Below are positions 1 through 61,971 of a DNA stretch of 61,971 bases, one piece after another; position 1 is the stretch's first letter; each line of letters begins with the position of its first letter. Source of the DNA: Eubacteriales bacterium (GTDB lineage Bacteria; Bacillota; Clostridia; Tissierellales; GPF-1); the NCBI GenBank assembly GCA_030625815.1, contig DAOUQF010000022.1:1-61971 (forward strand), in the 5' to 3' direction. A program made the position numbers and the translations under genes. The notes below the pieces were generated by a model. The model did not search any database. It saw only the letters and a list, made by a program, of their open reading frames with translations, and was not told where the DNA came from.

Positions 1-1764
1 CACAAGTTTTGTCTTTTCATCCACTTGTTCGACAACTATCAGTTGGATCACTTTTTCAATAGATCCATCTTCTTTCTCAATCAAGTGAATTTCAATCATC
101 GCTTCATCGTAAGATGGCATCCCGAAAAGAAGCTCCTCACACTCAAAGGTACTCATGGGGATTTTAATTTTTTGATCTCGATGCTCAATCAAAAGATTTT
201 TCGCCCCAACAACGACTTTCATTTGTATATCCGCATAAGGAATTCTCAACCGCACATCCTTTTCTTCAGACCGTAAGGGAGCGCGAAAATCAATGACTTT
301 CGTTACCGGGTCGATAACCTTCAGTAAACCAAATGCATCATTTCGAAAAGTTGCAAGTGTTTGACCGGCTAAGGTCCGCTCGCGAATGATCGCTCTGGGC
401 CGATTCATCGATGTATATCCATTCGACGCAGGCGCTTCATCACCATTCCCCTCAAACTTTACGATCCAAACATCCCAGCTACCATGATTACTCAATACGT
501 CGCCATCTTGTGAATAAACATGACCAGCAACCACATATCCACCATCATCGGTCAGCTGAATACTGTTGGCTTGATCATTTTGGGCACCACCCAGGCTTTT
601 CTGCCAATTAATTTCACCCTTCTCATCCAGTTTTACAACCCAAATATCGTTATATCCATGATGGCCTGATACATCGCCATCTTGTGATTGCGTTTGGCCA
701 GCAACTATATATCCGCCGTCATTTGTCAGTTGAATACTGTAGGCTTGATCATGATTCGTGCCACCTAGGCATTTCTGCCAATCAATTTCACCGTTTTCCT
801 TCAGTTTTACAACCCAGACATCATAGGCGCGACGATAGCCCGATACATCTCCATCACTTGACCATGTAAAGCCAACAAACACATATCCACCATCATCTGT
901 CAGCTGAATATTGTAGGCATGTTCATGAAAAGTACCGCCTAGACATTTCTCCCATTCAATTTCACCGTTTTCCTTCAGTTTTACAATCCACGCATCTATT
1001 CCGCCAATAGCCAATGATATATCGCCATCTTGTGAAGACGTTTTGCCAGCAATTATATAGCCGCCATCCTTCGTCAGCCGAATACTTTGGGCAACATCAT
1101 AAGCACTACCACCTAGGCATCTCTGCCAATCAATATCACCGTTTTCTTTCAGTTTTACTACCCAAGCATCCGATTCGCCATAATTGCCCGATCCATCTCC
1201 ACGACAACCCACCACATCTCCATCAATCGAATATGTAGAACCAACAAGTATATATCCACCATCATCTGTCTGCTGAATATCGAACACCTCTTCATCCCCA
1301 GAACCGCCTAAGCATTTCTGCCAAATAATTTTGCCCGTCGCATCCAGCTTTACAAGCCAAGCATCTGATCCGCCGTGATTGTCCGATACATCACCATCTT
1401 GTGATCTCGTCTTGCCAGCAACGATATAGCCACCATCATTTGTCTCTAGAATACTGTAGGCATGTTCATAAGAAGTACCACCCAGGCATTTCTGCCATTC
1501 CATTTCGCCTTTGGAATCTAGTTTCACAACCCAAGCATCCGTGTTTCCATGATTGCCCGATACATCTCCATCATTTGAATATGTAGAACCAACAACAATA
1601 TAGCCGCCATCTTTTGTCTGCTGAATGCTTTCAGCATATTCAGAAGAAGCACCGCCCAAACTTTTTTGCCATTCAATTTCCGGAATAGCTTGCGTTGTTG
1701 CCAAGACTGGATTTGCATTAAATAGTACAAAAGCAGTTACTAAGATCATTACCAATTTCTTCAT
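1..1764 (-). CDS. Secreted protein with about seven tandem beta-propeller-like repeats (3' end outside window)
   Basis: The frame is open from an ATG at 1764 to the window edge (588 codons), so the C-terminus is missing. The start follows GAGGGAG. Residues 1-23 form a signal peptide (MKKLVMILVTAFVLF, then a VLATT cleavage region). About seven repeats of roughly 60 residues follow. Each has W-Q-K-x-L-G-G, then S-I-x-x-T-x-D-G-G-Y-I, then G-D-V-S-G-x-x-G-x-x-D-x-W-V-V-K-L. Such repeats occur in secreted bacterial proteins and are usually modelled as beta-propeller blades. After the repeats (about residue 440 on) comes a non-repeat charged domain. An exported surface or secreted protein is inferred; ligand unknown. 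Confidence 0.85.
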   Translation of the reverse strand, partial: MKKLVMILVTAFVLFNANPVLATTQAIPEIEWQKSLGGASSEYAESIQQTKDGGYIVVGSTYSNDGDVSGNHGNTDAWVVKLDSKGEMEWQKCLGGTSYEHAYSILETNDGGYIVAGKTRSQDGDVSDNHGGSDAWLVKLDATGKIIWQKCLGGSGDEEVFDIQQTDDGGYILVGSTYSIDGDVVGCRGDGSGNYGESDAWVVKLKENGDIDWQRCLGGSAYDVAQSIRLTKDGGYIIAGKTSSQDGDISLAIGGIDAWIVKLKENGEIEWEKCLGGTFHEHAYNIQLTDDGGYVFVGFTWSSDGDVSGYRRAYDVWVVKLKENGEIDWQKCLGGTNHDQAYSIQLTNDGGYIVAGQTQSQDGDVSGHHGYNDIWVVKLDEKGEINWQKSLGGAQNDQANSIQLTDDGGYVVAGHVYSQDGDVLSNHGSWDVWIVKFEGNGDEAPASNGYTSMNRPRAIIRERTLAGQTLATFRNDAFGLLKVIDPVTKVIDFRAPLRSEEKDVRLRIPYADIQMKVVVGAKNLLIEHRDQKIKIPMSTFECEELLFGMPSYDEAMIEIHLIEKEDGSIEKVIQLIVVEQVDEKTKLV

Positions 1765-2436
1765 TTTATTCTCCCTCATGCCAGCCTAAGGTCCCTAAAT
1801 TTCAATCATATCCCCGTTCCACCGATCCTCTTTTTCTTTAAAGAGAAGTCAGTAGATTTATGTACTCTTTTCATTATCCCATATAAAGGGATTTATACAT
1901 GCTTTCACTATATGGTAATTTGTCTTCCAATGCAAATATACATTCAAGTTGCAATGGTCAATCCGTTTACAAGAGTTCCCCCTTTATCCCAATGATAGAA
2001 TCAACACGCAAGAGCTGGGTATTATGTAAAAGAAGTTCAATTCTAAATTTTTTTATGAAAGGAGAGCATATTGGCATTCAACAAATGTCACACTTGAAAG
2101 AAAACCCTACAATGACAAAAAAATCCCGCAAACCTCATATTCGTAAGGTTTGCGGGATCTATTATTACACATGATTCCCAGCCTCATATTTTTATCCTTG
2201 AGCGATTCTAACACAATATCCATTCTGTAGGAGTCATACACTCCTAGAAACAAGCAATTTATCGAAACCCTTAGTTGATTCATTCTATCGGTTTAATACT
2301 CTATTACTTTTTTGCCAATTTTCTACTCATGTAGCTTTCAGCTCATTCAGTTTTCATAATCAAAGAATATACAATACACGGATGTTTCTTGGCCATAGAT
2401 CAAGAAAGCTTGTTTTGCTATTGGATTTACCAAAAG
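1765..2436. other. Intergenic stretch without a convincing gene
   Basis: This holds the 5' leader of the repeat protein on the minus strand and, at 2115-2158, a terminator-like hairpin. A plus-strand frame at 1899-2174 has no ribosome-binding site, low-complexity composition and ends inside the hairpin, so I do not call it. From 2181 to 2436 I see nothing recognisable. Confidence 0.6.
2115..2158 (-). terminator. Rho-independent terminator resembling the guaA terminators
   Basis: An 11-bp perfect stem (CCCGCAAACCT at 2125-2135, AGGTTTGCGGG at 2146-2156) extends to 13 bp with flanking A-T pairs. On the minus strand it is followed by a run of seven T, so it could end the M20-OsmC transcript. 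The sequence ACAAAAAAATCCCGCA at 2115-2130 matches 4225-4240, beside attL, at 15 of 16 positions. Confidence 0.75.
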
Positions 2437-2859
2437 CTAATTCATAATAAATAGGGTGCCGTTTTCGGTGTTGTCGATCACAGGACATCTCTCCCTTACC
2501 TGTTTCAACCACTCCTGTTGAATAGACGGCTCACTGTCTGAAACAATGCGAACCGTTGTTACGATTTCAGAAAATCCGGCTCTGAATGTACAATCATTCT
2601 TCAGGAACTTGGAACCATCCACTTCGCCTTCAATGAAAATATCGATCTTCTGCAAATCCATATTCATTTCTTTTGCGATCCATTGACCAGCCGCATTAAT
2701 GCACCCGGCAATCGATGCGAGATACATTTCAACAGGACTTGGTGCTTCATCCTCGCCTCCGAAAAGAGGGGGTTCATCGATAAGAATGCTATGCTTACCT
2801 GCTGTAATATAGGTTTTCGTTGTATTATATGCGGTTGCACTGACCGTAATCTTTGCCAT
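2437..2859 (-). CDS. OsmC family protein
   Basis: A 140-residue protein starting at the ATG at 2859 (after GAAAGGA), rather than an upstream in-frame codon. The fold signature is clear: an early strand region, then EMYLASIAGCINA (Cys near 60), then a late RCPVIDN segment with the second cysteine. These two positions are the redox-active pair in OsmC/Ohr proteins, which reduce organic peroxides; the wider family also holds members without proven peroxidase activity. It lies 55 bp downstream of the M20 amidohydrolase on the same strand, so co-transcription is likely. The exact substrate cannot be told. Confidence 0.85.
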   Translation of the reverse strand: MAKITVSATAYNTTKTYITAGKHSILIDEPPLFGGEDEAPSPVEMYLASIAGCINAAGQWIAKEMNMDLQKIDIFIEGEVDGSKFLKNDCTFRAGFSEIVTTVRIVSDSEPSIQQEWLKQVRERCPVIDNTENGTLFIMN

Positions 2860-2914
2860 GGTTTTCCTTTCCAGGAGCATAAATCGGGACGAGTTGTCTT
2901 ACTGAGTCCGTTTC

Positions 2915-4123
2915 CTAGTTTGGAAACAGACGGTCAAATAAGATGCCTGCAAATAATGACGTTCCATAGTACAATCCCTCTTCGTCCATCATATACTTAG
3001 GATTGTGATGAGGCATCGTTGTTCCCAAAGCTTCGTTGGCTGTCCCAATTTCAACAAAACATCCCGGGCAATTTGTCGCTTCCGTAAAGGCGGAGAAATC
3101 TTCTCCAGGCATAACTGGGTCGATCGCCAAGATACTTTCTTTTCCAAACCAGGCTTCGACTACCCCTTCCACATTCTCAGTCAGTTCCTCGTCATTGACA
3201 ACAGAACTATATCCTAGTTCATAGGACACTTTACAGTCAGCTCCATATGAGGATGCATTCCCCTCGGAAATTTCTTTGATCATGCCCGCCATATTATTTC
3301 TTGTCTCTTCCGAAAAAGTTCTCACAGAACCGGTTATGTTCATTGTATTCGGAATAATATTATATGCATGCCCAGCTTCTACCTGACAGACTGACAAAAC
3401 CGCAGGTTCAATGCCTTTTATTCTTCTTGAAACAATCGTTTGAAGGTTGCTGATAATCTGTGCGCCAATTACAATGGGATCCACACAGGTCTCCGGCATG
3501 GCTGAATGCCCACCCTTTCCTATGACTTCGATATCAAACCGATCTGTTGCCGCTGTTAAAAAACCCGAACGAATGCCAAAGGTTCCCGTAGGGAATGAAG
3601 AAGACAAATGCAATCCGTAGATCTCATCCACGCCTTCCATAACACCGGCCTTAACCATTTCGATTGCGCCACCTGGCGGAAGTTCCTCTGCATGTTGAAA
3701 AATGCAAACGACGGTACCGCTCATTTGATCCTTCCATTCAGAAAATAGCTTTGCAATCCCTAAAAGAATCGCCGTATGTCCATCATGTCCGCATGAATGC
3801 ATCACCCCTTCGGTCTCAGAAGCATAAGGAAGATCATTCAATTCAGTCATAGGCAATGCATCAATGTCCGCACGCAAGGCAATGGTCCTTCCTGGCTTTG
3901 CTCCAATGATCTTGGCGATGACCCCCGTTTTTGTAGGTCGCGATATCTTTATACCGCCAAAACTTTCAAGTTGTTCTTCAATAAAATCAGATGTAGCAAA
4001 TTCCTGAAAGGAAAGTTCACCATGTTGATGAAAATGGCGTCTCCAACTGACAATTTCATTTTTCATCTTTTCAATTCTATCCTTTAACACTTCGATATTT
4101 ATTTGATTCTTCTCTTCTTTCAT
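2915..4123 (-). CDS. M20 family amidohydrolase (aminoacylase/hippurate hydrolase-like)
   Basis: A 402-residue metallopeptidase-fold amidohydrolase of the M20D type that cleaves N-acyl amino acids or related amides. Visible motifs are the metal-binding HSCGHDGHTA near residue 105, HAEELPPGGA near 140, GKGGHSAMPE near 200 (start of the dimerisation domain), and the C-terminal MPGEDFSAF and MPHHNP motifs. The open frame extends upstream through the attL-side terminator, but ATG 4123 has GGAAGGA at good spacing and begins MKEEKNQ, so I use it. It is the first gene of a unit with the OsmC gene and the first host gene beyond the prophage left end. Confidence 0.9.
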   Translation of the reverse strand: MKEEKNQINIEVLKDRIEKMKNEIVSWRRHFHQHGELSFQEFATSDFIEEQLESFGGIKISRPTKTGVIAKIIGAKPGRTIALRADIDALPMTELNDLPYASETEGVMHSCGHDGHTAILLGIAKLFSEWKDQMSGTVVCIFQHAEELPPGGAIEMVKAGVMEGVDEIYGLHLSSSFPTGTFGIRSGFLTAATDRFDIEVIGKGGHSAMPETCVDPIVIGAQIISNLQTIVSRRIKGIEPAVLSVCQVEAGHAYNIIPNTMNITGSVRTFSEETRNNMAGMIKEISEGNASSYGADCKVSYELGYSSVVNDEELTENVEGVVEAWFGKESILAIDPVMPGEDFSAFTEATNCPGCFVEIGTANEALGTTMPHHNPKYMMDEEGLYYGTSLFAGILFDRLFPN

Positions 4124-4183
4124 CGATCGTATTCCTTCCATCGTTTTAATTTTATGCTTTACCTTACAGCATGAACTGTTCCC

Positions 4184-4189
4184 ATTATA
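4184..4189 (-). promoter_or_regulatory. Possible promoter -10 of the M20-OsmC unit
   Basis: On the minus strand a TATAAT with an upstream TG-like extension (TGTTATAAT) lies 60 bp before the M20 start and just downstream of the 4235-4266 terminator. No good -35 is seen at 17 bp, so this would be an extended -10 promoter. Confidence 0.4.
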
Positions 4190-4234
4190 ACAGGCACTCC
4201 TACTATAAAACCAGTCCACCCTGCACAAAAAAAT

Positions 4235-4266
4235 CCTGCAGCCCCGAATCAGGGTTGCAGGTTTTT
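4235..4266 (-). terminator. Displaced guaA-type terminator on the left side of attL
   Basis: A 10-bp stem (CCTGCAGCCC 4235-4244, GGGTTGCAGG 4252-4261, one G-U) has T runs on both sides and is therefore bidirectional. It lies 13 nt from the att core, exactly as the terminator at 40226-40257 does beside guaA. It is best read as the original chromosomal guaA terminator, separated from guaA when the prophage inserted. Confidence 0.75.
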
Positions 4267-4274
4267 GTGTTTTT

Positions 4275-4288
4275 ATTCCCACTCAATC
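4275..4288. repeat. attL core (guaA 3'-end remnant)
   Basis: ATTCCCACTCAATC here matches ATTCCCACTCGATC at 40271-40284 in 13 of 14 positions. Read on the minus strand with the bases that follow, it still spells the last guaA codons I-E-W-E and a TAA stop. The guaA 3' end is a well known integration site for tyrosine-recombinase elements. Confidence 0.85.
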
Positions 4289-4385
4289 TGTTCACTTTTC
4301 ACTATACTATATATGGTATTTTTCAATTCATATCATAGCCCTATTCCACACATTACAACCCTTGCTTTACCGCTCTATGAATTCT

Positions 4386-4404
4386 TAGTATCATTCTAGT
4401 ATCA
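4386..4404. repeat. Putative integrase arm-type site, left end
   Basis: Two TAGTATCA units start 11 bp apart. The same 19-bp arrangement occurs at 40191-40209 beside the integrase gene with a single mismatch. Paired direct repeats near both ends, outside the core, are what the arm-binding domain of a Tn916/lambda-type integrase recognises. Confidence 0.65.
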
Positions 4405-4523
4405 AATATCACTTTCTATTGCCAGTTTATAAAATAAAATTATTATCCATCATAATCCATTGATTTCACTGCATTCTATGGCTCTATTCCACCCTTTTCG
4501 CGGGGAATTCATGGCCTCATGAT

Positions 4524-4545
4524 TTTTTAGTACGTTTTTAGTACG
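4524..4545. repeat. Tandem 11-bp repeat, second putative arm-type site
   Basis: TTTTTAGTACG occurs twice in exact tandem (4524-4534 and 4535-4545). It shares TAGTA and the 11-bp period with the arm repeats at 4386 and 40191. The gene-free stretch 4289-4641 otherwise holds only AT-rich sequence. Confidence 0.5.
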
Positions 4546-4641
4546 CATAATCTTGTAACTACCTAAGAGCAGGAAGTAATCCTATTCAATATTGATTTCA
4601 AATTTCATAGATGTATCTCTTAACTTCATCTATATAGCCCC

Positions 4642-4968
4642 TTAGGAAATAGGGATTTCAATACCATTCGTAAACTGATTCCAGTTATTAATGATTATAT
4701 TCTTGTTCTTCTCCCACCATTCAGTTGCCTTTCTCTTTTGAGCAGGTGAAATTTTCCCCGAACATTCAATTACATCCCCATTATCAATCGCAATTACCAT
4801 CTCAGCACTAGATGTAGCAGCATGAAAATGAGGTCTATGATGTCCTGTATTTTCATTGGAATGCACTAGAAACTTAATACCATTCTCCCTCGCTATAACT
4901 CTGAAATCCATTATGTTTCTAAGCAGTACTTCCCATTCTTGTAGTATCTTTTCTTCATTAGCAGTCAT
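4642..4968 (-). CDS. DUF4160 domain-containing protein
   Basis: A 108-residue protein with a good GGAGG site before ATG 4968. The HHRPHFHA motif near residues 43-50, preceded by an IKFLVHSNENTGHH region, is the signature of DUF4160, a small family of unknown function often found next to DUF2442 proteins and in mobile elements. No DUF2442 partner is present. It is the outermost minus-strand gene of the prophage, beyond the lysis genes and separated from them by two plus-strand genes, which suggests accessory cargo rather than a structural role. Function unknown. Confidence 0.75.
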   Translation of the reverse strand: MTANEEKILQEWEVLLRNIMDFRVIARENGIKFLVHSNENTGHHRPHFHAATSSAEMVIAIDNGDVIECSGKISPAQKRKATEWWEKNKNIIINNWNQFTNGIEIPIS

Positions 4969-5120
4969 AACTCCTCCTTAATAACATACAAACAATCGCT
5001 CGTCAAATTCTACAATGTTTAGGTATATCTCGTTATAATATCATTCTACCAAATATTATTCATTTATCAAAGTGTTTGTATTATACTGTTATTGAAATAT
5101 ATTTCAAAGGAGGCAGTATC

Positions 5121-5729
5121 ATGTCAAAAGAAAGAGTTAAAAAACCGATCTACAAAAGATGGTGGTTTATTGCGCTCGTTATATTGGTTATTGGTGGGGC
5201 TATCGCTGGCGGTGGCGATGACAATCAAAGCGCCAAAGCACCAGAGGCTTCAGTTCAAGAGGCAACTGAAGAACCTGTAATTGAAGAAAATGAAATTGAT
5301 CGTTCCTCAATGACAGTTGACGAATATCTTGGCTCCATGGTCAATGAGATTATGGGAGAAACTACTAACATGGAAAAGGTGACATTGATCAAAGTCAGTG
5401 ATGGAGATGAAGGGATTAAAGATATCGCTTTAAATGCAAACGATAACCTCACAACAAAAATGATTGTTGGCGGCATGCTCATGGATGCAGCGGATTACTT
5501 TGAAGCAATTTCCCAGGATGAAGAAGTAATGCAGCTTAAAGCGATTTCTCTGATCTATGAGATGACATTAGTAGATAAATACGGGAATGAAGAAGATTAC
5601 CCCGTTCACATTATGACATTGAGTACCGAAACTATCAGCAAAATCAATTGGGATAACTTTCTCTACGATAATCTACCAGAAATAGCGGATACCTATTTCT
5701 TACATCCAGCATTACAACCTGAGGATTGA
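5121..5729 (+). CDS. Membrane-anchored prophage protein with KKPIYKRWWF module
   Basis: A 202-residue protein starting at ATG 5121, where AAGGAGG is well placed; the open frame begins further upstream without a site. Residues 1-13 are basic (KKPIYKRWW), residues 14-31 form one transmembrane helix, then comes an acidic, low-complexity linker and an extracytoplasmic domain of about 140 residues. The N-terminal module closely resembles that of the Ltp-like protein at 37620 (KKPFYKRAWF, then helix, then GDD). Transcribed opposite to the lytic genes and coupled to the next gene by 17 bp, it is probably expressed in the lysogen. Role unknown; surface exclusion is a reasonable guess. Confidence 0.75.
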   Translation: MSKERVKKPIYKRWWFIALVILVIGGAIAGGGDDNQSAKAPEASVQEATEEPVIEENEIDRSSMTVDEYLGSMVNEIMGETTNMEKVTLIKVSDGDEGIKDIALNANDNLTTKMIVGGMLMDAADYFEAISQDEEVMQLKAISLIYEMTLVDKYGNEEDYPVHIMTLSTETISKINWDNFLYDNLPEIADTYFLHPALQPED

Positions 5730-5746
5730 ATTGAGGAGGTAGAAAC

Positions 5747-6109
5747 ATGACTACGTGGACTATTGAAGAAACAAAGAAAAATATTTTCGAGCTTCATAAT
5801 GAATGCCTTTCACTCTCGTCACGTCTTGAAAAAGTAACTTGTTTTGAAGAAGATCCGAAACTTTTTGGAGATATTCTTATCTTTGCAGATAAAGCTCAGC
5901 CCATAGTAGAGAAAGTAACAAGAACTAGTTCTTACCGTTCCAGCGACTCATTGTTCACATCAATGGCCAAATTCAATAACAAAAAACACTTATCCGTTAA
6001 AGGTGCAAAGGCAATCGCCGTATTATACAATACGTTTGTAAATAACTATAGTAGCGGTATGTATCCTGAAAGAGAGCTAACTTTTGGTATCCCGGATCCA
6101 TTATGGTAA
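5747..6109 (+). CDS. Hypothetical prophage protein
   Basis: A 120-residue soluble protein with GAGGAGG before ATG 5747, directly downstream of the membrane-anchored gene and followed by a strong terminator, so the two form a short plus-strand unit. It looks helical, ends in FGIPDPLW, and has no signal peptide, membrane segment or motif I recognise. By position it is likely a lysogenic accessory (moron) gene. Confidence 0.65.
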   Translation: MTTWTIEETKKNIFELHNECLSLSSRLEKVTCFEEDPKLFGDILIFADKAQPIVEKVTRTSSYRSSDSLFTSMAKFNNKKHLSVKGAKAIAVLYNTFVNNYSSGMYPERELTFGIPDPLW

Positions 6110-6150
6110 ACATAAATACAGAATAGCGGTGCGTCTACGGTCTATACCTA

Positions 6151-6182
6151 AGAAGCCTGGATACGTCCCAGGCTTCTTTTTA
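6151..6182 (+). terminator. Terminator of the 5121-6109 plus-strand unit
   Basis: A 10-bp stem (AGAAGCCTGG 6151-6160, CCAGGCTTCT 6168-6177) is followed by T residues on the plus strand. It separates this unit from the convergent lytic operon. Confidence 0.85.
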
Positions 6183-6187
6183 TTATG

Positions 6188-6215
6188 CAAAAAGGGACTG
6201 GCATTCACCAGTCCC
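6188..6215 (-). terminator. Terminator of the late lytic operon
   Basis: An 8-bp stem (GGGACTGG 6194-6201, CCAGTCCC 6208-6215) is followed on the minus strand by TTTTTGC. It lies just after the last lysis gene. Confidence 0.75.
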
Positions 6216-6242
6216 AGCTCCCTTCGGTCCACTTTAATCCTC

Positions 6243-6626
6243 TTATTCAATTTTCTTCTCTCCCAGCAACTCCTGCAGGTACGCAACTGCTGCTTCCAGC
6301 ATCTCACTAATTGTCTGTTCCGTAACAAATACCTTCACCACACTCGGGATCATTGAGTACGCTTTCCCCAGCACGTAATTGTATTTCATCTTCCCTGTTC
6401 TGGATCCGTAGATCTGCTCCGCTTCAATCACTAATGAGAGCAGGATCTTCTTCACCACTCCGATCTGCCCCATGTACGTTAGTACAAGGAGCACCCCAAG
6501 GAATACTCCTGCAGCAACCACATTCATGGCCAATGGCATCGGGATCACGTCCTGGATCCCCAAAACTAAAACTCCCAGCAGAATAACTGCCAGGAGCAAC
6601 ATCAACACCTTAATTGTTTTTTTCAT
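6243..6626 (-). CDS. Phage holin, LLH family
   Basis: A 127-residue protein starting at ATG 6626, preceded by GGAGG at 8 nt; the upstream in-frame ATG has no comparable site. One or two hydrophobic segments (about residues 7-27 and 32-52) are followed by a helical cytoplasmic part (EAEQIYGSRTGKMKYNYVL), as in LL-H type holins. Holins permeabilise the membrane to release the endolysin. It overlaps the amidase 3' end by 17 bp and is the second holin-like gene of the module. Confidence 0.75.
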   Translation of the reverse strand: MKKTIKVLMLLLAVILLGVLVLGIQDVIPMPLAMNVVAAGVFLGVLLVLTYMGQIGVVKKILLSLVIEAEQIYGSRTGKMKYNYVLGKAYSMIPSVVKVFVTEQTISEMLEAAVAYLQELLGEKKIE

Positions 6627-7350
6627 TCTTCTCATCCTCCTCTGCATATCGCGCAAGAACTGTAAGCATCAACCATGTTGGTGCCGGCTTTGCCAGTTCA
6701 TCTTCCTGGTTCCATTTGTCCGGATCATTCAAGATTCCTCGTTCGCTCAATTCCTTGACGGCCTTTCGGCCAAGTTCTCTTTGCCACTTCTCAAGCTTTT
6801 TCGGCATCACAATCTCCTTCACTCTTTCTTTGAATTTCTCAAACTCCTGCGGTTTCTTCACGAACCACCGCGGGCATTCCTTCCAGCCCACCACCTGCTG
6901 ATGGGTCCAGATATCACGCACTGGATCCAGATCATACTTCAGGCAAAGCTCCACGCATCGATGCGCTGCTGAATCAAGTGTTTCTTCCGTAAATTCCCCC
7001 GTCCAATCCTTATGGCACATCTCGATCCCATAGGTATAATCGTTTGGATAGGATGATAGCCGGCTACGCGCTCGTCTAGTGTAAGTCTTTGATCCCACAT
7101 GATAGGCAAGCTCCGCTTCCGGAATGCAAATAAGCCTCTCTCCATTGATTCCAATGATCTCATGAGCGGATCCAAAACCATCTTTCCCAAGCTTTCGATT
7201 CTCAAAGAAATTCCGGTTCCCTCTCGGCGTTGAGCCAGGGTTAGCGACCCAATGGACCACCAACCCCCTCATGCCTTTTAACTGCCTACCTGGACGGGAA
7301 TATCGATTCTGAGGCAAGAGATCGATGGATGTTTTATACTCTGCTTTCAT
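6610..7350 (-). CDS. Endolysin, N-acetylmuramoyl-L-alanine amidase (Amidase_2/PGRP fold)
   Basis: A 246-residue lysin that cuts the amide between muramic acid and the stem peptide. The catalytic domain (about residues 25-165) shows the zinc ligands: His in VVHWVANPG, His in the WTHQQVVG segment and Cys in WKECPRWF. The C-terminal 60 residues (KLEKWQRELGRKAVKELSERG, then PDKWN) resemble the small repeat-like domain common in clostridial phage lysins, possibly for wall targeting. No signal peptide is present, so export relies on the holins. Start: ATG 7350, with GGGAGG at 9 nt. It overlaps both holin genes. Confidence 0.92.
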   Translation of the reverse strand: MKAEYKTSIDLLPQNRYSRPGRQLKGMRGLVVHWVANPGSTPRGNRNFFENRKLGKDGFGSAHEIIGINGERLICIPEAELAYHVGSKTYTRRARSRLSSYPNDYTYGIEMCHKDWTGEFTEETLDSAAHRCVELCLKYDLDPVRDIWTHQQVVGWKECPRWFVKKPQEFEKFKERVKEIVMPKKLEKWQRELGRKAVKELSERGILNDPDKWNQEDELAKPAPTWLMLTVLARYAEEDEKNEKNN

Positions 7351-7864
7351 AGTCCTCATCCTCCCTTCTCTTCCCCTGATACTCATCAATCTCTGATTCC
7401 AATATCTGTTTCTGCTTTCGCTTCACCCAAAAAAGAAGCCACCCTAGGTCAGCTCCTCCATCCATTAAATTTTCCACTACCGACTGCCCTTCCCGAAGGA
7501 ACATCACCGCATAGACTACTGTTGCAAAGAAGATCCCCATTTCCTTCAGGGGTGCCACCCGATAGCTGAGCCCTGCCAGAATCATAATGCACAAGTACGA
7601 AAACAATTTGATCTTCGTCTTATCCCAGAGTGTCTTGCTGTAGATCGCTCTCTTTTTTACCGCTTCCCGGTACCCTTCGTTCTGCTTGGCCAAAGACCAA
7701 AACTTGGTCATGATATCCAGGATCATCGCCACCCCTACCGCAACAATGCTAGTGAAGAAAGCTTGATCCGGAAAGAGCAAGTAGCTTATCGCTGAAAGGA
7801 CAAACCCAATCGCTGGATTGGATCCATCAAGCACCTTCGAGAAGTATTCCTGTAATTGTGTCAT
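7334..7864 (-). CDS. Phage holin family protein (holin_4/TcdE-like)
   Basis: A 176-residue membrane protein with three or four hydrophobic segments (about residues 18-36, 38-52, 85-104 and 108-122) and a charged C-terminal tail. The layout matches the toxin-secretion/phage-lysis holin family. A GGGGAGG site precedes ATG 7864, and its 3' end overlaps the endolysin start by 17 bp, indicating translational coupling. Confidence 0.85.
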   Translation of the reverse strand: MTQLQEYFSKVLDGSNPAIGFVLSAISYLLFPDQAFFTSIVAVGVAMILDIMTKFWSLAKQNEGYREAVKKRAIYSKTLWDKTKIKLFSYLCIMILAGLSYRVAPLKEMGIFFATVVYAVMFLREGQSVVENLMDGGADLGWLLFWVKRKQKQILESEIDEYQGKRREDEDYESRV

Positions 7865-7889
7865 TCACGCCTCCCCATACATTCGACTT

Positions 7890-8315
7890 CTACTCTACAA
7901 ACCGTGGAGCAACAAAATCTTGTTTTCTGATCCCGCTCACTCCGGCATTGTACAAAAACCCAAGCTCTTGCTGATCCGTCCAGTCAGGCTGCATCAGATC
8001 GATGTCCAAGGATCCATCCGCGATCTTCTTCTGAATGTTCGCCCCATAGAGCGCATCGTCATATCGACGAAAGGTGGTTTTGTCCATCTTCTCGGCAATC
8101 ACCAAATTCGCCTGCTCAACCGTCAAAATTTCAACACCTAGCATATCGTAATACTTTGCCGCCTTTGCTTCGTCAATTACTTCCATCAAAGTGATTTCTT
8201 CATCGGAATTTTGGTGTCCTGGGTAGAAATGAAGACCGCATTCTTTTTCCCAACTTTTCCGCGCATCCTCTCCCATGATATTGAGTAATTCACCTGTAAA
8301 TTTCAAAATCCTCAT
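7890..8315 (-). CDS. Hypothetical tail-associated protein
   Basis: A 141-residue soluble protein between the tail-tip repeat protein and the holin. No domain is recognised. It has an acidic middle part (NSDEEITLMEVIDEAKAAKYY) and a C-terminal segment of aromatic and basic residues. Position at the end of the tail module suggests a tail-fibre accessory or chaperone, but nothing in the sequence proves it. Confidence 0.65.
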   Translation of the reverse strand: MRILKFTGELLNIMGEDARKSWEKECGLHFYPGHQNSDEEITLMEVIDEAKAAKYYDMLGVEILTVEQANLVIAEKMDKTTFRRYDDALYGANIQKKIADGSLDIDLMQPDWTDQQELGFLYNAGVSGIRKQDFVAPRFVE

Positions 8316-8328
8316 TTTTCTCTTCTCC

Positions 8329-9087
8329 TTATTTTTTCAATCCTCCTATCCCCGCAGGAAGGATACTTTGTGAAGCAACACTACTAATGACAACAAGTGT
8401 GCCCGGGTTCAATTCGTAATTCTTCTCCGCTTCTGAATCACATGAAAACAATCTTGAGTTTAGCCCTCCAATTCCCGTCGGTTTTGCGCTTGGCGAATTA
8501 ACGGTTTTAATCTCAGCAAGAGTATCAGAGTTATACTCATAATTTTTATCGTCGTTTGAATTACACCCGAATAATCGAGTCGCTATCCCACCGATATCTC
8601 TCGTCCCGGTTGTCCCAACTCCCCGAATGCTCGCCAATGTATCCAGATTCAATTCATAGTTTTTATAATCTGCCCGATTAAAAGCATACAATCTAGCTCC
8701 CATCCCCCCGATCCCTTGCGGGGAATACCCCTGTGCATTTACTGTCTTTATCGCCGTCAATGTATCTGGATTCAACTCATAGTTTTTATCCGTGTCATAA
8801 TCACACGCGAAAAGTCGTTCTTTTATTCCTCCAATACCACTTGGGAGAACACCTTGTGAACTCACGGTTTTTATTGCCACTATAGTATCGGGATTCAACT
8901 CGTAGTTTTGGTTTAGATTGTCATCACAAGCGTAAAGTCGCTCAATACCATAACTCATAATTTCAACCCATTCAGCACCAACTCGAATTCGCCCCATTCG
9001 CTCCGGTACCCATTGAGTACCATCCCACGCTTTGATGTTGCTTGGAATCACCCACTCAGTTCCCACTCTCGTCTTCAGCTGCGCCAA
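8329..9087 (-). CDS. Tail-tip protein with five tandem 40-residue repeats
   Basis: A 252-residue protein starting at TTG 9087 after GGAGGTGAGGGA. Residues 1-45 contain short GTEWV/GTQWV/GAEWV repeats. From about residue 47 five repeats of roughly 41 residues follow, each with R-L-[FY]-x-C/F, then NYELNPDT, then I-K-T-V, then a P-x-G-I-G-G end. The regular length and the NYELNPDTL strand suggest beta-propeller blades or a beta-solenoid. Located between the upper tail protein and the lysis genes, where receptor-binding proteins usually lie; receptor binding is inferred. Confidence 0.75.
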   Translation of the reverse strand: MAQLKTRVGTEWVIPSNIKAWDGTQWVPERMGRIRVGAEWVEIMSYGIERLYACDDNLNQNYELNPDTIVAIKTVSSQGVLPSGIGGIKERLFACDYDTDKNYELNPDTLTAIKTVNAQGYSPQGIGGMGARLYAFNRADYKNYELNLDTLASIRGVGTTGTRDIGGIATRLFGCNSNDDKNYEYNSDTLAEIKTVNSPSAKPTGIGGLNSRLFSCDSEAEKNYELNPGTLVVISSVASQSILPAGIGGLKK

Positions 9088-9098
9088 TCCCTCACCTC

Positions 9099-9785
9099 CT
9101 ACACTGTTGTATCAATCCAAAGATCTCCTTCAGATGGCCCCACAGGCTCTACCGCTGATACCGAAATCTTCTTCCCGTCGATCTTGCCCGCATCTCCCGC
9201 TTGCTGCGTCCCATCCAATAGCTCACTGATCGACTGCGTATTGGTTGCCACATCTGTAGCAGAACCAAACTGACTCGGATCCAAGCCATCCACCAACACA
9301 AGAAGCCCAGCCTGGCCGCACAAAGAATCATCCGCTCTCTCGTCGCTGATCTGACTTTGTTCAAGAAAACTCTTGCCGGCCGTTACATCGATCTTGGCCA
9401 AGGAAATCTCATAGATGGATTCAGTCCTGGTCAACGCAGGAATCACAGGATTCACATCCGGAATCCCCTTCAGGACCTTCACCGTCAGCTCTCTATTCTG
9501 AAGATCCCACCTCAAAACAATCCGGTCATACCGAAGATCATTCGGATCCGCTCCATCAATGCTCAGCTGCAGCTTATCCGCATCCACCATGTAGAAATAT
9601 CCATTGATCCAGGCAACCCCCGGCTGGATCTCGATTTGCATGGTACCAGGTACTTCAAGCACCTGAAGATTCGTCCCCAGGGACTGAACCCCGGTACCAA
9701 TAATTGAAGCAAAGAATTCGGAGAACGAGGAAGCGGGATAGACCCGGTCCCCATTCACACTATCGAAAAATCTTGAATGCTCCAT
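9099..9785 (-). CDS. Baseplate/upper tail structural protein
   Basis: A 228-residue protein with GGAGG before ATG 9785. The N-terminal part (RFFDSVNGDRVYPASSFSEF), the central GVAWINGYFY, then YDRIVLRWD and the segment with DERADDSLCG are typical of a phage structural protein family located just after the Gp37-like hub in Firmicute siphophages. The C-terminal part ends in EGDLWIDTTV, a common tail-fibre attachment-type ending. It probably joins the tail tip to the receptor-binding protein. Confidence 0.75.
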   Translation of the reverse strand: MEHSRFFDSVNGDRVYPASSFSEFFASIIGTGVQSLGTNLQVLEVPGTMQIEIQPGVAWINGYFYMVDADKLQLSIDGADPNDLRYDRIVLRWDLQNRELTVKVLKGIPDVNPVIPALTRTESIYEISLAKIDVTAGKSFLEQSQISDERADDSLCGQAGLLVLVDGLDPSQFGSATDVATNTQSISELLDGTQQAGDAGKIDGKKISVSAVEPVGPSEGDLWIDTTV

Positions 9786-9787
9786 CT

Positions 9788-10876
9788 CTACCTCCTCAGT
9801 AATTTGTCATATTGCTTAAACTTGTTCTTCAGGACATCCGACAATAGCGGCCGCCCTTGGCCAAAGGTCAACTCCACCTCATGGCCATCTTCTTCAATCG
9901 TTTCTTTTACCTCAACGATCTGTACTGTAACGGCTTCCCCATTCGAAGAATTCACTACAGTCACATCATCTCCCAGGGCATAATCAATCCCGTAAGTGAA
10001 TGGTCCCATTGAATCAAGTGCCACACCGGCAATCGTTTCAATTAAATTCATGGACACAAGCTCCTGTGTCCCAATATCAAAAAGATCCACAACCTCAGCA
10101 CTACTTGCATTCACAAAGGTTTCAATTCGAGAAAGCCCAGACGCGGATCCACCAACTACAATTACAGGACGGGATGTTTCCTCCCCACCTCCGCCCACAT
10201 AAGCAGTCGTCTTTTCCTTTGATGCATCTACTGTGAATGTCTGCGATTCTAGGTTGTTGTACTCCATCGAGAAAATCACCGGTGAAGCGGATCCAACCGC
10301 ATGATCCTCACCTGGTACCACATCAAAGATCAGACTTTCAGATTCCAAGTCAAACAGAACCTCAAACCCCATCTTCGACTGCTCCCCGATCTCACTGATC
10401 ACACTCAAGAGTTCATCGTACCTTGCATATTTCTTTGCCGGCACACCTCTGTCCTGATCCGCTGCCATCGTGAAATTTGCAAATGCCCTAGCTGGATCCA
10501 CCGGTGCGGTCACATGGTTCCCCACATAATGCTTGATGGCCGTTTCTGCAGAACCGGATATCACATCATACGCCTGGCCATCTGGAGGAATAACCAACCT
10601 GCGATAGAGTAAAGACTCCAGGGTAAAGCCCCGAATCTCAAGCTTCGACTCTTCATCATCGCTTTGCTCAAAGAATCGTATAATCCCCGACTTCCTTGGA
10701 TCCTTATCAACCACAAGAAAATAATTCTTGTTTTTAAATAACGATGCATGGCATGCATGCGGATCCAGTACCAGGGAAAACTTCCCGGCACCGTAGTGCT
10801 TCCGGACGTACACCAGGCTCTCAAAATCATCAATCTCACAAAGAGGATTGAACTGATCATCAAACAATCGAATCAT
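9788..10876 (-). CDS. Siphovirus Gp37-like tail hub protein
   Basis: A 362-residue protein of the siphovirus ReqiPepy6 Gp37-like family, recognised from its opening MIRLFDDQFNPLCEIDDFES, its central RGFTLESLL and its closing beta-rich region ending in LTFGQGRPL. These proteins act at the tail tip downstream of Dit, in the place of the Tal/hub protein. The ATG overlaps the Dit stop codon by 4 bp (ATGA), showing coupling. No peptidase motif is visible. Confidence 0.85.
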   Translation of the reverse strand: MIRLFDDQFNPLCEIDDFESLVYVRKHYGAGKFSLVLDPHACHASLFKNKNYFLVVDKDPRKSGIIRFFEQSDDEESKLEIRGFTLESLLYRRLVIPPDGQAYDVISGSAETAIKHYVGNHVTAPVDPARAFANFTMAADQDRGVPAKKYARYDELLSVISEIGEQSKMGFEVLFDLESESLIFDVVPGEDHAVGSASPVIFSMEYNNLESQTFTVDASKEKTTAYVGGGGEETSRPVIVVGGSASGLSRIETFVNASSAEVVDLFDIGTQELVSMNLIETIAGVALDSMGPFTYGIDYALGDDVTVVNSSNGEAVTVQIVEVKETIEEDGHEVELTFGQGRPLLSDVLKNKFKQYDKLLRR

Positions 10877-11733
10877 AAGCCAATGTACCTCCCTGCATAT
10901 CGAACCTCAACCAGGGTTTCGACCCCAGTTTCTCCCGCCGTGTAGTTTAACGTGTTCTCTCCCACATCCAGCGAAAGAAAAACAGAAGAGAGATCCAGGT
11001 ACCCAAAGGCATTGGTCTCTTCGCCGGTGCTTAGATTTTTCAAGATCACCGTCTTGTTTCCAAAGCTCGTATCAATGGAAAGAATTTCATTGGCCGTCAG
11101 GGTTCGATTCACCTGGATAAACTCCCCAGTCTCAAGCTTCTCTACCTTCGGATTCGTAGCTGGTCCATAGAAATCAATCTTCACCGGTGCCGGCACATCT
11201 CCATCATTCACAATCTCAATGGTTTGATTCGAACTCCTCACCGCAAACACAGTTGGCCAAGTGAAAGGAAACTCCACACCGCCTTCCCATTCAGTCATTG
11301 ATGCGAGTGTTTCCACCACATCCATCAAATACGGATCCGGTGAAAAGAGCTGCACCTGGAACCGCTGATAAGGTCCATCCGTTTCCGGAAGAACCGGCGA
11401 ACTATCTACAATGCAGCGTGCTTTCTTTTTGAGGGTTCCCATCTGGATCTGCAGATCTCCAAATGTCTTCAGCCCTGGATTGAATACTTCCATCAATCGC
11501 CGGCGATTCTCAAACCTGTCTCCATCCTTTGGGAATGCTCCCTCGATCACAATCACCCTGGGTTCCAAAGTGACATGAGAAAAGCTCCGACCATCCTGAT
11601 ACGGGGCCCTTCTGGAATATATGCTCGTTGCCGGTGCCGAGACCCCTTCCAGTTTCGTTAGGATGAAAGGTCGATTGTCATTCAACCGGATACTTTTGTC
11701 CCGGGCATTGGTAAATATTAATTCTCGATCCAT
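10873..11733 (-). CDS. Distal tail protein (Dit), siphovirus tail family
   Basis: A 286-residue protein between the tape measure and the hub gene, as Dit is in nearly all Gram-positive siphophages. The N-terminal half is the ring-forming domain (LTKLEGVSAP, then RDG-like YQDGRSF, later an FSPDPY motif near residue 130) and the C-terminal half is a galectin-like beta domain. Dit hexamers connect tail tube to tip. Confidence 0.85.
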   Translation of the reverse strand: MDRELIFTNARDKSIRLNDNRPFILTKLEGVSAPATSIYSRRAPYQDGRSFSHVTLEPRVIVIEGAFPKDGDRFENRRRLMEVFNPGLKTFGDLQIQMGTLKKKARCIVDSSPVLPETDGPYQRFQVQLFSPDPYLMDVVETLASMTEWEGGVEFPFTWPTVFAVRSSNQTIEIVNDGDVPAPVKIDFYGPATNPKVEKLETGEFIQVNRTLTANEILSIDTSFGNKTVILKNLSTGEETNAFGYLDLSSVFLSLDVGENTLNYTAGETGVETLVEVRYAGRYIGL

Positions 11734-11744
11734 TTCATCCCTCC

Positions 11745-14700
11745 CTACATGGCCATCTCAAAACTCAACCGCCGTTGCACGCCCTCATAGGTCCGCCGCT
11801 CTGCAGCCGCTCCTGATCCTTTGGACTGAACAGTAACATTATTATTCACAATCTTCGAATCATTGGTTGTAGAAGTAGTAATATTCGTTGTATTCGAACC
11901 TGTTGCATTCGTCTTAAGTGCATCTGCCTGAGACTGCGCCGCACTCAACTTCGTTTGGACATTCGCGATCATGGAAGCAATCTTATCTACCTGTGGTCCA
12001 AAGCCTGCAACCAATCGTTCACCAAGACTCTTCCCGACTGCCTGGTACCCGTCACCATATCCATTCAGCAACTCCAAAATCTCCTGCTGGTTTTGATCAA
12101 TAATCATCTTCTCTGCTTCCGCGTTGATTGCTGAATCTTCCAGCTTCTTCGCATAAAAGGCATCCAGATCCAACTGCTTCTGATCACGCGTTCCCTTTGA
12201 TGCTTCATAAAGAGAATTGATGGATGTCAACTCCGATTCCTTGGCCAACTCCATAAGCTCAGCCTGGGTCTCGTAATATCGCTGCGTGTCCTCAATCCGC
12301 TTCTCCAGCACTTCACTCTGATGCTCATAGCGTTCCTCGATCGTTTCCTTCTCGGTATCCGCTGCTTCCTTCACAGCTTCCATCTCATCTTTCAAGGATA
12401 CTTTCTTGTCCTCGATGGCTTCCTTGTGAAGCCGTGCTTCGCGGGCCTGCAGAACCTTGTCCAGCTCCGCCTGCAGCGTCTTCAGATTCCCTTCATCCGA
12501 TTCATACTCAATCAAAAGCTTCAGCTGATCGATCTGCTTCTGTTCTTTATTAAACGATGCGACTCGCTCTTCAGCCTTCACCTGATTATCCAGGGCACTG
12601 ATCTGTTCCTGGAGTGCCGCAAGCTTCGCATCACGAACCGATTCAATCGCCTTGATGCTTTCATCCTTCCACTTATCCAGTCGGTCTTTTTCATCATTCA
12701 GCGCATCGATGACCGCATCCTTCTGTTTCTCAAGCCCATCCTTCCGCGCATCATAGACCGATTTGATGCGGTCGATGCTCTCGTCTTTCCACTCTTCCAG
12801 CGCCTGGACTTCATTCTCCAGATTCTCTTTCTCCAGATCATAAGACTCCTGGATCCTCAGCTTTAGGGCATCCACCAAGGCTGATTTCAAATCATCAACC
12901 GTTTGTTTGAATGAGTCTACCAAACTTACCGATGCATCCTTCACCGCACTGTTTCCGGATTCAATCCCTTCAGCCAGTGCAAGAGCCAAGGCTTCCCCTG
13001 TATCTGTATATGCCGGCACACCTTCATCCTTCGCCTCATCTGCAGCGTCTTTCACGCCGCCGGCAAAGTGTTCTTTGATCTTCCCAGCCAATTCCTTGGC
13101 CGCTTCGCCCATTTTATCGGCATTTTCTACAAAGCTCTTTCTTGATTCAGTCAAACTTTCCTTTGCAGCATTGAAATCATTCGTTGCACTCTGTGAAAGT
13201 CGTTCCAAACCTTCAGCCATTCCATTCAGCTTGTCTGAGGCAAACTCAAAGGCGCCGCCAATGATTGGTAACTCGGATCCTAATGAAGCAAGACCTCCAA
13301 GGAACTCAGCTATGCCACCATACCAAAAATCAATGAGTTTCATAAACGCCATTTTCAACCCTTGAAATACCACTATAATTCCATTGCCAGCTACAGAAAT
13401 ACCCGCAGAGATTGTAGCCCACACCGCATTGGAAAGCGGTGCGAAGTGCTCCCAGTTGTCGTAGATCTTCTTCGATATAATAACGATGGCAGTCATGGCC
13501 GCCACAGTAAGAGCCATTGGATTCGTCGCCAAAAACTTCAATCCCGTTGCCAAGCGCCCTACTCCAATTTTAAGAACTCCAATCGCAGTAATAATGCCAG
13601 GTAACGCAATGGTCAACTGCCCAGCCATCATAATCACTGGTCCCAAAGATGCTGCAAAGATTCCAACACCGACCACCAACTTCTTCTGCCCATCATCCAG
13701 TCCCTTCAACCAATCAGTCAAATTCTTGATTGGTTTCAACATGTCTGCCACTGCTGGCAACAACACATTACCAAATTCGGCACCCAATTCCTTGATGCTC
13801 TCCATCTGGATCCGCATCTGATTTGTTGGGCTGTCAATTGTCCTGGCTAAATCACCCTGGGCTTTTCCCGTCTGGTCCATAATGGCTGCATACCGGGCAA
13901 GTACCTTTTGGTTCTCAGTCAGCGTCGCACCTTGCTTCGCAATTCCATTCTGATACGCATAAGACTTAATTGTCGCCTCATCGATCATAATGCCGAGTCG
14001 TTTCAAACCTTCAGCTTCACCGGTAATTCCAGCCTGCAACTTGTTGAAAGCTTCATCCGGATCCATGTTGTAAAATGACGACATGTCGTAAGCTAACTGA
14101 GTTAATCCCTTAGACATTTCAAAGGACGACTCTTCGCCAAACTTCATGGAATCAAACATGGTGTTCAAGGTTGCCGCAAACTCCTGAACTGCATACTTGT
14201 TCAATCCAAGACCATCTTGCATCGATGCCACAAAGACGTCAAAGGAGTCCTTCATATTCCCAACGGAAACCTTGTATAGGTTCTCCGTCTCACCGGTGTC
14301 CATGGCCAGCTTGGTTGATGCTACGCCCGCTGCCAACAACGGTGCTGTAAGTGATAGCATCATGCCTGATCCAACACTCTTCATAGCACCGCCAAGGGCT
14401 TTCAGTTTCGCCTCAGATTCCTCTATCTTCGCCTGCAGCCTACCAAATCGCGTTGACTGCTTAGCAATCTGCTCATTGGTCTCCTTCAGCTGTCGCTCCA
14501 ATCGAAATTCCTCTGCTCTTGCATTATTCAACTGAATCTCAAGTTTTTCAACCTGTTTCGAATTACCACCATAGACCTTAGAGGAATCATCGATTTGTTG
14601 TTGGAGAAGCTTAGATTTTTGTCTAGTCAGATCCAATCTTTTCATCAGATGTCCAGACTTTTCACCCAAAGCATCGAAGGAGGTCCCAAAAGTTTTTGTT

Positions 14701-14837
14701 TTCTCTTGGGCAACTTTGAAGTCTGATTTCATCAACCGAAGACCCCGGTTGATACTCTCAATGCCCTTTTGAAAGTCACCATCGTCCATTCCTACTCTGG
14801 TATACAGATCATATTTGTCGCCTGTTCCACCTGCCAA
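11745..14837 (-). CDS. Tail tape measure protein
   Basis: A 1030-residue protein; the start is TTG 14837 after GGAGGGG. The first 150 residues are coiled coil, followed by a TP901-type core (about residues 150-380), a block of hydrophobic segments (about 385-560), and a long charged coiled coil (about 650-950) rich in E, K and D. Tape measure proteins set tail length and help pore formation for DNA entry. It directly follows the frameshifted chaperone genes, the usual position. Confidence 0.93.
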   Translation of the reverse strand: MAGGTGDKYDLYTRVGMDDGDFQKGIESINRGLRLMKSDFKVAQEKTKTFGTSFDALGEKSGHLMKRLDLTRQKSKLLQQQIDDSSKVYGGNSKQVEKLEIQLNNARAEEFRLERQLKETNEQIAKQSTRFGRLQAKIEESEAKLKALGGAMKSVGSGMMLSLTAPLLAAGVASTKLAMDTGETENLYKVSVGNMKDSFDVFVASMQDGLGLNKYAVQEFAATLNTMFDSMKFGEESSFEMSKGLTQLAYDMSSFYNMDPDEAFNKLQAGITGEAEGLKRLGIMIDEATIKSYAYQNGIAKQGATLTENQKVLARYAAIMDQTGKAQGDLARTIDSPTNQMRIQMESIKELGAEFGNVLLPAVADMLKPIKNLTDWLKGLDDGQKKLVVGVGIFAASLGPVIMMAGQLTIALPGIITAIGVLKIGVGRLATGLKFLATNPMALTVAAMTAIVIISKKIYDNWEHFAPLSNAVWATISAGISVAGNGIIVVFQGLKMAFMKLIDFWYGGIAEFLGGLASLGSELPIIGGAFEFASDKLNGMAEGLERLSQSATNDFNAAKESLTESRKSFVENADKMGEAAKELAGKIKEHFAGGVKDAADEAKDEGVPAYTDTGEALALALAEGIESGNSAVKDASVSLVDSFKQTVDDLKSALVDALKLRIQESYDLEKENLENEVQALEEWKDESIDRIKSVYDARKDGLEKQKDAVIDALNDEKDRLDKWKDESIKAIESVRDAKLAALQEQISALDNQVKAEERVASFNKEQKQIDQLKLLIEYESDEGNLKTLQAELDKVLQAREARLHKEAIEDKKVSLKDEMEAVKEAADTEKETIEERYEHQSEVLEKRIEDTQRYYETQAELMELAKESELTSINSLYEASKGTRDQKQLDLDAFYAKKLEDSAINAEAEKMIIDQNQQEILELLNGYGDGYQAVGKSLGERLVAGFGPQVDKIASMIANVQTKLSAAQSQADALKTNATGSNTTNITTSTTNDSKIVNNNVTVQSKGSGAAAERRTYEGVQRRLSFEMAM

Positions 14838-14852
14838 ATCAATCCCCTCCTT

Positions 14853-15397
14853 CTAAAAGAGCACTTCATCAATAAATTTCTTCTCTGGCTTTTTCTGAGG
14901 ATTCCTAAACTCAGCATCCACTCGAAGAATTGCAAAGAGCTTCCGAGGTGTCATCCGCCAGAAGCTCTCCTCGCTCAATCTCAAGTGAACTACCGCCATA
15001 TAAAAGAGCCAATCCCAATCCCACCCTGGGGATTGGGAACTGGCTCCTACTCGTTTTTTACCTCTACGCCCTCTTCAACCTCAGGCAAAGCGATTCCAAA
15101 AGCTTGCATGATGGCATTATTAATCTTTGCCGGCGCTTCCATGTTATAAGTCAACAGACGGCCAACCTCTTCTTCCGTGAGCTCCGAATCCTCATGCAGT
15201 AAACCCTTGAAAACAAGATACCGGATCGTTTTCAACGTTTTGACAATACGTCCTGGTTCATCTGCATTTAACTCTGCAATTGCATTATTAACACCATCGT
15301 ATTTCTCATCGATGTCGATCATCGCATTGAAGTCATACCGCAGGGTGCGCGGCTTATCAAGAACCAACTGTACACCCTTATCTTTTACATTATTCAT
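14853..15397 (-). CDS. Tail assembly chaperone, -1 frameshift fusion (gpGT-like)
   Basis: The upstream chaperone frame ends at 15047, but a -1 slip on A-AAA-AAC (minus strand, 15059 to 15053) opens a frame that continues for about 66 codons to TAG at 14853. The added domain contains WDWDWLFYMAVVHLRLSEE, then FWRMTPRKLFAIL, features of the T-domain of phage tail chaperones, which binds the tape measure protein. The 14853-15046 region has no independent gene with a ribosome-binding site. Product about 180 residues. Confidence 0.85.
15006..15059 (-). promoter_or_regulatory. Programmed -1 frameshift signal: slippery heptamer plus hairpin
   Basis: AAAAAAC lies in the correct phase (codons GTA AAA AAC) at 15059-15053. 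Six nucleotides later begins a two-part hairpin (15046-15006): outer stem GAGCCAGT with ATTGGCTC, inner 9-bp stem CCCAATCCC with GGGATTGGG. Heptamer, spacing and structure match classical -1 frameshift elements. Confidence 0.85.
15047..15397 (-). CDS. Tail assembly chaperone (gpG-like)
   Basis: A 116-residue acidic, helical protein between the tail tube and tape measure genes. The first part (VLDKPRTLRYDFNAMIDID) is typical of the G protein of Firmicute siphophages, whose excess over the GT fusion keeps the tape measure protein soluble during tail assembly. It ends two codons after the slippery sequence (VKNE, stop). Confidence 0.85.
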   Translation of the reverse strand: MNNVKDKGVQLVLDKPRTLRYDFNAMIDIDEKYDGVNNAIAELNADEPGRIVKTLKTIRYLVFKGLLHEDSELTEEEVGRLLTYNMEAPAKINNAIMQAFGIALPEVEEGVEVKNE

Positions 15398-15407
15398 CTT
15401 CTACCCC

Positions 15408-15977
15408 CTAGATTCCAACGTGTTCTTCATACACTGCACTAAACCAAGTTGCCGCGGCTGTGAAACCAGCATCGTCTTCATCACCGGTAATCTTGATTTT
15501 TTCATCAAGTCGCGGGATGAATACCATGTTGATTGAAGGCGTCTTGTACGTAGTAGAACCATTGTCTTTCCCAGCATGAGTCTCATCCGGTTCCATAGCC
15601 TTTCCTTTGTATAACCAAATGTACTTTGCTTTTCCATTTGACTTGCTGGATCTGAATCCTAAAGCGATGTATGGTGCTTGATCGCCCGACTTTTCAACGA
15701 GCGTTTTATCCGTTTCATTGATCGCATGACCAAGCAACAACGCTCTAACATCCGCTGGCAAGCTTGCAGCGGCAATCGCCACATTCACTGCACCACGCGA
15801 GGTCTCAACATCCAAAATCCGGTTGTCTCCACTCTGAGTTGCTGACGCACCGTTAGTTGAAAGCCCAATGCTCTTAACACCTGGTACTGCAACTGGCGTG
15901 TCATATACAGTCGTGCTATCAGTTTCTGAAGTAATCACCGCTACGTGAAGATTATCTACTCCAACTTCATAACCCAT
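15408..15977 (-). CDS. Major tail protein (phi13 family tail tube)
   Basis: A 189-residue tail tube protein. The opening MGYEVGVDNLHVAVITSET, then the YDTPVAVPGVKSI region and the central ALGFRSSKSNG match the phi13-type major tail family of Gram-positive siphophages. The position between the neck protein and the tail chaperones supports this. It forms stacked hexameric rings around the tape measure. Confidence 0.88.
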   Translation of the reverse strand: MGYEVGVDNLHVAVITSETDSTTVYDTPVAVPGVKSIGLSTNGASATQSGDNRILDVETSRGAVNVAIAAASLPADVRALLLGHAINETDKTLVEKSGDQAPYIALGFRSSKSNGKAKYIWLYKGKAMEPDETHAGKDNGSTTYKTPSINMVFIPRLDEKIKITGDEDDAGFTAAATWFSAVYEEHVGI

Positions 15978-15979
15978 AT

Positions 15980-16360
15980 CTATTCCTCCTCATAATCTTT
16001 GGCAATTTGATACCTAACCGCCTTGTGATACAGCTGGGTATCATCTTCATAAAATTCTTGGACATCAATACGCGAGAAGCCTAAGGCTTTCATCACTTTC
16101 TCCGCTCCATTTGATAGGGGAACAAGGTGCGAAACGTCTTTCTTTTCACACCAAACATCCACCTGGTAGATCAAATTGACTGATAAGGGCTCGTTATCCG
16201 CGAAATTCGTATCATCATTCACCACTTCAAAGAACGTGATGTACAGTGACTTGATTCCTTCGGGAGCCTTCAGCCGATGTACTTTCTTCTCACCGGCATG
16301 CGAAACCACATCCGGATCAGTCTCCAATGCGGACTTGATCTGTCCGCCCAAATCAATCAC
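15980..16360 (-). CDS. Tail completion / tail terminator protein
   Basis: A 126-residue protein. I choose GTG 16360, with AAAGGAG at 7 nt, over the upstream TTG. The fold features (short N-terminal helix, ITFFEVVNDDTNF strand region, YQVDVWCEK strand) resemble the gp17/DUF3168-like tail terminators found between HK97 gp10 and the tail tube. It overlaps the gp10-like gene by 8 bp. Assignment rests mostly on position. Confidence 0.7.
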   Translation of the reverse strand: MIDLGGQIKSALETDPDVVSHAGEKKVHRLKAPEGIKSLYITFFEVVNDDTNFADNEPLSVNLIYQVDVWCEKKDVSHLVPLSNGAEKVMKALGFSRIDVQEFYEDDTQLYHKAVRYQIAKDYEEE

Positions 16361-16793
16361 GGGCAAGCTCCTTTCTCAACACTTCTTCCTGTTTCTTAAA
16401 CACTTCTGCCTTTTTCGCTTCCTTCGCCGGTAAAACAAAGGGAGTGGCCGTTATTGTCGATGTTCCCCACTCTAAAAACTTCATGTAGAAATATGGTGAC
16501 ATATCGCCTTTCTCCACACCGACAAACACATTCTTACAGCCGTACTTATCCGTCTTTACTCCCGAAATCGAAATATGATCAGCAGCATGTTTCCCTGTTC
16601 GCCAAGTATGTTTGCCTGACTTGGGATTCTTCCGGGGCTTCTGACTTCTCGGTGCGCGCCTCTTGATCTCATCTCGTAGCACTTTCGCACTTTCCTTCAA
16701 AGCCTTATTCTCAATTCGACCAATGTTTTTACCCTTTTCAACAAGCTTGGCGGTCAGTTCTTCAAAGCCTTTGAATTCAAGATTAGCACCCAT
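16353..16793 (-). CDS. HK97 gp10-like neck protein
   Basis: A 146-residue basic protein with the HK97-gp10 pattern: an N-terminal FKGFEELTAKLVEKG helix, a K-rich centre with P-R-K-N-P, then YFYMKFLEWGT, then PFVLPAKEAKK. It is a head-tail joining protein. Its place after the head closure gene is usual. Confidence 0.88.
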   Translation of the reverse strand: MGANLEFKGFEELTAKLVEKGKNIGRIENKALKESAKVLRDEIKRRAPRSQKPRKNPKSGKHTWRTGKHAADHISISGVKTDKYGCKNVFVGVEKGDMSPYFYMKFLEWGTSTITATPFVLPAKEAKKAEVFKKQEEVLRKELARD

Positions 16794-16949
16794 TTACTCC
16801 ACCTTCGGTTTTGTTTTCTTCTTCGGCGCCGGTTTCGCCAAGCCACGCTTGATAAAACTGTTCGCGAAGAAATCGGGTACCTCAAATATATCGCTAGGCT
16901 TGTGTTCAACCCCCTGGTATCTGATTGTTTTAACTGCTTGAATCTTCAT
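16794..16949 (-). CDS. Small hypothetical connector-region protein
   Basis: A 51-residue frame starting at ATG 16949 after GTGAGGTGA and ending 1 bp before the gp10-like start. It begins MKIQAVKTIRYQGVEH, contains a short FEVPDFFANSFIKRG segment and ends in a lysine/proline-rich tail. Small proteins of this kind (HeH-like or SH3-like) occur here in many siphophage genomes; the function is unknown. Confidence 0.75.
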   Translation of the reverse strand: MKIQAVKTIRYQGVEHKPSDIFEVPDFFANSFIKRGLAKPAPKKKTKPKVE

Positions 16950-16960
16950 CCGCAATCACC

Positions 16961-17281
16961 TCACTTTACTTTCTTGACTAAGATCTCCATTTTGAAATGC
17001 CCCTCGTTGACATCAACGATTGACTCAATCTCATAGATCGCACTACTATAGGAAATTACCATGTCATCATTGATGTCCTTTCGGTACCGAATCGTAATCA
17101 GTGTTGTAGCTTCTGTCTTTTCCGTATTGCCGGCAAAGGTCTCTTTGGCGGTAATAGGTTTCACTCCCGCCCAGCACGAAGGGCCCGGGGTATATTGCTG
17201 CTCTTCCGGATACCCTTCAGCAGAACTGCCCTCACTTTTTACTAAGAAGGTAATTCGCCTATTCAATGCTCCTGCTCTCAA
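16961..17281 (-). CDS. Phage head closure protein (SPP1 gp16 family)
   Basis: A 106-residue protein, probably from TTG 17281, which overlaps the stop codon of the connector gene. It begins with the family pattern ALNRRITFLVK, contains CWAGVKPI and TAKETFAG, and ends with a beta hairpin region. Head closure proteins plug the connector after packaging. Confidence 0.85.
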   Translation of the reverse strand: MRAGALNRRITFLVKSEGSSAEGYPEEQQYTPGPSCWAGVKPITAKETFAGNTEKTEATTLITIRYRKDINDDMVISYSSAIYEIESIVDVNEGHFKMEILVKKVK

Positions 17282-17844
17282 ACGACCACCACCCGATCAG
17301 GGTCCAGCAATGCAAACACAGAAAACTCCATTACTTTTGAGATCGTACCAATAAGCACCGCTTCTCGATTCTCGTAGTAGTGAGCTGTTAGGAGCAAAAG
17401 CGCCTGGCGGTAATTGTCTGGAAGCGTATCGTAACCTGCTTCAAAAACAATCTGATAGCCGGCAGGTTCCAAACGAGTGCCCAAATACTTCGATGGATCC
17501 TTCAGGATCACCTTCCCAAGAAACGAACTCGTATCGACAAAATAATCAGCTGATGGGATAACCATCTCCGTACCATCGTAAAGCTTCGCTTTCACTTCGC
17601 TGACAGAGATCAAAGGTGGGAATTGCAGTTTTGCCGCTTCCACGATCCAGTCAAAATAAGCACAATAGCTTTTTTTCGAAAACACCCTTCCCTGGTAGTT
17701 CTCACATACTCCTTCAGATGCCAGAATAAATTGAGCCAACAAAACATCTTCAGAAGTATCTTCTTCATCCAATCGCAGATGCTGCTTAACGAGGCTCAAC
17801 TCAATCGGCAATGAATTCGCCGGCGTAATCAATTTAACGCTCAT
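17278..17844 (-). CDS. Head-tail connector protein (HK97 gp6-like)
   Basis: A 188-residue helical protein. ELSLVKQHLRLDEEDTSEDVLL and the following EGVCENYQGRVF are the standard opening of gp6-like connectors, and the ALLLLTAHYYENREAVL helix near residue 150 is also typical. It binds the portal ring and precedes the closure protein. Confidence 0.9.
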   Translation of the reverse strand: MSVKLITPANSLPIELSLVKQHLRLDEEDTSEDVLLAQFILASEGVCENYQGRVFSKKSYCAYFDWIVEAAKLQFPPLISVSEVKAKLYDGTEMVIPSADYFVDTSSFLGKVILKDPSKYLGTRLEPAGYQIVFEAGYDTLPDNYRQALLLLTAHYYENREAVLIGTISKVMEFSVFALLDPDRVVVV

Positions 17845-18170
17845 TATTCATCACCCTTTTGATCAGCTGCATCTTCTGCAGCGTTCTCTTCCTGCTCCAT
17901 CAAATATTCTTCAAGAGCCTTTTCGGCCTTTTCCTTACCCTTGACCCGTTCGCTGTTTGGCAGCTCATAATATCCGCCGCCCACATGCTTCAATAAAGAT
18001 TCAGGATCATCTTCATGATCTTCTTCAAAATCTTTTTCTTGTGGTTCAAGAGAAACCGCTGCACCCACAGCAACCAACGACTCTGCAAATTCAGTCTCAA
18101 GATCATACTCGTGATTGTTTAAAAAGACACCCGCGCTAGACGCGGATGTCTTCTTCATTTTTACTCTCAT
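17844..18170 (-). CDS. Hypothetical head-region protein with C-terminal HeH-like motif
   Basis: A 108-residue very acidic protein with a strong AGGAGG before ATG 18170. The section GGGYYELPNSERVKGKEKAEK near residue 65 resembles the HeH/SAP-like small motif seen in phage proteins next to the capsid gene. The rest is low-complexity acidic. A head-accessory or scaffold-like role is possible but unproven. Confidence 0.7.
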   Translation of the reverse strand: MRVKMKKTSASSAGVFLNNHEYDLETEFAESLVAVGAAVSLEPQEKDFEEDHEDDPESLLKHVGGGYYELPNSERVKGKEKAEKALEEYLMEQEENAAEDAADQKGDE

Positions 18171-18180
18171 CGGTTACCTC

Positions 18181-19416
18181 CTATCCCAATTTAACTCGGG
18201 CAAAAGCTTCACCCATTACTGGCTGACCATCAGTCTCTTTACGACCGATAAAGCCAATTTGATTGTTCTCGGCATATAGCTCGATAAGACGCTGGACTCT
18301 CATATCCAAAGCATCAGCAATCCAGTAGTGGCTGAAATCACCCAAAATACCAACGTACTGAGCCGTTGTAAATGTATTTGGAGCAAAGTCAGAAGTGTGA
18401 TAAGGCATATTCAAAATCTTATCTGCTTCAGGCAGATTCGGATTCAAAACATACTGGCCGGCTCCATCCTTCAGCTGAAGGATCTGAAGAACCGCATCAC
18501 TATGGAACATCCATCGAGCACTTCGGCGATATCCCTCTTTCAGTGCCATTTTCGTTGCCAGTAAGCCGTCATAGGTAATTGCCGTAGCGGTATTACCTGC
18601 TGAAATATCACGGGCTACTGGAATACCATTTGCACTTGGTGTAAATACACCCAATGGTTTCCCAGCACCATCCCCCGTCAAAAAGGCCTTCTCTTCAGCA
18701 ACTGCAAATTTATACATCAAACGATCTCGAATGATGTCCTCAATCGGCAATGCAGCCAATCGCATTAAAGTATCCGAAGCCTTGATTCGTTTCGCTAACG
18801 GTTGAGGCTTCAATTCGCGCTTTCCAAACTCCAGTGTACCTTCGCTGCCAGTTGCAAGCTCTGTTGTCCAGTCCGCATCTGCAATATCCGTATCGAGCGT
18901 TGGGATCCCCATGCTCAAAGCAGTTTTCAATTCAAACACAGTCGCGAATTGTCGCATCCACACCTCTGACTTCAACCCCACAAGGAGCTTCTTCACAAAC
19001 TCTTGCGGCGCGGTGATATTTCCACCACTGATTGCAACACTTGCTTGCAAAGCTCGCATCTCTTCATTGGTGAATGCTGCAGTACGGCCCTCAGACAAAA
19101 ACTTACCAAATGCCGAACGATACTCAGGTGTATTCGTTGGATGAATTTTACCTGCACGGGTACCTAAATCAATCTGACCAGCTTGAGGTGCACCAGTTCC
19201 AGCAATGGATTGTTCCAGTTCATCCATCTGATCTTTCCGCCCCTCCTCGGCAATCTGATCATCGAACTTTCGCACATCTGCCATGTGCTTATCCCAAACA
19301 ACCTTCTCATCTGCGTTCATACTTCGCTTTTCTTTTCCCGCCTTATCAAACATAACACGAGCTTGGCCAATTAGATCCGCGCGCTGTTGCCGTAATTCTC
19401 TTGCTCTTTCATTCAT
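18181..19416 (-). CDS. Major capsid protein (HK97 family)
   Basis: A 411-residue capsid precursor. Residues 1-80 are a charged coiled coil (the delta/scaffold domain, probably removed by the prohead protease). The remainder has the HK97 fold, with ATVFELKTALSMGIPTLD, ADTLMRLA-type helix ASDTLMRLAALP, and the C-terminal GEAFARVKLG. It starts right after the protease stop codon. Confidence 0.93.
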   Translation of the reverse strand: MNERARELRQQRADLIGQARVMFDKAGKEKRSMNADEKVVWDKHMADVRKFDDQIAEEGRKDQMDELEQSIAGTGAPQAGQIDLGTRAGKIHPTNTPEYRSAFGKFLSEGRTAAFTNEEMRALQASVAISGGNITAPQEFVKKLLVGLKSEVWMRQFATVFELKTALSMGIPTLDTDIADADWTTELATGSEGTLEFGKRELKPQPLAKRIKASDTLMRLAALPIEDIIRDRLMYKFAVAEEKAFLTGDGAGKPLGVFTPSANGIPVARDISAGNTATAITYDGLLATKMALKEGYRRSARWMFHSDAVLQILQLKDGAGQYVLNPNLPEADKILNMPYHTSDFAPNTFTTAQYVGILGDFSHYWIADALDMRVQRLIELYAENNQIGFIGRKETDGQPVMGEAFARVKLG

Positions 19417-20022
19417 CTATTTTCCCTCCATCTCTAAAAGATCCAATTCCAATTTCATCAACTCGAGCTCAACTGCACTTTCAGTTACACTTGCTCGTGA
19501 TTCAAAAACATCTTGTGCAGATCTTGCCGATGCAACACTCTGCGGATATGCCGGAATGGTAACCGGGCAAACCTCAAACAGATCAGCTTCAAGAACTGTT
19601 CGTACAGCCATCTCTGGATCCGTTTCATCCCATTCTTCCTTTGTTGCATGAAAGATAAATGAACTTCCCCGCACATCCCCACGCTCGATCGTTTCGATAT
19701 GCCTTTCCGCCCAAGAAGGTGGATCGATTTCATACCGAAGACCAATCTCATCTTCAGCAACTGACAAAGTACCAGGCGTTCTTCCCAGAACCTCCTCCAT
19801 GCGGTGCTGCCATGTTGCAACAACTTCCTGATTCGATAGCGACTTTTGAAAAGCACCCTTTCTGAATTGTTCTTGGAACAATCCCCAAATCGGCTTTGAT
19901 CGCTGATCCCACTTCACCGCGTAACCAACAATCTTTTTCATCTTGCCTTCTTCTTCAGCTGCGCGAAGTTCTACGCTTGGTAAAAATACATTGCTTCTTT
20001 GTTCTCGTTCCTTGCTATTCAC
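19417..20022 (-). CDS. HK97 family prohead protease
   Basis: A 201-residue serine protease that trims capsid precursors. I choose GTG 20022, with GGGAGG at 8 nt, over an in-frame GTG at 20031. Motifs: GYAVKWDQRSKPI near the start, WQHRMEEVLGR with the likely catalytic His, and RGSSFIFHA with the likely serine. It overlaps the portal gene by 8 bp. Confidence 0.9.
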   Translation of the reverse strand: MNSKEREQRSNVFLPSVELRAAEEEGKMKKIVGYAVKWDQRSKPIWGLFQEQFRKGAFQKSLSNQEVVATWQHRMEEVLGRTPGTLSVAEDEIGLRYEIDPPSWAERHIETIERGDVRGSSFIFHATKEEWDETDPEMAVRTVLEADLFEVCPVTIPAYPQSVASARSAQDVFESRASVTESAVELELMKLELDLLEMEGK

Positions 20023-21235
20023 TCTTCCCACCTCCCTGAAGAATTTCCTTCACCGGTTTCATGTTGCCATTGATGAAGTATTCATCCAATCCATCTTGCA
20101 GTTCCATGTTTTCCAGTTTCCTCGCATCATTCCCACTCATCCATCCATCGTTAATTGCGAAATGATATCCCTTATACCGCGTGTTAATGTCCCCTCGAAG
20201 GAGGCCATCCACGTTGAATTCGATTGAATATCGCTTCCTCTCGATCGATGTTAAAAGAGATCGAACCATCGACTGCTCCCAGCGAACCAACCAAGGACGA
20301 ATCGTATGCTTAATAAACGAAATGTCTTGATGCTCAATGTTTGAGAATGTTGCCTTATCCAATACACCAATCAAATGCTGCGGTACCCGGTAGATCCTTG
20401 CAATTTCTTCAAGCTGAAACTTTCGCGTTTCCAAAAACTGAGCATCCTTTTGTGGAATCCCAATTTGTTTGTACTGCATTCCCTCTTCAAGGATTGCAAT
20501 ACGATGCGAGTTCTCAAGTCCTTTGTGCATTTCATTCCATGACTCACGTAGATTCCCTTGGGCATCCTTCCCTAAAGCCTTCGGATGCTCTAAGACCCCT
20601 CCCGGAGTTGCATTGTTCCCAAAGAATCTTGAACCGAATTCTTCAGCTGATAACCCAAGGCCAATAGCTTCCCTTGCCAATCCAATCGGCGAAATCCCCT
20701 GGATCCCATCCAAGGTGAGTCCTACCAGGTGCAACACATTTTCAGCCGGCAAAAGAACCTGCTTCCCATTTGGAATCGAAACCCGGTACCGGAGCTTCTT
20801 GGTACCCTGCTCTCGTTCCATAATTGTTGTCGACGGATTCAATGGCCAAAGCGCCTTTGGATATCCGTCATTTCCCCACTGGATCTCCGCGTATGCATTC
20901 CCCCATAAGAGTAAATGTGCTTGCATCATGACTCTGAAAGAAGCCGAAGTCATTTCAGGATTCGGTTGATCATGCAACAATTCGTACAGCGGATGGTCCC
21001 TAGCCTTGGTGCGAGTGTCTTGATTCTTCTCATAGAGAAACAACGGTAAAGATGCGACGGTATCACTAATCACGTTTACACAAGCAAGCACGCCCGAAAA
21101 GGTCAATGCATTCCCTTCCGTGACAACCTTTCCTGTATAACTCTGCAGTCCACCGGTTAAGAAACTTACCATCGAATTTGATGGATTTGCTATCGAATCA
21201 CCGCGCCGCTCTACAAGCTTTCCGAATAACCCCAT
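20015..21235 (-). CDS. Portal protein (HK97 family)
   Basis: A 406-residue portal protein that forms the dodecameric DNA channel. Family features: FSGVLACVNVISDTVASLP near residue 50, PNPEMTSASFR near 92, LWGNAYAEIQ near 110, VLHLVGLTLDGIQGISP near 165 and YRVPQHLIGV near 290. It lies between terminase and protease as usual. Confidence 0.95.
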   Translation of the reverse strand: MGLFGKLVERRGDSIANPSNSMVSFLTGGLQSYTGKVVTEGNALTFSGVLACVNVISDTVASLPLFLYEKNQDTRTKARDHPLYELLHDQPNPEMTSASFRVMMQAHLLLWGNAYAEIQWGNDGYPKALWPLNPSTTIMEREQGTKKLRYRVSIPNGKQVLLPAENVLHLVGLTLDGIQGISPIGLAREAIGLGLSAEEFGSRFFGNNATPGGVLEHPKALGKDAQGNLRESWNEMHKGLENSHRIAILEEGMQYKQIGIPQKDAQFLETRKFQLEEIARIYRVPQHLIGVLDKATFSNIEHQDISFIKHTIRPWLVRWEQSMVRSLLTSIERKRYSIEFNVDGLLRGDINTRYKGYHFAINDGWMSGNDARKLENMELQDGLDEYFINGNMKPVKEILQGGGKSE

Positions 21236-21242
21236 TTATTTA

Positions 21243-21428
21243 TCACCCCCTCGCCAAAAGAAAACTAAACCCCATCAACAAAACACCCGCAGCAATGAAC
21301 GCCGCGGGTATTGATATGAGATGGATCCCAAAAATTAATAGGCTCATGCCCAATAACAAAAACAGATCATCCATATGACTTCCAATGGCCTTGCCGATCC
21401 GCTTGAGTCCGGTTTTTAATTTCATCAT
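21243..21428 (-). CDS. Small membrane protein between terminase and portal (DUF1056-like)
   Basis: A 61-residue protein with an N-terminal amphipathic basic helix and two hydrophobic segments (about residues 21-38 and 41-58). Its ATG overlaps the terminase stop by 4 bp. Similar short hydrophobic genes, grouped as DUF1056, sit at the same place in many Firmicute siphophages; their role is unknown. Confidence 0.7.
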   Translation of the reverse strand: MMKLKTGLKRIGKAIGSHMDDLFLLLGMSLLIFGIHLISIPAAFIAAGVLLMGFSFLLARG

Positions 21429-23122
21429 AAATATGCAATCCCTCTTTCTGAATAAACGCTCCTGGACTCATTCTCGTATGGTCGAAGAATCGCACGAACA
21501 TGGCTGATCACTGCCGCAACCGCCGGGTCAATCCGGTACTGCGCCTTGGACTTGTCCAACTTGATATTGCCGGCTGGATCCGAAACTGCAACCGCATTGC
21601 TCATTGCCCATGATAATACTGGGTTATTGTTGTGAATGTATTTCCCACGAAGAACCAACTTGAACAAATCCTTGGTCGGTTCAGAAAGTGTTTTATATCC
21701 TTGCCGAATCTCCACACAAAGGAATCCTTCATTGGTCAAGGTGTTGGCCATTTGAGTAGCGTTCCATGGATCATAGCAGATCTCTTTGATATCCCAAATC
21801 TTAGCCTTCGTCATAATATACGAAATGATCCAATCGTAATCTACTACTCCCCCAGGAGTGAAAGTCAAAAATCCTTGCTTTTCCCATAGGCGATATGGCA
21901 CTTTATCTCGTTTGATCTTCTCATCCACCTTGTCTTCCGGAATAAAGGAATGACTGTGAACGTATACACGACCATCCGGGAGCGGGAACTCAAAGTTGAT
22001 GCTTGTAATATCCGTTGTAGCAGAAAGGTCGACCCCAACAATACAGGGAAGTTCTTCTAACTTAAGCGCCTTCACTTCCTCTTCAGTAAGTGTTGGGCAC
22101 TTGCGCCACCTCTCCATATCCATCCAGCGCACTTCACTGTTCACCCAAACATTTAAATGCTTGCACAAGAAGTTGTTCTGCGCCGCGGGGATCTCCTTGG
22201 CTTTTTTCGCTTTTGCTTCCAGGTCTTCCAGTTTCACTGAGACCCCAAGGTTCGGATTCGCCTTTGCCCAGGTTTCCGGATCCCGCCAATCATCTTCCGG
22301 ATCCATCTGCGCAATATATGCAAAGTACCGATCATCCTCCATGCCAGCTGTATGGTTCAGAATCTTGGTCGAGTATTCATACTGCTCATAGCAAATGCCG
22401 TTATGATTAAAGCCGGCCGTAGTGATCGGAAACATCAATGGTTGCCGCCTTGCGCCGGTGGCAGTTTCAAGAACATCCCAAAGTTCACGTGTCTTGTGCG
22501 CATGCAACTCATCGATCAATGCAAAGTACACATTCAATCCATCTAAGCTGTCCGCCTCTGAAGCCAATGGCTCAAATTTGCTGAAGGTATCCGGAACACT
22601 AAGGTTAAGCTTATAGACATCAACAATTTTCATAAGCTCATCGGATGTCATAACCATCCGTTTAGCTTCCTCGAAGATGATCTTCGCCTGGTCACGCTTG
22701 GTTGCAGCTGAATAAATTTCAGCCCGGGCCTCTCCATCTGCCAGCAATCCGTAGAGAGCAATTCCGGCCGCCAATGCCGACTTGCCATTCTTCCTGGGTA
22801 CCTGAACATAAGCCGTCCGGTACCGGCGGACCCCATCTTTTTTCCGAACCCACCCGAAAACGGATCCAATAATGAAACACTGCCAGAGTACTAATACGAA
22901 TGGACGGCCTGCCCACTCACCGGTAGTATGTTTTAGAAATGGGAAGAAGTTGATTGCTCGATCCGCAAGTTCCTTATCAAACTTATACGGATACTTCTTT
23001 CGCACCGACTTCTTCATATCATCCATATGTCGCTTGCATGCCAACTTCACCAACTTGTTGGCCGGAATATTGCCGGCTAAAACTTCCCTGGCATACTTGC
23101 TAGTTCTATCCAACTCGACCAC
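21425..23122 (-). CDS. Terminase large subunit
   Basis: A 565-residue packaging motor with a GTG start. The N-terminal ATPase has a Walker A-type loop, VPRKNGKSALAAG, near residue 107. The C-terminal RNase H-like nuclease begins with CIVGVDLSATTDI near residue 345, where an acidic metal ligand is expected, and has a second acidic site in EICYDPWNATQM. Together with the small subunit it cuts and translocates genomic DNA. Confidence 0.95.
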   Translation of the reverse strand: MVELDRTSKYAREVLAGNIPANKLVKLACKRHMDDMKKSVRKKYPYKFDKELADRAINFFPFLKHTTGEWAGRPFVLVLWQCFIIGSVFGWVRKKDGVRRYRTAYVQVPRKNGKSALAAGIALYGLLADGEARAEIYSAATKRDQAKIIFEEAKRMVMTSDELMKIVDVYKLNLSVPDTFSKFEPLASEADSLDGLNVYFALIDELHAHKTRELWDVLETATGARRQPLMFPITTAGFNHNGICYEQYEYSTKILNHTAGMEDDRYFAYIAQMDPEDDWRDPETWAKANPNLGVSVKLEDLEAKAKKAKEIPAAQNNFLCKHLNVWVNSEVRWMDMERWRKCPTLTEEEVKALKLEELPCIVGVDLSATTDITSINFEFPLPDGRVYVHSHSFIPEDKVDEKIKRDKVPYRLWEKQGFLTFTPGGVVDYDWIISYIMTKAKIWDIKEICYDPWNATQMANTLTNEGFLCVEIRQGYKTLSEPTKDLFKLVLRGKYIHNNNPVLSWAMSNAVAVSDPAGNIKLDKSKAQYRIDPAVAAVISHVRAILRPYENESRSVYSERGIAYL

Positions 23123-23600
23123 CCTTTATGAAACTAGCAAAGGGGCTTTCCATTTTCTCCGCCTGCTCCATTGACAAAGATGTTCGAGAACTCGGAGTCA
23201 ATCCGAACTCTTTGCAGAAAGTCACCATCAACTTCATCGCAGTATTTGCGATCCCAACTTCAGGCCTCTGAATGACATTCCCCTTGTCAGATTCGTAAGT
23301 CATGCCAAATTCTCTAACTTTCTTCTCCGCCTGCACCCAGCGAGAGAAGTTTGCGCAGTATGCGGCCAGTGCTGCTTCATCCGCCTTGGTCAACAATCCA
23401 ACTTTATGAAGGATCGGAGCAATCCGCTTCCATTCCTTCTTGGCCAAGCTGTCTAAATATGTTGGCGGTTTGATTGTGCCTCTTGCATCCAACTCATATT
23501 TCTCAAAAACCGGCTCATTATTATTCAGGGCACGCTTTCCAGGGTTCCCTTGAAGCTCTTTCAGAGCCGTTGGCTTCGGTTTTCTTCCAGGTTGTCCCAT
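23106..23600 (-). CDS. Phage terminase small subunit, P27 family
   Basis: A 164-residue DNA-recognition subunit. The opening GRKPKPTALKELQGNPGK is the P27 family signature, followed by a helical region and PTYLDSLAKKEWKRI. It overlaps the large subunit by 17 bp. Confidence 0.92.
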   Translation of the reverse strand: MGQPGRKPKPTALKELQGNPGKRALNNNEPVFEKYELDARGTIKPPTYLDSLAKKEWKRIAPILHKVGLLTKADEAALAAYCANFSRWVQAEKKVREFGMTYESDKGNVIQRPEVGIANTAMKLMVTFCKEFGLTPSSRTSLSMEQAEKMESPFASFIKGGRVG

Positions 23601-23649
23601 CTATACCCCTCCTATTCTAATTCGCGGGCACGTTTCTGAAGGCTCACCC

Positions 23650-23671
23650 AACGGTCCCCTTCGGAACCGTT
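23650..23671. other. Hairpin between HNH nuclease and small terminase (cos-region candidate)
   Basis: AACGGT (23650-23655) pairs with ACCGTT (23666-23671) around a C/T-rich loop. In cos-type phages that carry an HNH gene next to a P27 terminase the cos site is usually in this neighbourhood. No known cos consensus exists, so this is only a candidate. Confidence 0.25.
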
Positions 23672-23693
23672 CTAGAGATTCAGACCCCCCTAC

Positions 23694-24062
23694 CTATCTA
23701 CCGAAACCACCGTCCTCGGTTGCAGTCTTAACGTTGTGGCATTCCTCACAGAGCGGTTGCCAGTTACTCACATCCCAGAACAAACCTGGATCACCCTTAT
23801 GAGGGATGATATGGTCAACAACTGTCGCCTGTCGAACGATTCCAATGGCTGCACACCGAGCACATAGTGGATTCCGTAATAAAAAAGACCTTCGAGCCTT
23901 ACGCCAACGATGATCATATCCTCGCTGACTTGCCGATGGTCTTTGTTTATCCTTTTGTCGTTTTACCTTTTTCTTTTCTGCCTGATGTTCCTCACAATAA
24001 TAGCCATAAGTGAGGTTCTTACACCCGATCTTGGCACATGGTTTCAATGATCTTCCAGCCAT
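23694..24062 (-). CDS. HNH endonuclease
   Basis: A 122-residue protein with a complete HNH motif in its second half: C-A-R-C (near 78), VVDHIIPHKGD (near 93), NWQPLCEECHN (near 108), with four zinc-binding cysteines. An additional N-terminal cysteine set (CAKIGCKNL, then YYCEEH) probably binds a second metal. Packaging HNH proteins act with the terminase at cos, which fits the location. The 222 bp upstream (24063-24284) holds no gene. Confidence 0.9.
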   Translation of the reverse strand: MAGRSLKPCAKIGCKNLTYGYYCEEHQAEKKKVKRQKDKQRPSASQRGYDHRWRKARRSFLLRNPLCARCAAIGIVRQATVVDHIIPHKGDPGLFWDVSNWQPLCEECHNVKTATEDGGFGR

Positions 24063-24284
24063 TTTCCTAAAATCACCTCTTCAATCATAGGACAGCCCGC
24101 ATGGTTACTAGGGTTGAATGTGTTTTCCTAACACCTATTTGAGTTTCTTGTATCTAATGATTTGTTAAATTCATTAAAAAGCACTCAACACCAGTCATAT
24201 CAATGGCTTTCCTCCTGTCGAAAAAACACGGTTTAACAAGCTACCCGTTTCGACTAACTCAACAGAAAAAAATATAGAAACAGG

Positions 24285-24836
24285 TCAATATCTAAAGTTT
24301 CTCAACGATGTGTCGATATAGTCCTGTTCCACTCCAATGTAGTCCAATGTTTGCAATTCAGTCCTATGTCCGTAGATCTTCATTAAAACCGGCAATGCAT
24401 TCCTCTCGCCACACTGCAAATAAAAATGGTACCCAAATGTTTTCCGCATACTATGCGTACTCAATCGAACACCATACTTTTCTCCAGCTTCTGTGATGAT
24501 CTGATAAGCGCGTTGCCTGCTGATCGGGTTGTTGTAATTCTCCCTCGATCGAATCAGGTAATCTTCATCATCCTTATCGGACACATACTTGGCGATCTCT
24601 CGCCTCAGTTCCGGATTGACAATGATCTTCCGAATGTTCCCCGTCTTCTGCTCGGTCACCAGGAAGTAGTCTTGGTCCCTAACATCCGACACCTTCAGCT
24701 TCAGTATGTCGCTGATCCGTAATCCCGAATAGATCCCCAGCATGAAAAGAATATGATCCCGATCACTCTGTAGTTTCAAGTATTCAGTTATGTCTTTAAG
24801 TATCCGCTTATCGCGGATTGGATTTGCTGCTGCCAT
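24285..24836 (-). CDS. Small tyrosine recombinase (site-specific integrase, catalytic domain only)
   Basis: A 183-residue protein that is nearly all catalytic domain: SGLRISDILKL (Arg), TGNIRKIIV region (Lys), STHSMRKTFGYH (H-x-x-R), IYGHRTELQTLDY (His and Tyr). It lacks the SAM-like core-binding and arm domains of the full integrase at 39090. Genes of this type sit upstream of the packaging module in many Firmicute phages; their role is unsettled. Resolution of concatemers or regulation are possible. Confidence 0.8.
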   Translation of the reverse strand: MAAANPIRDKRILKDITEYLKLQSDRDHILFMLGIYSGLRISDILKLKVSDVRDQDYFLVTEQKTGNIRKIIVNPELRREIAKYVSDKDDEDYLIRSRENYNNPISRQRAYQIITEAGEKYGVRLSTHSMRKTFGYHFYLQCGERNALPVLMKIYGHRTELQTLDYIGVEQDYIDTSLRNFRY

Positions 24837-24933
24837 ATTTTCACCTCACACAAAAAGAGAACTGCTCTAGGCAATTCTCCTTGATACCATAATACATCAT
24901 TGTAAAATACTTTTTTGTATGCAAATTGTTCGT

Positions 24934-26853
24934 TCATTCCAATCCCGTACTATTATGATACGCTTCTATCAAACGCGTTTTAGCCAAGTTAGTAATCTTA
25001 GTATGGTCTATAGCCATATCAAATTCCTTCTTACAAACATATTTAATAACATCCGCCAAATTTGATGCATTGAGGTTAATAGCTCTTTCATTACTAATAT
25101 CACTAATTCGCATATTTGGCACCATTTTGCCTTTTTCCAACGGATCATTTGCCTCTTCATAACAATTCACAGTAACTACACTATGATCTTTTTTTGTTAC
25201 CCACCCAGCTCCAGCCTCCAAAACTGTGTTCCAGCTACTATTGAATTCTTGACTACATAAATAGATAACGAATGGTTTAACTTCCGAGTAAGAGTCAACA
25301 AAGAAATCTCTTAAATAATCATACACCTCGTGTGGATAAGGAATCCTTGCTGCTCGATGCTCTGATGATGTATATAGAATTTTTGCAGGTTGAACACCAG
25401 ATTCTAACAATAATTCCTCAATTATATCAGCAAACAATTTGTCCGAACTAGTATGACTTATTAGAACCATTTTTTTCGATTCATCAACCTCAGACTTCAA
25501 TCCATATAATCTTTTCATTTCGGTCTGAATCCCACTTTTAACCTCAGGTGTGAATGCGGTTTCTACTCCCACAGTCTGCCCTAGATTTTCGACAAAACCT
25601 CTCATATCCCTAGTGAACTCTCGTTCTTTTGCCTTTTTCTTTTGGATTTGCTTAACATCTTTCTTGTTGTCCTTGTATCTTTTCAACCGATTTTTCCTGT
25701 TACCGGCTTCATTCAATTCACGCTTTAGAACTTCCATGGCTTTAATATAACGCAGATCAGCACTCTGATAGCCTTGTCTATTACTAAGTGCCATATCGCG
25801 AAGTTCGGTTTCTTCAAATAAATCTATATGGAATTGTCCTGCAATATACATTTCAACCATCCGGTTACTGGTGATTTGATCCATTACATTATACATTCCC
25901 AATTTCCTTTTTGAGAAAATTGAAATGAAATTTTCTGAGAAATCAAGCGCTTTATTAGACGCTTGACGTTGCTTAAAAGTACCAATCCACCCTTTTATTT
26001 CGAGAACAAAATTAGCTACTTCACCATCTTTTTTAGTCAATTCTAACGGAATACGAATTGGTGATTGAATTACTTTAAAATCTGCTTTTTTGTCAATTGG
26101 AACAGCTGGAATAGTAGCGAAATCGCCATAATACTTCTTCAACTGAGCATCTACAGAGTCAGAATCTACTACTTCATCTTCATCTAAAAAAACTTTTAAG
26201 GTATCCATACCCTCAAGAAGATTTTCAACAGGATCTTCTAATTCAACAACTTCATCGTACCATGCAATATGAATTGTAAAGTCATCAATTTGTGATGGGA
26301 ACACTTTAGATATATTTTTCTTAAATGTCTTAAGCATGCGAGGAATATTAGCAACTGGTGAAACCATTTCAATCCTGGTTCCATGACCTTTTTGATTATA
26401 TTCAAACGATATCTCTTCGTCTGGAATTGCTGGTAACAGTTTACTCTCAGGAACACTGGTGCTCATCTCACATCCAGCTTTTTCTAACGATCCTTTTTTT
26501 ATCGACATAACTCTAATAACATTCGATATCGATAGAGCTGCGAGCTTTCCAATTCCTTTTCGCCCCATTTTATAACGACCTTTTTCAGTCTTATCCTCAT
26601 CAGAAGTTTTTCGAGACTCCCGACCAACATCTAAATACTTATTATTAAAGTCATTAACATCCATACCAATTCCATCATCTTCGACAACAATAATACCTTC
26701 TTGGATGGATATAAATACATTCTCAGCGTCAGCATCATGGGCATTTGCAATTAATTCACTTAGAACAAAATAAATGTTCGTGTACAAACTTGGGCCTAAC
26801 AATTCTAAAACTCGTGGCTGTAGATTCATTTTATATATCTTATGTTCAGGCAT
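24934..26853 (-). CDS. GHKL (Hsp90/MORC-like) ATPase fused to a C-terminal TIR domain
   Basis: A 639-residue protein starting at ATG 26853, with GGAGGGG 3-5 nt upstream. The N-terminal ATPase shows the Bergerat signature: LIANAHDADAE (E33, N37, D40), DDGIGMD (59-65) and GRKGIGKLAALS (97-108). The middle has an S5-like part and a basic coiled coil (about 360-415). From residue 463 a TIR domain begins, VLISHTSSDKLFADII; the putative catalytic glutamate is E546 in FNSSWNTVLEAG. TIR domains of this kind usually degrade NAD or make signals in phage defence. The gene is AT-rich, lies next to a methyltransferase gene and interrupts the usual late-module order, indicating cargo. Trigger and mechanism are inferred. 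Confidence 0.8.
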   Translation of the reverse strand: MPEHKIYKMNLQPRVLELLGPSLYTNIYFVLSELIANAHDADAENVFISIQEGIIVVEDDGIGMDVNDFNNKYLDVGRESRKTSDEDKTEKGRYKMGRKGIGKLAALSISNVIRVMSIKKGSLEKAGCEMSTSVPESKLLPAIPDEEISFEYNQKGHGTRIEMVSPVANIPRMLKTFKKNISKVFPSQIDDFTIHIAWYDEVVELEDPVENLLEGMDTLKVFLDEDEVVDSDSVDAQLKKYYGDFATIPAVPIDKKADFKVIQSPIRIPLELTKKDGEVANFVLEIKGWIGTFKQRQASNKALDFSENFISIFSKRKLGMYNVMDQITSNRMVEMYIAGQFHIDLFEETELRDMALSNRQGYQSADLRYIKAMEVLKRELNEAGNRKNRLKRYKDNKKDVKQIQKKKAKEREFTRDMRGFVENLGQTVGVETAFTPEVKSGIQTEMKRLYGLKSEVDESKKMVLISHTSSDKLFADIIEELLLESGVQPAKILYTSSEHRAARIPYPHEVYDYLRDFFVDSYSEVKPFVIYLCSQEFNSSWNTVLEAGAGWVTKKDHSVVTVNCYEEANDPLEKGKMVPNMRISDISNERAINLNASNLADVIKYVCKKEFDMAIDHTKITNLAKTRLIEAYHNSTGLE

Positions 26854-26910
26854 TGTCCCCTCCAATTTGTATTAATATGGAATATTTTATCATAAATTGC
26901 GCAAAAATAA

Positions 26911-26940
26911 AAAAAGTCTTCATTATTGTGAAGACTTTTT
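26911..26940. terminator. Bidirectional terminator at the methyltransferase 3' end
   Basis: A perfect 12-bp stem (AAAAAGTCTTCA 26911-26922, TGAAGACTTTTT 26929-26940) ends in T runs on both strands and overlaps the last codons of the methyltransferase. It may lower read-through into the ATPase-TIR gene, which has an extended -10-like TGATAAAAT upstream. Confidence 0.7.
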
Positions 26941-27984
26941 CATTCCCATAATTTCTAAATGTCTTTGTATTGAGATTCCAATAACTTCCCCTAACTTCAC
27001 TGGCACAGCATTACCAACATGTCTAGCTATGTTTTTAATCACGACTTTTTCACCATCAGCACAAAAAGAATAATCATCTGGAAACGTTTGAAGTATAGCC
27101 CCTTCGCGTAAACTCAAGGCTCTATCCTGTTCTGGATGCCCGTATCTACCCGTACCGAAGCTATTATACTGTGTCGTAATTGTCGGTGACACATTATCCC
27201 ATTTCATTCTTGCATAAACAGCAGTATATGTTTGCCCACCCTCTTTGAGGTGACATTTTGCTCTCAGTTCTTCTGGCCAATCTTTCCACGTTCCACCTGG
27301 TTTTGATGCTCTAATTCGCTTTAAATTTAAATCATTCATAGCCGATGAACGATGCAATGGATCATTAGAATCAAATCCACCTGCCTTGATAGCAGGTAAA
27401 TGCCCAATAGCCTCTTCAACCGTGACATATTCCTCTTTATTATATGTTGGCTCAATCAAAGATATCTCCCCGTGTTTAGATGCTAACAATACTAATCGTC
27501 TCCTACTTTGTGGGATTCCATAATCTGGACAATACACGATTTTAGATTTAACAAAATATCCCTTGCTTTTTAGTTTTGTCTCAAAGTCAGTGTAAACTTC
27601 AGTATTGATCAAGTTTGGCACATTTTCCATAGAAATAATATCGGGTTCAGCTTCATCAACAAGTCTGCCAAATTCATAGAGCATTCCCCATTTTTTATGC
27701 TGAAAGCCTTCATTTTTTTTCAATTTCAACGTATGTGTCGAAAAAGGCTGACATGGCGCACATCCAACCAATATTTTCGGTTCATTTTTCTTAAAATATT
27801 GAGCAAAATCTTCACCCGTCATTTCCTTAATATCTTTTTGTATAAATTTAGCATTATTGTTCGCTTCGTATGCATACTTACATGTTGCATCAAGATCATA
27901 CCCAGCAACGACTTCAATCCCAGAATCACTCAAGCCGCGAGTCAATCCGCCAACCCCGCAGAATAAATCAACTGCTTTAAACAT
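26923..27984 (-). CDS. DNA (cytosine-5)-methyltransferase
   Basis: A 353-residue C5 methyltransferase starting at ATG 27984 (GAGGGGG at 7 nt). All core motifs are present in order: DLFCGVGGLT (motif I, residues 5-14), PCQPFS with the catalytic Cys (77-82), ENVPNL (about 120), PQSRRR (about 159) and, after a target-recognition region, GNAVPVKLGEVI (motifs IX-X). It transfers methyl groups from SAM to cytosine; the target site cannot be read from sequence. It neighbours the ATPase-TIR gene with no separate restriction nuclease in view. Confidence 0.95.
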   Translation of the reverse strand: MFKAVDLFCGVGGLTRGLSDSGIEVVAGYDLDATCKYAYEANNNAKFIQKDIKEMTGEDFAQYFKKNEPKILVGCAPCQPFSTHTLKLKKNEGFQHKKWGMLYEFGRLVDEAEPDIISMENVPNLINTEVYTDFETKLKSKGYFVKSKIVYCPDYGIPQSRRRLVLLASKHGEISLIEPTYNKEEYVTVEEAIGHLPAIKAGGFDSNDPLHRSSAMNDLNLKRIRASKPGGTWKDWPEELRAKCHLKEGGQTYTAVYARMKWDNVSPTITTQYNSFGTGRYGHPEQDRALSLREGAILQTFPDDYSFCADGEKVVIKNIARHVGNAVPVKLGEVIGISIQRHLEIMGMKKSSQ

Positions 27985-28038
27985 ACTATCGCCCCCTCGC
28001 TGATTCATCTTGAACCCATTGTATCAATTATATTCCAG

Positions 28039-28488
28039 TTACTTAGTTTTCTCAACTAAATTTGATCTATTTTTAATTTTCGAATATCTTTGCCGAATAT
28101 ATGTGTAACTATATCCTAGTTCCAACGATATCTGCTTTAAACTTAATTCTTCAATACTTTTCATTCGAATAATTCGCTGATCTAGTCCTGACAAATTTTG
28201 TATCTGTTTTTCAATTACTCTCCTTGCTTCTTTTATCTTCCACAGTAAGATTTTGTATTTATCTATGTCTTTCTCTAAAGCTTCAATATGTGGTAACTGC
28301 TCCATCATATCCAACTTACAATGATTCTCTTGGACCCTTGGTTTTGAATAATCAATTCCAGAAATATCACTGATCGGCTTCAACCACCCATCCATAATCG
28401 CATCCTTCTGGGCGATGAGTGACTCAAGCCGCATTTCATATATTTCAATCTCTCTGCATAGATCCTGATAACATTTCACAAATTCCAT
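28039..28488 (-). CDS. Sigma-70 region 4-like late transcription regulator (ArpU/RinA-type)
   Basis: A 149-residue helical protein starting at ATG 28488 after GGGGAG. The C-terminal third, DQRIIRMKSIEELSLKQISL followed by GYSYTYIRQRYSKI, is a sigma region-4-like helix-turn-helix. Phages of Firmicutes encode such regulators at the end of the early region to switch on late genes. Here it precedes the cargo pair and then packaging genes. A separate DNA-binding target was not identified. Confidence 0.75.
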   Translation of the reverse strand: MEFVKCYQDLCREIEIYEMRLESLIAQKDAIMDGWLKPISDISGIDYSKPRVQENHCKLDMMEQLPHIEALEKDIDKYKILLWKIKEARRVIEKQIQNLSGLDQRIIRMKSIEELSLKQISLELGYSYTYIRQRYSKIKNRSNLVEKTK

Positions 28489-28509
28489 CTCTTTATCTCC
28501 CCTCACAAT

Positions 28510-28546
28510 AAAAAAAGACACTCCTGGTATGTTTCTCAGAAGTGTC
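28510..28546 (-). terminator. Terminator downstream of the early operon section
   Basis: On the minus strand a 10-bp stem (GACACTTCTG with CAGGAGTGTC, two G-U) is followed by seven T. It lies between the 28570-28746 gene and the late regulator, so the regulator may need anti-termination or its own promoter. Confidence 0.8.
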
Positions 28547-28569
28547 CGCCGGCATGTCCGGTAGGACTG

Positions 28570-28746
28570 CTATATTTTTTCTCGCCCTTTCAAATTCAAG
28601 TTGTAGCTTAGTGTTCCCTGGTGAACACTTATCGATATATCGAAGTAATCCAATCGCCCTTGGGCTTCGACTGTTGATAAAGTTGCCCGAATATACTCAG
28701 TTAGCTTTTCCTCTATTTTCTGCCTCTTATCATTCTGTCCTGGCAT
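28570..28746 (-). CDS. Small hypothetical phage protein
   Basis: A 58-residue frame from ATG 28746 to TAG 28570. It starts MPGQNDKRQKIEEKL, a helix, and continues with a beta-type segment (YFDISISVHQGTLSYNLNL). The frame is preserved and matches its neighbours in strand and spacing; the ribosome-binding site (GGTGAGAG) is modest. No family recognised. Confidence 0.65.
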   Translation of the reverse strand: MPGQNDKRQKIEEKLTEYIRATLSTVEAQGRLDYFDISISVHQGTLSYNLNLKGREKI

Positions 28747-28779
28747 CTCTCACCGTCCATTTATTATTTTGTATCGCCC

Positions 28780-29025
28780 TTAATTTTCATTAACAATAAT
28801 CGCTGACTCCGTTGTTATAAAGCAGGGTTGAACTGACTGCCCAACCAAATATAGATAGATCCGCCCTGATTCCAACACTTGCTGCTTCTCTTCTTCAGTC
28901 AACTCCCATACTGTTTCAAAACATGGCGATACATCATCATTCATCGTGCAACTCGTCGCTGGAAGATCACCGGCGCCCTCTTTTTTGAACACAATGTCGC
29001 TCGTTTCAGTTTTTACTGGTATCAT
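28780..29025 (-). CDS. Hypothetical phage protein
   Basis: An 81-residue protein with AGGAG before ATG 29025. It has a mainly beta pattern with an inner WELTEEEKQQVLESGRIYL helix and strand, followed by PCFITTESAIIV. No recognised domain. It belongs to the tightly spaced early operon. Confidence 0.65.
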   Translation of the reverse strand: MIPVKTETSDIVFKKEGAGDLPATSCTMNDDVSPCFETVWELTEEEKQQVLESGRIYLYLVGQSVQPCFITTESAIIVNEN

Positions 29026-29043
29026 ATGTTTCTCCTTTCAAAG

Positions 29044-29181
29044 TCACCTACCACCATTCACTTTTACTTTCACTTCATCAGACAGAGTGCACATAGCACT
29101 TTGGACCATCGGATCACTTAAATCGCCAAACATCAAAAGCTCAATTTGTGCCGATAATAAGTTCAATATCTCTCTTTCCAT
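29044..29181 (-). CDS. Small hypothetical phage protein
   Basis: A 45-residue frame starting at ATG 29181 with an excellent GGAGGAG at 5 nt. It is helical (MEREILNLLSAQIELLMFG) and ends VKVKVNGGR. It lies 10 bp after the SSB gene. Function unknown. Confidence 0.65.
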   Translation of the reverse strand: MEREILNLLSAQIELLMFGDLSDPMVQSAMCTLSDEVKVKVNGGR

Positions 29182-29191
29182 TGCTCTCCTC

Positions 29192-29626
29192 CTAAAATGG
29201 AATCTCCTCATCATTCTTGAAATCTTCAAATCCCGCCATTGAGTCTTCAGCTGCTTTCTGATCCGTAGTGGCTTGTTGTTGTTTTTGACTCGCCCAGTCA
29301 ATAATCTCAACTCGCTCTGCCATGATCTCTGTCACATAATGACGTACACCATCTCGATCATATGAACTGCTTCGAAGCTTGCCCTCAACAAGGATCCGCT
29401 TCCCCTTCTTCGAATATTTCGAAAGAAATACTGCTGGGGCTCCAATCGCCTTCACCAGGAAGAAGTCTGCGGTCGGCTTGCCTTGCTGCTCTCGTTTCGC
29501 TCTCATCTCTTTTGAATATCCTCGATCCACAGCTAATTGAGTTGTTGCCAATGGTGTTCCATTCAGTGCCTCATAGTCCAAATTGACATCTGCGGCCAAT
29601 CGGCCCATCTGTATGCATTTATTCAT
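29192..29626 (-). CDS. ssb: Single-stranded DNA-binding protein
   Basis: A 144-residue SSB. ATG 29626 with GAAGGA is used, not the upstream GTG. The OB fold is visible (MGRLAADVNLDY, DFFLVKAIGAPAVFLSKYSKKGKRILVEGKL). The tail is acidic and ends in DEEIPF, the partner-binding tip. It protects ssDNA in phage replication and overlaps the preceding gene by 8 bp. Confidence 0.93.
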   Translation of the reverse strand: MNKCIQMGRLAADVNLDYEALNGTPLATTQLAVDRGYSKEMRAKREQQGKPTADFFLVKAIGAPAVFLSKYSKKGKRILVEGKLRSSSYDRDGVRHYVTEIMAERVEIIDWASQKQQQATTDQKAAEDSMAGFEDFKNDEEIPF

Positions 29627-30032
29627 TCTGTCCTTCACCCCTCAGATTAATCTGCTCAGTGTTTCGAATCAATGAATAGCCTGGCGTGTAATTATGCTCT
29701 TTCATCCACTTTTCAACTACCTCGCGAACACTATCATTCAGCTCCTCAACATGTTTATACTTAAACTCAAATCCGTCAAAGAATTCATTTCCGAGTTCAC
29801 TATGGCATTCTTCAAGTTCATCACCAATCAGTATTCCAAAATCAGTTTGGGCAAGTCCCGGATCCATTACTTCTCCAACATAATAACCATCAATCTCAGT
29901 ACCAAATTCATCAATGACAGATTTAAGCGCCTCGAGTCCTGCCGCAATAGCTTCCTCTCGAGAATCATACTTATCGCCATCCCATATGCCATCATGGGAA
30001 TCATTGAACATCCATTTATTTGTTTTATCCAT
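29619..30032 (-). CDS. Hypothetical phage protein
   Basis: A 137-residue acidic protein, with an early WDGDKYDSREEAIAAGLEA segment and a helix VREVVEKWMKEHNYTPGY near the end. This resembles small phage proteins encoded near SSB but I cannot assign a named family. It is coupled to SSB by an 8-bp overlap. Confidence 0.65.
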   Translation of the reverse strand: MDKTNKWMFNDSHDGIWDGDKYDSREEAIAAGLEALKSVIDEFGTEIDGYYVGEVMDPGLAQTDFGILIGDELEECHSELGNEFFDGFEFKYKHVEELNDSVREVVEKWMKEHNYTPGYSLIRNTEQINLRGEGQNE

Positions 30033-30045
30033 CGCCTTTCCTCCA

Positions 30046-30336
30046 TTACCATTCTTCTTCGTTTATTTCAGGAAGCTCCACCGTCTGCCCCGCTAATCCA
30101 TGGCTACAGTCGACCAAGTATTGAATCTTTCCCTCTCTCACAAAACTATGACACCTATGCTCGCCTTGAACCAATATCGATGGGCTAAACGTCGGTTTGT
30201 CCATGCTACCATTCCAATCCCATGACGGACCACCCTGTGGATGACCGGTAGGCTTTGAATAAACTCCATGAGCATGGTCACAACCCGGGCACTCGAATAT
30301 AAGTTGCCCATTTGCATATTTCAGTAGTTTAGCCAT
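30046..30336 (-). CDS. DUF6527 family protein
   Basis: A 96-residue protein with the family pattern: CPGC near the N-terminus, WDWNGSMDKPTFSPSILV in the middle, CHSFVREGKIQYL, then CSHGLAGQTVELPEI at the end. The cysteines and histidines suggest metal binding. The family is common in phage early regions; its function is not known. Confidence 0.75.
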   Translation of the reverse strand: MAKLLKYANGQLIFECPGCDHAHGVYSKPTGHPQGGPSWDWNGSMDKPTFSPSILVQGEHRCHSFVREGKIQYLVDCSHGLAGQTVELPEINEEEW

Positions 30337-30347
30337 CTGATGCCTCC

Positions 30348-30920
30348 TTAGTTACAAAACCTGCGCTTTGCGTCATTACTTAACTCTTCTGAAAGTACTT
30401 TTTGAAATTCCCTGAAGATCGTTTTGAAAAAGCTCACATCCGCTGGATAGTATACTCCTTCTGGGATCATATAAATCCAATTATCATTGTTAAGTACTGA
30501 ATTAGTATGCGGACAATCAATGAATCTCTGTTGAGCAGAATCAATTTTTGATTCAAACTGAAAATCATAGTAGAACCACTCAAGCAGAGTTGCATGCTCA
30601 TCTTTTGTTATGTCTTCACACTCTAATCTCTCTTTGATGCCCTCTTTGAATTTTTCTAAACTTTCCCCGTAGTCAAAAAAGCCTTCGGATGACATTTTGC
30701 TAAGTAGGTAATCGGCTGCAAGCCCTTTTGACAAAAATTCTTTAAATGATCTATTTTTCTCTGGAGACCACCCTCGATACACATAATCACCGAAAGGACC
30801 TGCCGAAAAAAAGTTCCACTCATTCAAATCGATCGTAAATTCTTGAATCTCTCCTGTATTAAATTTCAATTCATACGTTTCAACTTCTTTTTTCCGAACA
30901 TTTTTCAAAATGCGCTCCAT
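30348..30920 (-). CDS. Hypothetical phage protein
   Basis: A 190-residue acidic and aromatic-rich soluble protein (YVYRGWSPEKNRSFKEFL near residue 50). No domain recognised and no membrane segment. It has low GC compared with structural genes, so it may be a recent acquisition. Function unknown. Confidence 0.65.
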   Translation of the reverse strand: MERILKNVRKKEVETYELKFNTGEIQEFTIDLNEWNFFSAGPFGDYVYRGWSPEKNRSFKEFLSKGLAADYLLSKMSSEGFFDYGESLEKFKEGIKERLECEDITKDEHATLLEWFYYDFQFESKIDSAQQRFIDCPHTNSVLNNDNWIYMIPEGVYYPADVSFFKTIFREFQKVLSEELSNDAKRRFCN

Positions 30921-30935
30921 CCAATTTCACTCCTT

Positions 30936-31103
30936 TTATTTCACCATCTTCAGCGACTTCGGATCCACTTCCAGCATCTTCTTCGCTCCCTCGTCATAGA
31001 GAATAATCTTGCCTGTATCCTCCGACTTATACAGCACCATTTCCGGATTCAATCGCATCTGATAACTGTACAGTGCTGGTGCATCAAATTCTAATTTATG
31101 CAT
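30936..31103 (-). CDS. Small hypothetical phage protein
   Basis: A 55-residue frame starting at ATG 31103 with GGAGGAG, overlapping the upstream gene's stop by 8 bp. Begins MHKLEFDAPALYSYQMRLNP and ends EVDPKSLKMVK. It is conserved-looking, with alternating strands, but no family is recognised. Confidence 0.7.
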   Translation of the reverse strand: MHKLEFDAPALYSYQMRLNPEMVLYKSEDTGKIILYDEGAKKMLEVDPKSLKMVK

Positions 31104-31374
31104 ATTTCTCCTCCTGCTCTATCTCTCGTTGAAATCTTCGTCCGATCACTAGTTCATCCAATCCAAATTCTTCAACCACTCGATCATGGCCATCCCAATA
31201 CTCAACAAAGATTCTCTTTTTCACATGCATGTAATACCAACCTGATATACCTCTGCCCTTTATGTGAATCTGCTTCAGGCACCTCCCGCAAAATGCCTTG
31301 CCTCCGATCACAATCAAATCTGTGTTTCTCACCGATCGATTGCATGCAGCGCAATTGATTAACCTATTGGCCAT
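31096..31374 (-). CDS. Zinc-ribbon hypothetical protein
   Basis: A 92-residue protein starting at ATG 31374 inside the helicase loader 3' end. A four-cysteine ribbon (INCAACNRSV, then GGKAFCGRCLKQ) takes residues 6-36, followed by a beta-rich part with WYYMHVKKRIFVEYWDG. It probably binds nucleic acid or protein partners; role not known. Confidence 0.7.
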   Translation of the reverse strand: MANRLINCAACNRSVRNTDLIVIGGKAFCGRCLKQIHIKGRGISGWYYMHVKKRIFVEYWDGHDRVVEEFGLDELVIGRRFQREIEQEEKYA

Positions 31375-32134
31375 GGATCCTATGATCAAGCATTGGATCC
31401 TTGAAATCGATAATATTTCCGCGGGCACACTCGACCAATCGTCCTCCAATTGCTTGGTCCATTTTAAGTAGTTCCTCAGTGGTTTTCTCACAAGTAATGA
31501 TGGTTCCTTTTATGTTTTCATAGCGGTAATTGATGACCCGAAACATCGAATCGATATGACTCATCAAGGGATTTTTCTTCCCGTTCCACTCACGGATCGT
31601 CGTCCTGAAGATATCATCGATAACCAGCAGCTCTGCCTTTTGATATTGCTGGACCACCTTTTTCAAATCCCGTTCCTTCTTTGCGTTTGAAAAGGCATCA
31701 AGTAGATCATAGAATGTCACATACCGTACCAATACATTCTTTTTGATCAAAGCATTTGCAATGCCGATTGCAAGATGTGTTTTCCCTGCGCCATTTTGTC
31801 CCATCAACATAAAATTCATATGCATACGGTATTGCCCAAAGATCTCAACATACTTCTCCGCACGGTTCAATGCATCCGCCTGAGTTGCATTCTTGGGTCT
31901 ATAATTCCCCAACGACTTATCCTGAAAAGCAATGGCAATTCCACTTGCTTTCAAAGCCTCCTCTGCCTTTCTCCGCTTCCTGCACTCACAACGGCGGGCA
32001 AACTCGTGTCCGTCCTCCAATATAGTCATCCATCCCGTATCATGACACTTCTCACACTGGTACTGTTTCGCTGGAGACTTGATTCTAGTATTTGCTCCAA
32101 TCCCGTCCTGCATAATCTGTTCCATTGCAGTCAT
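31364..32134 (-). CDS. DnaC-like helicase loader (AAA+ ATPase)
   Basis: A 256-residue AAA+ protein. N-terminal zinc-binding cysteines (CEKCHDTGW and CECRKR) are followed by Walker A GQNGAGKTHL (about residue 110), Walker B ELLVIDDIF (about 170) and a late GGRLVECA segment. It loads the host or phage replicative helicase at the phage origin. I choose ATG 32134 with AAAGGAG, which makes it overlap the initiator gene by 50 bp. Confidence 0.9.
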   Translation of the reverse strand: MTAMEQIMQDGIGANTRIKSPAKQYQCEKCHDTGWMTILEDGHEFARRCECRKRRKAEEALKASGIAIAFQDKSLGNYRPKNATQADALNRAEKYVEIFGQYRMHMNFMLMGQNGAGKTHLAIGIANALIKKNVLVRYVTFYDLLDAFSNAKKERDLKKVVQQYQKAELLVIDDIFRTTIREWNGKKNPLMSHIDSMFRVINYRYENIKGTIITCEKTTEELLKMDQAIGGRLVECARGNIIDFKDPMLDHRIHGQ

Positions 32135-33038
32135 TCGATTCACTCCTTTCAGAAGACTTCTGCTCTTTCGTTACCTGCTCCTCATATTTGCCAACAACCC
32201 AGCTGAGTATCGCCCGATAGTCACTGGCATATTTTTTCCCATGAGCACCCTTGTAGTTATCCAAAGCATCGATCATCCAGTCAGTAGCGGCTTGTCCATG
32301 CTTGTCAATCAGCTTCTGGCATTCAGCTTCGGTCATCAAGACATTTTCGGCATAGGCGATTTTGGGTGGTGAAGGCGCACGATCTTTCTTCTTTGCTTTA
32401 CTATTCTTTACTTTACTTTCCTTTACTTTACTTTGTGTACTTTTGACGTCATTAAGTCGGCAATCTTCTGCGGAAACACTTCCGTTACCCTCCGGTAACT
32501 GTTCATCAAGTGGGGTTTCTTCCGCATTAATTCCGCAATAACCCTCCGGTTTGGGTTCTTCTTCTTGGGTTTCTTCGGAATTAACCTCTTCACTCAATGG
32601 GTTTTCGTCAATTTTAACCGGGGTTTCTTCTATGTTATTGCCGTCAAACCACTTCAATAACTTGTCATGAAGAATGTATTCGGGGATAATCTCAATCTCT
32701 TTGCGCTTTTGTGCTGCCATATAAAAACGCTTCTGAATCCCCCTGGATGTTATAATTCCGTATTGGTCAAACAGCTCCTGATTGAATAGACCAACCTCCA
32801 GGCAACTCGCAAGGATCTCCTTGATCTTATCCATCCCGATCCCCGTCTGTTTCTTCATAGCTGCTATCTGAAACTTTGACCATTCAATGAAATATCCATT
32901 AGCATATATCCGTTGTAGGAGCTTGACCCAGAAATAAAAGCCTTCTGCCTCATGTAGCGTCTCAATATATTCCACTTTCTCATCTAAAAGCACATCCAAA
33001 CTGAAATACGGTATGCCTAATTTGATCGGTCTCGCCAT
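32085..33038 (-). CDS. Phage replication initiator (DUF4373 / Lin1244-Lin1753 domain)
   Basis: A 317-residue protein. Residues 1-115 form the Lin1244/Lin1753 N-terminal winged-helix domain (GIPYFSLDVLLDEKVEYIE, then GFYFWVKLLQRIYANGY). A proline- and glutamate-rich linker then leads to a C-terminal KAYASDYRAILSWV-like helix, seen here as KKYASDYRAILSWVVGKYEE. These are phage replisome organisers that bind the origin and recruit the loader encoded next. The linker between 140 and 210 is unusually acidic, with several EE-TP runs. Confidence 0.85.
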   Translation of the reverse strand: MARPIKLGIPYFSLDVLLDEKVEYIETLHEAEGFYFWVKLLQRIYANGYFIEWSKFQIAAMKKQTGIGMDKIKEILASCLEVGLFNQELFDQYGIITSRGIQKRFYMAAQKRKEIEIIPEYILHDKLLKWFDGNNIEETPVKIDENPLSEEVNSEETQEEEPKPEGYCGINAEETPLDEQLPEGNGSVSAEDCRLNDVKSTQSKVKESKVKNSKAKKKDRAPSPPKIAYAENVLMTEAECQKLIDKHGQAATDWMIDALDNYKGAHGKKYASDYRAILSWVVGKYEEQVTKEQKSSERSESNDCNGTDYAGRDWSKY

Positions 33039-33042
33039 GTCA

Positions 33043-33507
33043 TCACCCCACCTCTGAAAGTTCTTCTATTCTGTCTTCCGGAAAGAATCGTTCCATTCCT
33101 TCCCGATAAATTTTGTAATATGTTGGAGCTGAGAAACCAAACTTCTGCTGAATCACTTTGATCGTTGCCCCAAGGTACTCTCGGTAATAGTAAATTCTGA
33201 AGAACACCCGATCCCGATCAGTCAGTTCATGCACTTTGGTACTCGTTTTAAAATCCTTTGAGAACTCTTTCAATGCGTACATTTCAAAGCTCATTGGCAA
33301 AAGTTCATCCAACTGCTTCTGAGAGATTTCCCGCTCTTCTTCCTTGATCTCAACATCGACGCACTCCATTCTTCTTATGCTGAGAGGTATTTCGATGTCT
33401 AGCGCTCCAATCCTTTTCTTCAACGCCTGGATCTTTTCGCGGTTCCCCTGGTGCTTTGAACCGCAATACCGTGCCCATTCTTCCTTCAGTGTGTTTACAT
33501 GCTGCAT
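33043..33507 (-). CDS. Hypothetical HTH-type phage protein
   Basis: A 154-residue protein beginning with a helical zone and ending in LGATIKVIQQKFGFSAPTYY, which resembles a sigma region-4-type helix-turn-helix. Its overall layout is like the small transcription factors found in phage early operons. Target unknown. Confidence 0.65.
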   Translation of the reverse strand: MQHVNTLKEEWARYCGSKHQGNREKIQALKKRIGALDIEIPLSIRRMECVDVEIKEEEREISQKQLDELLPMSFEMYALKEFSKDFKTSTKVHELTDRDRVFFRIYYYREYLGATIKVIQQKFGFSAPTYYKIYREGMERFFPEDRIEELSEVG

Positions 33508-33530
33508 GCCTGCCCCTCCTTCAAATGCGT

Positions 33531-33815
33531 CTATTCTACCGGCAAATAAACGAGATTAAGTATTTCCTCGTACCAGTCAACTCCGTCAAACTCAGTACTT
33601 AAATGAGTCACTATAGCATCCTCCGACTCAGGAGAATAGATCCAAAACCAACCATTCACTGTATTGAACAGAACTTGCTTGAAACGAACACATACATCCC
33701 TAATCCAGATAAAGTCTCCCCCTTCGTCAAAATCTTCCGAATCAATCTCCCATCCATCCGTATCAGCAATCGCTTTAATTTCAGTCAACGGACGCACACC
33801 AGAATACTTTTTCAT
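33531..33815 (-). CDS. Hypothetical phage protein
   Basis: A 94-residue acidic protein starting at ATG 33815 with GGGAG. It has aromatic residues in DFIWIRDV and GWFWIYSPESE. No domain recognised. Confidence 0.65.
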   Translation of the reverse strand: MKKYSGVRPLTEIKAIADTDGWEIDSEDFDEGGDFIWIRDVCVRFKQVLFNTVNGWFWIYSPESEDAIVTHLSTEFDGVDWYEEILNLVYLPVE

Positions 33816-33865
33816 ATCAACCACTCCCATCTTCGACTATTCATCTATCCAATTATTTGTTATAA

Positions 33866-34108
33866 TTAAATAGAGATATTTTTGATCAAATACTCACTTG
33901 ATCCGCATTCCAGTGCGGGTCTTTTTTCTTGCTCGAACAACTTGTGTTGAACATGCTGCATAGTCTCATTGCGATTCCCACATTTCGGACAAACACACTC
34001 GGATATCACTTGGCGAACATTTTTATTCCATGGATCTGATATTGCATACTGTTTCGATCCAGTTCTACTCAAGTCTGTCCTGCAATTTTCACATAACTTC
34101 TTCAACAT
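33866..34108 (-). CDS. Zinc-ribbon hypothetical protein
   Basis: An 80-residue protein whose best start is ATG 34108 after GAGGAAG. It carries CENCRTDL and CPKCGNRNE pairs that form a four-cysteine ribbon, with the segment YAISDPWNKNV between. Possible nucleic-acid-binding early protein. Confidence 0.65.
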   Translation of the reverse strand: MLKKLCENCRTDLSRTGSKQYAISDPWNKNVRQVISECVCPKCGNRNETMQHVQHKLFEQEKRPALECGSSEYLIKNISI

Positions 34109-34119
34109 TACACTCTTCC

Positions 34120-34638
34120 TCATTTACTGACTTCAATCTGTCTATATGGCGTTGCATCATCTAAGCCTGAAGCGATCCTTGCGAGTTTCCTTCGCTCTTC
34201 ACTCGATATTTCCATCGGCTCTTCATCATCCATTAACTCTCTGAAGATCATATGCTTATGCACAAAAGCACTAAATAGCGATTTTTCTTCTTTTGCATAC
34301 AATCGCTTATAGAAATCAAAAAACAGTTCTACTTCCATTTGCTGTTCAATCGTGAGAAAACTCCGTGCTTTATTTTGTTCATTTCCACGTTTGAAGAACG
34401 AAACATCGCGTTCATTTGTAACCTTATAGATAATCTGGAACAGAAGAAGTCTTTCTCTTTTTGTGCGATATCTGAAAGTACATTCAATTTTTTCTTCGGA
34501 CTCAAGCTCTTCCGCCGTATATCCGTATCGCACCATCAATCTCTTTAGCGCTTCTTCAGCATTGACCTTTTCGCCGCCTTCACCGCGCTCAGCCAATGTC
34601 TTTAGCTTTAGTAGCAAGCCTTTCCTTTTGTCCATCAT
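34120..34638 (-). CDS. DUF2786-like N-terminal phage protein
   Basis: A 172-residue basic protein. The opening KLKTLAERGEGGEKVNAEEALKRL resembles the DUF2786-type N-terminal helix pair found in phage and plasmid proteins. The remainder is charged and helical (FFDFYKRLYAKEEKS). Function unknown. Confidence 0.65.
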   Translation of the reverse strand: MMDKRKGLLLKLKTLAERGEGGEKVNAEEALKRLMVRYGYTAEELESEEKIECTFRYRTKRERLLLFQIIYKVTNERDVSFFKRGNEQNKARSFLTIEQQMEVELFFDFYKRLYAKEEKSLFSAFVHKHMIFRELMDDEEPMEISSEERRKLARIASGLDDATPYRQIEVSK

Positions 34639-34991
34639 TCGCCTCCTAGCGCTTGCAATGCCAACTGGATCCGCATGTCTACGCCTTCAGGTATCGTTTG
34701 TATGTAGTCCAAATCGATCTCCTCAAGCGTTTGTGTCGAAAAGCTGACACACTCTCTCAGTACTTGATTCTCTGCCCTCAAATTCTCAATAATAACCGCC
34801 TGGAAGCCATTGCTATCGTCAAGCAGTGCAACCGCCTCTTGGTACTCGCCAATCAAGTTATGCTGCTGTACCGCTATAACAACCAGCATGATAATCAAAA
34901 GAACCAAAGCCGGAATGATCATCGAATCAATCTTCATTTGTTCTTTAGTCTTTGGTCGTTTTACCTTTCTCTCATTCAAATTGTCATTCAT
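34635..34991 (-). CDS. Single-pass membrane protein with coiled coil
   Basis: A 118-residue protein; the third of three consecutive ATG codons, 34991, is best placed behind AAAGGTGG. A basic N-terminus leads to one transmembrane helix (SMIIPALVLLIIMLVVIAV, about residues 22-41), then a coiled coil (AVALLDDSNGFQAVIIENL). Membrane association of replication is one possibility; function unknown. Confidence 0.65.
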   Translation of the reverse strand: MNDNLNERKVKRPKTKEQMKIDSMIIPALVLLIIMLVVIAVQQHNLIGEYQEAVALLDDSNGFQAVIIENLRAENQVLRECVSFSTQTLEEIDLDYIQTIPEGVDMRIQLALQALGGE

Positions 34992-35181
34992 CATCATCCA
35001 CCTTTCGATTATCTGATTTTGCGATCTGCATACTCTTCTGATCAACAAGCATGATCACGCCTTTATAATGATCAACCATCACCATTGCCCCAGATTCGGA
35101 AGATCGGAATAGTGTTGCGAACTCATTCATCGGGTGCTCTTCGTCAAACGTATCTAGTACCTTCATCTCCACTTCGTTCAT
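34984..35181 (-). CDS. Hypothetical early phage protein
   Basis: A 65-residue protein from ATG 35181 after AGGGAG. It is acidic with a beta-type segment (SGAMVMVDHYKGVIMLV). It overlaps the next gene by 8 bp. No family recognised. Confidence 0.65.
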   Translation of the reverse strand: MNEVEMKVLDTFDEEHPMNEFATLFRSSESGAMVMVDHYKGVIMLVDQKSMQIAKSDNRKVDDDE

Positions 35182-35210
35182 AACAAATCTCCCTTCAAGC
35201 AAAATCGATA

Positions 35211-35393
35211 CTACATATAGACCTTCTCATCAAAATACCTTCTACTAATCTTGCCGCGCACCGTGATCTTTCCTTGGTCTGCAAGTTCTGTGTTCAGCTC
35301 CCGAATCAACTGATATGCATAGCTCATAGAAACCTGAAGGATCTCCGATATTTCCTGTGCGTTGTAAAATCTTGATTCAATAACCTTTGCCAT
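35211..35393 (-). CDS. Excisionase-like small winged-helix DNA-binding protein
   Basis: A 60-residue protein whose first half is helix-turn-helix (FYNAQEISEILQVSMSYAYQ, then LIRELNTEL) and whose end carries the wing (GKISRRYFDEKVYM). This matches helix-turn-helix excisionase family proteins, which bend DNA at att or early promoters. Xis activity is plausible since no other Xis is seen. Confidence 0.7.
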   Translation of the reverse strand: MAKVIESRFYNAQEISEILQVSMSYAYQLIRELNTELADQGKITVRGKISRRYFDEKVYM

Positions 35394-35405
35394 TTGATAC
35401 TCCTT

Positions 35406-35930
35406 TCATGTCCTTTTGTAATAACCTTTCATACTCATCTTCTTCTCCAATCGATATTCTAGATCCTGAAGATCCAGTCCATATACTTCAGACATTTCGA
35501 TCAGATGCATTTGAATTGCCGGCATAATATCCAGTATCTGCTCTTCATGATGCTGCACGCTTTGCCATTCATCCTTGGTAAACTCTCTCCGGTCCCGTTT
35601 ATTCACTACCAGCTTCCGAAGTCGCTCAATGTTCGATATCAACTCTGCAGCTTCCTCAATCAGTACACCCATGCCGACCACATTATGATCATCAACCCGA
35701 TTCAGTACCGGCACGTTGAAGAACCCCGTCTTGTACTCGAAGCAATGCACTGCGAGAAGCCGATCGCTCTTCAGCACCCTGGTCATCCTGTAGGCATTCT
35801 CCTGGGGAACGTCACGGCCTGATTCATAATCTGAAATTGTCGACTGTGTAACCCCAATAGCCCTGGCCAAAGCATTTTGACTCATGCCACTTCTTTTCCT
35901 TTGAATCATTAACTCATTTGAAAACGACAT
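35406..35930 (-). CDS. XRE family transcriptional regulator
   Basis: A 174-residue protein. Residues 4-60 are an XRE helix-turn-helix (QKRSGMSQNALARAIGVTQS-like, seen as RKRSGMSQNALARAIGVTQ, then STISDYESGRDVP). The C-terminal 110 residues are helical and of unknown role. Strong GGAGGTGA precedes the ATG. It is part of the early operon, separate from the CI/Cro pair. Confidence 0.85.
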   Translation of the reverse strand: MSFSNELMIQRKRSGMSQNALARAIGVTQSTISDYESGRDVPQENAYRMTRVLKSDRLLAVHCFEYKTGFFNVPVLNRVDDHNVVGMGVLIEEAAELISNIERLRKLVVNKRDRREFTKDEWQSVQHHEEQILDIMPAIQMHLIEMSEVYGLDLQDLEYRLEKKMSMKGYYKRT

Positions 35931-36001
35931 ATAATCACCTCCAATAGTATTTATTCAACCGGTAACTTGCCGGTGAAATATCAGTTCATTATCCAGTACA
36001 A

Positions 36002-36190
36002 TTACACTAGAAGAGCTTCACAAATCTCATCAAGGGTTCGCTGAAGAAGCAATCTCCCCTCACAGATTAATTCATCAAGATCGTGCCCCTGGTGAAGCAT
36101 CTCTGCAATATTTCTTGAAATCTCTCTAGCAGTACGTCTCATCTCTTCTGTGATCAGATTCGCCCTCTGATCAATCAGCATTAATCGCAT
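36002..36190 (-). CDS. Small hypothetical early protein
   Basis: A 62-residue helical acidic protein after GAGTGAGGTGAG. Two helices are likely (NLITEEMRRTAREISRNIAE, then LDELICEGRLLLQRTL). It may be an interaction protein; no family recognised. Confidence 0.65.
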   Translation of the reverse strand: MRLMLIDQRANLITEEMRRTAREISRNIAEMLHQGHDLDELICEGRLLLQRTLDEICEALLV

Positions 36191-36233
36191 TACTCACCTC
36201 ACTCATACGGTCATGAAAATGGCCGTTCTTTCA

Positions 36234-36557
36234 TTAACGTGATGAACTCTCAACAGAAGACAATGAATGACCGCACTTTCTACAAAACTGATCAGTGGAA
36301 TCACTAACAAAACCACATTCGCATCGAATGATGTTAGGATTAATTTGAAGGCCGCAATTTGGACAGAAATTCTGGCCTTCTTTCACTGGTCCTTTGCAAC
36401 CAGGACATTTCTGATTTTCATCTTCCCAACAATCACATAAAAAACTATTCTTAACGTGTGCCCTAGCAAGCCTGCTTTTAGGATTTCTGCATACTGAAAA
36501 CTTACCTTCCTCTTTTCTCCATTTACATGTTCCGCAACACTCAACAACTGCTTTCAT
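36234..36557 (-). CDS. Double zinc-ribbon protein
   Basis: A 107-residue protein starting at ATG 36557 after GGAAGGAGAG. The N-terminal half has CGTCKW and CRNPKS cysteines. The C-terminal half contains two consecutive zinc ribbons (CPGCKGPV with CPNCGL, and CECGF with CRKCGH). Function unknown; likely protein or nucleic-acid interaction. Confidence 0.7.
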   Translation of the reverse strand: MKAVVECCGTCKWRKEEGKFSVCRNPKSRLARAHVKNSFLCDCWEDENQKCPGCKGPVKEGQNFCPNCGLQINPNIIRCECGFVSDSTDQFCRKCGHSLSSVESSSR

Positions 36558-36720
36558 ATTTATCTCTCCTTCCATTCTTTTCGATCATCCACACAACCAC
36601 CGGATCCAGAACCAATCCGCAGCGGAAGCAGTGTGTGTCTCCCTGCTGGATCTCCGTTTGGCAGCGTGGGCATTTTTTTAGTTCCTGGTAGTTTGCATCG
36701 ATTCTACTGAAATTAGCCAT
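36541..36720 (-). CDS. Small zinc-ribbon protein
   Basis: A 59-residue protein from ATG 36720 (GAGGAGG at 9 nt). It contains KKCPRCQTEI and THCFRCGLVL, a four-cysteine ribbon, then hydrophobic VVVWMIEKN. It overlaps its neighbours on both sides by a few bases. Function unknown. Confidence 0.7.
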   Translation of the reverse strand: MANFSRIDANYQELKKCPRCQTEIQQGDTHCFRCGLVLDPVVVWMIEKNGRRDKYESSC

Positions 36721-36943
36721 CTTCATTCTCCTCCTCAGAGGATGAGTCCACGTTTTGTAGGAATATTTGGTCAGGTGTTGTATCAAATACTTCTGCAATC
36801 CTTACTGCCATGTCATATCTTAAGCGGATCGTCCCATTTGTTAAGGCAGAAATATACTGTTTGCTTTTCCCAAGCTTTCCAGCAAGTTCAGACATAGTAA
36901 TACCTTCTTTTCTACACATTTCTCTAATCGATAGTCCGTACAT
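36713..36943 (-). CDS. Cro-like XRE regulator, first gene of the lytic operon
   Basis: A 76-residue protein from ATG 36943 (AGGAGGTG at 9 nt; the GTG in the site itself is not used). The helix-turn-helix lies at about residues 15-60 (MSELAGKLGKSKQYISALT, then NGTIRLRYDMAVRIAEVF). It is transcribed from the leftward promoter divergently from the CI-like gene, so it is probably the Cro equivalent. The tail is acidic. Confidence 0.85.
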   Translation of the reverse strand: MYGLSIREMCRKEGITMSELAGKLGKSKQYISALTNGTIRLRYDMAVRIAEVFDTTPDQIFLQNVDSSSEEENEDG

Positions 36944-36968
36944 AGATAGTTTCACCTCCTAAAATCCA

Positions 36969-37043
36969 CATTTACGTTACTTTAATTATAAGGATAGTCC
37001 TATTTTACGTGACTGTCAACATAAATTTCTTCATTTATGTGAC
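36969..37043. promoter_or_regulatory. Three-operator switch region between cro-like and CI-like genes
   Basis: Three 12-bp direct repeats of consensus WTTTAYGTKACT lie at 36969-36980, 37002-37013 and 37032-37043, 33 and 30 bp apart. The middle one is inside the leftward promoter and the third reaches the rightward -35. This is the arrangement expected for binding of repressor and Cro. Confidence 0.7.
36990..37018 (-). promoter_or_regulatory. Lytic promoter (leftward)
   Basis: On the minus strand TTGACA (37018-37013) and TATCCT (36995-36990) are separated by 17 bp. It drives the cro-like gene and early operon and overlaps the middle operator. Confidence 0.8.
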
Positions 37044-37045
37044 TT

Positions 37046-37075
37046 TTTGGAAAATCCACGTATTCTTTACTATAA
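37046..37075 (+). promoter_or_regulatory. Repressor promoter (rightward)
   Basis: TTGGAA (37046-37051) and TATAAT (37070-37075), 18-bp spacing, precede the CI-like gene. Confidence 0.7.
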
Positions 37076-37097
37076 TAAAGGAAGTGAGGTGAAGATT

Positions 37098-37409
37098 ATG
37101 GAATTCCATGAACGACTAAAGCATGAAAGAAAAAAATTAAAATTAACTCAAGAGGAATTCGGCAAGAATTTTAATCTTTCCAAACAGGCGATCTCTTCAT
37201 ACGAAAAAGGCCTTCGTCAACCAAATCCTGACCTACTAAAAGCCTTCGCTAAATTTTTAGATGTTTCAGTAGATTTCCTTCTTTGCGAAACGAATGTGAG
37301 ACATCACACAGACACTCTCGCTTTCCACACCACTGGTGATCTCACTGAAGAAGAGTTGGAACAGGTGAAACAATATATCAAGTTTTTACAAACTCAAAGA
37401 GACGACTAA
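37098..37409 (+). CDS. CI-like XRE repressor
   Basis: A 103-residue repressor from ATG 37098, where GTGAGGTGA is in place; the frame opens earlier without one. The helix-turn-helix spans about residues 5-58 (LKLTQEEFGKNFNLSKQ, then AISSYEKGLRQPNPDLL), and the C-terminal part (TEEELEQVKQYIKFLQTQ) resembles the dimerising end of ImmR-type repressors. It has no LexA-like autocleavage domain, so inactivation needs the ImmA-like protease at 38500. Confidence 0.88.
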   Translation: MEFHERLKHERKKLKLTQEEFGKNFNLSKQAISSYEKGLRQPNPDLLKAFAKFLDVSVDFLLCETNVRHHTDTLAFHTTGDLTEEELEQVKQYIKFLQTQRDD

Positions 37410-37436
37410 GAGCACAGGGAGACCTGTGCTCTTTCT
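37409..37436 (+). terminator. Terminator after the CI-like gene
   Basis: AGAGCACAGG (37409-37418) pairs perfectly with CCTGTGCTCT (37423-37432), followed by T-rich sequence. The remaining 37437-37619 contains no gene and probably the promoter of the next one. Confidence 0.8.
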
Positions 37437-37619
37437 TTGTAAACAAATATATCGATTGATTTCCAACAATTAGGATAACGTTTAGTTGCAGGAGGTGTGC
37501 TTTAAAATTTCATAAATATGCACTTGGTAATATCTGAATGTTTATTAGCGTGTTCATAACACATTAATATTCTTCAAGTTAATGAAAGTCACTAAAAATA
37601 AAGGGAGCGAGGAAAGAAC

Positions 37620-38366
37620 ATGAGTAAAAATGTAAAAACGAAACCATGTAAATCATGTGGCCATGAAATATCTGCAAAGGGAAAGGTGACTTGTCCAAGT
37701 TGTGGCGCGGTAAATAAAAAACCATTCTACAAAAGGGCTTGGTTTATTATTTTGACAGTTGTCATTATTTTAGGTGCTTTTGGTAATTTAGGTGATGATA
37801 AAGCCGCTACTTCTCCAAGTGAATCAAACATTGAAACCAATGATAATTCATCCAATGCAGAACCAGCGACAGAACCAGCGACAGAACCAGCGGCAGAACC
37901 AGCGGCAGAACCGGCAGCAGAACCGGCAAGCAATGAGACCGTTAGTCAGAAGAATGCGCTGCGAAGTGCAAAGGATTACTTGGATTATACAGCCTTCTCG
38001 AGAGCTGGTTTAATCAGCCAGCTAGAATACGAAGGCTTCAGCACCGAAGATTCAACATATGGTGTTGATAATTGTGGAGCAGACTGGATGGAACAAGCTG
38101 TTATAAATGCAAAAGATTATTTAGATTATACCGCCTTCTCAGCAAGCGGGTTAATCGAGCAATTAGAATTTGATGGTTTCTCAACAGAAGAAGCAACACA
38201 TGGTGTTAGTAATTGTGACGCAGATTGGATGGAACAAGCTGCAAAAAGTGCACAGGATTATTTGGATTACACCTCCTTTTCAAGAAAGGGACTAATTGAG
38301 CAATTAGAATTTGATGGCTACACAAATGAACAAGCAGTATTTGGTGTCAATGCTACAGGATTATAA
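37620..38366 (+). CDS. Ltp-like superinfection-exclusion protein with three Ltp repeats
   Basis: A 248-residue membrane-anchored protein. Residues 10-28 form a zinc ribbon (CKSCG, CPSCGA). KKPFYKRAWF (33-42) precedes one transmembrane helix (about 42-58), then a Glu-Pro-Ala linker encoded by 12-bp tandem repeats. Residues 113-248 contain three Ltp repeats (AKDYLDYTAFSRAGLI, QLEYEGFSTEDSTYGV, DWMEQA). In phage TP-J34 such repeats form the extracellular Ltp lipoprotein that blocks DNA entry of related phages. This form is tethered by a helix instead of a lipid. Strong GGGAGCGAGG site; terminator follows. Confidence 0.85.
   Translation: MSKNVKTKPCKSCGHEISAKGKVTCPSCGAVNKKPFYKRAWFIILTVVIILGAFGNLGDDKAATSPSESNIETNDNSSNAEPATEPATEPAAEPAAEPAAEPASNETVSQKNALRSAKDYLDYTAFSRAGLISQLEYEGFSTEDSTYGVDNCGADWMEQAVINAKDYLDYTAFSASGLIEQLEFDGFSTEEATHGVSNCDADWMEQAAKSAQDYLDYTSFSRKGLIEQLEFDGYTNEQAVFGVNATGL
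37858..37929 (+). repeat. Tandem 12-bp repeats encoding an (A/T)-E-P-A linker
   Basis: About six copies of GCAGAACCAGCG-like units lie in frame in the Ltp-like gene. Slipped-strand changes would lengthen or shorten the linker by four residues without frameshift. Confidence 0.85.
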
Positions 38367-38381
38367 TACAGCTCAAAATTT

Positions 38382-38406
38382 GACCGTCATATGGCGGTCT
38401 TTTTTT
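38382..38406 (+). terminator. Terminator after the Ltp-like gene
   Basis: GACCGTCAT and ATGGCGGTC (38382-38399) form an almost perfect palindromic stem followed by seven T. Confidence 0.8.
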
Positions 38407-38436
38407 ATACAAATTTCACTTTGATTGCTATTTCAT

Positions 38437-38465
38437 TTGACAGAACATGCGTTCGGGTATATCTT
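38437..38465 (+). promoter_or_regulatory. immA promoter containing a LexA (SOS) box
   Basis: TTGACA (38437-38442) and TATCTT (38460-38465), 17-bp spacing. Between them is GAACATGCGTTC (38443-38454), which fits the Gram-positive LexA box GAAC-N4-GTTC exactly. LexA bound here would block RNA polymerase until DNA damage. Confidence 0.75.
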
Positions 38466-38499
38466 GTATATAACATAACACAAACTCGAGGTGATCAAC

Positions 38500-39021
38500 A
38501 TGATATCAAATGACACAATATGCACTCTCGCACAAGAGCAGCATATCTCGATCACGCTCGCCCCCTTACCGCCAAAGGTCCAGGGATTCTACTCAGACTT
38601 TAACATGAACCCTCAGATCGCTATGAATCAGGATCTCACCGAAGGGAGCTCGGAGTATCGAAGCGTGCTGGCAGAAGAACTTGGCCACCACTTTACATCT
38701 TCAGGAGAAACCCCTTCCCTCACTGGCATGGCATACTATGATCGGATTCAGCGTGATCGGGTTGAATCAAGAGCAGCAAAATGGGCAGCTGATTTTTTAA
38801 TTCCGACTGAACTACTCCTTCGCAGGATTGAGGACTGTTCGGTCTCGTGCATCCAAGAGCTCGCTGACGCGTTCCAAGTCACCGTTGAGCTCGTGCAACA
38901 CAAACTCTACTACATGTCCTGCAAAGCTTTGTATTGGCCACTGAGTGATGAAAGATCGCTCTGCCTTGTTTCCCTGCCATCCATCTATATCTATGATCCA
39001 TTTACCTGTGGGATTCCTTGA
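38500..39021 (+). CDS. ImmA/IrrE family metallo-endopeptidase (anti-repressor)
   Basis: A 173-residue protein from ATG 38500 after GAGGTGA. The ImmA/IrrE zinc-site motif appears as LAEELGHHFTS near residue 62: the first histidine of HExxH is replaced by Glu, while the second remains and a further His and later Glu (RVESRAAKWAADF, residue about 88) are kept. This variant is common among clostridial phage ImmA proteins. ImmA cleaves ImmR-type repressors to induce the element. Its promoter carries an SOS box, matching such a role. Confidence 0.85.
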   Translation: MISNDTICTLAQEQHISITLAPLPPKVQGFYSDFNMNPQIAMNQDLTEGSSEYRSVLAEELGHHFTSSGETPSLTGMAYYDRIQRDRVESRAAKWAADFLIPTELLLRRIEDCSVSCIQELADAFQVTVELVQHKLYYMSCKALYWPLSDERSLCLVSLPSIYIYDPFTCGIP

Positions 39022-39089
39022 TTCGGCTGAAATTATTGATGTCGAAGTGAAACAATGATAATGAAGTCTACTATGAAAGGAATGATGGA

Positions 39090-40184
39090 ATGCCTACATA
39101 CAAAGATAAGAAGAATGGCACCTGGTACTGCAAGTTCTACTATTGCAACTGGACCGGGAAAAGAAAGCAACATCTAAAACGCGGTTTCCGCACCCAGAAG
39201 TCTGCTAAAGCCTATGAGCGAGATTTCCTAAGCAAGACCCATGTAAGCCCTGACATCAAGTTCAGTGCTCTTGTAGAATTGTATATGGAAGATTGCCGCA
39301 GCAGGCTGAAGCCGACAACTGTGCAAAACAAAGAATATGTCATCAATGATAAAGTACTCCCCTATTTTGGAGAAATGCAGCTGAATAAGATTGAACCCGC
39401 AGCTGTACGCCGTTGGCAAAATGAGTTGCTGACCCATAAGAATGGTTACACATTGACATACTTAAAGACCGTTCATAATCAGCTTTCAGCTATTTTCAAC
39501 TATGCGATGAAGTATTACAAGCTTCCCTCCAATCCCGCTCGAGTAACCGGTGCCATGGGGAAAAAATACACTGATAGCATTCAATTTTGGACAAAAGATG
39601 AATTCGATACATTCATTGTTGAAATGAATGACAAACCATTGGCAAGTACCATTTTCAAAATCCTTTTTTGGACCGGGATCCGCATTGGTGAACTCTTGGC
39701 TCTTACCCTGGACGATTTCGATTTTGTCAGTCAGACTGTACGTATCAATAAAAACTATGCCAGGCATAACGGCCAAGACCTATTGCTGACACCCAAAACA
39801 CCAAAGAGCAATCGAATCATCATGATCCCAGCGTTTCTCTGTGAAGCAGTTCAGGATTATTCAAAGATCCGCTACGACTATCATCCGAAAGACCGGCTCT
39901 TCCTAACAACCAAGAATACGCTGCGCAATGATATTAGACGAGGATGTGAGGCTTCAGGAATAAAACGAATCCGCGTTCATGATCTCCGGCACTCCCACGC
40001 TTCATTGCTTATTGAGCTGGGTTTTTCCCCTCTACTGATCAGCGAACGACTTGGTCATGATCGAATCGAGACTACCTTGCAAACTTATTCTCACCTCTAT
40101 CCAAACAAGCATTTCGAGGTTGCAGATAAACTGCAAAAGCTGGCAATTGAGACCACTGAAATACACAGGAAAATAGAGGAATGA
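39090..40184 (+). CDS. int: Tyrosine integrase (Tn916/lambda type)
   Basis: A 364-residue integrase. N-terminal arm-binding domain (KKNGTWYCKFYYCNWTGKRK, residues about 6-55), SAM-like core-binding domain (60-165), catalytic domain with TGIRIGELL (Arg), HDLRHSHAS (His-x-x-Arg), LGHDRIETTLQTYSHLYP (His and Tyr). It lies next to attR, as usual for elements in guaA. Arm-type repeats just downstream (40191-40209) and near attL are its likely binding sites. Confidence 0.95.
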   Translation: MPTYKDKKNGTWYCKFYYCNWTGKRKQHLKRGFRTQKSAKAYERDFLSKTHVSPDIKFSALVELYMEDCRSRLKPTTVQNKEYVINDKVLPYFGEMQLNKIEPAAVRRWQNELLTHKNGYTLTYLKTVHNQLSAIFNYAMKYYKLPSNPARVTGAMGKKYTDSIQFWTKDEFDTFIVEMNDKPLASTIFKILFWTGIRIGELLALTLDDFDFVSQTVRINKNYARHNGQDLLLTPKTPKSNRIIMIPAFLCEAVQDYSKIRYDYHPKDRLFLTTKNTLRNDIRRGCEASGIKRIRVHDLRHSHASLLIELGFSPLLISERLGHDRIETTLQTYSHLYPNKHFEVADKLQKLAIETTEIHRKIEE

Positions 40185-40190
40185 AAAAAG

Positions 40191-40209
40191 TAGTATCATT
40201 GTAGTATCA
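40191..40209. repeat. Putative integrase arm-type site, right end
   Basis: Two TAGTATCA units start 11 bp apart, immediately after the integrase stop codon; 18 of 19 positions match 4386-4404. Confidence 0.65.
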
Positions 40210-40220
40210 TTTGCAAATTA

Positions 40221-40261
40221 AAAAACCCGCAACCCTAGTATTCATCAGGGTTGCGGGTTTT
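40221..40261. terminator. Bidirectional terminator shared by int and guaA (phage-supplied)
   Basis: CCCGCAACCCT (40226-40236) pairs perfectly with AGGGTTGCGGG (40247-40257), with A and T runs on the two sides. It lies 13 nt from the att core. Since it is inside the element, the phage replaces the guaA terminator it displaced. Confidence 0.85.
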
Positions 40262-40268
40262 GTCTATG

Positions 40269-41801
40269 CTATTCCCACTCGATCGTGCTTGGTGGCTTTG
40301 TGGTGATATCGTAGACGATTCTATTGACGTGATCCACTTGGTTGACAATTCGGGAAGAAATCTTCTCCAATACGTCAAACGGAATCTTCGCCCAATCCGA
40401 TGTCATGCCATCGGAGCTTGTTACGGCTCTTAGTGCGATGGTGTAACTGTAGGTTCTGCCGTCACCCATAACGCCAACGCTACGGAGGCCTGTCATTACG
40501 GCAAAGTATTGCCAGATCTCTCGATCCAAGCCCGCTTTTGCAATCTCATCACGGTATACGTAGTCTGCTTCTCTAAGGATCTCCAACTTCTCATCAGTGA
40601 TCTCGCCGATGATGCGAATCGCAAGTCCCGGTCCCGGGAATGGCTGACGATAAACAAGATCCTCATCCAATCCAACTTCCAAACCAACTTTTCGAACCTC
40701 GTCCTTAAATAGTTCTCTTAGCGGTTCACATAATTTGAAGTCCACGTCATCGGGAAGCCCGCCAACGTTATGGTGAGACTTGATGACTTCCGCTTCATCA
40801 GAACCGCCGGATTCGATGACATCCGGGTAAATGGTTCCCTGAACCAAGTAGTCCGCGTCAGAAAGCTTGTTCTTCTCTTCTTCAAATACACGAATAAATT
40901 CTTCGCCGATAATCTTTCGTTTCGTTTCCGGATCGGTCACGCCTTTCAGCTTCGACAAGAAACGCTCTTGGGCGTTGACGCGAATCAATTTCATGTCAAA
41001 TCGCTCGCCGAATACTTTCTCAACCCAATCGCCTTCGTCTTTTCTCAAAAGTCCGTGATCTACAAACACGCAGGTTAGATTATCGCCAATCGCTTGGTGA
41101 ACCATCAGAGCCGCCACAGAAGAATCTACACCGCCTGAAAGGGCACAAATCGCCTTCTTGTCGCCAATCTCTTCCTTGATCTTAGCGATCATCTCACGGG
41201 CATAGTCTCCCATGTCCCAATCGCCAATCAGGCCGCACTCATTATAGAGAAAGTTTAATAGCAATTGAGTTCCCTGCTCGGTATGCTCCACTTCCGGATG
41301 GAATTGGATCGCATAGAACTTCTTCTCTGTGTTCTGCATGCCTGCAATCGGACAGCTTTCCGTATGGGCTATCACTTCAAACCCTTGCGGTGCTTCTGAG
41401 ATAAAGTCCGTATGGCTCATCCAGCAAACCGATGGAGTCATGCCTTTCAACAAACCTTCAGATTTGTCAACTTGCAATTCAACCTTGCCGTACTCACGAT
41501 CCGTCGCGTGAGATACTACGCCGCCGAAGGCTTTCGCCATCAATTGCGCACCATAACAGATGCCCAAAACCGGGATTCCCAATTCAAAAATTGCAGAATC
41601 CACTTCCGGTGCGTTTTCTGCATAGACACTATTCGGGCCGCCAGAGAAAATAATTCCTTCCGGCGCTCGTTTTTTAATCTCTTCAGCAGAGATTCTATAA
41701 GGTACAATCTCACAATATGTTTTTGATTCACGTACACGGCGAGCGATCAGCTGAGCATATTGCCCACCAAAATCCATCACCAATACCAAACTCTTCTTCA
41801 T
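40269..41801 (-). CDS. guaA: GMP synthase (glutamine-hydrolysing)
   Basis: A 510-residue enzyme that makes GMP from XMP, ATP and glutamine. Glutamine amidotransferase domain ([13 protein letters not shown] with the catalytic Cys near 80; HPEVEHT with His), ATP-pyrophosphatase ([12 protein letters not shown] near 225), and the C-terminal dimerisation domain ending STIEWE. The last codons are the prophage attR core, so the terminal bases may be phage-derived, but the reading frame stays intact. Co-directional with guaB. Confidence 0.97.
40271..40284. repeat. attR core in the guaA 3' end
   Basis: ATTCCCACTCGATC, complementary to the last guaA codons, pairs as a direct repeat with 4275-4288 (13 of 14). 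Confidence 0.85.
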
Positions 41802-41840
41802 GTTTCCTCCTAAATCTATCGAAACTACGATTATCGAATG

Positions 41841-43328
<1,488 letters not shown>

Positions 43329-43335
43329 TCAAAAT

Positions 43336-43367
43336 ATAAAAACTGGTCCTTGCTACTCGCAGAACCA
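43336..43367 (-). terminator. Riboswitch-controlled terminator ahead of guaB
   Basis: On the minus strand TGGTTCT pairs with AGGACCA (one G-U) and is followed by GTTTTTAT. It is located between aptamer and ribosome-binding site, as an OFF-switch terminator would be. Confidence 0.65.
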
Positions 43368-43385
43368 TACACTTGTGGCAGGTCT

Positions 43386-43454
43386 GCTCATAGTCAAAAA
43401 GTTTACGGCTTTTTGGTAGATACTTTCCGGCCAAATCCCGGATGATATATGAAC
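43386..43454 (-). promoter_or_regulatory. Purine (guanine-type) riboswitch aptamer
   Basis: The minus-strand sequence has P1 (GTTCATA with TATGAGC), the joining segment TATCTACC, the P3 loop with CCGTAAA, and J3/1 with GACTATGA. The position equivalent to base 74 is C, which predicts guanine or hypoxanthine binding rather than adenine. It controls guaB-guaA: high guanine favours the downstream terminator. This accounts for most of the 325-bp gap before guaB. Confidence 0.88.
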
Positions 43455-43478
43455 AATATTCTTTTGACTTAATTAAGT

Positions 43479-43507
43479 ATACTAGCAAACTCGAAGCAGT
43501 TAGTCAA
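43479..43507 (-). promoter_or_regulatory. guaBA promoter
   Basis: TTGACT (43507-43502) and TAGTAT (43484-43479) on the minus strand, 17-bp spacing, about 25 bp upstream of the riboswitch. Confidence 0.8.
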
Positions 43508-43561
43508 GGTTTCCGCTTTAATTTCCTTAATTCCCCGATAGAAACGGCCATTCTGTTTCTC

Positions 43562-43590
43562 TTGACACACAGATGTGTTTCCTTTAAACT
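43562..43590 (+). promoter_or_regulatory. Promoter of the GntR-ABC operon
   Basis: TTGACA (43562-43567), 17 bp, TAAACT (43585-43590) on the plus strand, directly upstream of an inverted-repeat operator. Confidence 0.75.
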
Positions 43591-43604
43591 ACAAGTGATC
43601 GAAC

Positions 43605-43625
43605 TGTATTATGTATCATAATACA
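43605..43625 (+). promoter_or_regulatory. Operator for the GntR regulator (perfect inverted repeat)
   Basis: TGTATTATG, three bases, CATAATACA: perfect 9-bp half sites between promoter and ribosome-binding site. YtrA-type GntR proteins usually repress their own operon through a site of this kind. Confidence 0.75.
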
Positions 43626-43641
43626 CTTAGGAGGTGGTCTC

Positions 43642-44028
43642 TTGATACAAATCGATCCCTATAACCGCATCCCTCTCTATGAACAAGTGTTGGTGAAGAT
43701 CCGCCAATTGATTCTTCGAGGCGTATTGTCTCCCGATGAGCGCATGCCGTCTGTACGGGAACTCGCTCAATCCACAGGGGTGAACCCCAATACGATTCAA
43801 AAGGCCTACAAGGAATTAGAAAGAACCGGATACCTATATACCATTCAGGGACGAGGCTCTTATGTCGCTTCCCCCGAGCATATTCATGATCCCCTGCGGG
43901 AAGAACAAATCATGATGGAATTGGAGCACCTCCTTTACGAGGCACGCTATCTAAAAATTCCAAGAGAACGGTTATCCGCTTGCATCACGCCATTTTTATC
44001 AGAAAACGAGGAGGAACCTCTTGATTGA
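43642..44028 (+). CDS. GntR family regulator, YtrA subfamily
   Basis: A 128-residue repressor starting at TTG 43642 after AGGAGGTGG; no ATG is nearby. The winged helix occupies residues 10-75 (IPLYEQVLVKIRQLILRGVL, then PSVRELAQSTGVNPNTIQKA, then GYLYTIQGRGSYVA), and the short helical tail lacks a large effector domain, as in YtrA. It is translationally coupled to the ABC ATPase gene (8-bp overlap). Ligand unknown; cell-envelope stress is typical for the family. Confidence 0.9.
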   Translation: MIQIDPYNRIPLYEQVLVKIRQLILRGVLSPDERMPSVRELAQSTGVNPNTIQKAYKELERTGYLYTIQGRGSYVASPEHIHDPLREEQIMMELEHLLYEARYLKIPRERLSACITPFLSENEEEPLD

Positions 44029-44902
44029 AACCATTGAACTAACCAAATACTTTGGCGACCTGCTCGCCTTGGACCATGTCAGCTTCACTGTGCCAAAGGG
44101 ATCCATCTACGGATTGGTCGGACCTAACGGTTCAGGAAAAACAACCCTAATCAAACATCTGGCCGGCATTTATCGACAGGATGAAGGAGAAGTGCTGCTG
44201 TCCGGGAAAGCAATATTTGAATCCCCAGAGAACAAAGCACGAATCGGATACCTATCGGATCAACCCTTATACCATCTTCACTACACAACCGAAGAAATGG
44301 CAAAGATGTATGCTCGCCTTTATCCCAATTGGGACTATGAACGATATCATTATTTAAAGCGCATCTTTCAATTCAGCGATCAAAAAAAAATTCGCACGCT
44401 TTCAAAGGGAATGCAAAAACAGGCGACCTTCTGGCTCACCCTTTGCAAGGGTGTGGACGTCTTGGTCCTGGATGAGCCCATTGACGGTTTGGATCCCATG
44501 ATCAGAAAACAGATTCGCAATCTGATGATTGAGGATGTAACCCTAAAAAACACGACGATCATCATTTCTTCCCACAATTTAAGGGAATTGGAAGATCTCT
44601 GCGATCATATCGCCATACTGGAACAAGGCAAACTCATCCTAGCGCGTGAACTGAATACCTTGAAAAATGATTTGCACAAGATTCAGGTCGCCTACAAAGA
44701 CATGCCTGTCGATTTTCCCTTGCACAATTTGGACGCAATCTCCATCAAGCGCACCGGCAGCGTATACACCGTAATCGCAAGAGGAAATCGCCGAGAAATC
44801 TTCGAACAGGTTCAAGCCACCCACCCCGTGGTTTGCGATTTTATTCCTCTCAGCTTGGAAGAAATCTTTATTCACGAAGTAGAGGGGGCACAAAATGACT
44901 GA
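44021..44902 (+). CDS. ABC transporter ATP-binding protein
   Basis: A 293-residue ATPase from TTG 44021 (GAGGAGG upstream). Walker A VGPNGSGKTTLIKH near residue 38, a signature-type segment LSKGMQKQATF near 127 (LSGGQ replaced by LSKGM), Walker B DVLVLDEPIDGLDP near 147, and H-loop ISSHNLRE near 187. The C-terminal 90 residues resemble the regulatory part of YtrB/BcrA-like exporters. It pairs with the permease next door. Confidence 0.93.
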   Translation: MIETIELTKYFGDLLALDHVSFTVPKGSIYGLVGPNGSGKTTLIKHLAGIYRQDEGEVLLSGKAIFESPENKARIGYLSDQPLYHLHYTTEEMAKMYARLYPNWDYERYHYLKRIFQFSDQKKIRTLSKGMQKQATFWLTLCKGVDVLVLDEPIDGLDPMIRKQIRNLMIEDVTLKNTTIIISSHNLRELEDLCDHIAILEQGKLILARELNTLKNDLHKIQVAYKDMPVDFPLHNLDAISIKRTGSVYTVIARGNRREIFEQVQATHPVVCDFIPLSLEEIFIHEVEGAQND

Positions 44903-46826
44903 AATGATAAAACGAATTCACGCCATCTTTTTAAACGGTTGCAAACAATATAAATGGCTATGCATCGGATGGAGCTTCTTGTTGCTAAGCGCACTTCCAC
45001 CCCGCATGTTTATGCTACGCACCCTTGGTTCCCAAGGATTTGGCGAAGAGATGATCCGTTACGCGGAGAACATTCAATTCTTTGAAAATCCATTGTTGAT
45101 CATGTATTTACTGATCGCACCATTGATCAGCGTGTTGATTATCTTCAGCCACTTGCACCAGAAGAACCGAGTCGACTTGATGCATCAATTGCCGGTAACG
45201 CGTTTGGACCTTATGCTCGGACGAGGACTAATTGCTTTTTGTTCCGTTTGGGTTCCGTTTATTGTTACAGGAATCATCGTTTATCTTCTGCAAGGATTGA
45301 CGCCAGAATTTCAAAGTGTACTCGAATGGAAGTCTCTTTTGCAATGGTTAATCCATGGCAGCATCTTTCTCTTCTTGCATACGATGATCACCATTTTTAT
45401 AGGTTTTCTAACTGGCATGATCGCCACCCACGGCTTGTTTGCTGTGATTGCCTATCTATTTCCTTTAGGGGTCTATGTTATGGTTCTGGGAAATCTCAGC
45501 CTGCTTGTCCAAAGCTACTTTTTCTCGTTCAATCTCACAGATCGTTTCTCCTGGTGGCTGCCCATTGTCCGCGTCAGTCTGGCGGACGGCTTCCCCTTGA
45601 TTCAGGATTTTCTCTATCTTGTCGCAGGAATCTTATTCTTCATCGGCGCTTATCAGCTTTATCGCGTGCGGCCTTTGGAAACGGCAGGCAATGTCATTGC
45701 ATTCGCCAAACTCAATCGGATCTTTAAATACGGAATGGGATTTAGTTTTCTCTTGGTGCTGGGGCCATTCTTCTACCTGCTCGCAAACGAAATCCCATCT
45801 TGGCTGTATATCGGTTATGCCTTGGGCGGACTATTCGGTTTCTTCCTGGCGGAAGTGCTGATTCAGAAAAGTTTTCATGTCTGGAGCAAATGGAAAAGCT
45901 TTCTTGCTTTTGTCTGCATCTCCAGCATACTGATCATCGGAATGCGAATGGATCTATTGGGGATCCAAAAATGGCAGCCGCAGGCTGACTCCATTCAAGA
46001 ATTAGCGGTGACAAGCCATAATCAATACTACTCCAGCAATGATGACGATGAGTATGAAACAATCAGCGCAAGCATTAAGGAGAAAACCCTGGAACTGCAA
46101 AAGGCAATGATTCAGGCAAACCTTCCCCTTGAAACAGCGAATGCGGAAACCATTTATTGCTCCTATCGCTTGGAGAATCATGCGGTTAGCAAACGGGTTT
46201 ATCTCTTAAATGACAATTTCTTAAATTCAACCTATCGGTCGTACTTGGCAGATCCGGAAATACTGAATCTAAACTTCCCCATTCTAGCCATGGATTCCGA
46301 ACGAATCGCAACCCTTCAATTGTCATCAAGTCTTTTGCCGGGACGAGTGATTTCCCTAACCAGTCCAAGCGAAATTCGACTGTTGATTGAAGCGATTCAA
46401 TCCGATATTTTGCATTTACAAGGCGGCACTTATTGGAACTATCTGCCGAAAGATGAACGCAATACCGAATTCGCCTATGTGCAATTGCTTGATCAAGACG
46501 GAAAGCGCCTCATAAACATGGCGATTCGCAATCAATTTGAAGAAACGACCGCTCAACTCACCGCCATGGGTCGAATGGATCGACTGATTTTAACCCTGGA
46601 TGATGTGGAGAGCGTTCACCTAACTTCCACAACCAACCGCAACGACGATCAAGTGATTGATGATCCAAAAGTCATTCAAGAACTGCTGACCTTTATCAAT
46701 CAGACCGGAGACCGATACTGGAAAAATACTGACTATGAACTCACAATCTATTTCACGGACCGCACTTTGAACAATCTCTATTATCAGATTGACACAAATG
46801 AACTGCCAAGAACCTTAAGATACTAA
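44895..46826 (+). CDS. ABC transporter permease (YtrC/D-like, with large extracytoplasmic domain)
   Basis: A 643-residue protein overlapping the ATPase gene by 8 bp. About six to eight transmembrane helices are concentrated in the first 370 residues (for example at about 22-38, 70-88, 110-130, 155-178, 185-210, 235-252, 280-300). The last 270 residues form a soluble domain with DUF6449-like character. Likely an exporter for peptides, antibiotics or lipids under GntR control; substrate unknown. Confidence 0.85.
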   Translation: MTEMIKRIHAIFLNGCKQYKWLCIGWSFLLLSALPPRMFMLRTLGSQGFGEEMIRYAENIQFFENPLLIMYLLIAPLISVLIIFSHLHQKNRVDLMHQLPVTRLDLMLGRGLIAFCSVWVPFIVTGIIVYLLQGLTPEFQSVLEWKSLLQWLIHGSIFLFLHTMITIFIGFLTGMIATHGLFAVIAYLFPLGVYVMVLGNLSLLVQSYFFSFNLTDRFSWWLPIVRVSLADGFPLIQDFLYLVAGILFFIGAYQLYRVRPLETAGNVIAFAKLNRIFKYGMGFSFLLVLGPFFYLLANEIPSWLYIGYALGGLFGFFLAEVLIQKSFHVWSKWKSFLAFVCISSILIIGMRMDLLGIQKWQPQADSIQELAVTSHNQYYSSNDDDEYETISASIKEKTLELQKAMIQANLPLETANAETIYCSYRLENHAVSKRVYLLNDNFLNSTYRSYLADPEILNLNFPILAMDSERIATLQLSSSLLPGRVISLTSPSEIRLLIEAIQSDILHLQGGTYWNYLPKDERNTEFAYVQLLDQDGKRLINMAIRNQFEETTAQLTAMGRMDRLILTLDDVESVHLTSTTNRNDDQVIDDPKVIQELLTFINQTGDRYWKNTDYELTIYFTDRTLNNLYYQIDTNELPRTLRY

Positions 46827-46830
46827 AAAA

Positions 46831-46868
46831 TAAGCGTCCTATCACAAATTCTGTGATAGGACGCTTTT
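46831..46868. terminator. Bidirectional terminator between the permease and pyc
   Basis: AAGCGTCCTATCACA and TGTGATAGGACGCTT form a 15-bp stem with a short loop, followed by T on the plus strand and by a TTATTTTTT-type run on the minus strand. Confidence 0.85.
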
Positions 46869-46878
46869 CTTATAATTC

Positions 46879-49800
46879 TCACTCTTCTTCAAAAAAACCT
46901 TCAGCCAATTCCATCAGCAATTCGCCGCTTTCCACCTGCTGATCCTTGTTAATCAAGATGCGACTGACAGCGCCGTCAAACGGTGCCACCATTTGGGTTT
47001 CCATCTTCATGGCTTCCACTATCAGCAGCGGTTGATTCTCCGAAACCGAATCGCCTTCCTTGACCAGGATCTCGATGATCTTGCCCGGGATGCCCGCTCC
47101 GATGTGGAACGGGTTTTCAGGATCCGCCTTCTCCAATTTCGCCTTTGTCGACAAGGTAACTGCATTTTTGTCTTCCACACCGACTTCACGACGGAAGCCA
47201 TCCACTTCAAAGACAACCTTGCGCACGCCTTCTTCATCGATCTTTCCGATACCGACAAGCTTCACCATATGGCTCTTGCCCTTGGCCATATCAATTCTAG
47301 CCTCTTCGCCTTCGCGAAGGCCATGGAAGAACACATCGCTTTCCATCCGGATAAAATCACCGTACTCTTCACTGAATTTCAAGAAATCTTCAAACACCTT
47401 CGGATAAAGCGCCGCGCTTAAAAGATCAGTCATGCCAAACTCGCGGTTGTATCGCACCGCCAAGTCCGCACGGATCGCGTCAAAATCAACGGGCTCCAAC
47501 AATTGACCCGGACGTACTGTAATGGGCTCTTCTCCCTTTAGAACGATTCGTTGCAATTCCTTGTCGAATCCCCCCATTGGTTGACCCATCATTCCCTTAA
47601 AGAAGTCAACGACTGAATCTGGAAAGGCAAGCTCTTCCCCTTTTTCATAGATGTTTTGAGCTTCCAAATCATTTTGCACCATAAAGATCGCCATATCGCC
47701 AACCGCTTTGGAAGACGGGGTCACTTTAATGATATCGCCAAACAACTTGTTTGCTTCGATATATTTTCCCTTTACCTCTGCAAATCGATGACCCAAGCCG
47801 AAGCTTTCCACCTGAGGCTTCAGGTTCGAATACTGTCCGCCAGGAATCTCATACTTGTAGATTTCCGCCGTTCCCGATTTCAGGTCGGACTCAAATCCCG
47901 CATAGACATCCCGCACGGCAACCCAGTAATCGGAAATCTGTTGCATTTCTTCCGGTACAATCCCCGTATCGCGCTCGGTATTTTCCAAAGCCGCCACGAT
48001 GGAGTTGAGGGCCGGTTGGCTCGTCAACCCGCTCATGCCATTAACCGCACTGTCCACGATGTCAACGCCCGCCATGGCTGCCATCAAAACGGTCGCCACG
48101 CCATTGCCTGATGTATCATGGGTATGCAGATGAATCGGAATCGAAATTTCCTGCTTCAATGCCTTCACCAATTGATAAGCGGCAGCCGGTTTCAGCAAGG
48201 CTGACATATCTTTAATGCCGAGGATATGCGCGCCTGTCGCTTCAATCTCTTTCGCCATGCGAATATAATAAGCCAAATCATACTTGGTCTTGTCCGGATT
48301 CAAAATGTCTCCGGTATAGCATATGCAGACTTCCGCAATTTTACCCGCCTCCAAGACGGATTCCGTCGCAATCTTCATGCCCTCCAACCAGTTGAGGGAA
48401 TCAAATATTCGGAAAACATCGATTCCATGATCAGATGCTTCCTTCACAAATTCCCGAATCACATTGTCCGGATAGTTTTTGTATCCAACTGCATTGGATC
48501 CGCGAAGCAACATCTGAAACATCACGTTCGGCATCCGCTTGCGCAGTTCATCAAGGCGTTCCCAAGGCGATTCCTTCAAGAATCGATAGCTGACATCATA
48601 GGTCGCGCCACCCCACATCTCAACCGAAAACAAGTCTCGGCCATAGGTAGACGTTGCGCGGGCAATCTTAATCATATCCCGGCTTCTGACCCGTGTCGCC
48701 ATCAAAGACTGATGCGCGTCCCTAAAGGTTGTATCCGTCAAAAGCAATTTCTTTTGATCCTTAATCCAATTCACAACGGCTTCCGGACCACCATTGTCCA
48801 AGAGCTGCTTGGTACCCGACAGCTCATGGGGATTGTCTACCTCCGGAATGACCGGCACATCAAATGCCGGTTTCTTTCCGTGGGTTTCGTTGACAATCTT
48901 TTCCGCCAAGAATTGCAGGAGCTTGCGCTCGTCGCTTTTCTTCTCTTGGAAATCAAAAAGACTGGGATTGCCGTCAATAAAGCCCGTATCGCATTTTCCC
49001 GCAATAAAACGAGGATGATTCAATACATTCAACAAGAATCCCTGATTGGTCTTCACGCCCTCAATTCGACTCTCCCTGATGGCACGAATCGCCTTGCGGC
49101 GCGTATCGTCAAAGGTTCTTGAATAAGCGGAGATCTTCACCAATAAACTATCGTAATACGGCGTAATCACCGATCCGGCAAATCCATTGCCGCCATCGAG
49201 ACGAATACCGAAACCGGACCCCGTTCGATATACATCCAACTGGCCCGTATCCGGAGCAAAGGAATTCTGAGGATCTTCCGTTGTCACACGACATTGAATG
49301 GCGAATCCGCGGGGTTGAATCGCCGCTTGATTCGCAATGCCAATCTCTGGAGAAGCCAGTTCATACCCCTGGGCAACCAGGAGCTGGCTTTGCACCAGGT
49401 CAATTCCCGTCACCAACTCCGTTACGGTATGTTCCACCTGAATTCTCGGGTTCATTTCAATAAAAAAATGATGTCCGGCCGCGTCGACCAAAAACTCGAC
49501 GGTACCGGCATTGCGATAGTTCACGGCACCCGCAATACGAAGCGCATCCGCACAGATCTCCTCCCGCTGCTCATCCGTCAAAGCCAAGGAAGGCGTAAAC
49601 TCCACCAATTTTTGATGGCGCCGTTGAATGGAGCAGTCCCGCTCATGAAGATGGACTAGATTGCCGTGCTCATCTCCCAACACCTGAACCTCGATATGCT
49701 TCGGACGTTCCACATACTTTTCAATAAACATCGAATCATTGCCAAAGGCTTTTGCCGCCTCGCTGCGCGCCGAATGAAATTCCTGCAGCAGATTCTCTTC

Positions 49801-50331
49801 TTTTCGAACAATCCGCATGCCGCGTCCGCCGCCGCCGGCTGCCGCTTTCAGCATCACCGGATAACCAGCCACCTTGGCGAATTTAATCGCATCTTCATCG
49901 CTGGTAATCGGTTCTTCCACACCGGGAATCGTTGGCACTCCAACGCTCTTCGCTACGAGTTTCGATTGAATCTTGTCACCCAGCGCCATCATCATTTCAG
50001 CTGTAGGGCCAATAAAGGCGATCCCCGCCTCTTCACAACGACGAGCAAACACTGGATTTTCCGCTAAAAAGCCATATCCCGGATGGATCGCATCCACATT
50101 TTTTTTCTTTGCAAGCTTAATAATGGTATCCATGTTGAGGTACGCCCCAACTGGATTTGGGTCTTCAATCAAATATGCTTCGTCCGCTTTGGTACGAAAC
50201 AGTGATAAACGGTCTTCGTCCGCATAAATCGCTACGGTTCGAATTCCTAGTTCTTGGCAGGCACGAATGATCCGAATCGCAATTTCTCCACGATTCGCCA
50301 CCAAAACCTTCTGAAACTTACGCAAATTCAT
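46879..50331 (-). CDS. pyc: Pyruvate carboxylase
   Basis: A 1150-residue single-chain enzyme that makes oxaloacetate from pyruvate, bicarbonate and ATP. Biotin carboxylase (residues 1-460; KAAAGGGGRGMRIV loop, EKYVERPKHIEVQV, EMNPRIQVEHTVTE), carboxyltransferase (530-830; LLTDTTFRDAHQSLMATR, later LHTHDTSGNG metal site), the tetramerisation/allosteric part, and the biotin carrier domain (1075-1150; EAMKMET, biotin on Lys). Anaplerotic role. Large plus-strand frames opposite it are shadows. Confidence 0.97.
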   Translation of the reverse strand: MNLRKFQKVLVANRGEIAIRIIRACQELGIRTVAIYADEDRLSLFRTKADEAYLIEDPNPVGAYLNMDTIIKLAKKKNVDAIHPGYGFLAENPVFARRCEEAGIAFIGPTAEMMMALGDKIQSKLVAKSVGVPTIPGVEEPITSDEDAIKFAKVAGYPVMLKAAAGGGGRGMRIVRKEENLLQEFHSARSEAAKAFGNDSMFIEKYVERPKHIEVQVLGDEHGNLVHLHERDCSIQRRHQKLVEFTPSLALTDEQREEICADALRIAGAVNYRNAGTVEFLVDAAGHHFFIEMNPRIQVEHTVTELVTGIDLVQSQLLVAQGYELASPEIGIANQAAIQPRGFAIQCRVTTEDPQNSFAPDTGQLDVYRTGSGFGIRLDGGNGFAGSVITPYYDSLLVKISAYSRTFDDTRRKAIRAIRESRIEGVKTNQGFLLNVLNHPRFIAGKCDTGFIDGNPSLFDFQEKKSDERKLLQFLAEKIVNETHGKKPAFDVPVIPEVDNPHELSGTKQLLDNGGPEAVVNWIKDQKKLLLTDTTFRDAHQSLMATRVRSRDMIKIARATSTYGRDLFSVEMWGGATYDVSYRFLKESPWERLDELRKRMPNVMFQMLLRGSNAVGYKNYPDNVIREFVKEASDHGIDVFRIFDSLNWLEGMKIATESVLEAGKIAEVCICYTGDILNPDKTKYDLAYYIRMAKEIEATGAHILGIKDMSALLKPAAAYQLVKALKQEISIPIHLHTHDTSGNGVATVLMAAMAGVDIVDSAVNGMSGLTSQPALNSIVAALENTERDTGIVPEEMQQISDYWVAVRDVYAGFESDLKSGTAEIYKYEIPGGQYSNLKPQVESFGLGHRFAEVKGKYIEANKLFGDIIKVTPSSKAVGDMAIFMVQNDLEAQNIYEKGEELAFPDSVVDFFKGMMGQPMGGFDKELQRIVLKGEEPITVRPGQLLEPVDFDAIRADLAVRYNREFGMTDLLSAALYPKVFEDFLKFSEEYGDFIRMESDVFFHGLREGEEARIDMAKGKSHMVKLVGIGKIDEEGVRKVVFEVDGFRREVGVEDKNAVTLSTKAKLEKADPENPFHIGAGIPGKIIEILVKEGDSVSENQPLLIVEAMKMETQMVAPFDGAVSRILINKDQQVESGELLMELAEGFFEEE

Positions 50332-50434
50332 TCCTCCTCATCGATTCGTTCCCGAATCTCTTTTCAAGCATTTTTGTAATAAGCGTCTCCCTATGACGTA
50401 CTCATGTCTTTTCCAGACGCATCTTATAGGCGCT

Positions 50435-50464
50435 ATTATATCACAGAATCACCGGAAAAGTCGA
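50435..50464 (-). promoter_or_regulatory. Probable pyc promoter
   Basis: On the minus strand TCGACT (50464-50459) and TATAAT (50440-50435), 18-bp spacing, about 105 bp before the pyc start. Confidence 0.55.
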
Positions 50465-50473
50465 ACAATTTAA

Positions 50474-50497
50474 AGCGGCCGGGTACCCCCGGCCGCT
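50474..50497 (-). terminator. Hairpin after the MscS gene
   Basis: A GC-rich 10-bp stem (AGCGGCCGGG 50474-50483 with CCCGGCCGCT 50488-50497) is followed on the minus strand by TTTAAATT. The stem is very strong, the T run weak. Confidence 0.6.
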
Positions 50498-50519
50498 CAC
50501 TTTCATTGTGAAACCCTTT

Positions 50520-51308
50520 TCATTCCGGATTCGTGACCGTCACATCCATATGCGGATATGGGAATTGAACGCCGGCTGCATCCAACTCAAGCTTGAACGC
50601 CTGCATCAATGCAAAATACACAGGCCAATAATCTTCCGTTTGCACCCAAGGTCGCACGGCAAGATTGACCGAACTGTCTCCCAATTCCAAGAGCCCCACA
50701 AAAGGAGCAGGCTCCTGCAAGACACGCTCTTCCTTCTTTAATAAATCCAGAATCACCCCTTGCGCCTTCAAAAGATCGTCGCCATAGTCGATCCCGATGA
50801 CGAAATCGATCCGACGAATCGCTTCCCTTGTGAAATTCACCACGCTGGAATTGGATAATTCCCCATTGGGAACGATGATCCGTTTTCCATCGGGACTCAA
50901 AAGATGGGTCTGAAACAATTGAATCTCCTTCACGACTCCCGTATGCCCGGCTCCTTGAATAAACTCATTGACGGTGAAGGGCCTGAAAATCATAATCATC
51001 ACACCGCCGGCCAGGTTGGACAGGCTTCCTTGCAGGGCAAACCCAACGGCAAAACCGACCGCCGCAATCAAGGCGGCAAAGGTGGTTACATCAAATCCCA
51101 CCATGCCCAACACAGAAAGAACCAACAGAACCCTCAGGACTGTTCGCACTGTGGTCAGCGCAAATCCACGCAGCGCCGGATCCATCTCCCGTTTCTGCAA
51201 GATCTTGTCCACCCGTTTTGCAATGGCGCCAATCACCATAAATCCAATCCACAGTCCCAGAATGACGCCTACCGCTTTCACAGCAAAAGAAATCCAATCA
51301 AATCCCAT
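50520..51308 (-). CDS. MscS family mechanosensitive channel
   Basis: A 262-residue channel starting at ATG 51308 (AAGGAGG). Three transmembrane helices (about 6-30, 55-75 and the pore helix 80-100: LIAAVGFAVGFALQGSLSNLAGG, a glycine/alanine-rich TM3). The beta domain begins PFTVNEFIQ, with GVVKEIQLFQT and IIVPNGELSNSSVVNFTR typical for MscS. It releases solutes under osmotic downshift. Stands alone between pyc and groEL. Confidence 0.92.
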   Translation of the reverse strand: MGFDWISFAVKAVGVILGLWIGFMVIGAIAKRVDKILQKREMDPALRGFALTTVRTVLRVLLVLSVLGMVGFDVTTFAALIAAVGFAVGFALQGSLSNLAGGVMIMIFRPFTVNEFIQGAGHTGVVKEIQLFQTHLLSPDGKRIIVPNGELSNSSVVNFTREAIRRIDFVIGIDYGDDLLKAQGVILDLLKKEERVLQEPAPFVGLLELGDSSVNLAVRPWVQTEDYWPVYFALMQAFKLELDAAGVQFPYPHMDVTVTNPE

Positions 51309-51370
51309 CTGCCCCCTCCTTATTATTCGTTGGGATATACATACCCTTCCATGTTTTCCAAAAACAAAAA

Positions 51371-51417
51371 ATATAGGTGCAAACATTCAACCTACTGGTT
51401 GTTGCTTGCACCTATAT
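51371..51417 (-). terminator. Long composite hairpin between mscS and groEL
   Basis: ATATAGGTGCAA (51371-51382) and TTGCACCTATAT (51406-51417) form a perfect 12-bp stem. Inside, CAACC (51388-51392) and GGTTG (51397-51401) form a second stem. The minus strand continues TTTTTTG. It may be a backup terminator for groEL or a small RNA end. Confidence 0.6.
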
Positions 51418-51426
51418 AGTGCAAAA

Positions 51427-51454
51427 GAAACCCTCAAAAATGAAGGTTTCTTTC
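51427..51454 (-). terminator. groEL terminator
   Basis: GAAACCTTCA and TGAGGGTTTC on the minus strand make a 10-bp stem with a TTTT loop, followed by TTTTGC, 17 bp after the groEL stop. Confidence 0.75.
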
Positions 51455-51468
51455 AATACCGATAATTC

Positions 51469-53112
<1,644 letters not shown>

Positions 53113-53376
53113 CTATTCAATGATCGCTAGAATGTCTTCCAGCTCGATCACAATAAATTCGTCTCCGTCAATCTTGACTGTTGTGCCAGAATACTGCTTA
53201 TAGATCACCTGATCGCCAACCTTTAATTCATTATCCTCGTTAGCGCCTACGGCCAAAATTTTCGCATATTGCGGCTTTTCTTTCGCCGAACCGGTTAAAA
53301 TGATGCCACTCGTGGTTTTATCTTCCGCTTCTACCCGCTGAATCACCGCGCGTTTCCCTAATGGTTTAATATTCAT
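53113..53376 (-). CDS. groES: Co-chaperonin GroES
   Basis: An 87-residue lid protein. MNIKPLGKRAVIQRVEAEDK opens it, the mobile loop KTTSGIILTGSAKEKPQ lies at about 20-37, and the dome includes GDQVIYKQYSGTTVKIDG. It is the first gene of the CIRCE-controlled groESL operon. Confidence 0.97.
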   Translation of the reverse strand: MNIKPLGKRAVIQRVEAEDKTTSGIILTGSAKEKPQYAKILAVGANEDNELKVGDQVIYKQYSGTTVKIDGDEFIVIELEDILAIIE

Positions 53377-53395
53377 TTGGTTCCTCCTTATGTTG

Positions 53396-53422
53396 TTAGC
53401 ACTCGCATTTGTTGAGTGCTAA
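53396..53422. promoter_or_regulatory. CIRCE element (HrcA operator)
   Basis: A perfect TTAGCACTC, nine bases, GAGTGCTAA inverted repeat lies between the groES promoter and start codon. HrcA binds here and represses groESL until heat shock. Confidence 0.95.
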
Positions 53423-53435
53423 TATTCTTATCTCT

Positions 53436-53464
53436 ATCATAGTGAAATTTTCACTACGGCGCAA
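53436..53464 (-). promoter_or_regulatory. groESL promoter
   Basis: TTGCGC (53464-53459) and TATGAT (53441-53436) on the minus strand, exactly 17 bp apart, just upstream of CIRCE. Confidence 0.8.
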
Positions 53465-53517
53465 GGGTTTTTGCTGATTATTTTTCTTGCGATTTCAGCT
53501 TGATTTGACCTGAAATG

Positions 53518-54795
53518 CTATTTTTGCTCTTTTTCTCTCGATTCCTCAGGTTTTCTCCCATTTTCACCATTCGACGTAATTTGAATGGAAATCTCCTCCG
53601 GCTTGTTTCGCTTCATCATGTTTTTAGTGCTCTGAGGCCCCGGCGGCATATCAATCTGTTCCTCAATGCCCTTCTTATCCAATTGCCGATTGACATATTC
53701 GGTGAACAATTCAATCATCACCACAGCCACCGGTACAGCGATCAGCATCCCGAGGGGTCCAAACAGGGCTCCCCCCACAGTAATGGAAGATAAAACCCAA
53801 AATGGGGTAATCCCCATCACGTCCCCCAGGATTTTCGGTCCCAGAATCAATCCATCAAACTGCTGAATCGCAAGAATCACAAGGGTCATCGCCGCGCCCT
53901 CGTGAAGTCCGGCAAACAGGGAAATGATGATGCAGGGAACGCCGCCAATCCAGGGGCCGAAATACGGAATCATATTGGTGAGCGCAATGATCAACGCCAT
54001 CAATGGAACATATAAAAACTGAATGTTTTCAAACCCGTTCAAGACCGTTACGGTCACCAAGAAGATCGTTCCAATAATCAAGGAATCAACAAACTTCCCA
54101 ATAAAGAAGCCCTTAAAGGCACGGTCCGAAAGCGCTGCGGCATGCACCACTCGCTCCGCCACCTCTCGTGGCAGCAATCCGAAAGCCATCAATCGCGCCT
54201 TCCTTGCGCCTCCCTTAAGTCCCGTCAAGATATAAAAGGCAATAAACATGGAAATTGTAAATTGCACAAAATTGCTTGTCACCTTGAAAGCGCCGTTGAG
54301 GATCACCGTGAAAGCATCCCCCAGAATCGCGCCTGCATTGGCATTCAAGACGTCCAACTGTCCCTGCAAAAACCCCAAAACATTTGGAGAAAGATTGAAT
54401 CGATTCTCCGTGATAATCCGACTGATCTCCTGTATATACCCCGGCACGTTTTGAATCAGCAACAGCACACTTTCCCAGATGCTCGGCACGGCGCTCTTCA
54501 CAAACAAATATATGACAAACACAATCAATCCATAGGTAAGAACGACCGCCCACATTCGCTTTAGATGCAAGATTTTCTCAATTCTCCGCACCAAGGGATC
54601 CAAAAAATACGCCAAAATAAACGCAACAACAACCACACGGACTGAACCCAACAGCCAGCCCACCTTGGCATCCGCCACAATAAATTTATAGAGAAACAAA
54701 AATACGATGCTCAAGCCGACAAACCGCCATCCGCTCAATAACCACCGTATGGTTTTTGCCAATACCGCTTGCCGTTTATCCACTCGTTGTTCCAT
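53518..54795 (-). CDS. AI-2E family transporter
   Basis: A 425-residue membrane protein with about eight transmembrane helices and the family segments FILAYFLDPLVRRIEK near residue 55 and LTNMIPYFGPWIGGVP near 300. The last 50 residues are charged and cytoplasmic. The family holds a putative autoinducer-2 exporter and Na+/H+ antiporters; the actual substrate is unknown. It overlaps the glycosylase gene by 20 bp. Confidence 0.9.
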   Translation of the reverse strand: MEQRVDKRQAVLAKTIRWLLSGWRFVGLSIVFLFLYKFIVADAKVGWLLGSVRVVVVAFILAYFLDPLVRRIEKILHLKRMWAVVLTYGLIVFVIYLFVKSAVPSIWESVLLLIQNVPGYIQEISRIITENRFNLSPNVLGFLQGQLDVLNANAGAILGDAFTVILNGAFKVTSNFVQFTISMFIAFYILTGLKGGARKARLMAFGLLPREVAERVVHAAALSDRAFKGFFIGKFVDSLIIGTIFLVTVTVLNGFENIQFLYVPLMALIIALTNMIPYFGPWIGGVPCIIISLFAGLHEGAAMTLVILAIQQFDGLILGPKILGDVMGITPFWVLSSITVGGALFGPLGMLIAVPVAVVMIELFTEYVNRQLDKKGIEEQIDMPPGPQSTKNMMKRNKPEEISIQITSNGENGRKPEESREKEQK

Positions 54796-55645
54796 CGTTC
54801 TCCCTCTCCCTCATACGATACTCATGAAATAACAATTGCTGTATATATCCTCGATTTTCACCGAAAACCGACACTGCATAAGCCTCGATCTTTTTCGGCG
54901 AACTCGTTTCTTCCAAATATCGATCCCTCATGATTCTTAAGACCCAAACGTCCATGGGGAAAGCGGAAAAATCCCCCAGTCCAAACAATCGAATACAGGC
55001 CGCGACCTTCTTTCCAACCCCCAGCAAATCCAAGAGCCTGTCTTCCTGTTCACAGACGGACAATCCCGAAAATTCAAGTTCCGCATATTCGCCCGTTCGA
55101 AAGGCCTCAACGGCCGCCGCCACATACTTCGCGCGGTATCCGAAGCTAAGAACTCTCAGATCAGCTTCCGTAATCACAAGGTGTTCCCAATCCTTCGGGA
55201 AGGCAAAACCCGGTTCCCCATTTATTTTTTCGACACGTTGGCCGTAGCTTTCACAAAAGCGTTCAATCATCGTTTGAATTCTAGGGATATTGTTGTTTTG
55301 AGACAGGATAAAACTGATGATCATTTCATTCAGGGGTTGACGCAGGATGCGAATCCCTCCCCAGCGATTGACAATCGCCCCCATATCATCATTGGCTTTC
55401 CAATCCGCCAGGATTGCTTGATAGTCCCGCGCCTCATCGAAATACCAAAGAATCCGTTCAATCGAAAGTTCCTTATGACATCGAACGATTACCGCGTCTC
55501 TCTCCTGCTCCACTTCAACGGGAAACTCGCCGATCCATCCATCATATCGGACATCAGAAAGAGGTTGCCATCGAAAACACTGTCCGCTTTCCACAGTTGC
55601 CCGAACATCAAACCATGACAATCGAATCTCTTGAAACTTTTTCAT
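54776..55645 (-). CDS. 8-oxoguanine DNA glycosylase (OGG1 family)
   Basis: A 289-residue DNA repair enzyme from ATG 55645 (AAGGGGGTG). N-terminal part: TVESGQCFRW near 20. Helix-hairpin-helix: LLGVGKKVAACIRLFGLGD with catalytic Lys near 220; FPMDVWVLRIM with catalytic Asp near 239. It removes 8-oxoG opposite C and nicks the strand. Sequence type is like clostridial and archaeal OGG1 rather than MutM. Confidence 0.9.
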   Translation of the reverse strand: MKKFQEIRLSWFDVRATVESGQCFRWQPLSDVRYDGWIGEFPVEVEQERDAVIVRCHKELSIERILWYFDEARDYQAILADWKANDDMGAIVNRWGGIRILRQPLNEMIISFILSQNNNIPRIQTMIERFCESYGQRVEKINGEPGFAFPKDWEHLVITEADLRVLSFGYRAKYVAAAVEAFRTGEYAELEFSGLSVCEQEDRLLDLLGVGKKVAACIRLFGLGDFSAFPMDVWVLRIMRDRYLEETSSPKKIEAYAVSVFGENRGYIQQLLFHEYRMRERENDGTTSG

Positions 55646-55672
55646 TCGCAACACCCCCTTTTTTACGTGAAA

Positions 55673-55695
55673 AAAGAACTGGAAATCCAGTTCTT
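55673..55695. terminator. Terminator at the rex 3' end
   Basis: AAGAACTGG (55674-55682) and CCAGTTCTT (55687-55695) pair perfectly and overlap the rex stop codon; on the minus strand TTTTTTCAC follows. Confidence 0.75.
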
Positions 55696-56332
55696 AAGCA
55701 TTTTCTTTCTCTTTCATCAAATAAGACAAGGTAAACAGGCTTTCATTTAAATGTACATCCTCAACGACGATATCCTCAGGCACGCGAATATCAATCGGCG
55801 CGTAATTCCAAATTCCCTTCACGCCGCGCGAAACCGCAATGTCTGCAATCCCCTGCGCTGCATGTTTCGGAGTAGAAATCACAATGATCTCAACACGATG
55901 GTCTTCGATAAAGGTACCCAATTCGCGAATATCGCGAATTGGCTTGCCGCCGACTTCGTTTCCGATCAACTCTTCCTGGGTATCGAACAAGGCCAAAACC
56001 TCAAACCCTGAAGAATGAAACCCGGTATAATTTGCAATGGCCGAACCCATATTGCCCGCTCCGGCAATCACCACGCGATATTGCTTATCCAATCCGATAA
56101 TCGATGCGATGGCATCCCGCAATCCTGAAACATTATAGCCATAACCCTGTTGGCCAAACCCTCCAAAATTATTCAAATCCTGTCGAATTTGAGAAGCCGT
56201 AAACCCGGTAATCTGACTCAATTCCTTAGATGAAATTCGATTGACACCCTTTTCCGATAAATCATTTAAATATCGAAAATATTTTGGCAGTCGACGAATG
56301 ACCGCCATCGAAATATTACTGTTACGCTGCAT
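55694..56332 (-). CDS. rex: Redox-sensing transcriptional repressor Rex
   Basis: A 212-residue repressor starting at ATG 56332 (GGGAGTGA). N-terminal winged helix (IRRLPKYFRYLNDL, SSKELSQITGFTASQIRQDL) with the FGGFGQQGYGYNV linker, then a Rossmann domain VVIAGAGNMGSAIANY. Rex binds DNA with NAD+ and lets go when NADH is high, opening fermentation genes. Confidence 0.96.
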   Translation of the reverse strand: MQRNSNISMAVIRRLPKYFRYLNDLSEKGVNRISSKELSQITGFTASQIRQDLNNFGGFGQQGYGYNVSGLRDAIASIIGLDKQYRVVIAGAGNMGSAIANYTGFHSSGFEVLALFDTQEELIGNEVGGKPIRDIRELGTFIEDHRVEIIVISTPKHAAQGIADIAVSRGVKGIWNYAPIDIRVPEDIVVEDVHLNESLFTLSYLMKEKENA

Positions 56333-56431
56333 TTTATCACTCCCTACTAAGGTTTCCACAATCCTATTCTTATTATAAAGAAGTTATTGTTAATTTGCAA
56401 ACGATATCGCTTGTCCGAATCCTGTATTTTG

Positions 56432-56460
56432 TTGACATTAACAGGCCTCACTCATACAAT
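56432..56460 (+). promoter_or_regulatory. Promoter of the ABC-F gene
   Basis: TTGACA (56432-56437) and TACAAT (56455-56460), 17-bp spacing, 26 bp before the ATG. Confidence 0.85.
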
Positions 56461-56486
56461 AGATACGGAACTAAAGGAGCGATTAA

Positions 56487-58406
56487 ATGAAAGTACTAAA
56501 CATCTCACAATTGAGCAAATCATTTGTTGGAGAAACCATCTTCGAAAATCTGTCTTTTTCCGTCAATCACCGAGAAAAAGTGGGACTTGTCGGATCCAAC
56601 GGCACGGGAAAAACAACCCTCTTTCGAATTCTGACCAATCAGATCTCGGCTGATTCAGGGTCTGTCATGATCCCCAAAACCATTCGAGTTGGCTATCTCA
56701 AGCAAAATACACATATCACCAGTGAAAATTCCGTCTACGACGAAGTCAGAGAAGTCTTCGCCCCCATCTTTCAGATGGAAGAAGATATGCGCGAACTGGA
56801 GCATGAAATCGCAGCGCAATCCGCGCATCCCGATCTCCTTCCCCGCTTGATGGAACGCTATGCCCATTTGCAAGACACCTACACCAAGGCCAATGGCTAC
56901 GCCTGCGAATCAGAACTTAGAGGCGCCCTCCGGGGACTCGGCTTCAGCGAGGAAGAATTTTCCAAACCCGTCAATCAATTGAGCGGCGGTCAAAAATCCA
57001 GGGTAATCCTGGCAAAACTCCTCTTGGAAAAAGCGGATCTTTTGCTGATGGATGAGCCTACCAACCACTTGGATCTCGCAGCCATCGAATGGTTGGAAAA
57101 ATATATCCGCGATTATCCGGGAGCTGTTCTCGTGATCTCCCATGATCGATATTTTCTGGATGCAACGGTGCAGCGCATCCTTCACCTCCACCATCAACAG
57201 CTGGATTCCTTTCCCGGCAATTACTCCGACTTCATCGTACATCGACAAAAGCTCTACGCCGAACTGGAAAAGCGGTATATGATTCAACAAAAGGAAATCA
57301 AGCGTCAAGAGGTGATGATCCGCGACTTTATGGATCGCAAAAGCGCCCGATCAATCCGCCAAGCAAAAAGTCGGCAGAAGATGTTGGATCGCATGAAAAA
57401 GATGGATACTCCCTCCAGCGAGCAAGACAATATGAAGCTTAGATTCTCGCCTCGCATCAAAAGCGGCAATGAAGTGTTGCAAATTTCAGACTTAAGCAAG
57501 TCTTACGGAGATCAAGAAATCTTTCGCGATCTTAATTTTTCTCTCTATCGCCAAGAACGAATCGGACTGATCGGTCCCAATGGCGTGGGTAAAACCACCT
57601 TGTTTCGCGTATTGCTGGGCGAAATTCTCCAATCCGCCGGCGAGGTCACCTTCGGCCATCACGTCCATGCGGCTCATTTCGATCAAGAGCATACCAATTT
57701 AAATCCAAATAAAACCATCGTTGATGAAATTTGGGATGAGAATCCAACCTTTGATCACTATCGCATTCGATCCCTATTGGCTCGATTTTTATTCTTTGGC
57801 GACGACTTGTTCAAGGAAATCGACGCCTTAAGCGGAGGAGAAAAAGCGCGCCTGGCTCTTTTAAAGCTGATGCTTTCGGAAGCCAATTTCCTTTTGATGG
57901 ATGAACCGACCAACCACTTGGATCTCGAGTCCAAGGAAGCGCTGGAGAATGCCCTGATGCATTATGACGGCACCCTCTTCGTCATTTCCCATGACCGATA
58001 TTTTCTGAATCGTGTCGCAACGCGAATCTTCGATTTGACCGACCATGGAATCAAATCTTATATGGGCAATTACAATTATTATCTGGAAAAGAAAAACGAG
58101 ATCGTCGATGCATCGGTGGATCCGATACCAACCAATAAGACTGCCTTGAAGGCAGAACGGAAAAGAAAAAAGGACGAAGAAAAGAAAAAGCGTCAACAAA
58201 GGAAAAATCTGCAAGAACTGGAAAATGCAATCACGGAAAAGGAAGCCGCCATCGAAGACTATCATTCACAGCTTTGCTTGGAAGAAGTCTATACGGATCC
58301 CGAGCGCAGTCGCTTGATCCATCAGTCTTTGGAAGAAACTGAAGCGACCCTCAACGAGGCTTTGGAAGCCTGGACAGAGTTGATAGAAATTCTGGAAGAA
58401 GAGTAA
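56487..58406 (+). CDS. ABC-F family ATPase (translation factor, YdiF-like)
   Basis: A 639-residue protein with two ABC domains and no membrane part. First: Walker A GSNGTGKTTLFRI (about 36), LSGGQKSRV (about 160), LLMDEPTNHLDL (about 183). Second: GPNGVGKTTLFRV (about 360), LSGGEKARL, LLMDEPTNHLDL. The P-site-tRNA-interaction linker lies at about 240-310 (KLYAELEKRYMIQQKEIKRQE), and a coiled-coil C-terminus at 545-635. Such proteins act on stalled ribosomes; some give antibiotic resistance, but this subtype is usually housekeeping. Confidence 0.93.
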   Translation: MKVLNISQLSKSFVGETIFENLSFSVNHREKVGLVGSNGTGKTTLFRILTNQISADSGSVMIPKTIRVGYLKQNTHITSENSVYDEVREVFAPIFQMEEDMRELEHEIAAQSAHPDLLPRLMERYAHLQDTYTKANGYACESELRGALRGLGFSEEEFSKPVNQLSGGQKSRVILAKLLLEKADLLLMDEPTNHLDLAAIEWLEKYIRDYPGAVLVISHDRYFLDATVQRILHLHHQQLDSFPGNYSDFIVHRQKLYAELEKRYMIQQKEIKRQEVMIRDFMDRKSARSIRQAKSRQKMLDRMKKMDTPSSEQDNMKLRFSPRIKSGNEVLQISDLSKSYGDQEIFRDLNFSLYRQERIGLIGPNGVGKTTLFRVLLGEILQSAGEVTFGHHVHAAHFDQEHTNLNPNKTIVDEIWDENPTFDHYRIRSLLARFLFFGDDLFKEIDALSGGEKARLALLKLMLSEANFLLMDEPTNHLDLESKEALENALMHYDGTLFVISHDRYFLNRVATRIFDLTDHGIKSYMGNYNYYLEKKNEIVDASVDPIPTNKTALKAERKRKKDEEKKKRQQRKNLQELENAITEKEAAIEDYHSQLCLEEVYTDPERSRLIHQSLEETEATLNEALEAWTELIEILEEE

Positions 58407-58445
58407 CTTTCCTCATAATCCTCCAATATTAGGAAACAAGTCAAG

Positions 58446-58476
58446 AAAAAGACATGCAAAGGCATGTCTTTTTTTG
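58446..58476 (+). terminator. Terminator of the ABC-F gene
   Basis: GACATGC (58451-58457) and GCATGTC (58462-58468) with flanking A and T runs make a strong hairpin followed by eight T. Confidence 0.88.
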
Positions 58477-58477
58477 T

Positions 58478-58581
58478 TTATCCACAGGTCTGATGGGTAG
58501 GAAACGGGAATATTCAGAGAATTCTAAAACTTATCCACGTTATCCACAGAGTTATCCCCTAATTTTCCGAACTTTCCCACA
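58478..58581 (+). promoter_or_regulatory. Cluster of DnaA boxes
   Basis: Perfect DnaA boxes TTATCCACA at 58478-58486 and 58540-58548, one-mismatch TTATCCACG at 58531-58539 and looser TTATCCCCT (58552) and TTTCCCACA (58573) all share one orientation within 104 bp between ABC-F and tsaD. Confidence 0.75.
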
Positions 58582-58603
58582 GTGCTGTAAGAATTATGCA
58601 ATT

Positions 58604-59626
58604 TCAAACATGATTGGCTAATTTTAGGGATGGAATGGCATTTAAATCCAATTCATCTCGTTTCCCCGCCATAAATTGATAATAGCCCGCACAGCCGATC
58701 ATGGCTGCATTATCCGTACATAACTCGATGGGCGGGAAATAAAAGTCCAGTCCGTCCGCTTCGGCCCGGGACTGAAACGCCCTTCTCAAATGGCGATTGG
58801 CTGAAACGCCGCCTGCCATTACGATGGTTTCATATCCCAATTCCTTGGCTGCCCGAAAGGCTTTTTCCACAAGGACTTCAATGACTGCAGCTTGAAAACT
58901 TGCCGCCACATCCGCTTCGTTGACCACTTCTCCCTTTTGTCGATGCCGATGGAGATAATTCAACACCGCCGACTTCAATCCGCTGAAGGAAAAGTCGTAG
59001 GAATCCGGCTCCAAGAAGATTCTCGGAAAATCAATGGCCGCAGGATCACCCTGGTCCGATAGAAAATCAATCTTGGGTCCCCCGGGATAGCCAAGACCAA
59101 TCGCTCGGGCAACCTTGTCAAAGGCCTCCCCAGCCGCGTCATCTCGGGTTTGTCCCAGGATCCGATACTGCCCGTAGTTCTGCATTTCCACCAAGTGGGT
59201 ATGCCCTCCCGATACCACCAGACAAAGAAACGGCGGTTTCAGCTCCGGATGAGCAATAAAATTTGCATAGATATGCCCTTCAATATGATTCACCCCAACA
59301 AGGGGTTTATCCATCGCGTAGCTGATTGCCTTCGCGCTGGTCAGCCCCACCAAAAGGGCGCCCACCAAACCGGGACCATAGGTCACAGCCAAATGATCGC
59401 ATTCTTCCAAGGTGACTTCCGCCTCTTCTAGGGCTTCTCGAATCACGCCGTTGATCTTTTCCACATGCATGCGGCTTGCCACCTCCGGCACAACCCCGCC
59501 GAAGGCTTGATGAATGGCAATCTGCGAATAGACGACATTGGATAAAACCCGCCGTCCGTTCTCCAAAACCGCAACGCTTGTTTCATCGCAGGATGTTTCG
59601 ATTGCCAAAGTACGTATCGTTTCCAT
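58604..59626 (-). CDS. tsaD: tRNA N6-threonylcarbamoyladenosine synthase subunit TsaD
   Basis: A 340-residue ASKHA-fold protein. MetalsIte [10 protein letters not shown] near 111 and the N-terminal [16 protein letters not shown], then [12 protein letters not shown] near 137, and the late [13 protein letters not shown]. It transfers threonylcarbamoyl to A37 of ANN-reading tRNAs with TsaB and TsaE, which are encoded upstream in the same cluster. Confidence 0.97.
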
Positions 59627-59638
59627 TCTCTTTCCTCC

Positions 59639-60343
59639 TTAAAACGTATACCATGAGAGAATGGTAAATCCAACACTCATGCCGATATAGGCGAACCAAG
59701 TCGCCAACCCGATGAAAATCGCAAAGCGCTTTTCAACGCCATAGACGATGCGAAGCCCGCGAATCACCAATACCTGATACCAAATTACAAAGAGATTAAT
59801 TTCTCGAAGCAGCAGATAAAGAAAACTTGTCTGCATAGTCGCCTGCATGGTTGCGGGCAGCAAAGCCCCCAAATGAAAGGCTAGTCCCGTTCCAAACAAT
59901 CCCGCCGTCAGAAGCGTGATCATTTTCGAAAAGGCAACGGGCAGATACGCCCATGCCACGATGGAAAAAGCTTGTTTCAATTCCCCTTCGCCGTCCAGCG
60001 CATTGGCCAATCCCCCGCACATCCAGGATTTAAACAGCCAGATCATCAAAATTCCAAAGCCCTGCATAACGATATCCGTATAATAACGCGCCTGCAGCGA
60101 GGCTTCCGATGCATCCACGCCAGTTTGCACAGCAGTCTTTTGATAGAACTCAATATACTTCCCCAGAGAAGAAAATCCCGTTGCAACCTGAGGAAAAATC
60201 ACGCCCAGCAGCGGAAGACCGATCATCACCACCAAAAGTGGGAAAAGCCAATTCGGCTTCGACTTGAATTGCAAGAACAGCTGATCCGGATCCCACATCA
60301 GCCATTTCATCTTTTGGATCGTTGCTTCAAACCGTTCTTTCAT
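59639..60343 (-). CDS. Yip1 domain membrane protein
   Basis: A 234-residue protein starting at ATG 60343 (GGAGGCGTGGG). About five transmembrane helices in a Yip1-like pattern (PNWLFPLLVVMIGLPLLGV, later FGILMIWLFKSWMCGGLANAL and ILSWYTF). Function unknown; it sits between rimI and tsaD and is presumably co-transcribed. Confidence 0.75.
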   Translation of the reverse strand: MKERFEATIQKMKWLMWDPDQLFLQFKSKPNWLFPLLVVMIGLPLLGVIFPQVATGFSSLGKYIEFYQKTAVQTGVDASEASLQARYYTDIVMQGFGILMIWLFKSWMCGGLANALDGEGELKQAFSIVAWAYLPVAFSKMITLLTAGLFGTGLAFHLGALLPATMQATMQTSFLYLLLREINLFVIWYQVLVIRGLRIVYGVEKRFAIFIGLATWFAYIGMSVGFTILSWYTF

Positions 60344-60782
60344 CCCACGCCTCCTTATAGAGCCACATGATATACGCATCTTCACAGCCTTCGTAATACT
60401 TCGGTCGCGTTCCTTCATTGATAAATCCCAGGGTCTCATACAAATGAATGGCACGGACATTGGACACCCGCACTTCCAAGGTCATACTGGTCAGCCCTCG
60501 CCCAAAGGCAAGATTGGCAAGATACGTCATCAGCTCGCGCCCGTACCCCTTACCCTGATGTTTGGAGTCAATGGCGACATTGGTGATATGACCCTCATCC
60601 AAAATCCAAATCAATCCCATATACCCGATCACTTGATCATCCAATTCAGCGACATAATAGGTCCTGGTTCCCTGCGCCATTTCTTCTTCAAAAATTGCCT
60701 GTGTCCATGGCTCGCGAAAATTTTGGTTTTCAATTTCGACTACTGCCGGGATGTCCCCTTGCTGCATCTCTCTAATTTTCAT
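60327..60782 (-). CDS. rimI: Ribosomal protein alanine N-acetyltransferase RimI
   Basis: A 151-residue GNAT acetyltransferase from ATG 60782 (AAAGGCGG). The acetyl-CoA loop is HQGKGYGRELMTYL near 80, preceded by ITNVAIDSKHQ, and followed by LEVRVSNVRAIHLYETLGF. It acetylates the N-terminus of S18 and possibly other proteins. It overlaps tsaB by 11 bp and the Yip1 gene by 17 bp. Confidence 0.93.
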   Translation of the reverse strand: MKIREMQQGDIPAVVEIENQNFREPWTQAIFEEEMAQGTRTYYVAELDDQVIGYMGLIWILDEGHITNVAIDSKHQGKGYGRELMTYLANLAFGRGLTSMTLEVRVSNVRAIHLYETLGFINEGTRPKYYEGCEDAYIMWLYKEAWDERTV

Positions 60783-61482
60783 CCTTTTTCCGCCTTTCTT
60801 CCAATTCCCGTTCTGCTTGCGTCTTTGCCAAATAGCAGGGCACCAATTGATCCGGATCGGCCAATTCACCGCTTTCCAATCGTTCCAAAGCTTGCCACGC
60901 AATGGTTCTCGCCGTCGGTGTCGCATATCGACCCGAGAGGAAATGCGGGGTTGGCTCCGCTGCTTTAAACGCTTCTCGATACCGGACCGCACCCTCGCCC
61001 ATCAAATAAACCGGTTCTGATTGCTCGGAAATCCATGCGATCAAATCCTCAACTTCCATGGCTTGCTGCGGCAAAACCACTCGCTCCCCGCGTCCGTCCC
61101 GTTGAATCCCTGCAATATACACCCGATCGCGCCTGGCATCCACCAGGGCTAACAGTATGCCTTTCTTTTCTTTTGCCTGATCGAGCATGGCCATCAGGGT
61201 TTCAACCCCGTATACCGGCTTGTTCAAGGCAAATCCAAAGGCCTTGACGGCGGCAATTCCAATCCGTAGCCCCGTGTAAGAACCCGGTCCCATGGAGGCG
61301 GCAAAGCCGTCGATCTCTGAAATGGATACACCCGCCTGCTTCAGCATCTGATCGACCATGGGCATTAAGCTCTGAGAATGGGTGAATTGCGTCTGCACCG
61401 TAAATTCCCCCAATAGTTTTTCTTCCGACACCAACGCTACACTCGCTGTTTTTGATGATGTTTCAACTGCCAATAGCTTCAT
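60772..61482 (-). CDS. tsaB: tRNA t6A biosynthesis protein TsaB
   Basis: A 236-residue ASKHA-fold protein from ATG 61482 (AAAGGGGGC). KLLAVETSSKTASVALV opens it; GSYTGLRIGIAAVKAFGFAL near 70 is the family signature. It is the scaffold for TsaD and TsaE. ATG overlaps the tsaE stop codon. Confidence 0.95.
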   Translation of the reverse strand: MKLLAVETSSKTASVALVSEEKLLGEFTVQTQFTHSQSLMPMVDQMLKQAGVSISEIDGFAASMGPGSYTGLRIGIAAVKAFGFALNKPVYGVETLMAMLDQAKEKKGILLALVDARRDRVYIAGIQRDGRGERVVLPQQAMEVEDLIAWISEQSEPVYLMGEGAVRYREAFKAAEPTPHFLSGRYATPTARTIAWQALERLESGELADPDQLVPCYLAKTQAERELEERRKKDEN

Positions 61483-61964
61483 CTGTCTGCCCCCTTTGCA
61501 GAAAAAAACTCGCAAATTTGTTGAAGCAACGCCTCTGCAACAGGTCCAAAGGCTTCCACCTCGACGATTCGCTCTTCTTCATTCTCCGTTTGAAAGAAGC
61601 ACATCTCCATATGGTCTTTCGGTAAAATCCCGCGAATCATCTCCGCCCATTCCATCACAACCAAAGCCTCTTCCTCCCAATACTCGTCAAAGCCCTGAGC
61701 CAAAAAAGCCTCTTCATCTCCCAAGCGATATACATCAAAATGATAAAAGGGCATTCGCCCCTGATATTCTTGCAAGAGCGTAAATGTCGGACTCGTTACC
61801 ATGTCTTCCACCCCAAACCCTTTTGCCAATGCCTTTGAAAAAGTCGTCTTTCCCGCGCCCAGATCTCCGTCCAAGCAAATTAAAAATCGATGATCGATTT
61901 GTTTTCCGATAAAATGTCCTAAATCCGCTGTTTCTTGCAGATTGGACAAGATCCATTTCTTCAT
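61479..61964 (-). CDS. tsaE: tRNA t6A biosynthesis ATPase TsaE
   Basis: A 161-residue P-loop ATPase. Walker A GDLGAGKTTFSKAL near residue 33, SPTFTLLQEY near 58, HFDVYRL near 74, ALVVMEWAEMI near 99. It energises the TsaB-TsaD complex. First gene in the visible part of the tsaE-tsaB-rimI-yip1-tsaD cluster; the promoter is outside the window. Confidence 0.96.
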   Translation of the reverse strand: MKKWILSNLQETADLGHFIGKQIDHRFLICLDGDLGAGKTTFSKALAKGFGVEDMVTSPTFTLLQEYQGRMPFYHFDVYRLGDEEAFLAQGFDEYWEEEALVVMEWAEMIRGILPKDHMEMCFFQTENEEERIVEVEAFGPVAEALLQQICEFFSAKGADR

Positions 61965-61971
61965 GAATTCT

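What the first reader, a model, noticed from the sequence alone, without database searches (positions are those of the whole stretch)
58478..58581. DnaA-box cluster outside any obvious origin
Two perfect and one near-perfect TTATCCACA boxes plus two weaker ones, all in the same orientation within 104 bp, lie between ABC-F and tsaD. Chance occurrence is unlikely. It could be a DnaA titration or reactivation site, or a DnaA-controlled region for tsaD or neighbouring genes.
Basis: partly seen in the sequence, partly recalled or inferred. Interest (0 to 1): 0.6.

Follow-up and report, generated by a model that had tools for sequence, protein, structure and literature searches.

The report
Conserved DnaA-binding cluster beside tsaD
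A short stretch between two genes carries several binding sites for DnaA, the protein that starts chromosome copying; the same gene border is known to bind DnaA in Bacillus subtilis, and similar clusters with similar spacing recur there in many related bacteria, so it is probably an old brake on chromosome copying.

Summary
Two perfect DnaA boxes, one with a single mismatch and two weaker ones, all in one orientation, fill 104 bp of the 197-bp spacer between the facing 3' ends of an ABC-F gene and tsaD; shuffled sequence almost never gives this. B. subtilis has a known high-affinity DnaA site at the same gene border ("downstream of gcp; downstream of ydiF", PMC4447404), so this is a new member of a known kind. 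What I did not find in print is its breadth: 3 or more boxes lie within 300 nt of the tsaD stop in 76 of 113 genomes of the order and 41 of 90 sampled across the phylum, against 1 of 3,277 background windows. Boxes mostly share one orientation, with preferred steps (9, 12, 21, 43, 52 bp) near whole helical turns; the window's steps are 53, 9, 12, 21. When tsaD and the ABC-F gene lie apart the cluster can stay with either. Distance from oriC varies (0.12-0.73 of an arm). Most likely it is a scaffold that holds DnaA-ATP and restrains initiation; control of tsaD transcription is unlikely, since both genes end here. Binding and function in this organism are untested.

The parts
58407..58603 (.). 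intergenic spacer between convergent ABC-F and tsaD genes (197 bp, 37% G+C)
   Evidence: ORFs; G+C; 165/197 and 170/197 identical to two congeners
58446..58475 (.). terminator-like hairpin AAAAAGACATGC-AAAG-GCATGTCTTTTTTT, symmetric, so possibly bidirectional
   Evidence: read directly; the scanner reported no terminator (probably because the T run itself pairs with the A run)
58478..58486 (+). DnaA box TTATCCACA (perfect)
   Evidence: identical in both congeners
58531..58539 (+). DnaA box TTATCCACG (1 mismatch), abuts the next box: the 9-bp tandem of the conserved layout
58540..58548 (+). DnaA box TTATCCACA (perfect here, 1 mismatch in each congener)
58552..58560 (+). weak box TTATCCCCT, 12 bp after the previous box
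   Evidence: sequence; TTATCCCC kept in both congeners
58573..58581 (+). weak box TTTCCCACA, 21 bp after the previous box
   Evidence: sequence; identical in both congeners
58505..58530 (.). conserved non-box stretch between the boxes (CGGGAATATTCAGAGAATTCTAAAAC), role unknown
   Evidence: alignment (one difference, in one congener)
56487..58406 (+). ABC-F ATPase gene (position of B. subtilis ydiF), ends at the spacer
   Evidence: NF000355, 447 bits, cut-off 380
58604..59626 (-). tsaD (gcp), ends at the spacer
   Evidence: TIGR03723, 451 bits, cut-off 296

Best explanation
The spacer is a DnaA-box cluster outside the origin, the counterpart in position of the B. subtilis gcp/ydiF cluster. DnaA binds the boxes, which point the same way and are spaced near whole helical turns, so that several DnaA-ATP molecules can assemble cooperatively on one face of the DNA. 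The assembly withholds DnaA from oriC, and its capacity doubles when the fork passes, so it restrains early re-initiation. Shown here: the boxes, their orientation and spacing, their conservation at this gene border. Shown by others in B. subtilis: DnaA binds the counterpart site, with preference for DnaA-ATP at low concentration, and removing six clusters together makes initiation early. Inferred: that DnaA binds here, and that the effect is withholding rather than a change of DnaA's nucleotide.
For: Same gene border as the B. subtilis site listed as 'downstream of gcp; downstream of ydiF' (10 predicted sites, apparent Kd 0.15 uM for ATP-DnaA and 0.33 for ADP-DnaA; 16-fold more DNA recovered with ATP-DnaA at 55 nM; PMC4447404 passages). 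Deletion of six clusters gives early initiation (review passages). The genome's own DnaA carries GGRDHTTVIHA near its C-terminus, and its dnaA region holds 8 perfect TTATCCACA boxes. Conservation: 83 of 152 loci with 3 or more boxes, about 0.05 expected from shuffles; 34 of 83 groups less than 70% alike in TsaD; 76 of 113 in the order, 41 of 90 in the phylum sample; 1 of 3,277 background windows. Orientation 149:19 and phase coherence 0.346 at 10.5 bp, reached by 0 of 500 random placements. The window's own steps, 53, 9, 12 and 21 bp, match the preferred ones. Spacer 84-86% identical in congeners, fourfold sites 49-56%.
Against: No binding or phenotype data for this organism. 28 of 113 order genomes, 42 of 90 phylum-sample genomes and 41 of 83 thinned groups have no box within 300 nt of the tsaD stop, so the element is dispensable or movable. 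In this genus it is a reduced version: fewer strong boxes than in many of the order, and only one perfect box in each congener. In the complete congener it lies at 0.66 of the replication arm, not near oriC, whereas by recall a cluster placed near the terminus suppressed early initiation poorly in B. subtilis. One 2017 review plays down the role of the B. subtilis clusters in initiation (passage).
Confidence: 0.68

Rival explanations
1. A DnaA-regulated transcription site for tsaD or neighbouring genes.
For: In B. subtilis several DnaA sites do regulate genes (sda, ywlC and others; passage). In 40 of 93 loci where the next ORF of 90 aa or more runs in the direction of tsaD a cluster is present, so it could lie near that gene's promoter. 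Two weak promoter-like matches were found in 58300-58800, 0.7 expected.
Against: In the window both genes end here and a hairpin separates them. In three genomes the cluster sits at the ABC-F 3' end and not at tsaD. In six loci with 0.8-3.2 kb between tsaD and the ABC-F gene it stays near tsaD. So it need not keep either partner.
Confidence: 0.08
2. A datA-like or DARS-like site: the ordered DnaA array changes the nucleotide state of DnaA (hydrolysis or exchange) rather than merely holding it.
For: Biased orientation and helical phasing of boxes and conserved non-box sequence in the genus suggest a defined complex, more than a passive sink needs. The B. subtilis counterpart discriminates strongly between ATP- and ADP-DnaA at low concentration.
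Against: B. subtilis is described as lacking datA and DARS loci, and regulators of its DnaA ATP/ADP balance are unknown. Cooperative holding of DnaA-ATP would also favour phased boxes. No cofactor site was tested.
Confidence: 0.14
3. A DnaA roadblock or terminator between convergent genes, which keeps transcription of either side from running into the other.
For: Convergent setting in 59 of 152 loci, 43 of them with a cluster; boxes mostly in one orientation relative to tsaD. Orientation-dependent termination by DnaA in E. coli is recalled, not looked up.
Against: A hairpin terminator already lies in the window's spacer. Clusters also occur where the next ORF is co-directional (40 of 93).
Confidence: 0.05
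4. A secondary or relict replication origin.
For: Multiple DnaA boxes within about 100 bp.
Against: No dnaA-dnaN here; the most AT-rich 30 nt reach 73% against 87% in this genome's dnaA-dnaN spacer; GC skew keeps its sign across the place, although it shrinks to -0.04 over the ABC-F gene; in the complete congener dnaA is 1.15 Mb away. Unwinding elements such as DnaA-trios were not searched for.
Confidence: 0.02
5. Boxes are kept by inertia or chance and have no function in this organism.
For: Reduced set of boxes in this genus; absence from many genomes.
Against: Chance is very unlikely by shuffles and background; spacer conservation exceeds that of fourfold sites by about 30 percentage points.
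Confidence: 0.03

Closest known systems
B. subtilis DnaA-box cluster between gcp (tsaD) and ydiF (ABC-F)
   Same: Same position between the 3' ends of the same two genes; several DnaA boxes.
   Different: 10 predicted sites in a 300-bp window there, 5 counted by eye here. At 0.63 Mb from the origin there; 1.15 Mb of a 3.49-Mb chromosome in the complete congener. Binding measured there, only predicted here. The B. subtilis sequence itself was not available, so box-by-box spacing was not compared.
Other B. subtilis high-affinity sites outside the dnaA-dnaN region (ywlC, sda/yqeG, trmE, ywcI, yydA)
   Same: Multi-box DnaA sites (Table 1 of PMC4447404); clusters outside oriC are held to buffer free DnaA.
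   Different: Those lie upstream of at least one gene and several regulate transcription; this one lies between 3' ends.
E. coli datA, DARS1, DARS2
   Same: DnaA-box clusters outside oriC that set initiation timing.
   Different: E. coli sites act on DnaA's nucleotide, with IHF and Fis described at them; nothing of the kind is shown here.
oriC of Bacillota (clusters around dnaA)
   Same: Same box sequence.
   Different: No dnaA, no comparably AT-rich stretch, no change of skew sign.

Membership tests
tsaD/ABC-F (gcp/ydiF) DnaA-box cluster | lies between the 3' ends of tsaD and an ABC-F gene | tested here: met
tsaD/ABC-F (gcp/ydiF) DnaA-box cluster | several DnaA boxes, more than chance | tested here: met
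tsaD/ABC-F (gcp/ydiF) DnaA-box cluster | conserved in relatives at the same border | tested here: met
tsaD/ABC-F (gcp/ydiF) DnaA-box cluster | box orientation and preferred spacing found in relatives | tested here: met
   one orientation; steps 53, 9, 12, 21 bp against preferred 9, 12, 21, 52; but two of the boxes are weak, and the box that in many relatives lies 42-43 bp before the 9-bp tandem is missing. Comparison with B. subtilis itself not possible
tsaD/ABC-F (gcp/ydiF) DnaA-box cluster | bound by DnaA, ATP form preferred at low concentration | not testable with these tools
   known for B. subtilis
DnaA-box clusters that restrain initiation (B. subtilis) | removal (with the others) makes initiation early | not testable with these tools
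   review passages
DnaA-box clusters that restrain initiation (B. subtilis) | near the origin | tested here: inconclusive
   0.66 of the arm in the complete congener, 0.12-0.73 in 19 genomes with a cluster; the sda site at 2.62 Mb is also far from the origin in B. subtilis (Table 1), so nearness is hardly defining
oriC | next to dnaA/dnaN, AT-rich unwinding region, skew change | tested here: not met
datA / DARS | changes DnaA nucleotide state, with IHF or Fis | not testable with these tools
   biochemical property

The most novel reading that the evidence does not exclude
The tsaD/ABC-F cluster is an ancestral, dedicated control element of Bacillota: a directional, helically phased array on which DnaA-ATP forms a defined complex that sets initiation timing (a functional counterpart of datA or DARS, which B. 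subtilis is said to lack), kept at one gene border in much of the phylum whatever its distance from oriC, and backed by further recurrent arrays at comF-hpf and cwlD.
Probability: 0.3. Interest if true: 0.75.

Novelty: new member of a known kind. Interest (0 to 1): 0.5.

Why it matters
B. subtilis lacks Hda, SeqA, datA and DARS, and whether it has regulators of the DnaA ATP/ADP balance is unknown (review passage); the reports on clusters outside oriC that I saw concern B. subtilis. Evidence that one of them recurs with a similar box layout at the same gene border in much of the phylum argues that it is selected for, and gives a precise sequence design (orientation, 9/12/21-bp steps) to mutate. 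It also separates the element from its neighbours, since it can stay with either gene.

Tried and rejected
Promoter and terminator scan: two weak promoter-like matches, no terminator reported although the hairpin is plain in the sequence. Rfam at gathering threshold over 58300-58750: nothing. Cryptic origin, transcription control and chance were considered and set aside for the reasons given. The strict reading 'anchored to tsaD' was rejected. Okumura et al. 2012, the primary paper on the six-cluster deletion, is not held; I know it from recall and from review passages. The statement that I saw no report of the wide conservation rests on paper searches (listings, plus passages of PMC4447404, PMC5295017, PMC13220808 and PMC7561715); supplements were not looked at.

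Changed on checking: G301 was taken out of the phylum count because it was fetched through a pattern hit (41 of 90; 41 of 91).

Full report
What is there. The spacer 58407-58603 separates two genes that end towards each other: an ABC-F ATPase (+, 56487-58406; NF000355) and tsaD (-, 58604-59626; TIGR03723), with tsaB and tsaE upstream of tsaD and rex beyond the ABC-F gene. A 12-bp hairpin with a T run (58446-58475, read) is followed by five DnaA-box-like 9-mers on the + strand: TTATCCACA 58478, TTATCCACG 58531, TTATCCACA 58540, TTATCCCCT 58552 and TTTCCCACA 58573, i.e. at steps of 53, 9, 12 and 21 bp. One of 5000 shuffles of the spacer reaches 3 boxes with at most 1 mismatch, and none of 200 shuffles of the window has a same-strand triple within 104 bp.

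The genome. G000 (3.22 Mb, 58 contigs) has 48 perfect boxes against 24 for the reversed pattern. Two or more within 150 bp occur at five places: the dnaA region (C43, 8 boxes from 45843 to 48018, the last inside dnaN), this spacer (C28), purA-dnaB (C45), comF-hpf (C50) and beside a DEAD-box helicase gene (C58). dnaA encodes the GGRDHTTV motif, which I recall as the box-recognition signature; a C. difficile paper describes the box-contacting residues as conserved among Firmicutes and E. coli (passages of PMC7561715). In the complete congener G002, dnaA is at 125 and tsaD at 1,149,705 of 3,490,293, i.e. 0.66 of the right arm.

Conservation in the genus. The spacer is identical at 165 and 170 of 197 positions in the two congeners, and the five boxes at 42 of 45 in each (in one search the range of the fourth box was set one base too far right). 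Fourfold-degenerate sites of tsaD and the ABC-F gene are identical at 77/147 and 127/226 (G001) and 73/143 and 115/233 (G002). The spacer, including sequence between the boxes (48 and 46 of 59), therefore appears to be under selection. Not all boxes are kept perfect: each congener has one perfect box.

Conservation beyond. Of 116 tsaD genes found in 120 genomes of the order, 113 spacers entered the final count; two were cut by contig ends and one genome's locus was set apart because its copy came through a pattern search. 76 of 113 have 3 or more boxes (at most 1 mismatch) within 300 nt of the tsaD stop, 80 of 113 have such a cluster within 1.48 kb, and 28 have no box within 300 nt. With a convergent ABC-F gene in view (1.5-4 kb of sequence, depending on the locus) the cluster is present in 72 of 85; without, in 4 of 28. 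Of 197 tsaD-bearing genomes in the phylum sample 90 were counted: the 30 best TsaD matches that the search gave as loci plus 60 picked by hand for spread over families, all before their spacers were seen, less duplicates, with two order members already in hand. 41 of 90 have a cluster within 300 nt, 47 of 90 within 1.48 kb, 42 have no box within 300 nt; outside the window's own order it is 39 of 87. In the first 152 loci, 83 had 3 or more boxes where shuffles predict about 0.05. In 3,277 windows of 300 nt elsewhere in the long loci only 1 had 3. After thinning to TsaD sequences less than 70% alike, 34 of 83 groups have the cluster and 41 have no box. Where the next ORF is co-directional and starts within 60 bp of tsaD, 1 of 22 has it: there is little room.

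Layout. In clusters most boxes point against tsaD (149 to 19 after thinning; 480 to 108 in all 120 clusters of 206 loci, five of which came by other routes). Distances between same-strand boxes prefer 9 (60 of 83 loci), 12 (43), 21 (43), 52 (25) and 43 (19). At a 10.5-bp period the phase coherence is 0.346 after thinning, against a maximum of 0.268 in 500 random placements; the best period in the scan was 11.0 after thinning and about 10.6 before, so 'near one helical turn' is as far as the data go. A typical well-kept member of the order reads, in ABC-F orientation, three or four boxes at steps of 11, 9 and 12, then 42-43 bp to a tandem TTTTCCACATTATCCACA, with an inverted box about 36 bp further on in many (29 hand-picked loci shown). 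The window's version keeps the tandem and one box of the first group.

Unbiased check. The tandem TTWTCCACATTWTCCACA occurs 51 times in 40 of 120 order genomes (reversed control: 1); by comparison of places, 18 of 51 lie within 700 bp of tsaD. The perfect tandem occurs 93 times in 76 of 199 phylum genomes (control: 0); 30 of 93 lie within 500 bp of a listed tsaD (both comparisons by eye, and the second is a lower bound because the tsaD list was cut). The rest lie elsewhere, so the tandem is not peculiar to tsaD.

Independence from neighbours. In G080 and G088 the cluster lies 3' of an ABC-F gene away from tsaD, and tsaD has none; in G301, with about 3 kb between the two genes, it lies at the ABC-F end. 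In six other loci with 0.8-3.2 kb between the genes it lies near tsaD. I placed tsaD relative to dnaA in 28 genomes; of the 34 seven were left out (one has the genes on different contigs, six had no spacer in the count), and G002 was added. In 28 of 28 tsaD runs with the replication fork, so box orientation relative to the fork cannot be separated from orientation relative to tsaD; the 19 with a cluster lie at 0.12-0.73 of the arm, median 0.35.

What is known. In B. subtilis the interval 'downstream of gcp; downstream of ydiF' is among the eight high-affinity DnaA regions in vitro (10 predicted sites, Kd 0.15 uM ATP-DnaA, 0.33 ADP-DnaA; 16-fold more recovered with ATP-DnaA at 55 nM; passages and Table 1 of PMC4447404). 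That gcp is tsaD and ydiF an ABC-F gene is recalled. Deletion of six clusters causes early initiation (passages of PMC5295017 and PMC13220808); that gcp/ydiF is one of the six is recalled. PMC13220808 states that B. subtilis lacks datA and DARS and that regulators of its DnaA ATP/ADP balance are unknown. In eight answered paper searches I saw no report of this cluster in clostridia or of its conserved layout; subscription papers are mostly outside that library.

Verdict. A DnaA-box cluster far beyond chance and apparently constrained, in the same position as a known one. Holding DnaA-ATP is the best-supported mechanism. Whether the phased layout builds a defined complex with its own activity is open and directly testable.

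Noticed in passing
G000:C50:8517-8807 (L003 6517-6808); L201, L226, L232, L234, L241 and others: A second recurrent cluster lies between a comF-family gene and hpf (ribosome hibernation factor): comF neighbours in 7 and hpf neighbours in 6 of 43 tandem loci inspected; in both congeners three perfect boxes lie between the same two genes.
   Followed up: partly
L195, L196, L203-L205, L211, L215-L219: In other families of the order a tandem-box site lies just 3' of cwlD (spore amidase; TIGR02883 for L195), in several with rpsI (named by eye) beyond: 11 of the 15 loci without a tsaD, ABC-F, hpf or comF match.
   Followed up: partly
G000:C45:6828-6940 (L002): Cluster between purA and the replicative helicase gene dnaB; in that spacer G002 keeps two perfect boxes and G001 one.
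   Followed up: partly
G000:C58:87198-87237 (L004): Two perfect boxes 31 bp apart beside a DEAD-box RNA helicase gene (best model CshA, below its cut-off); the same 31-bp pair beside the same gene in both congeners.
   Followed up: partly
window 58604-61964 and literature: Two of the known B. subtilis DnaA sites adjoin t6A genes: gcp (tsaD) and ywlC (recalled to be the TsaC/Sua5 homologue). Whether DnaA clusters prefer t6A genes was not tested.
   Followed up: no
window 25331-25339: A lone perfect DnaA box on the - strand, without a cluster.
   Followed up: no
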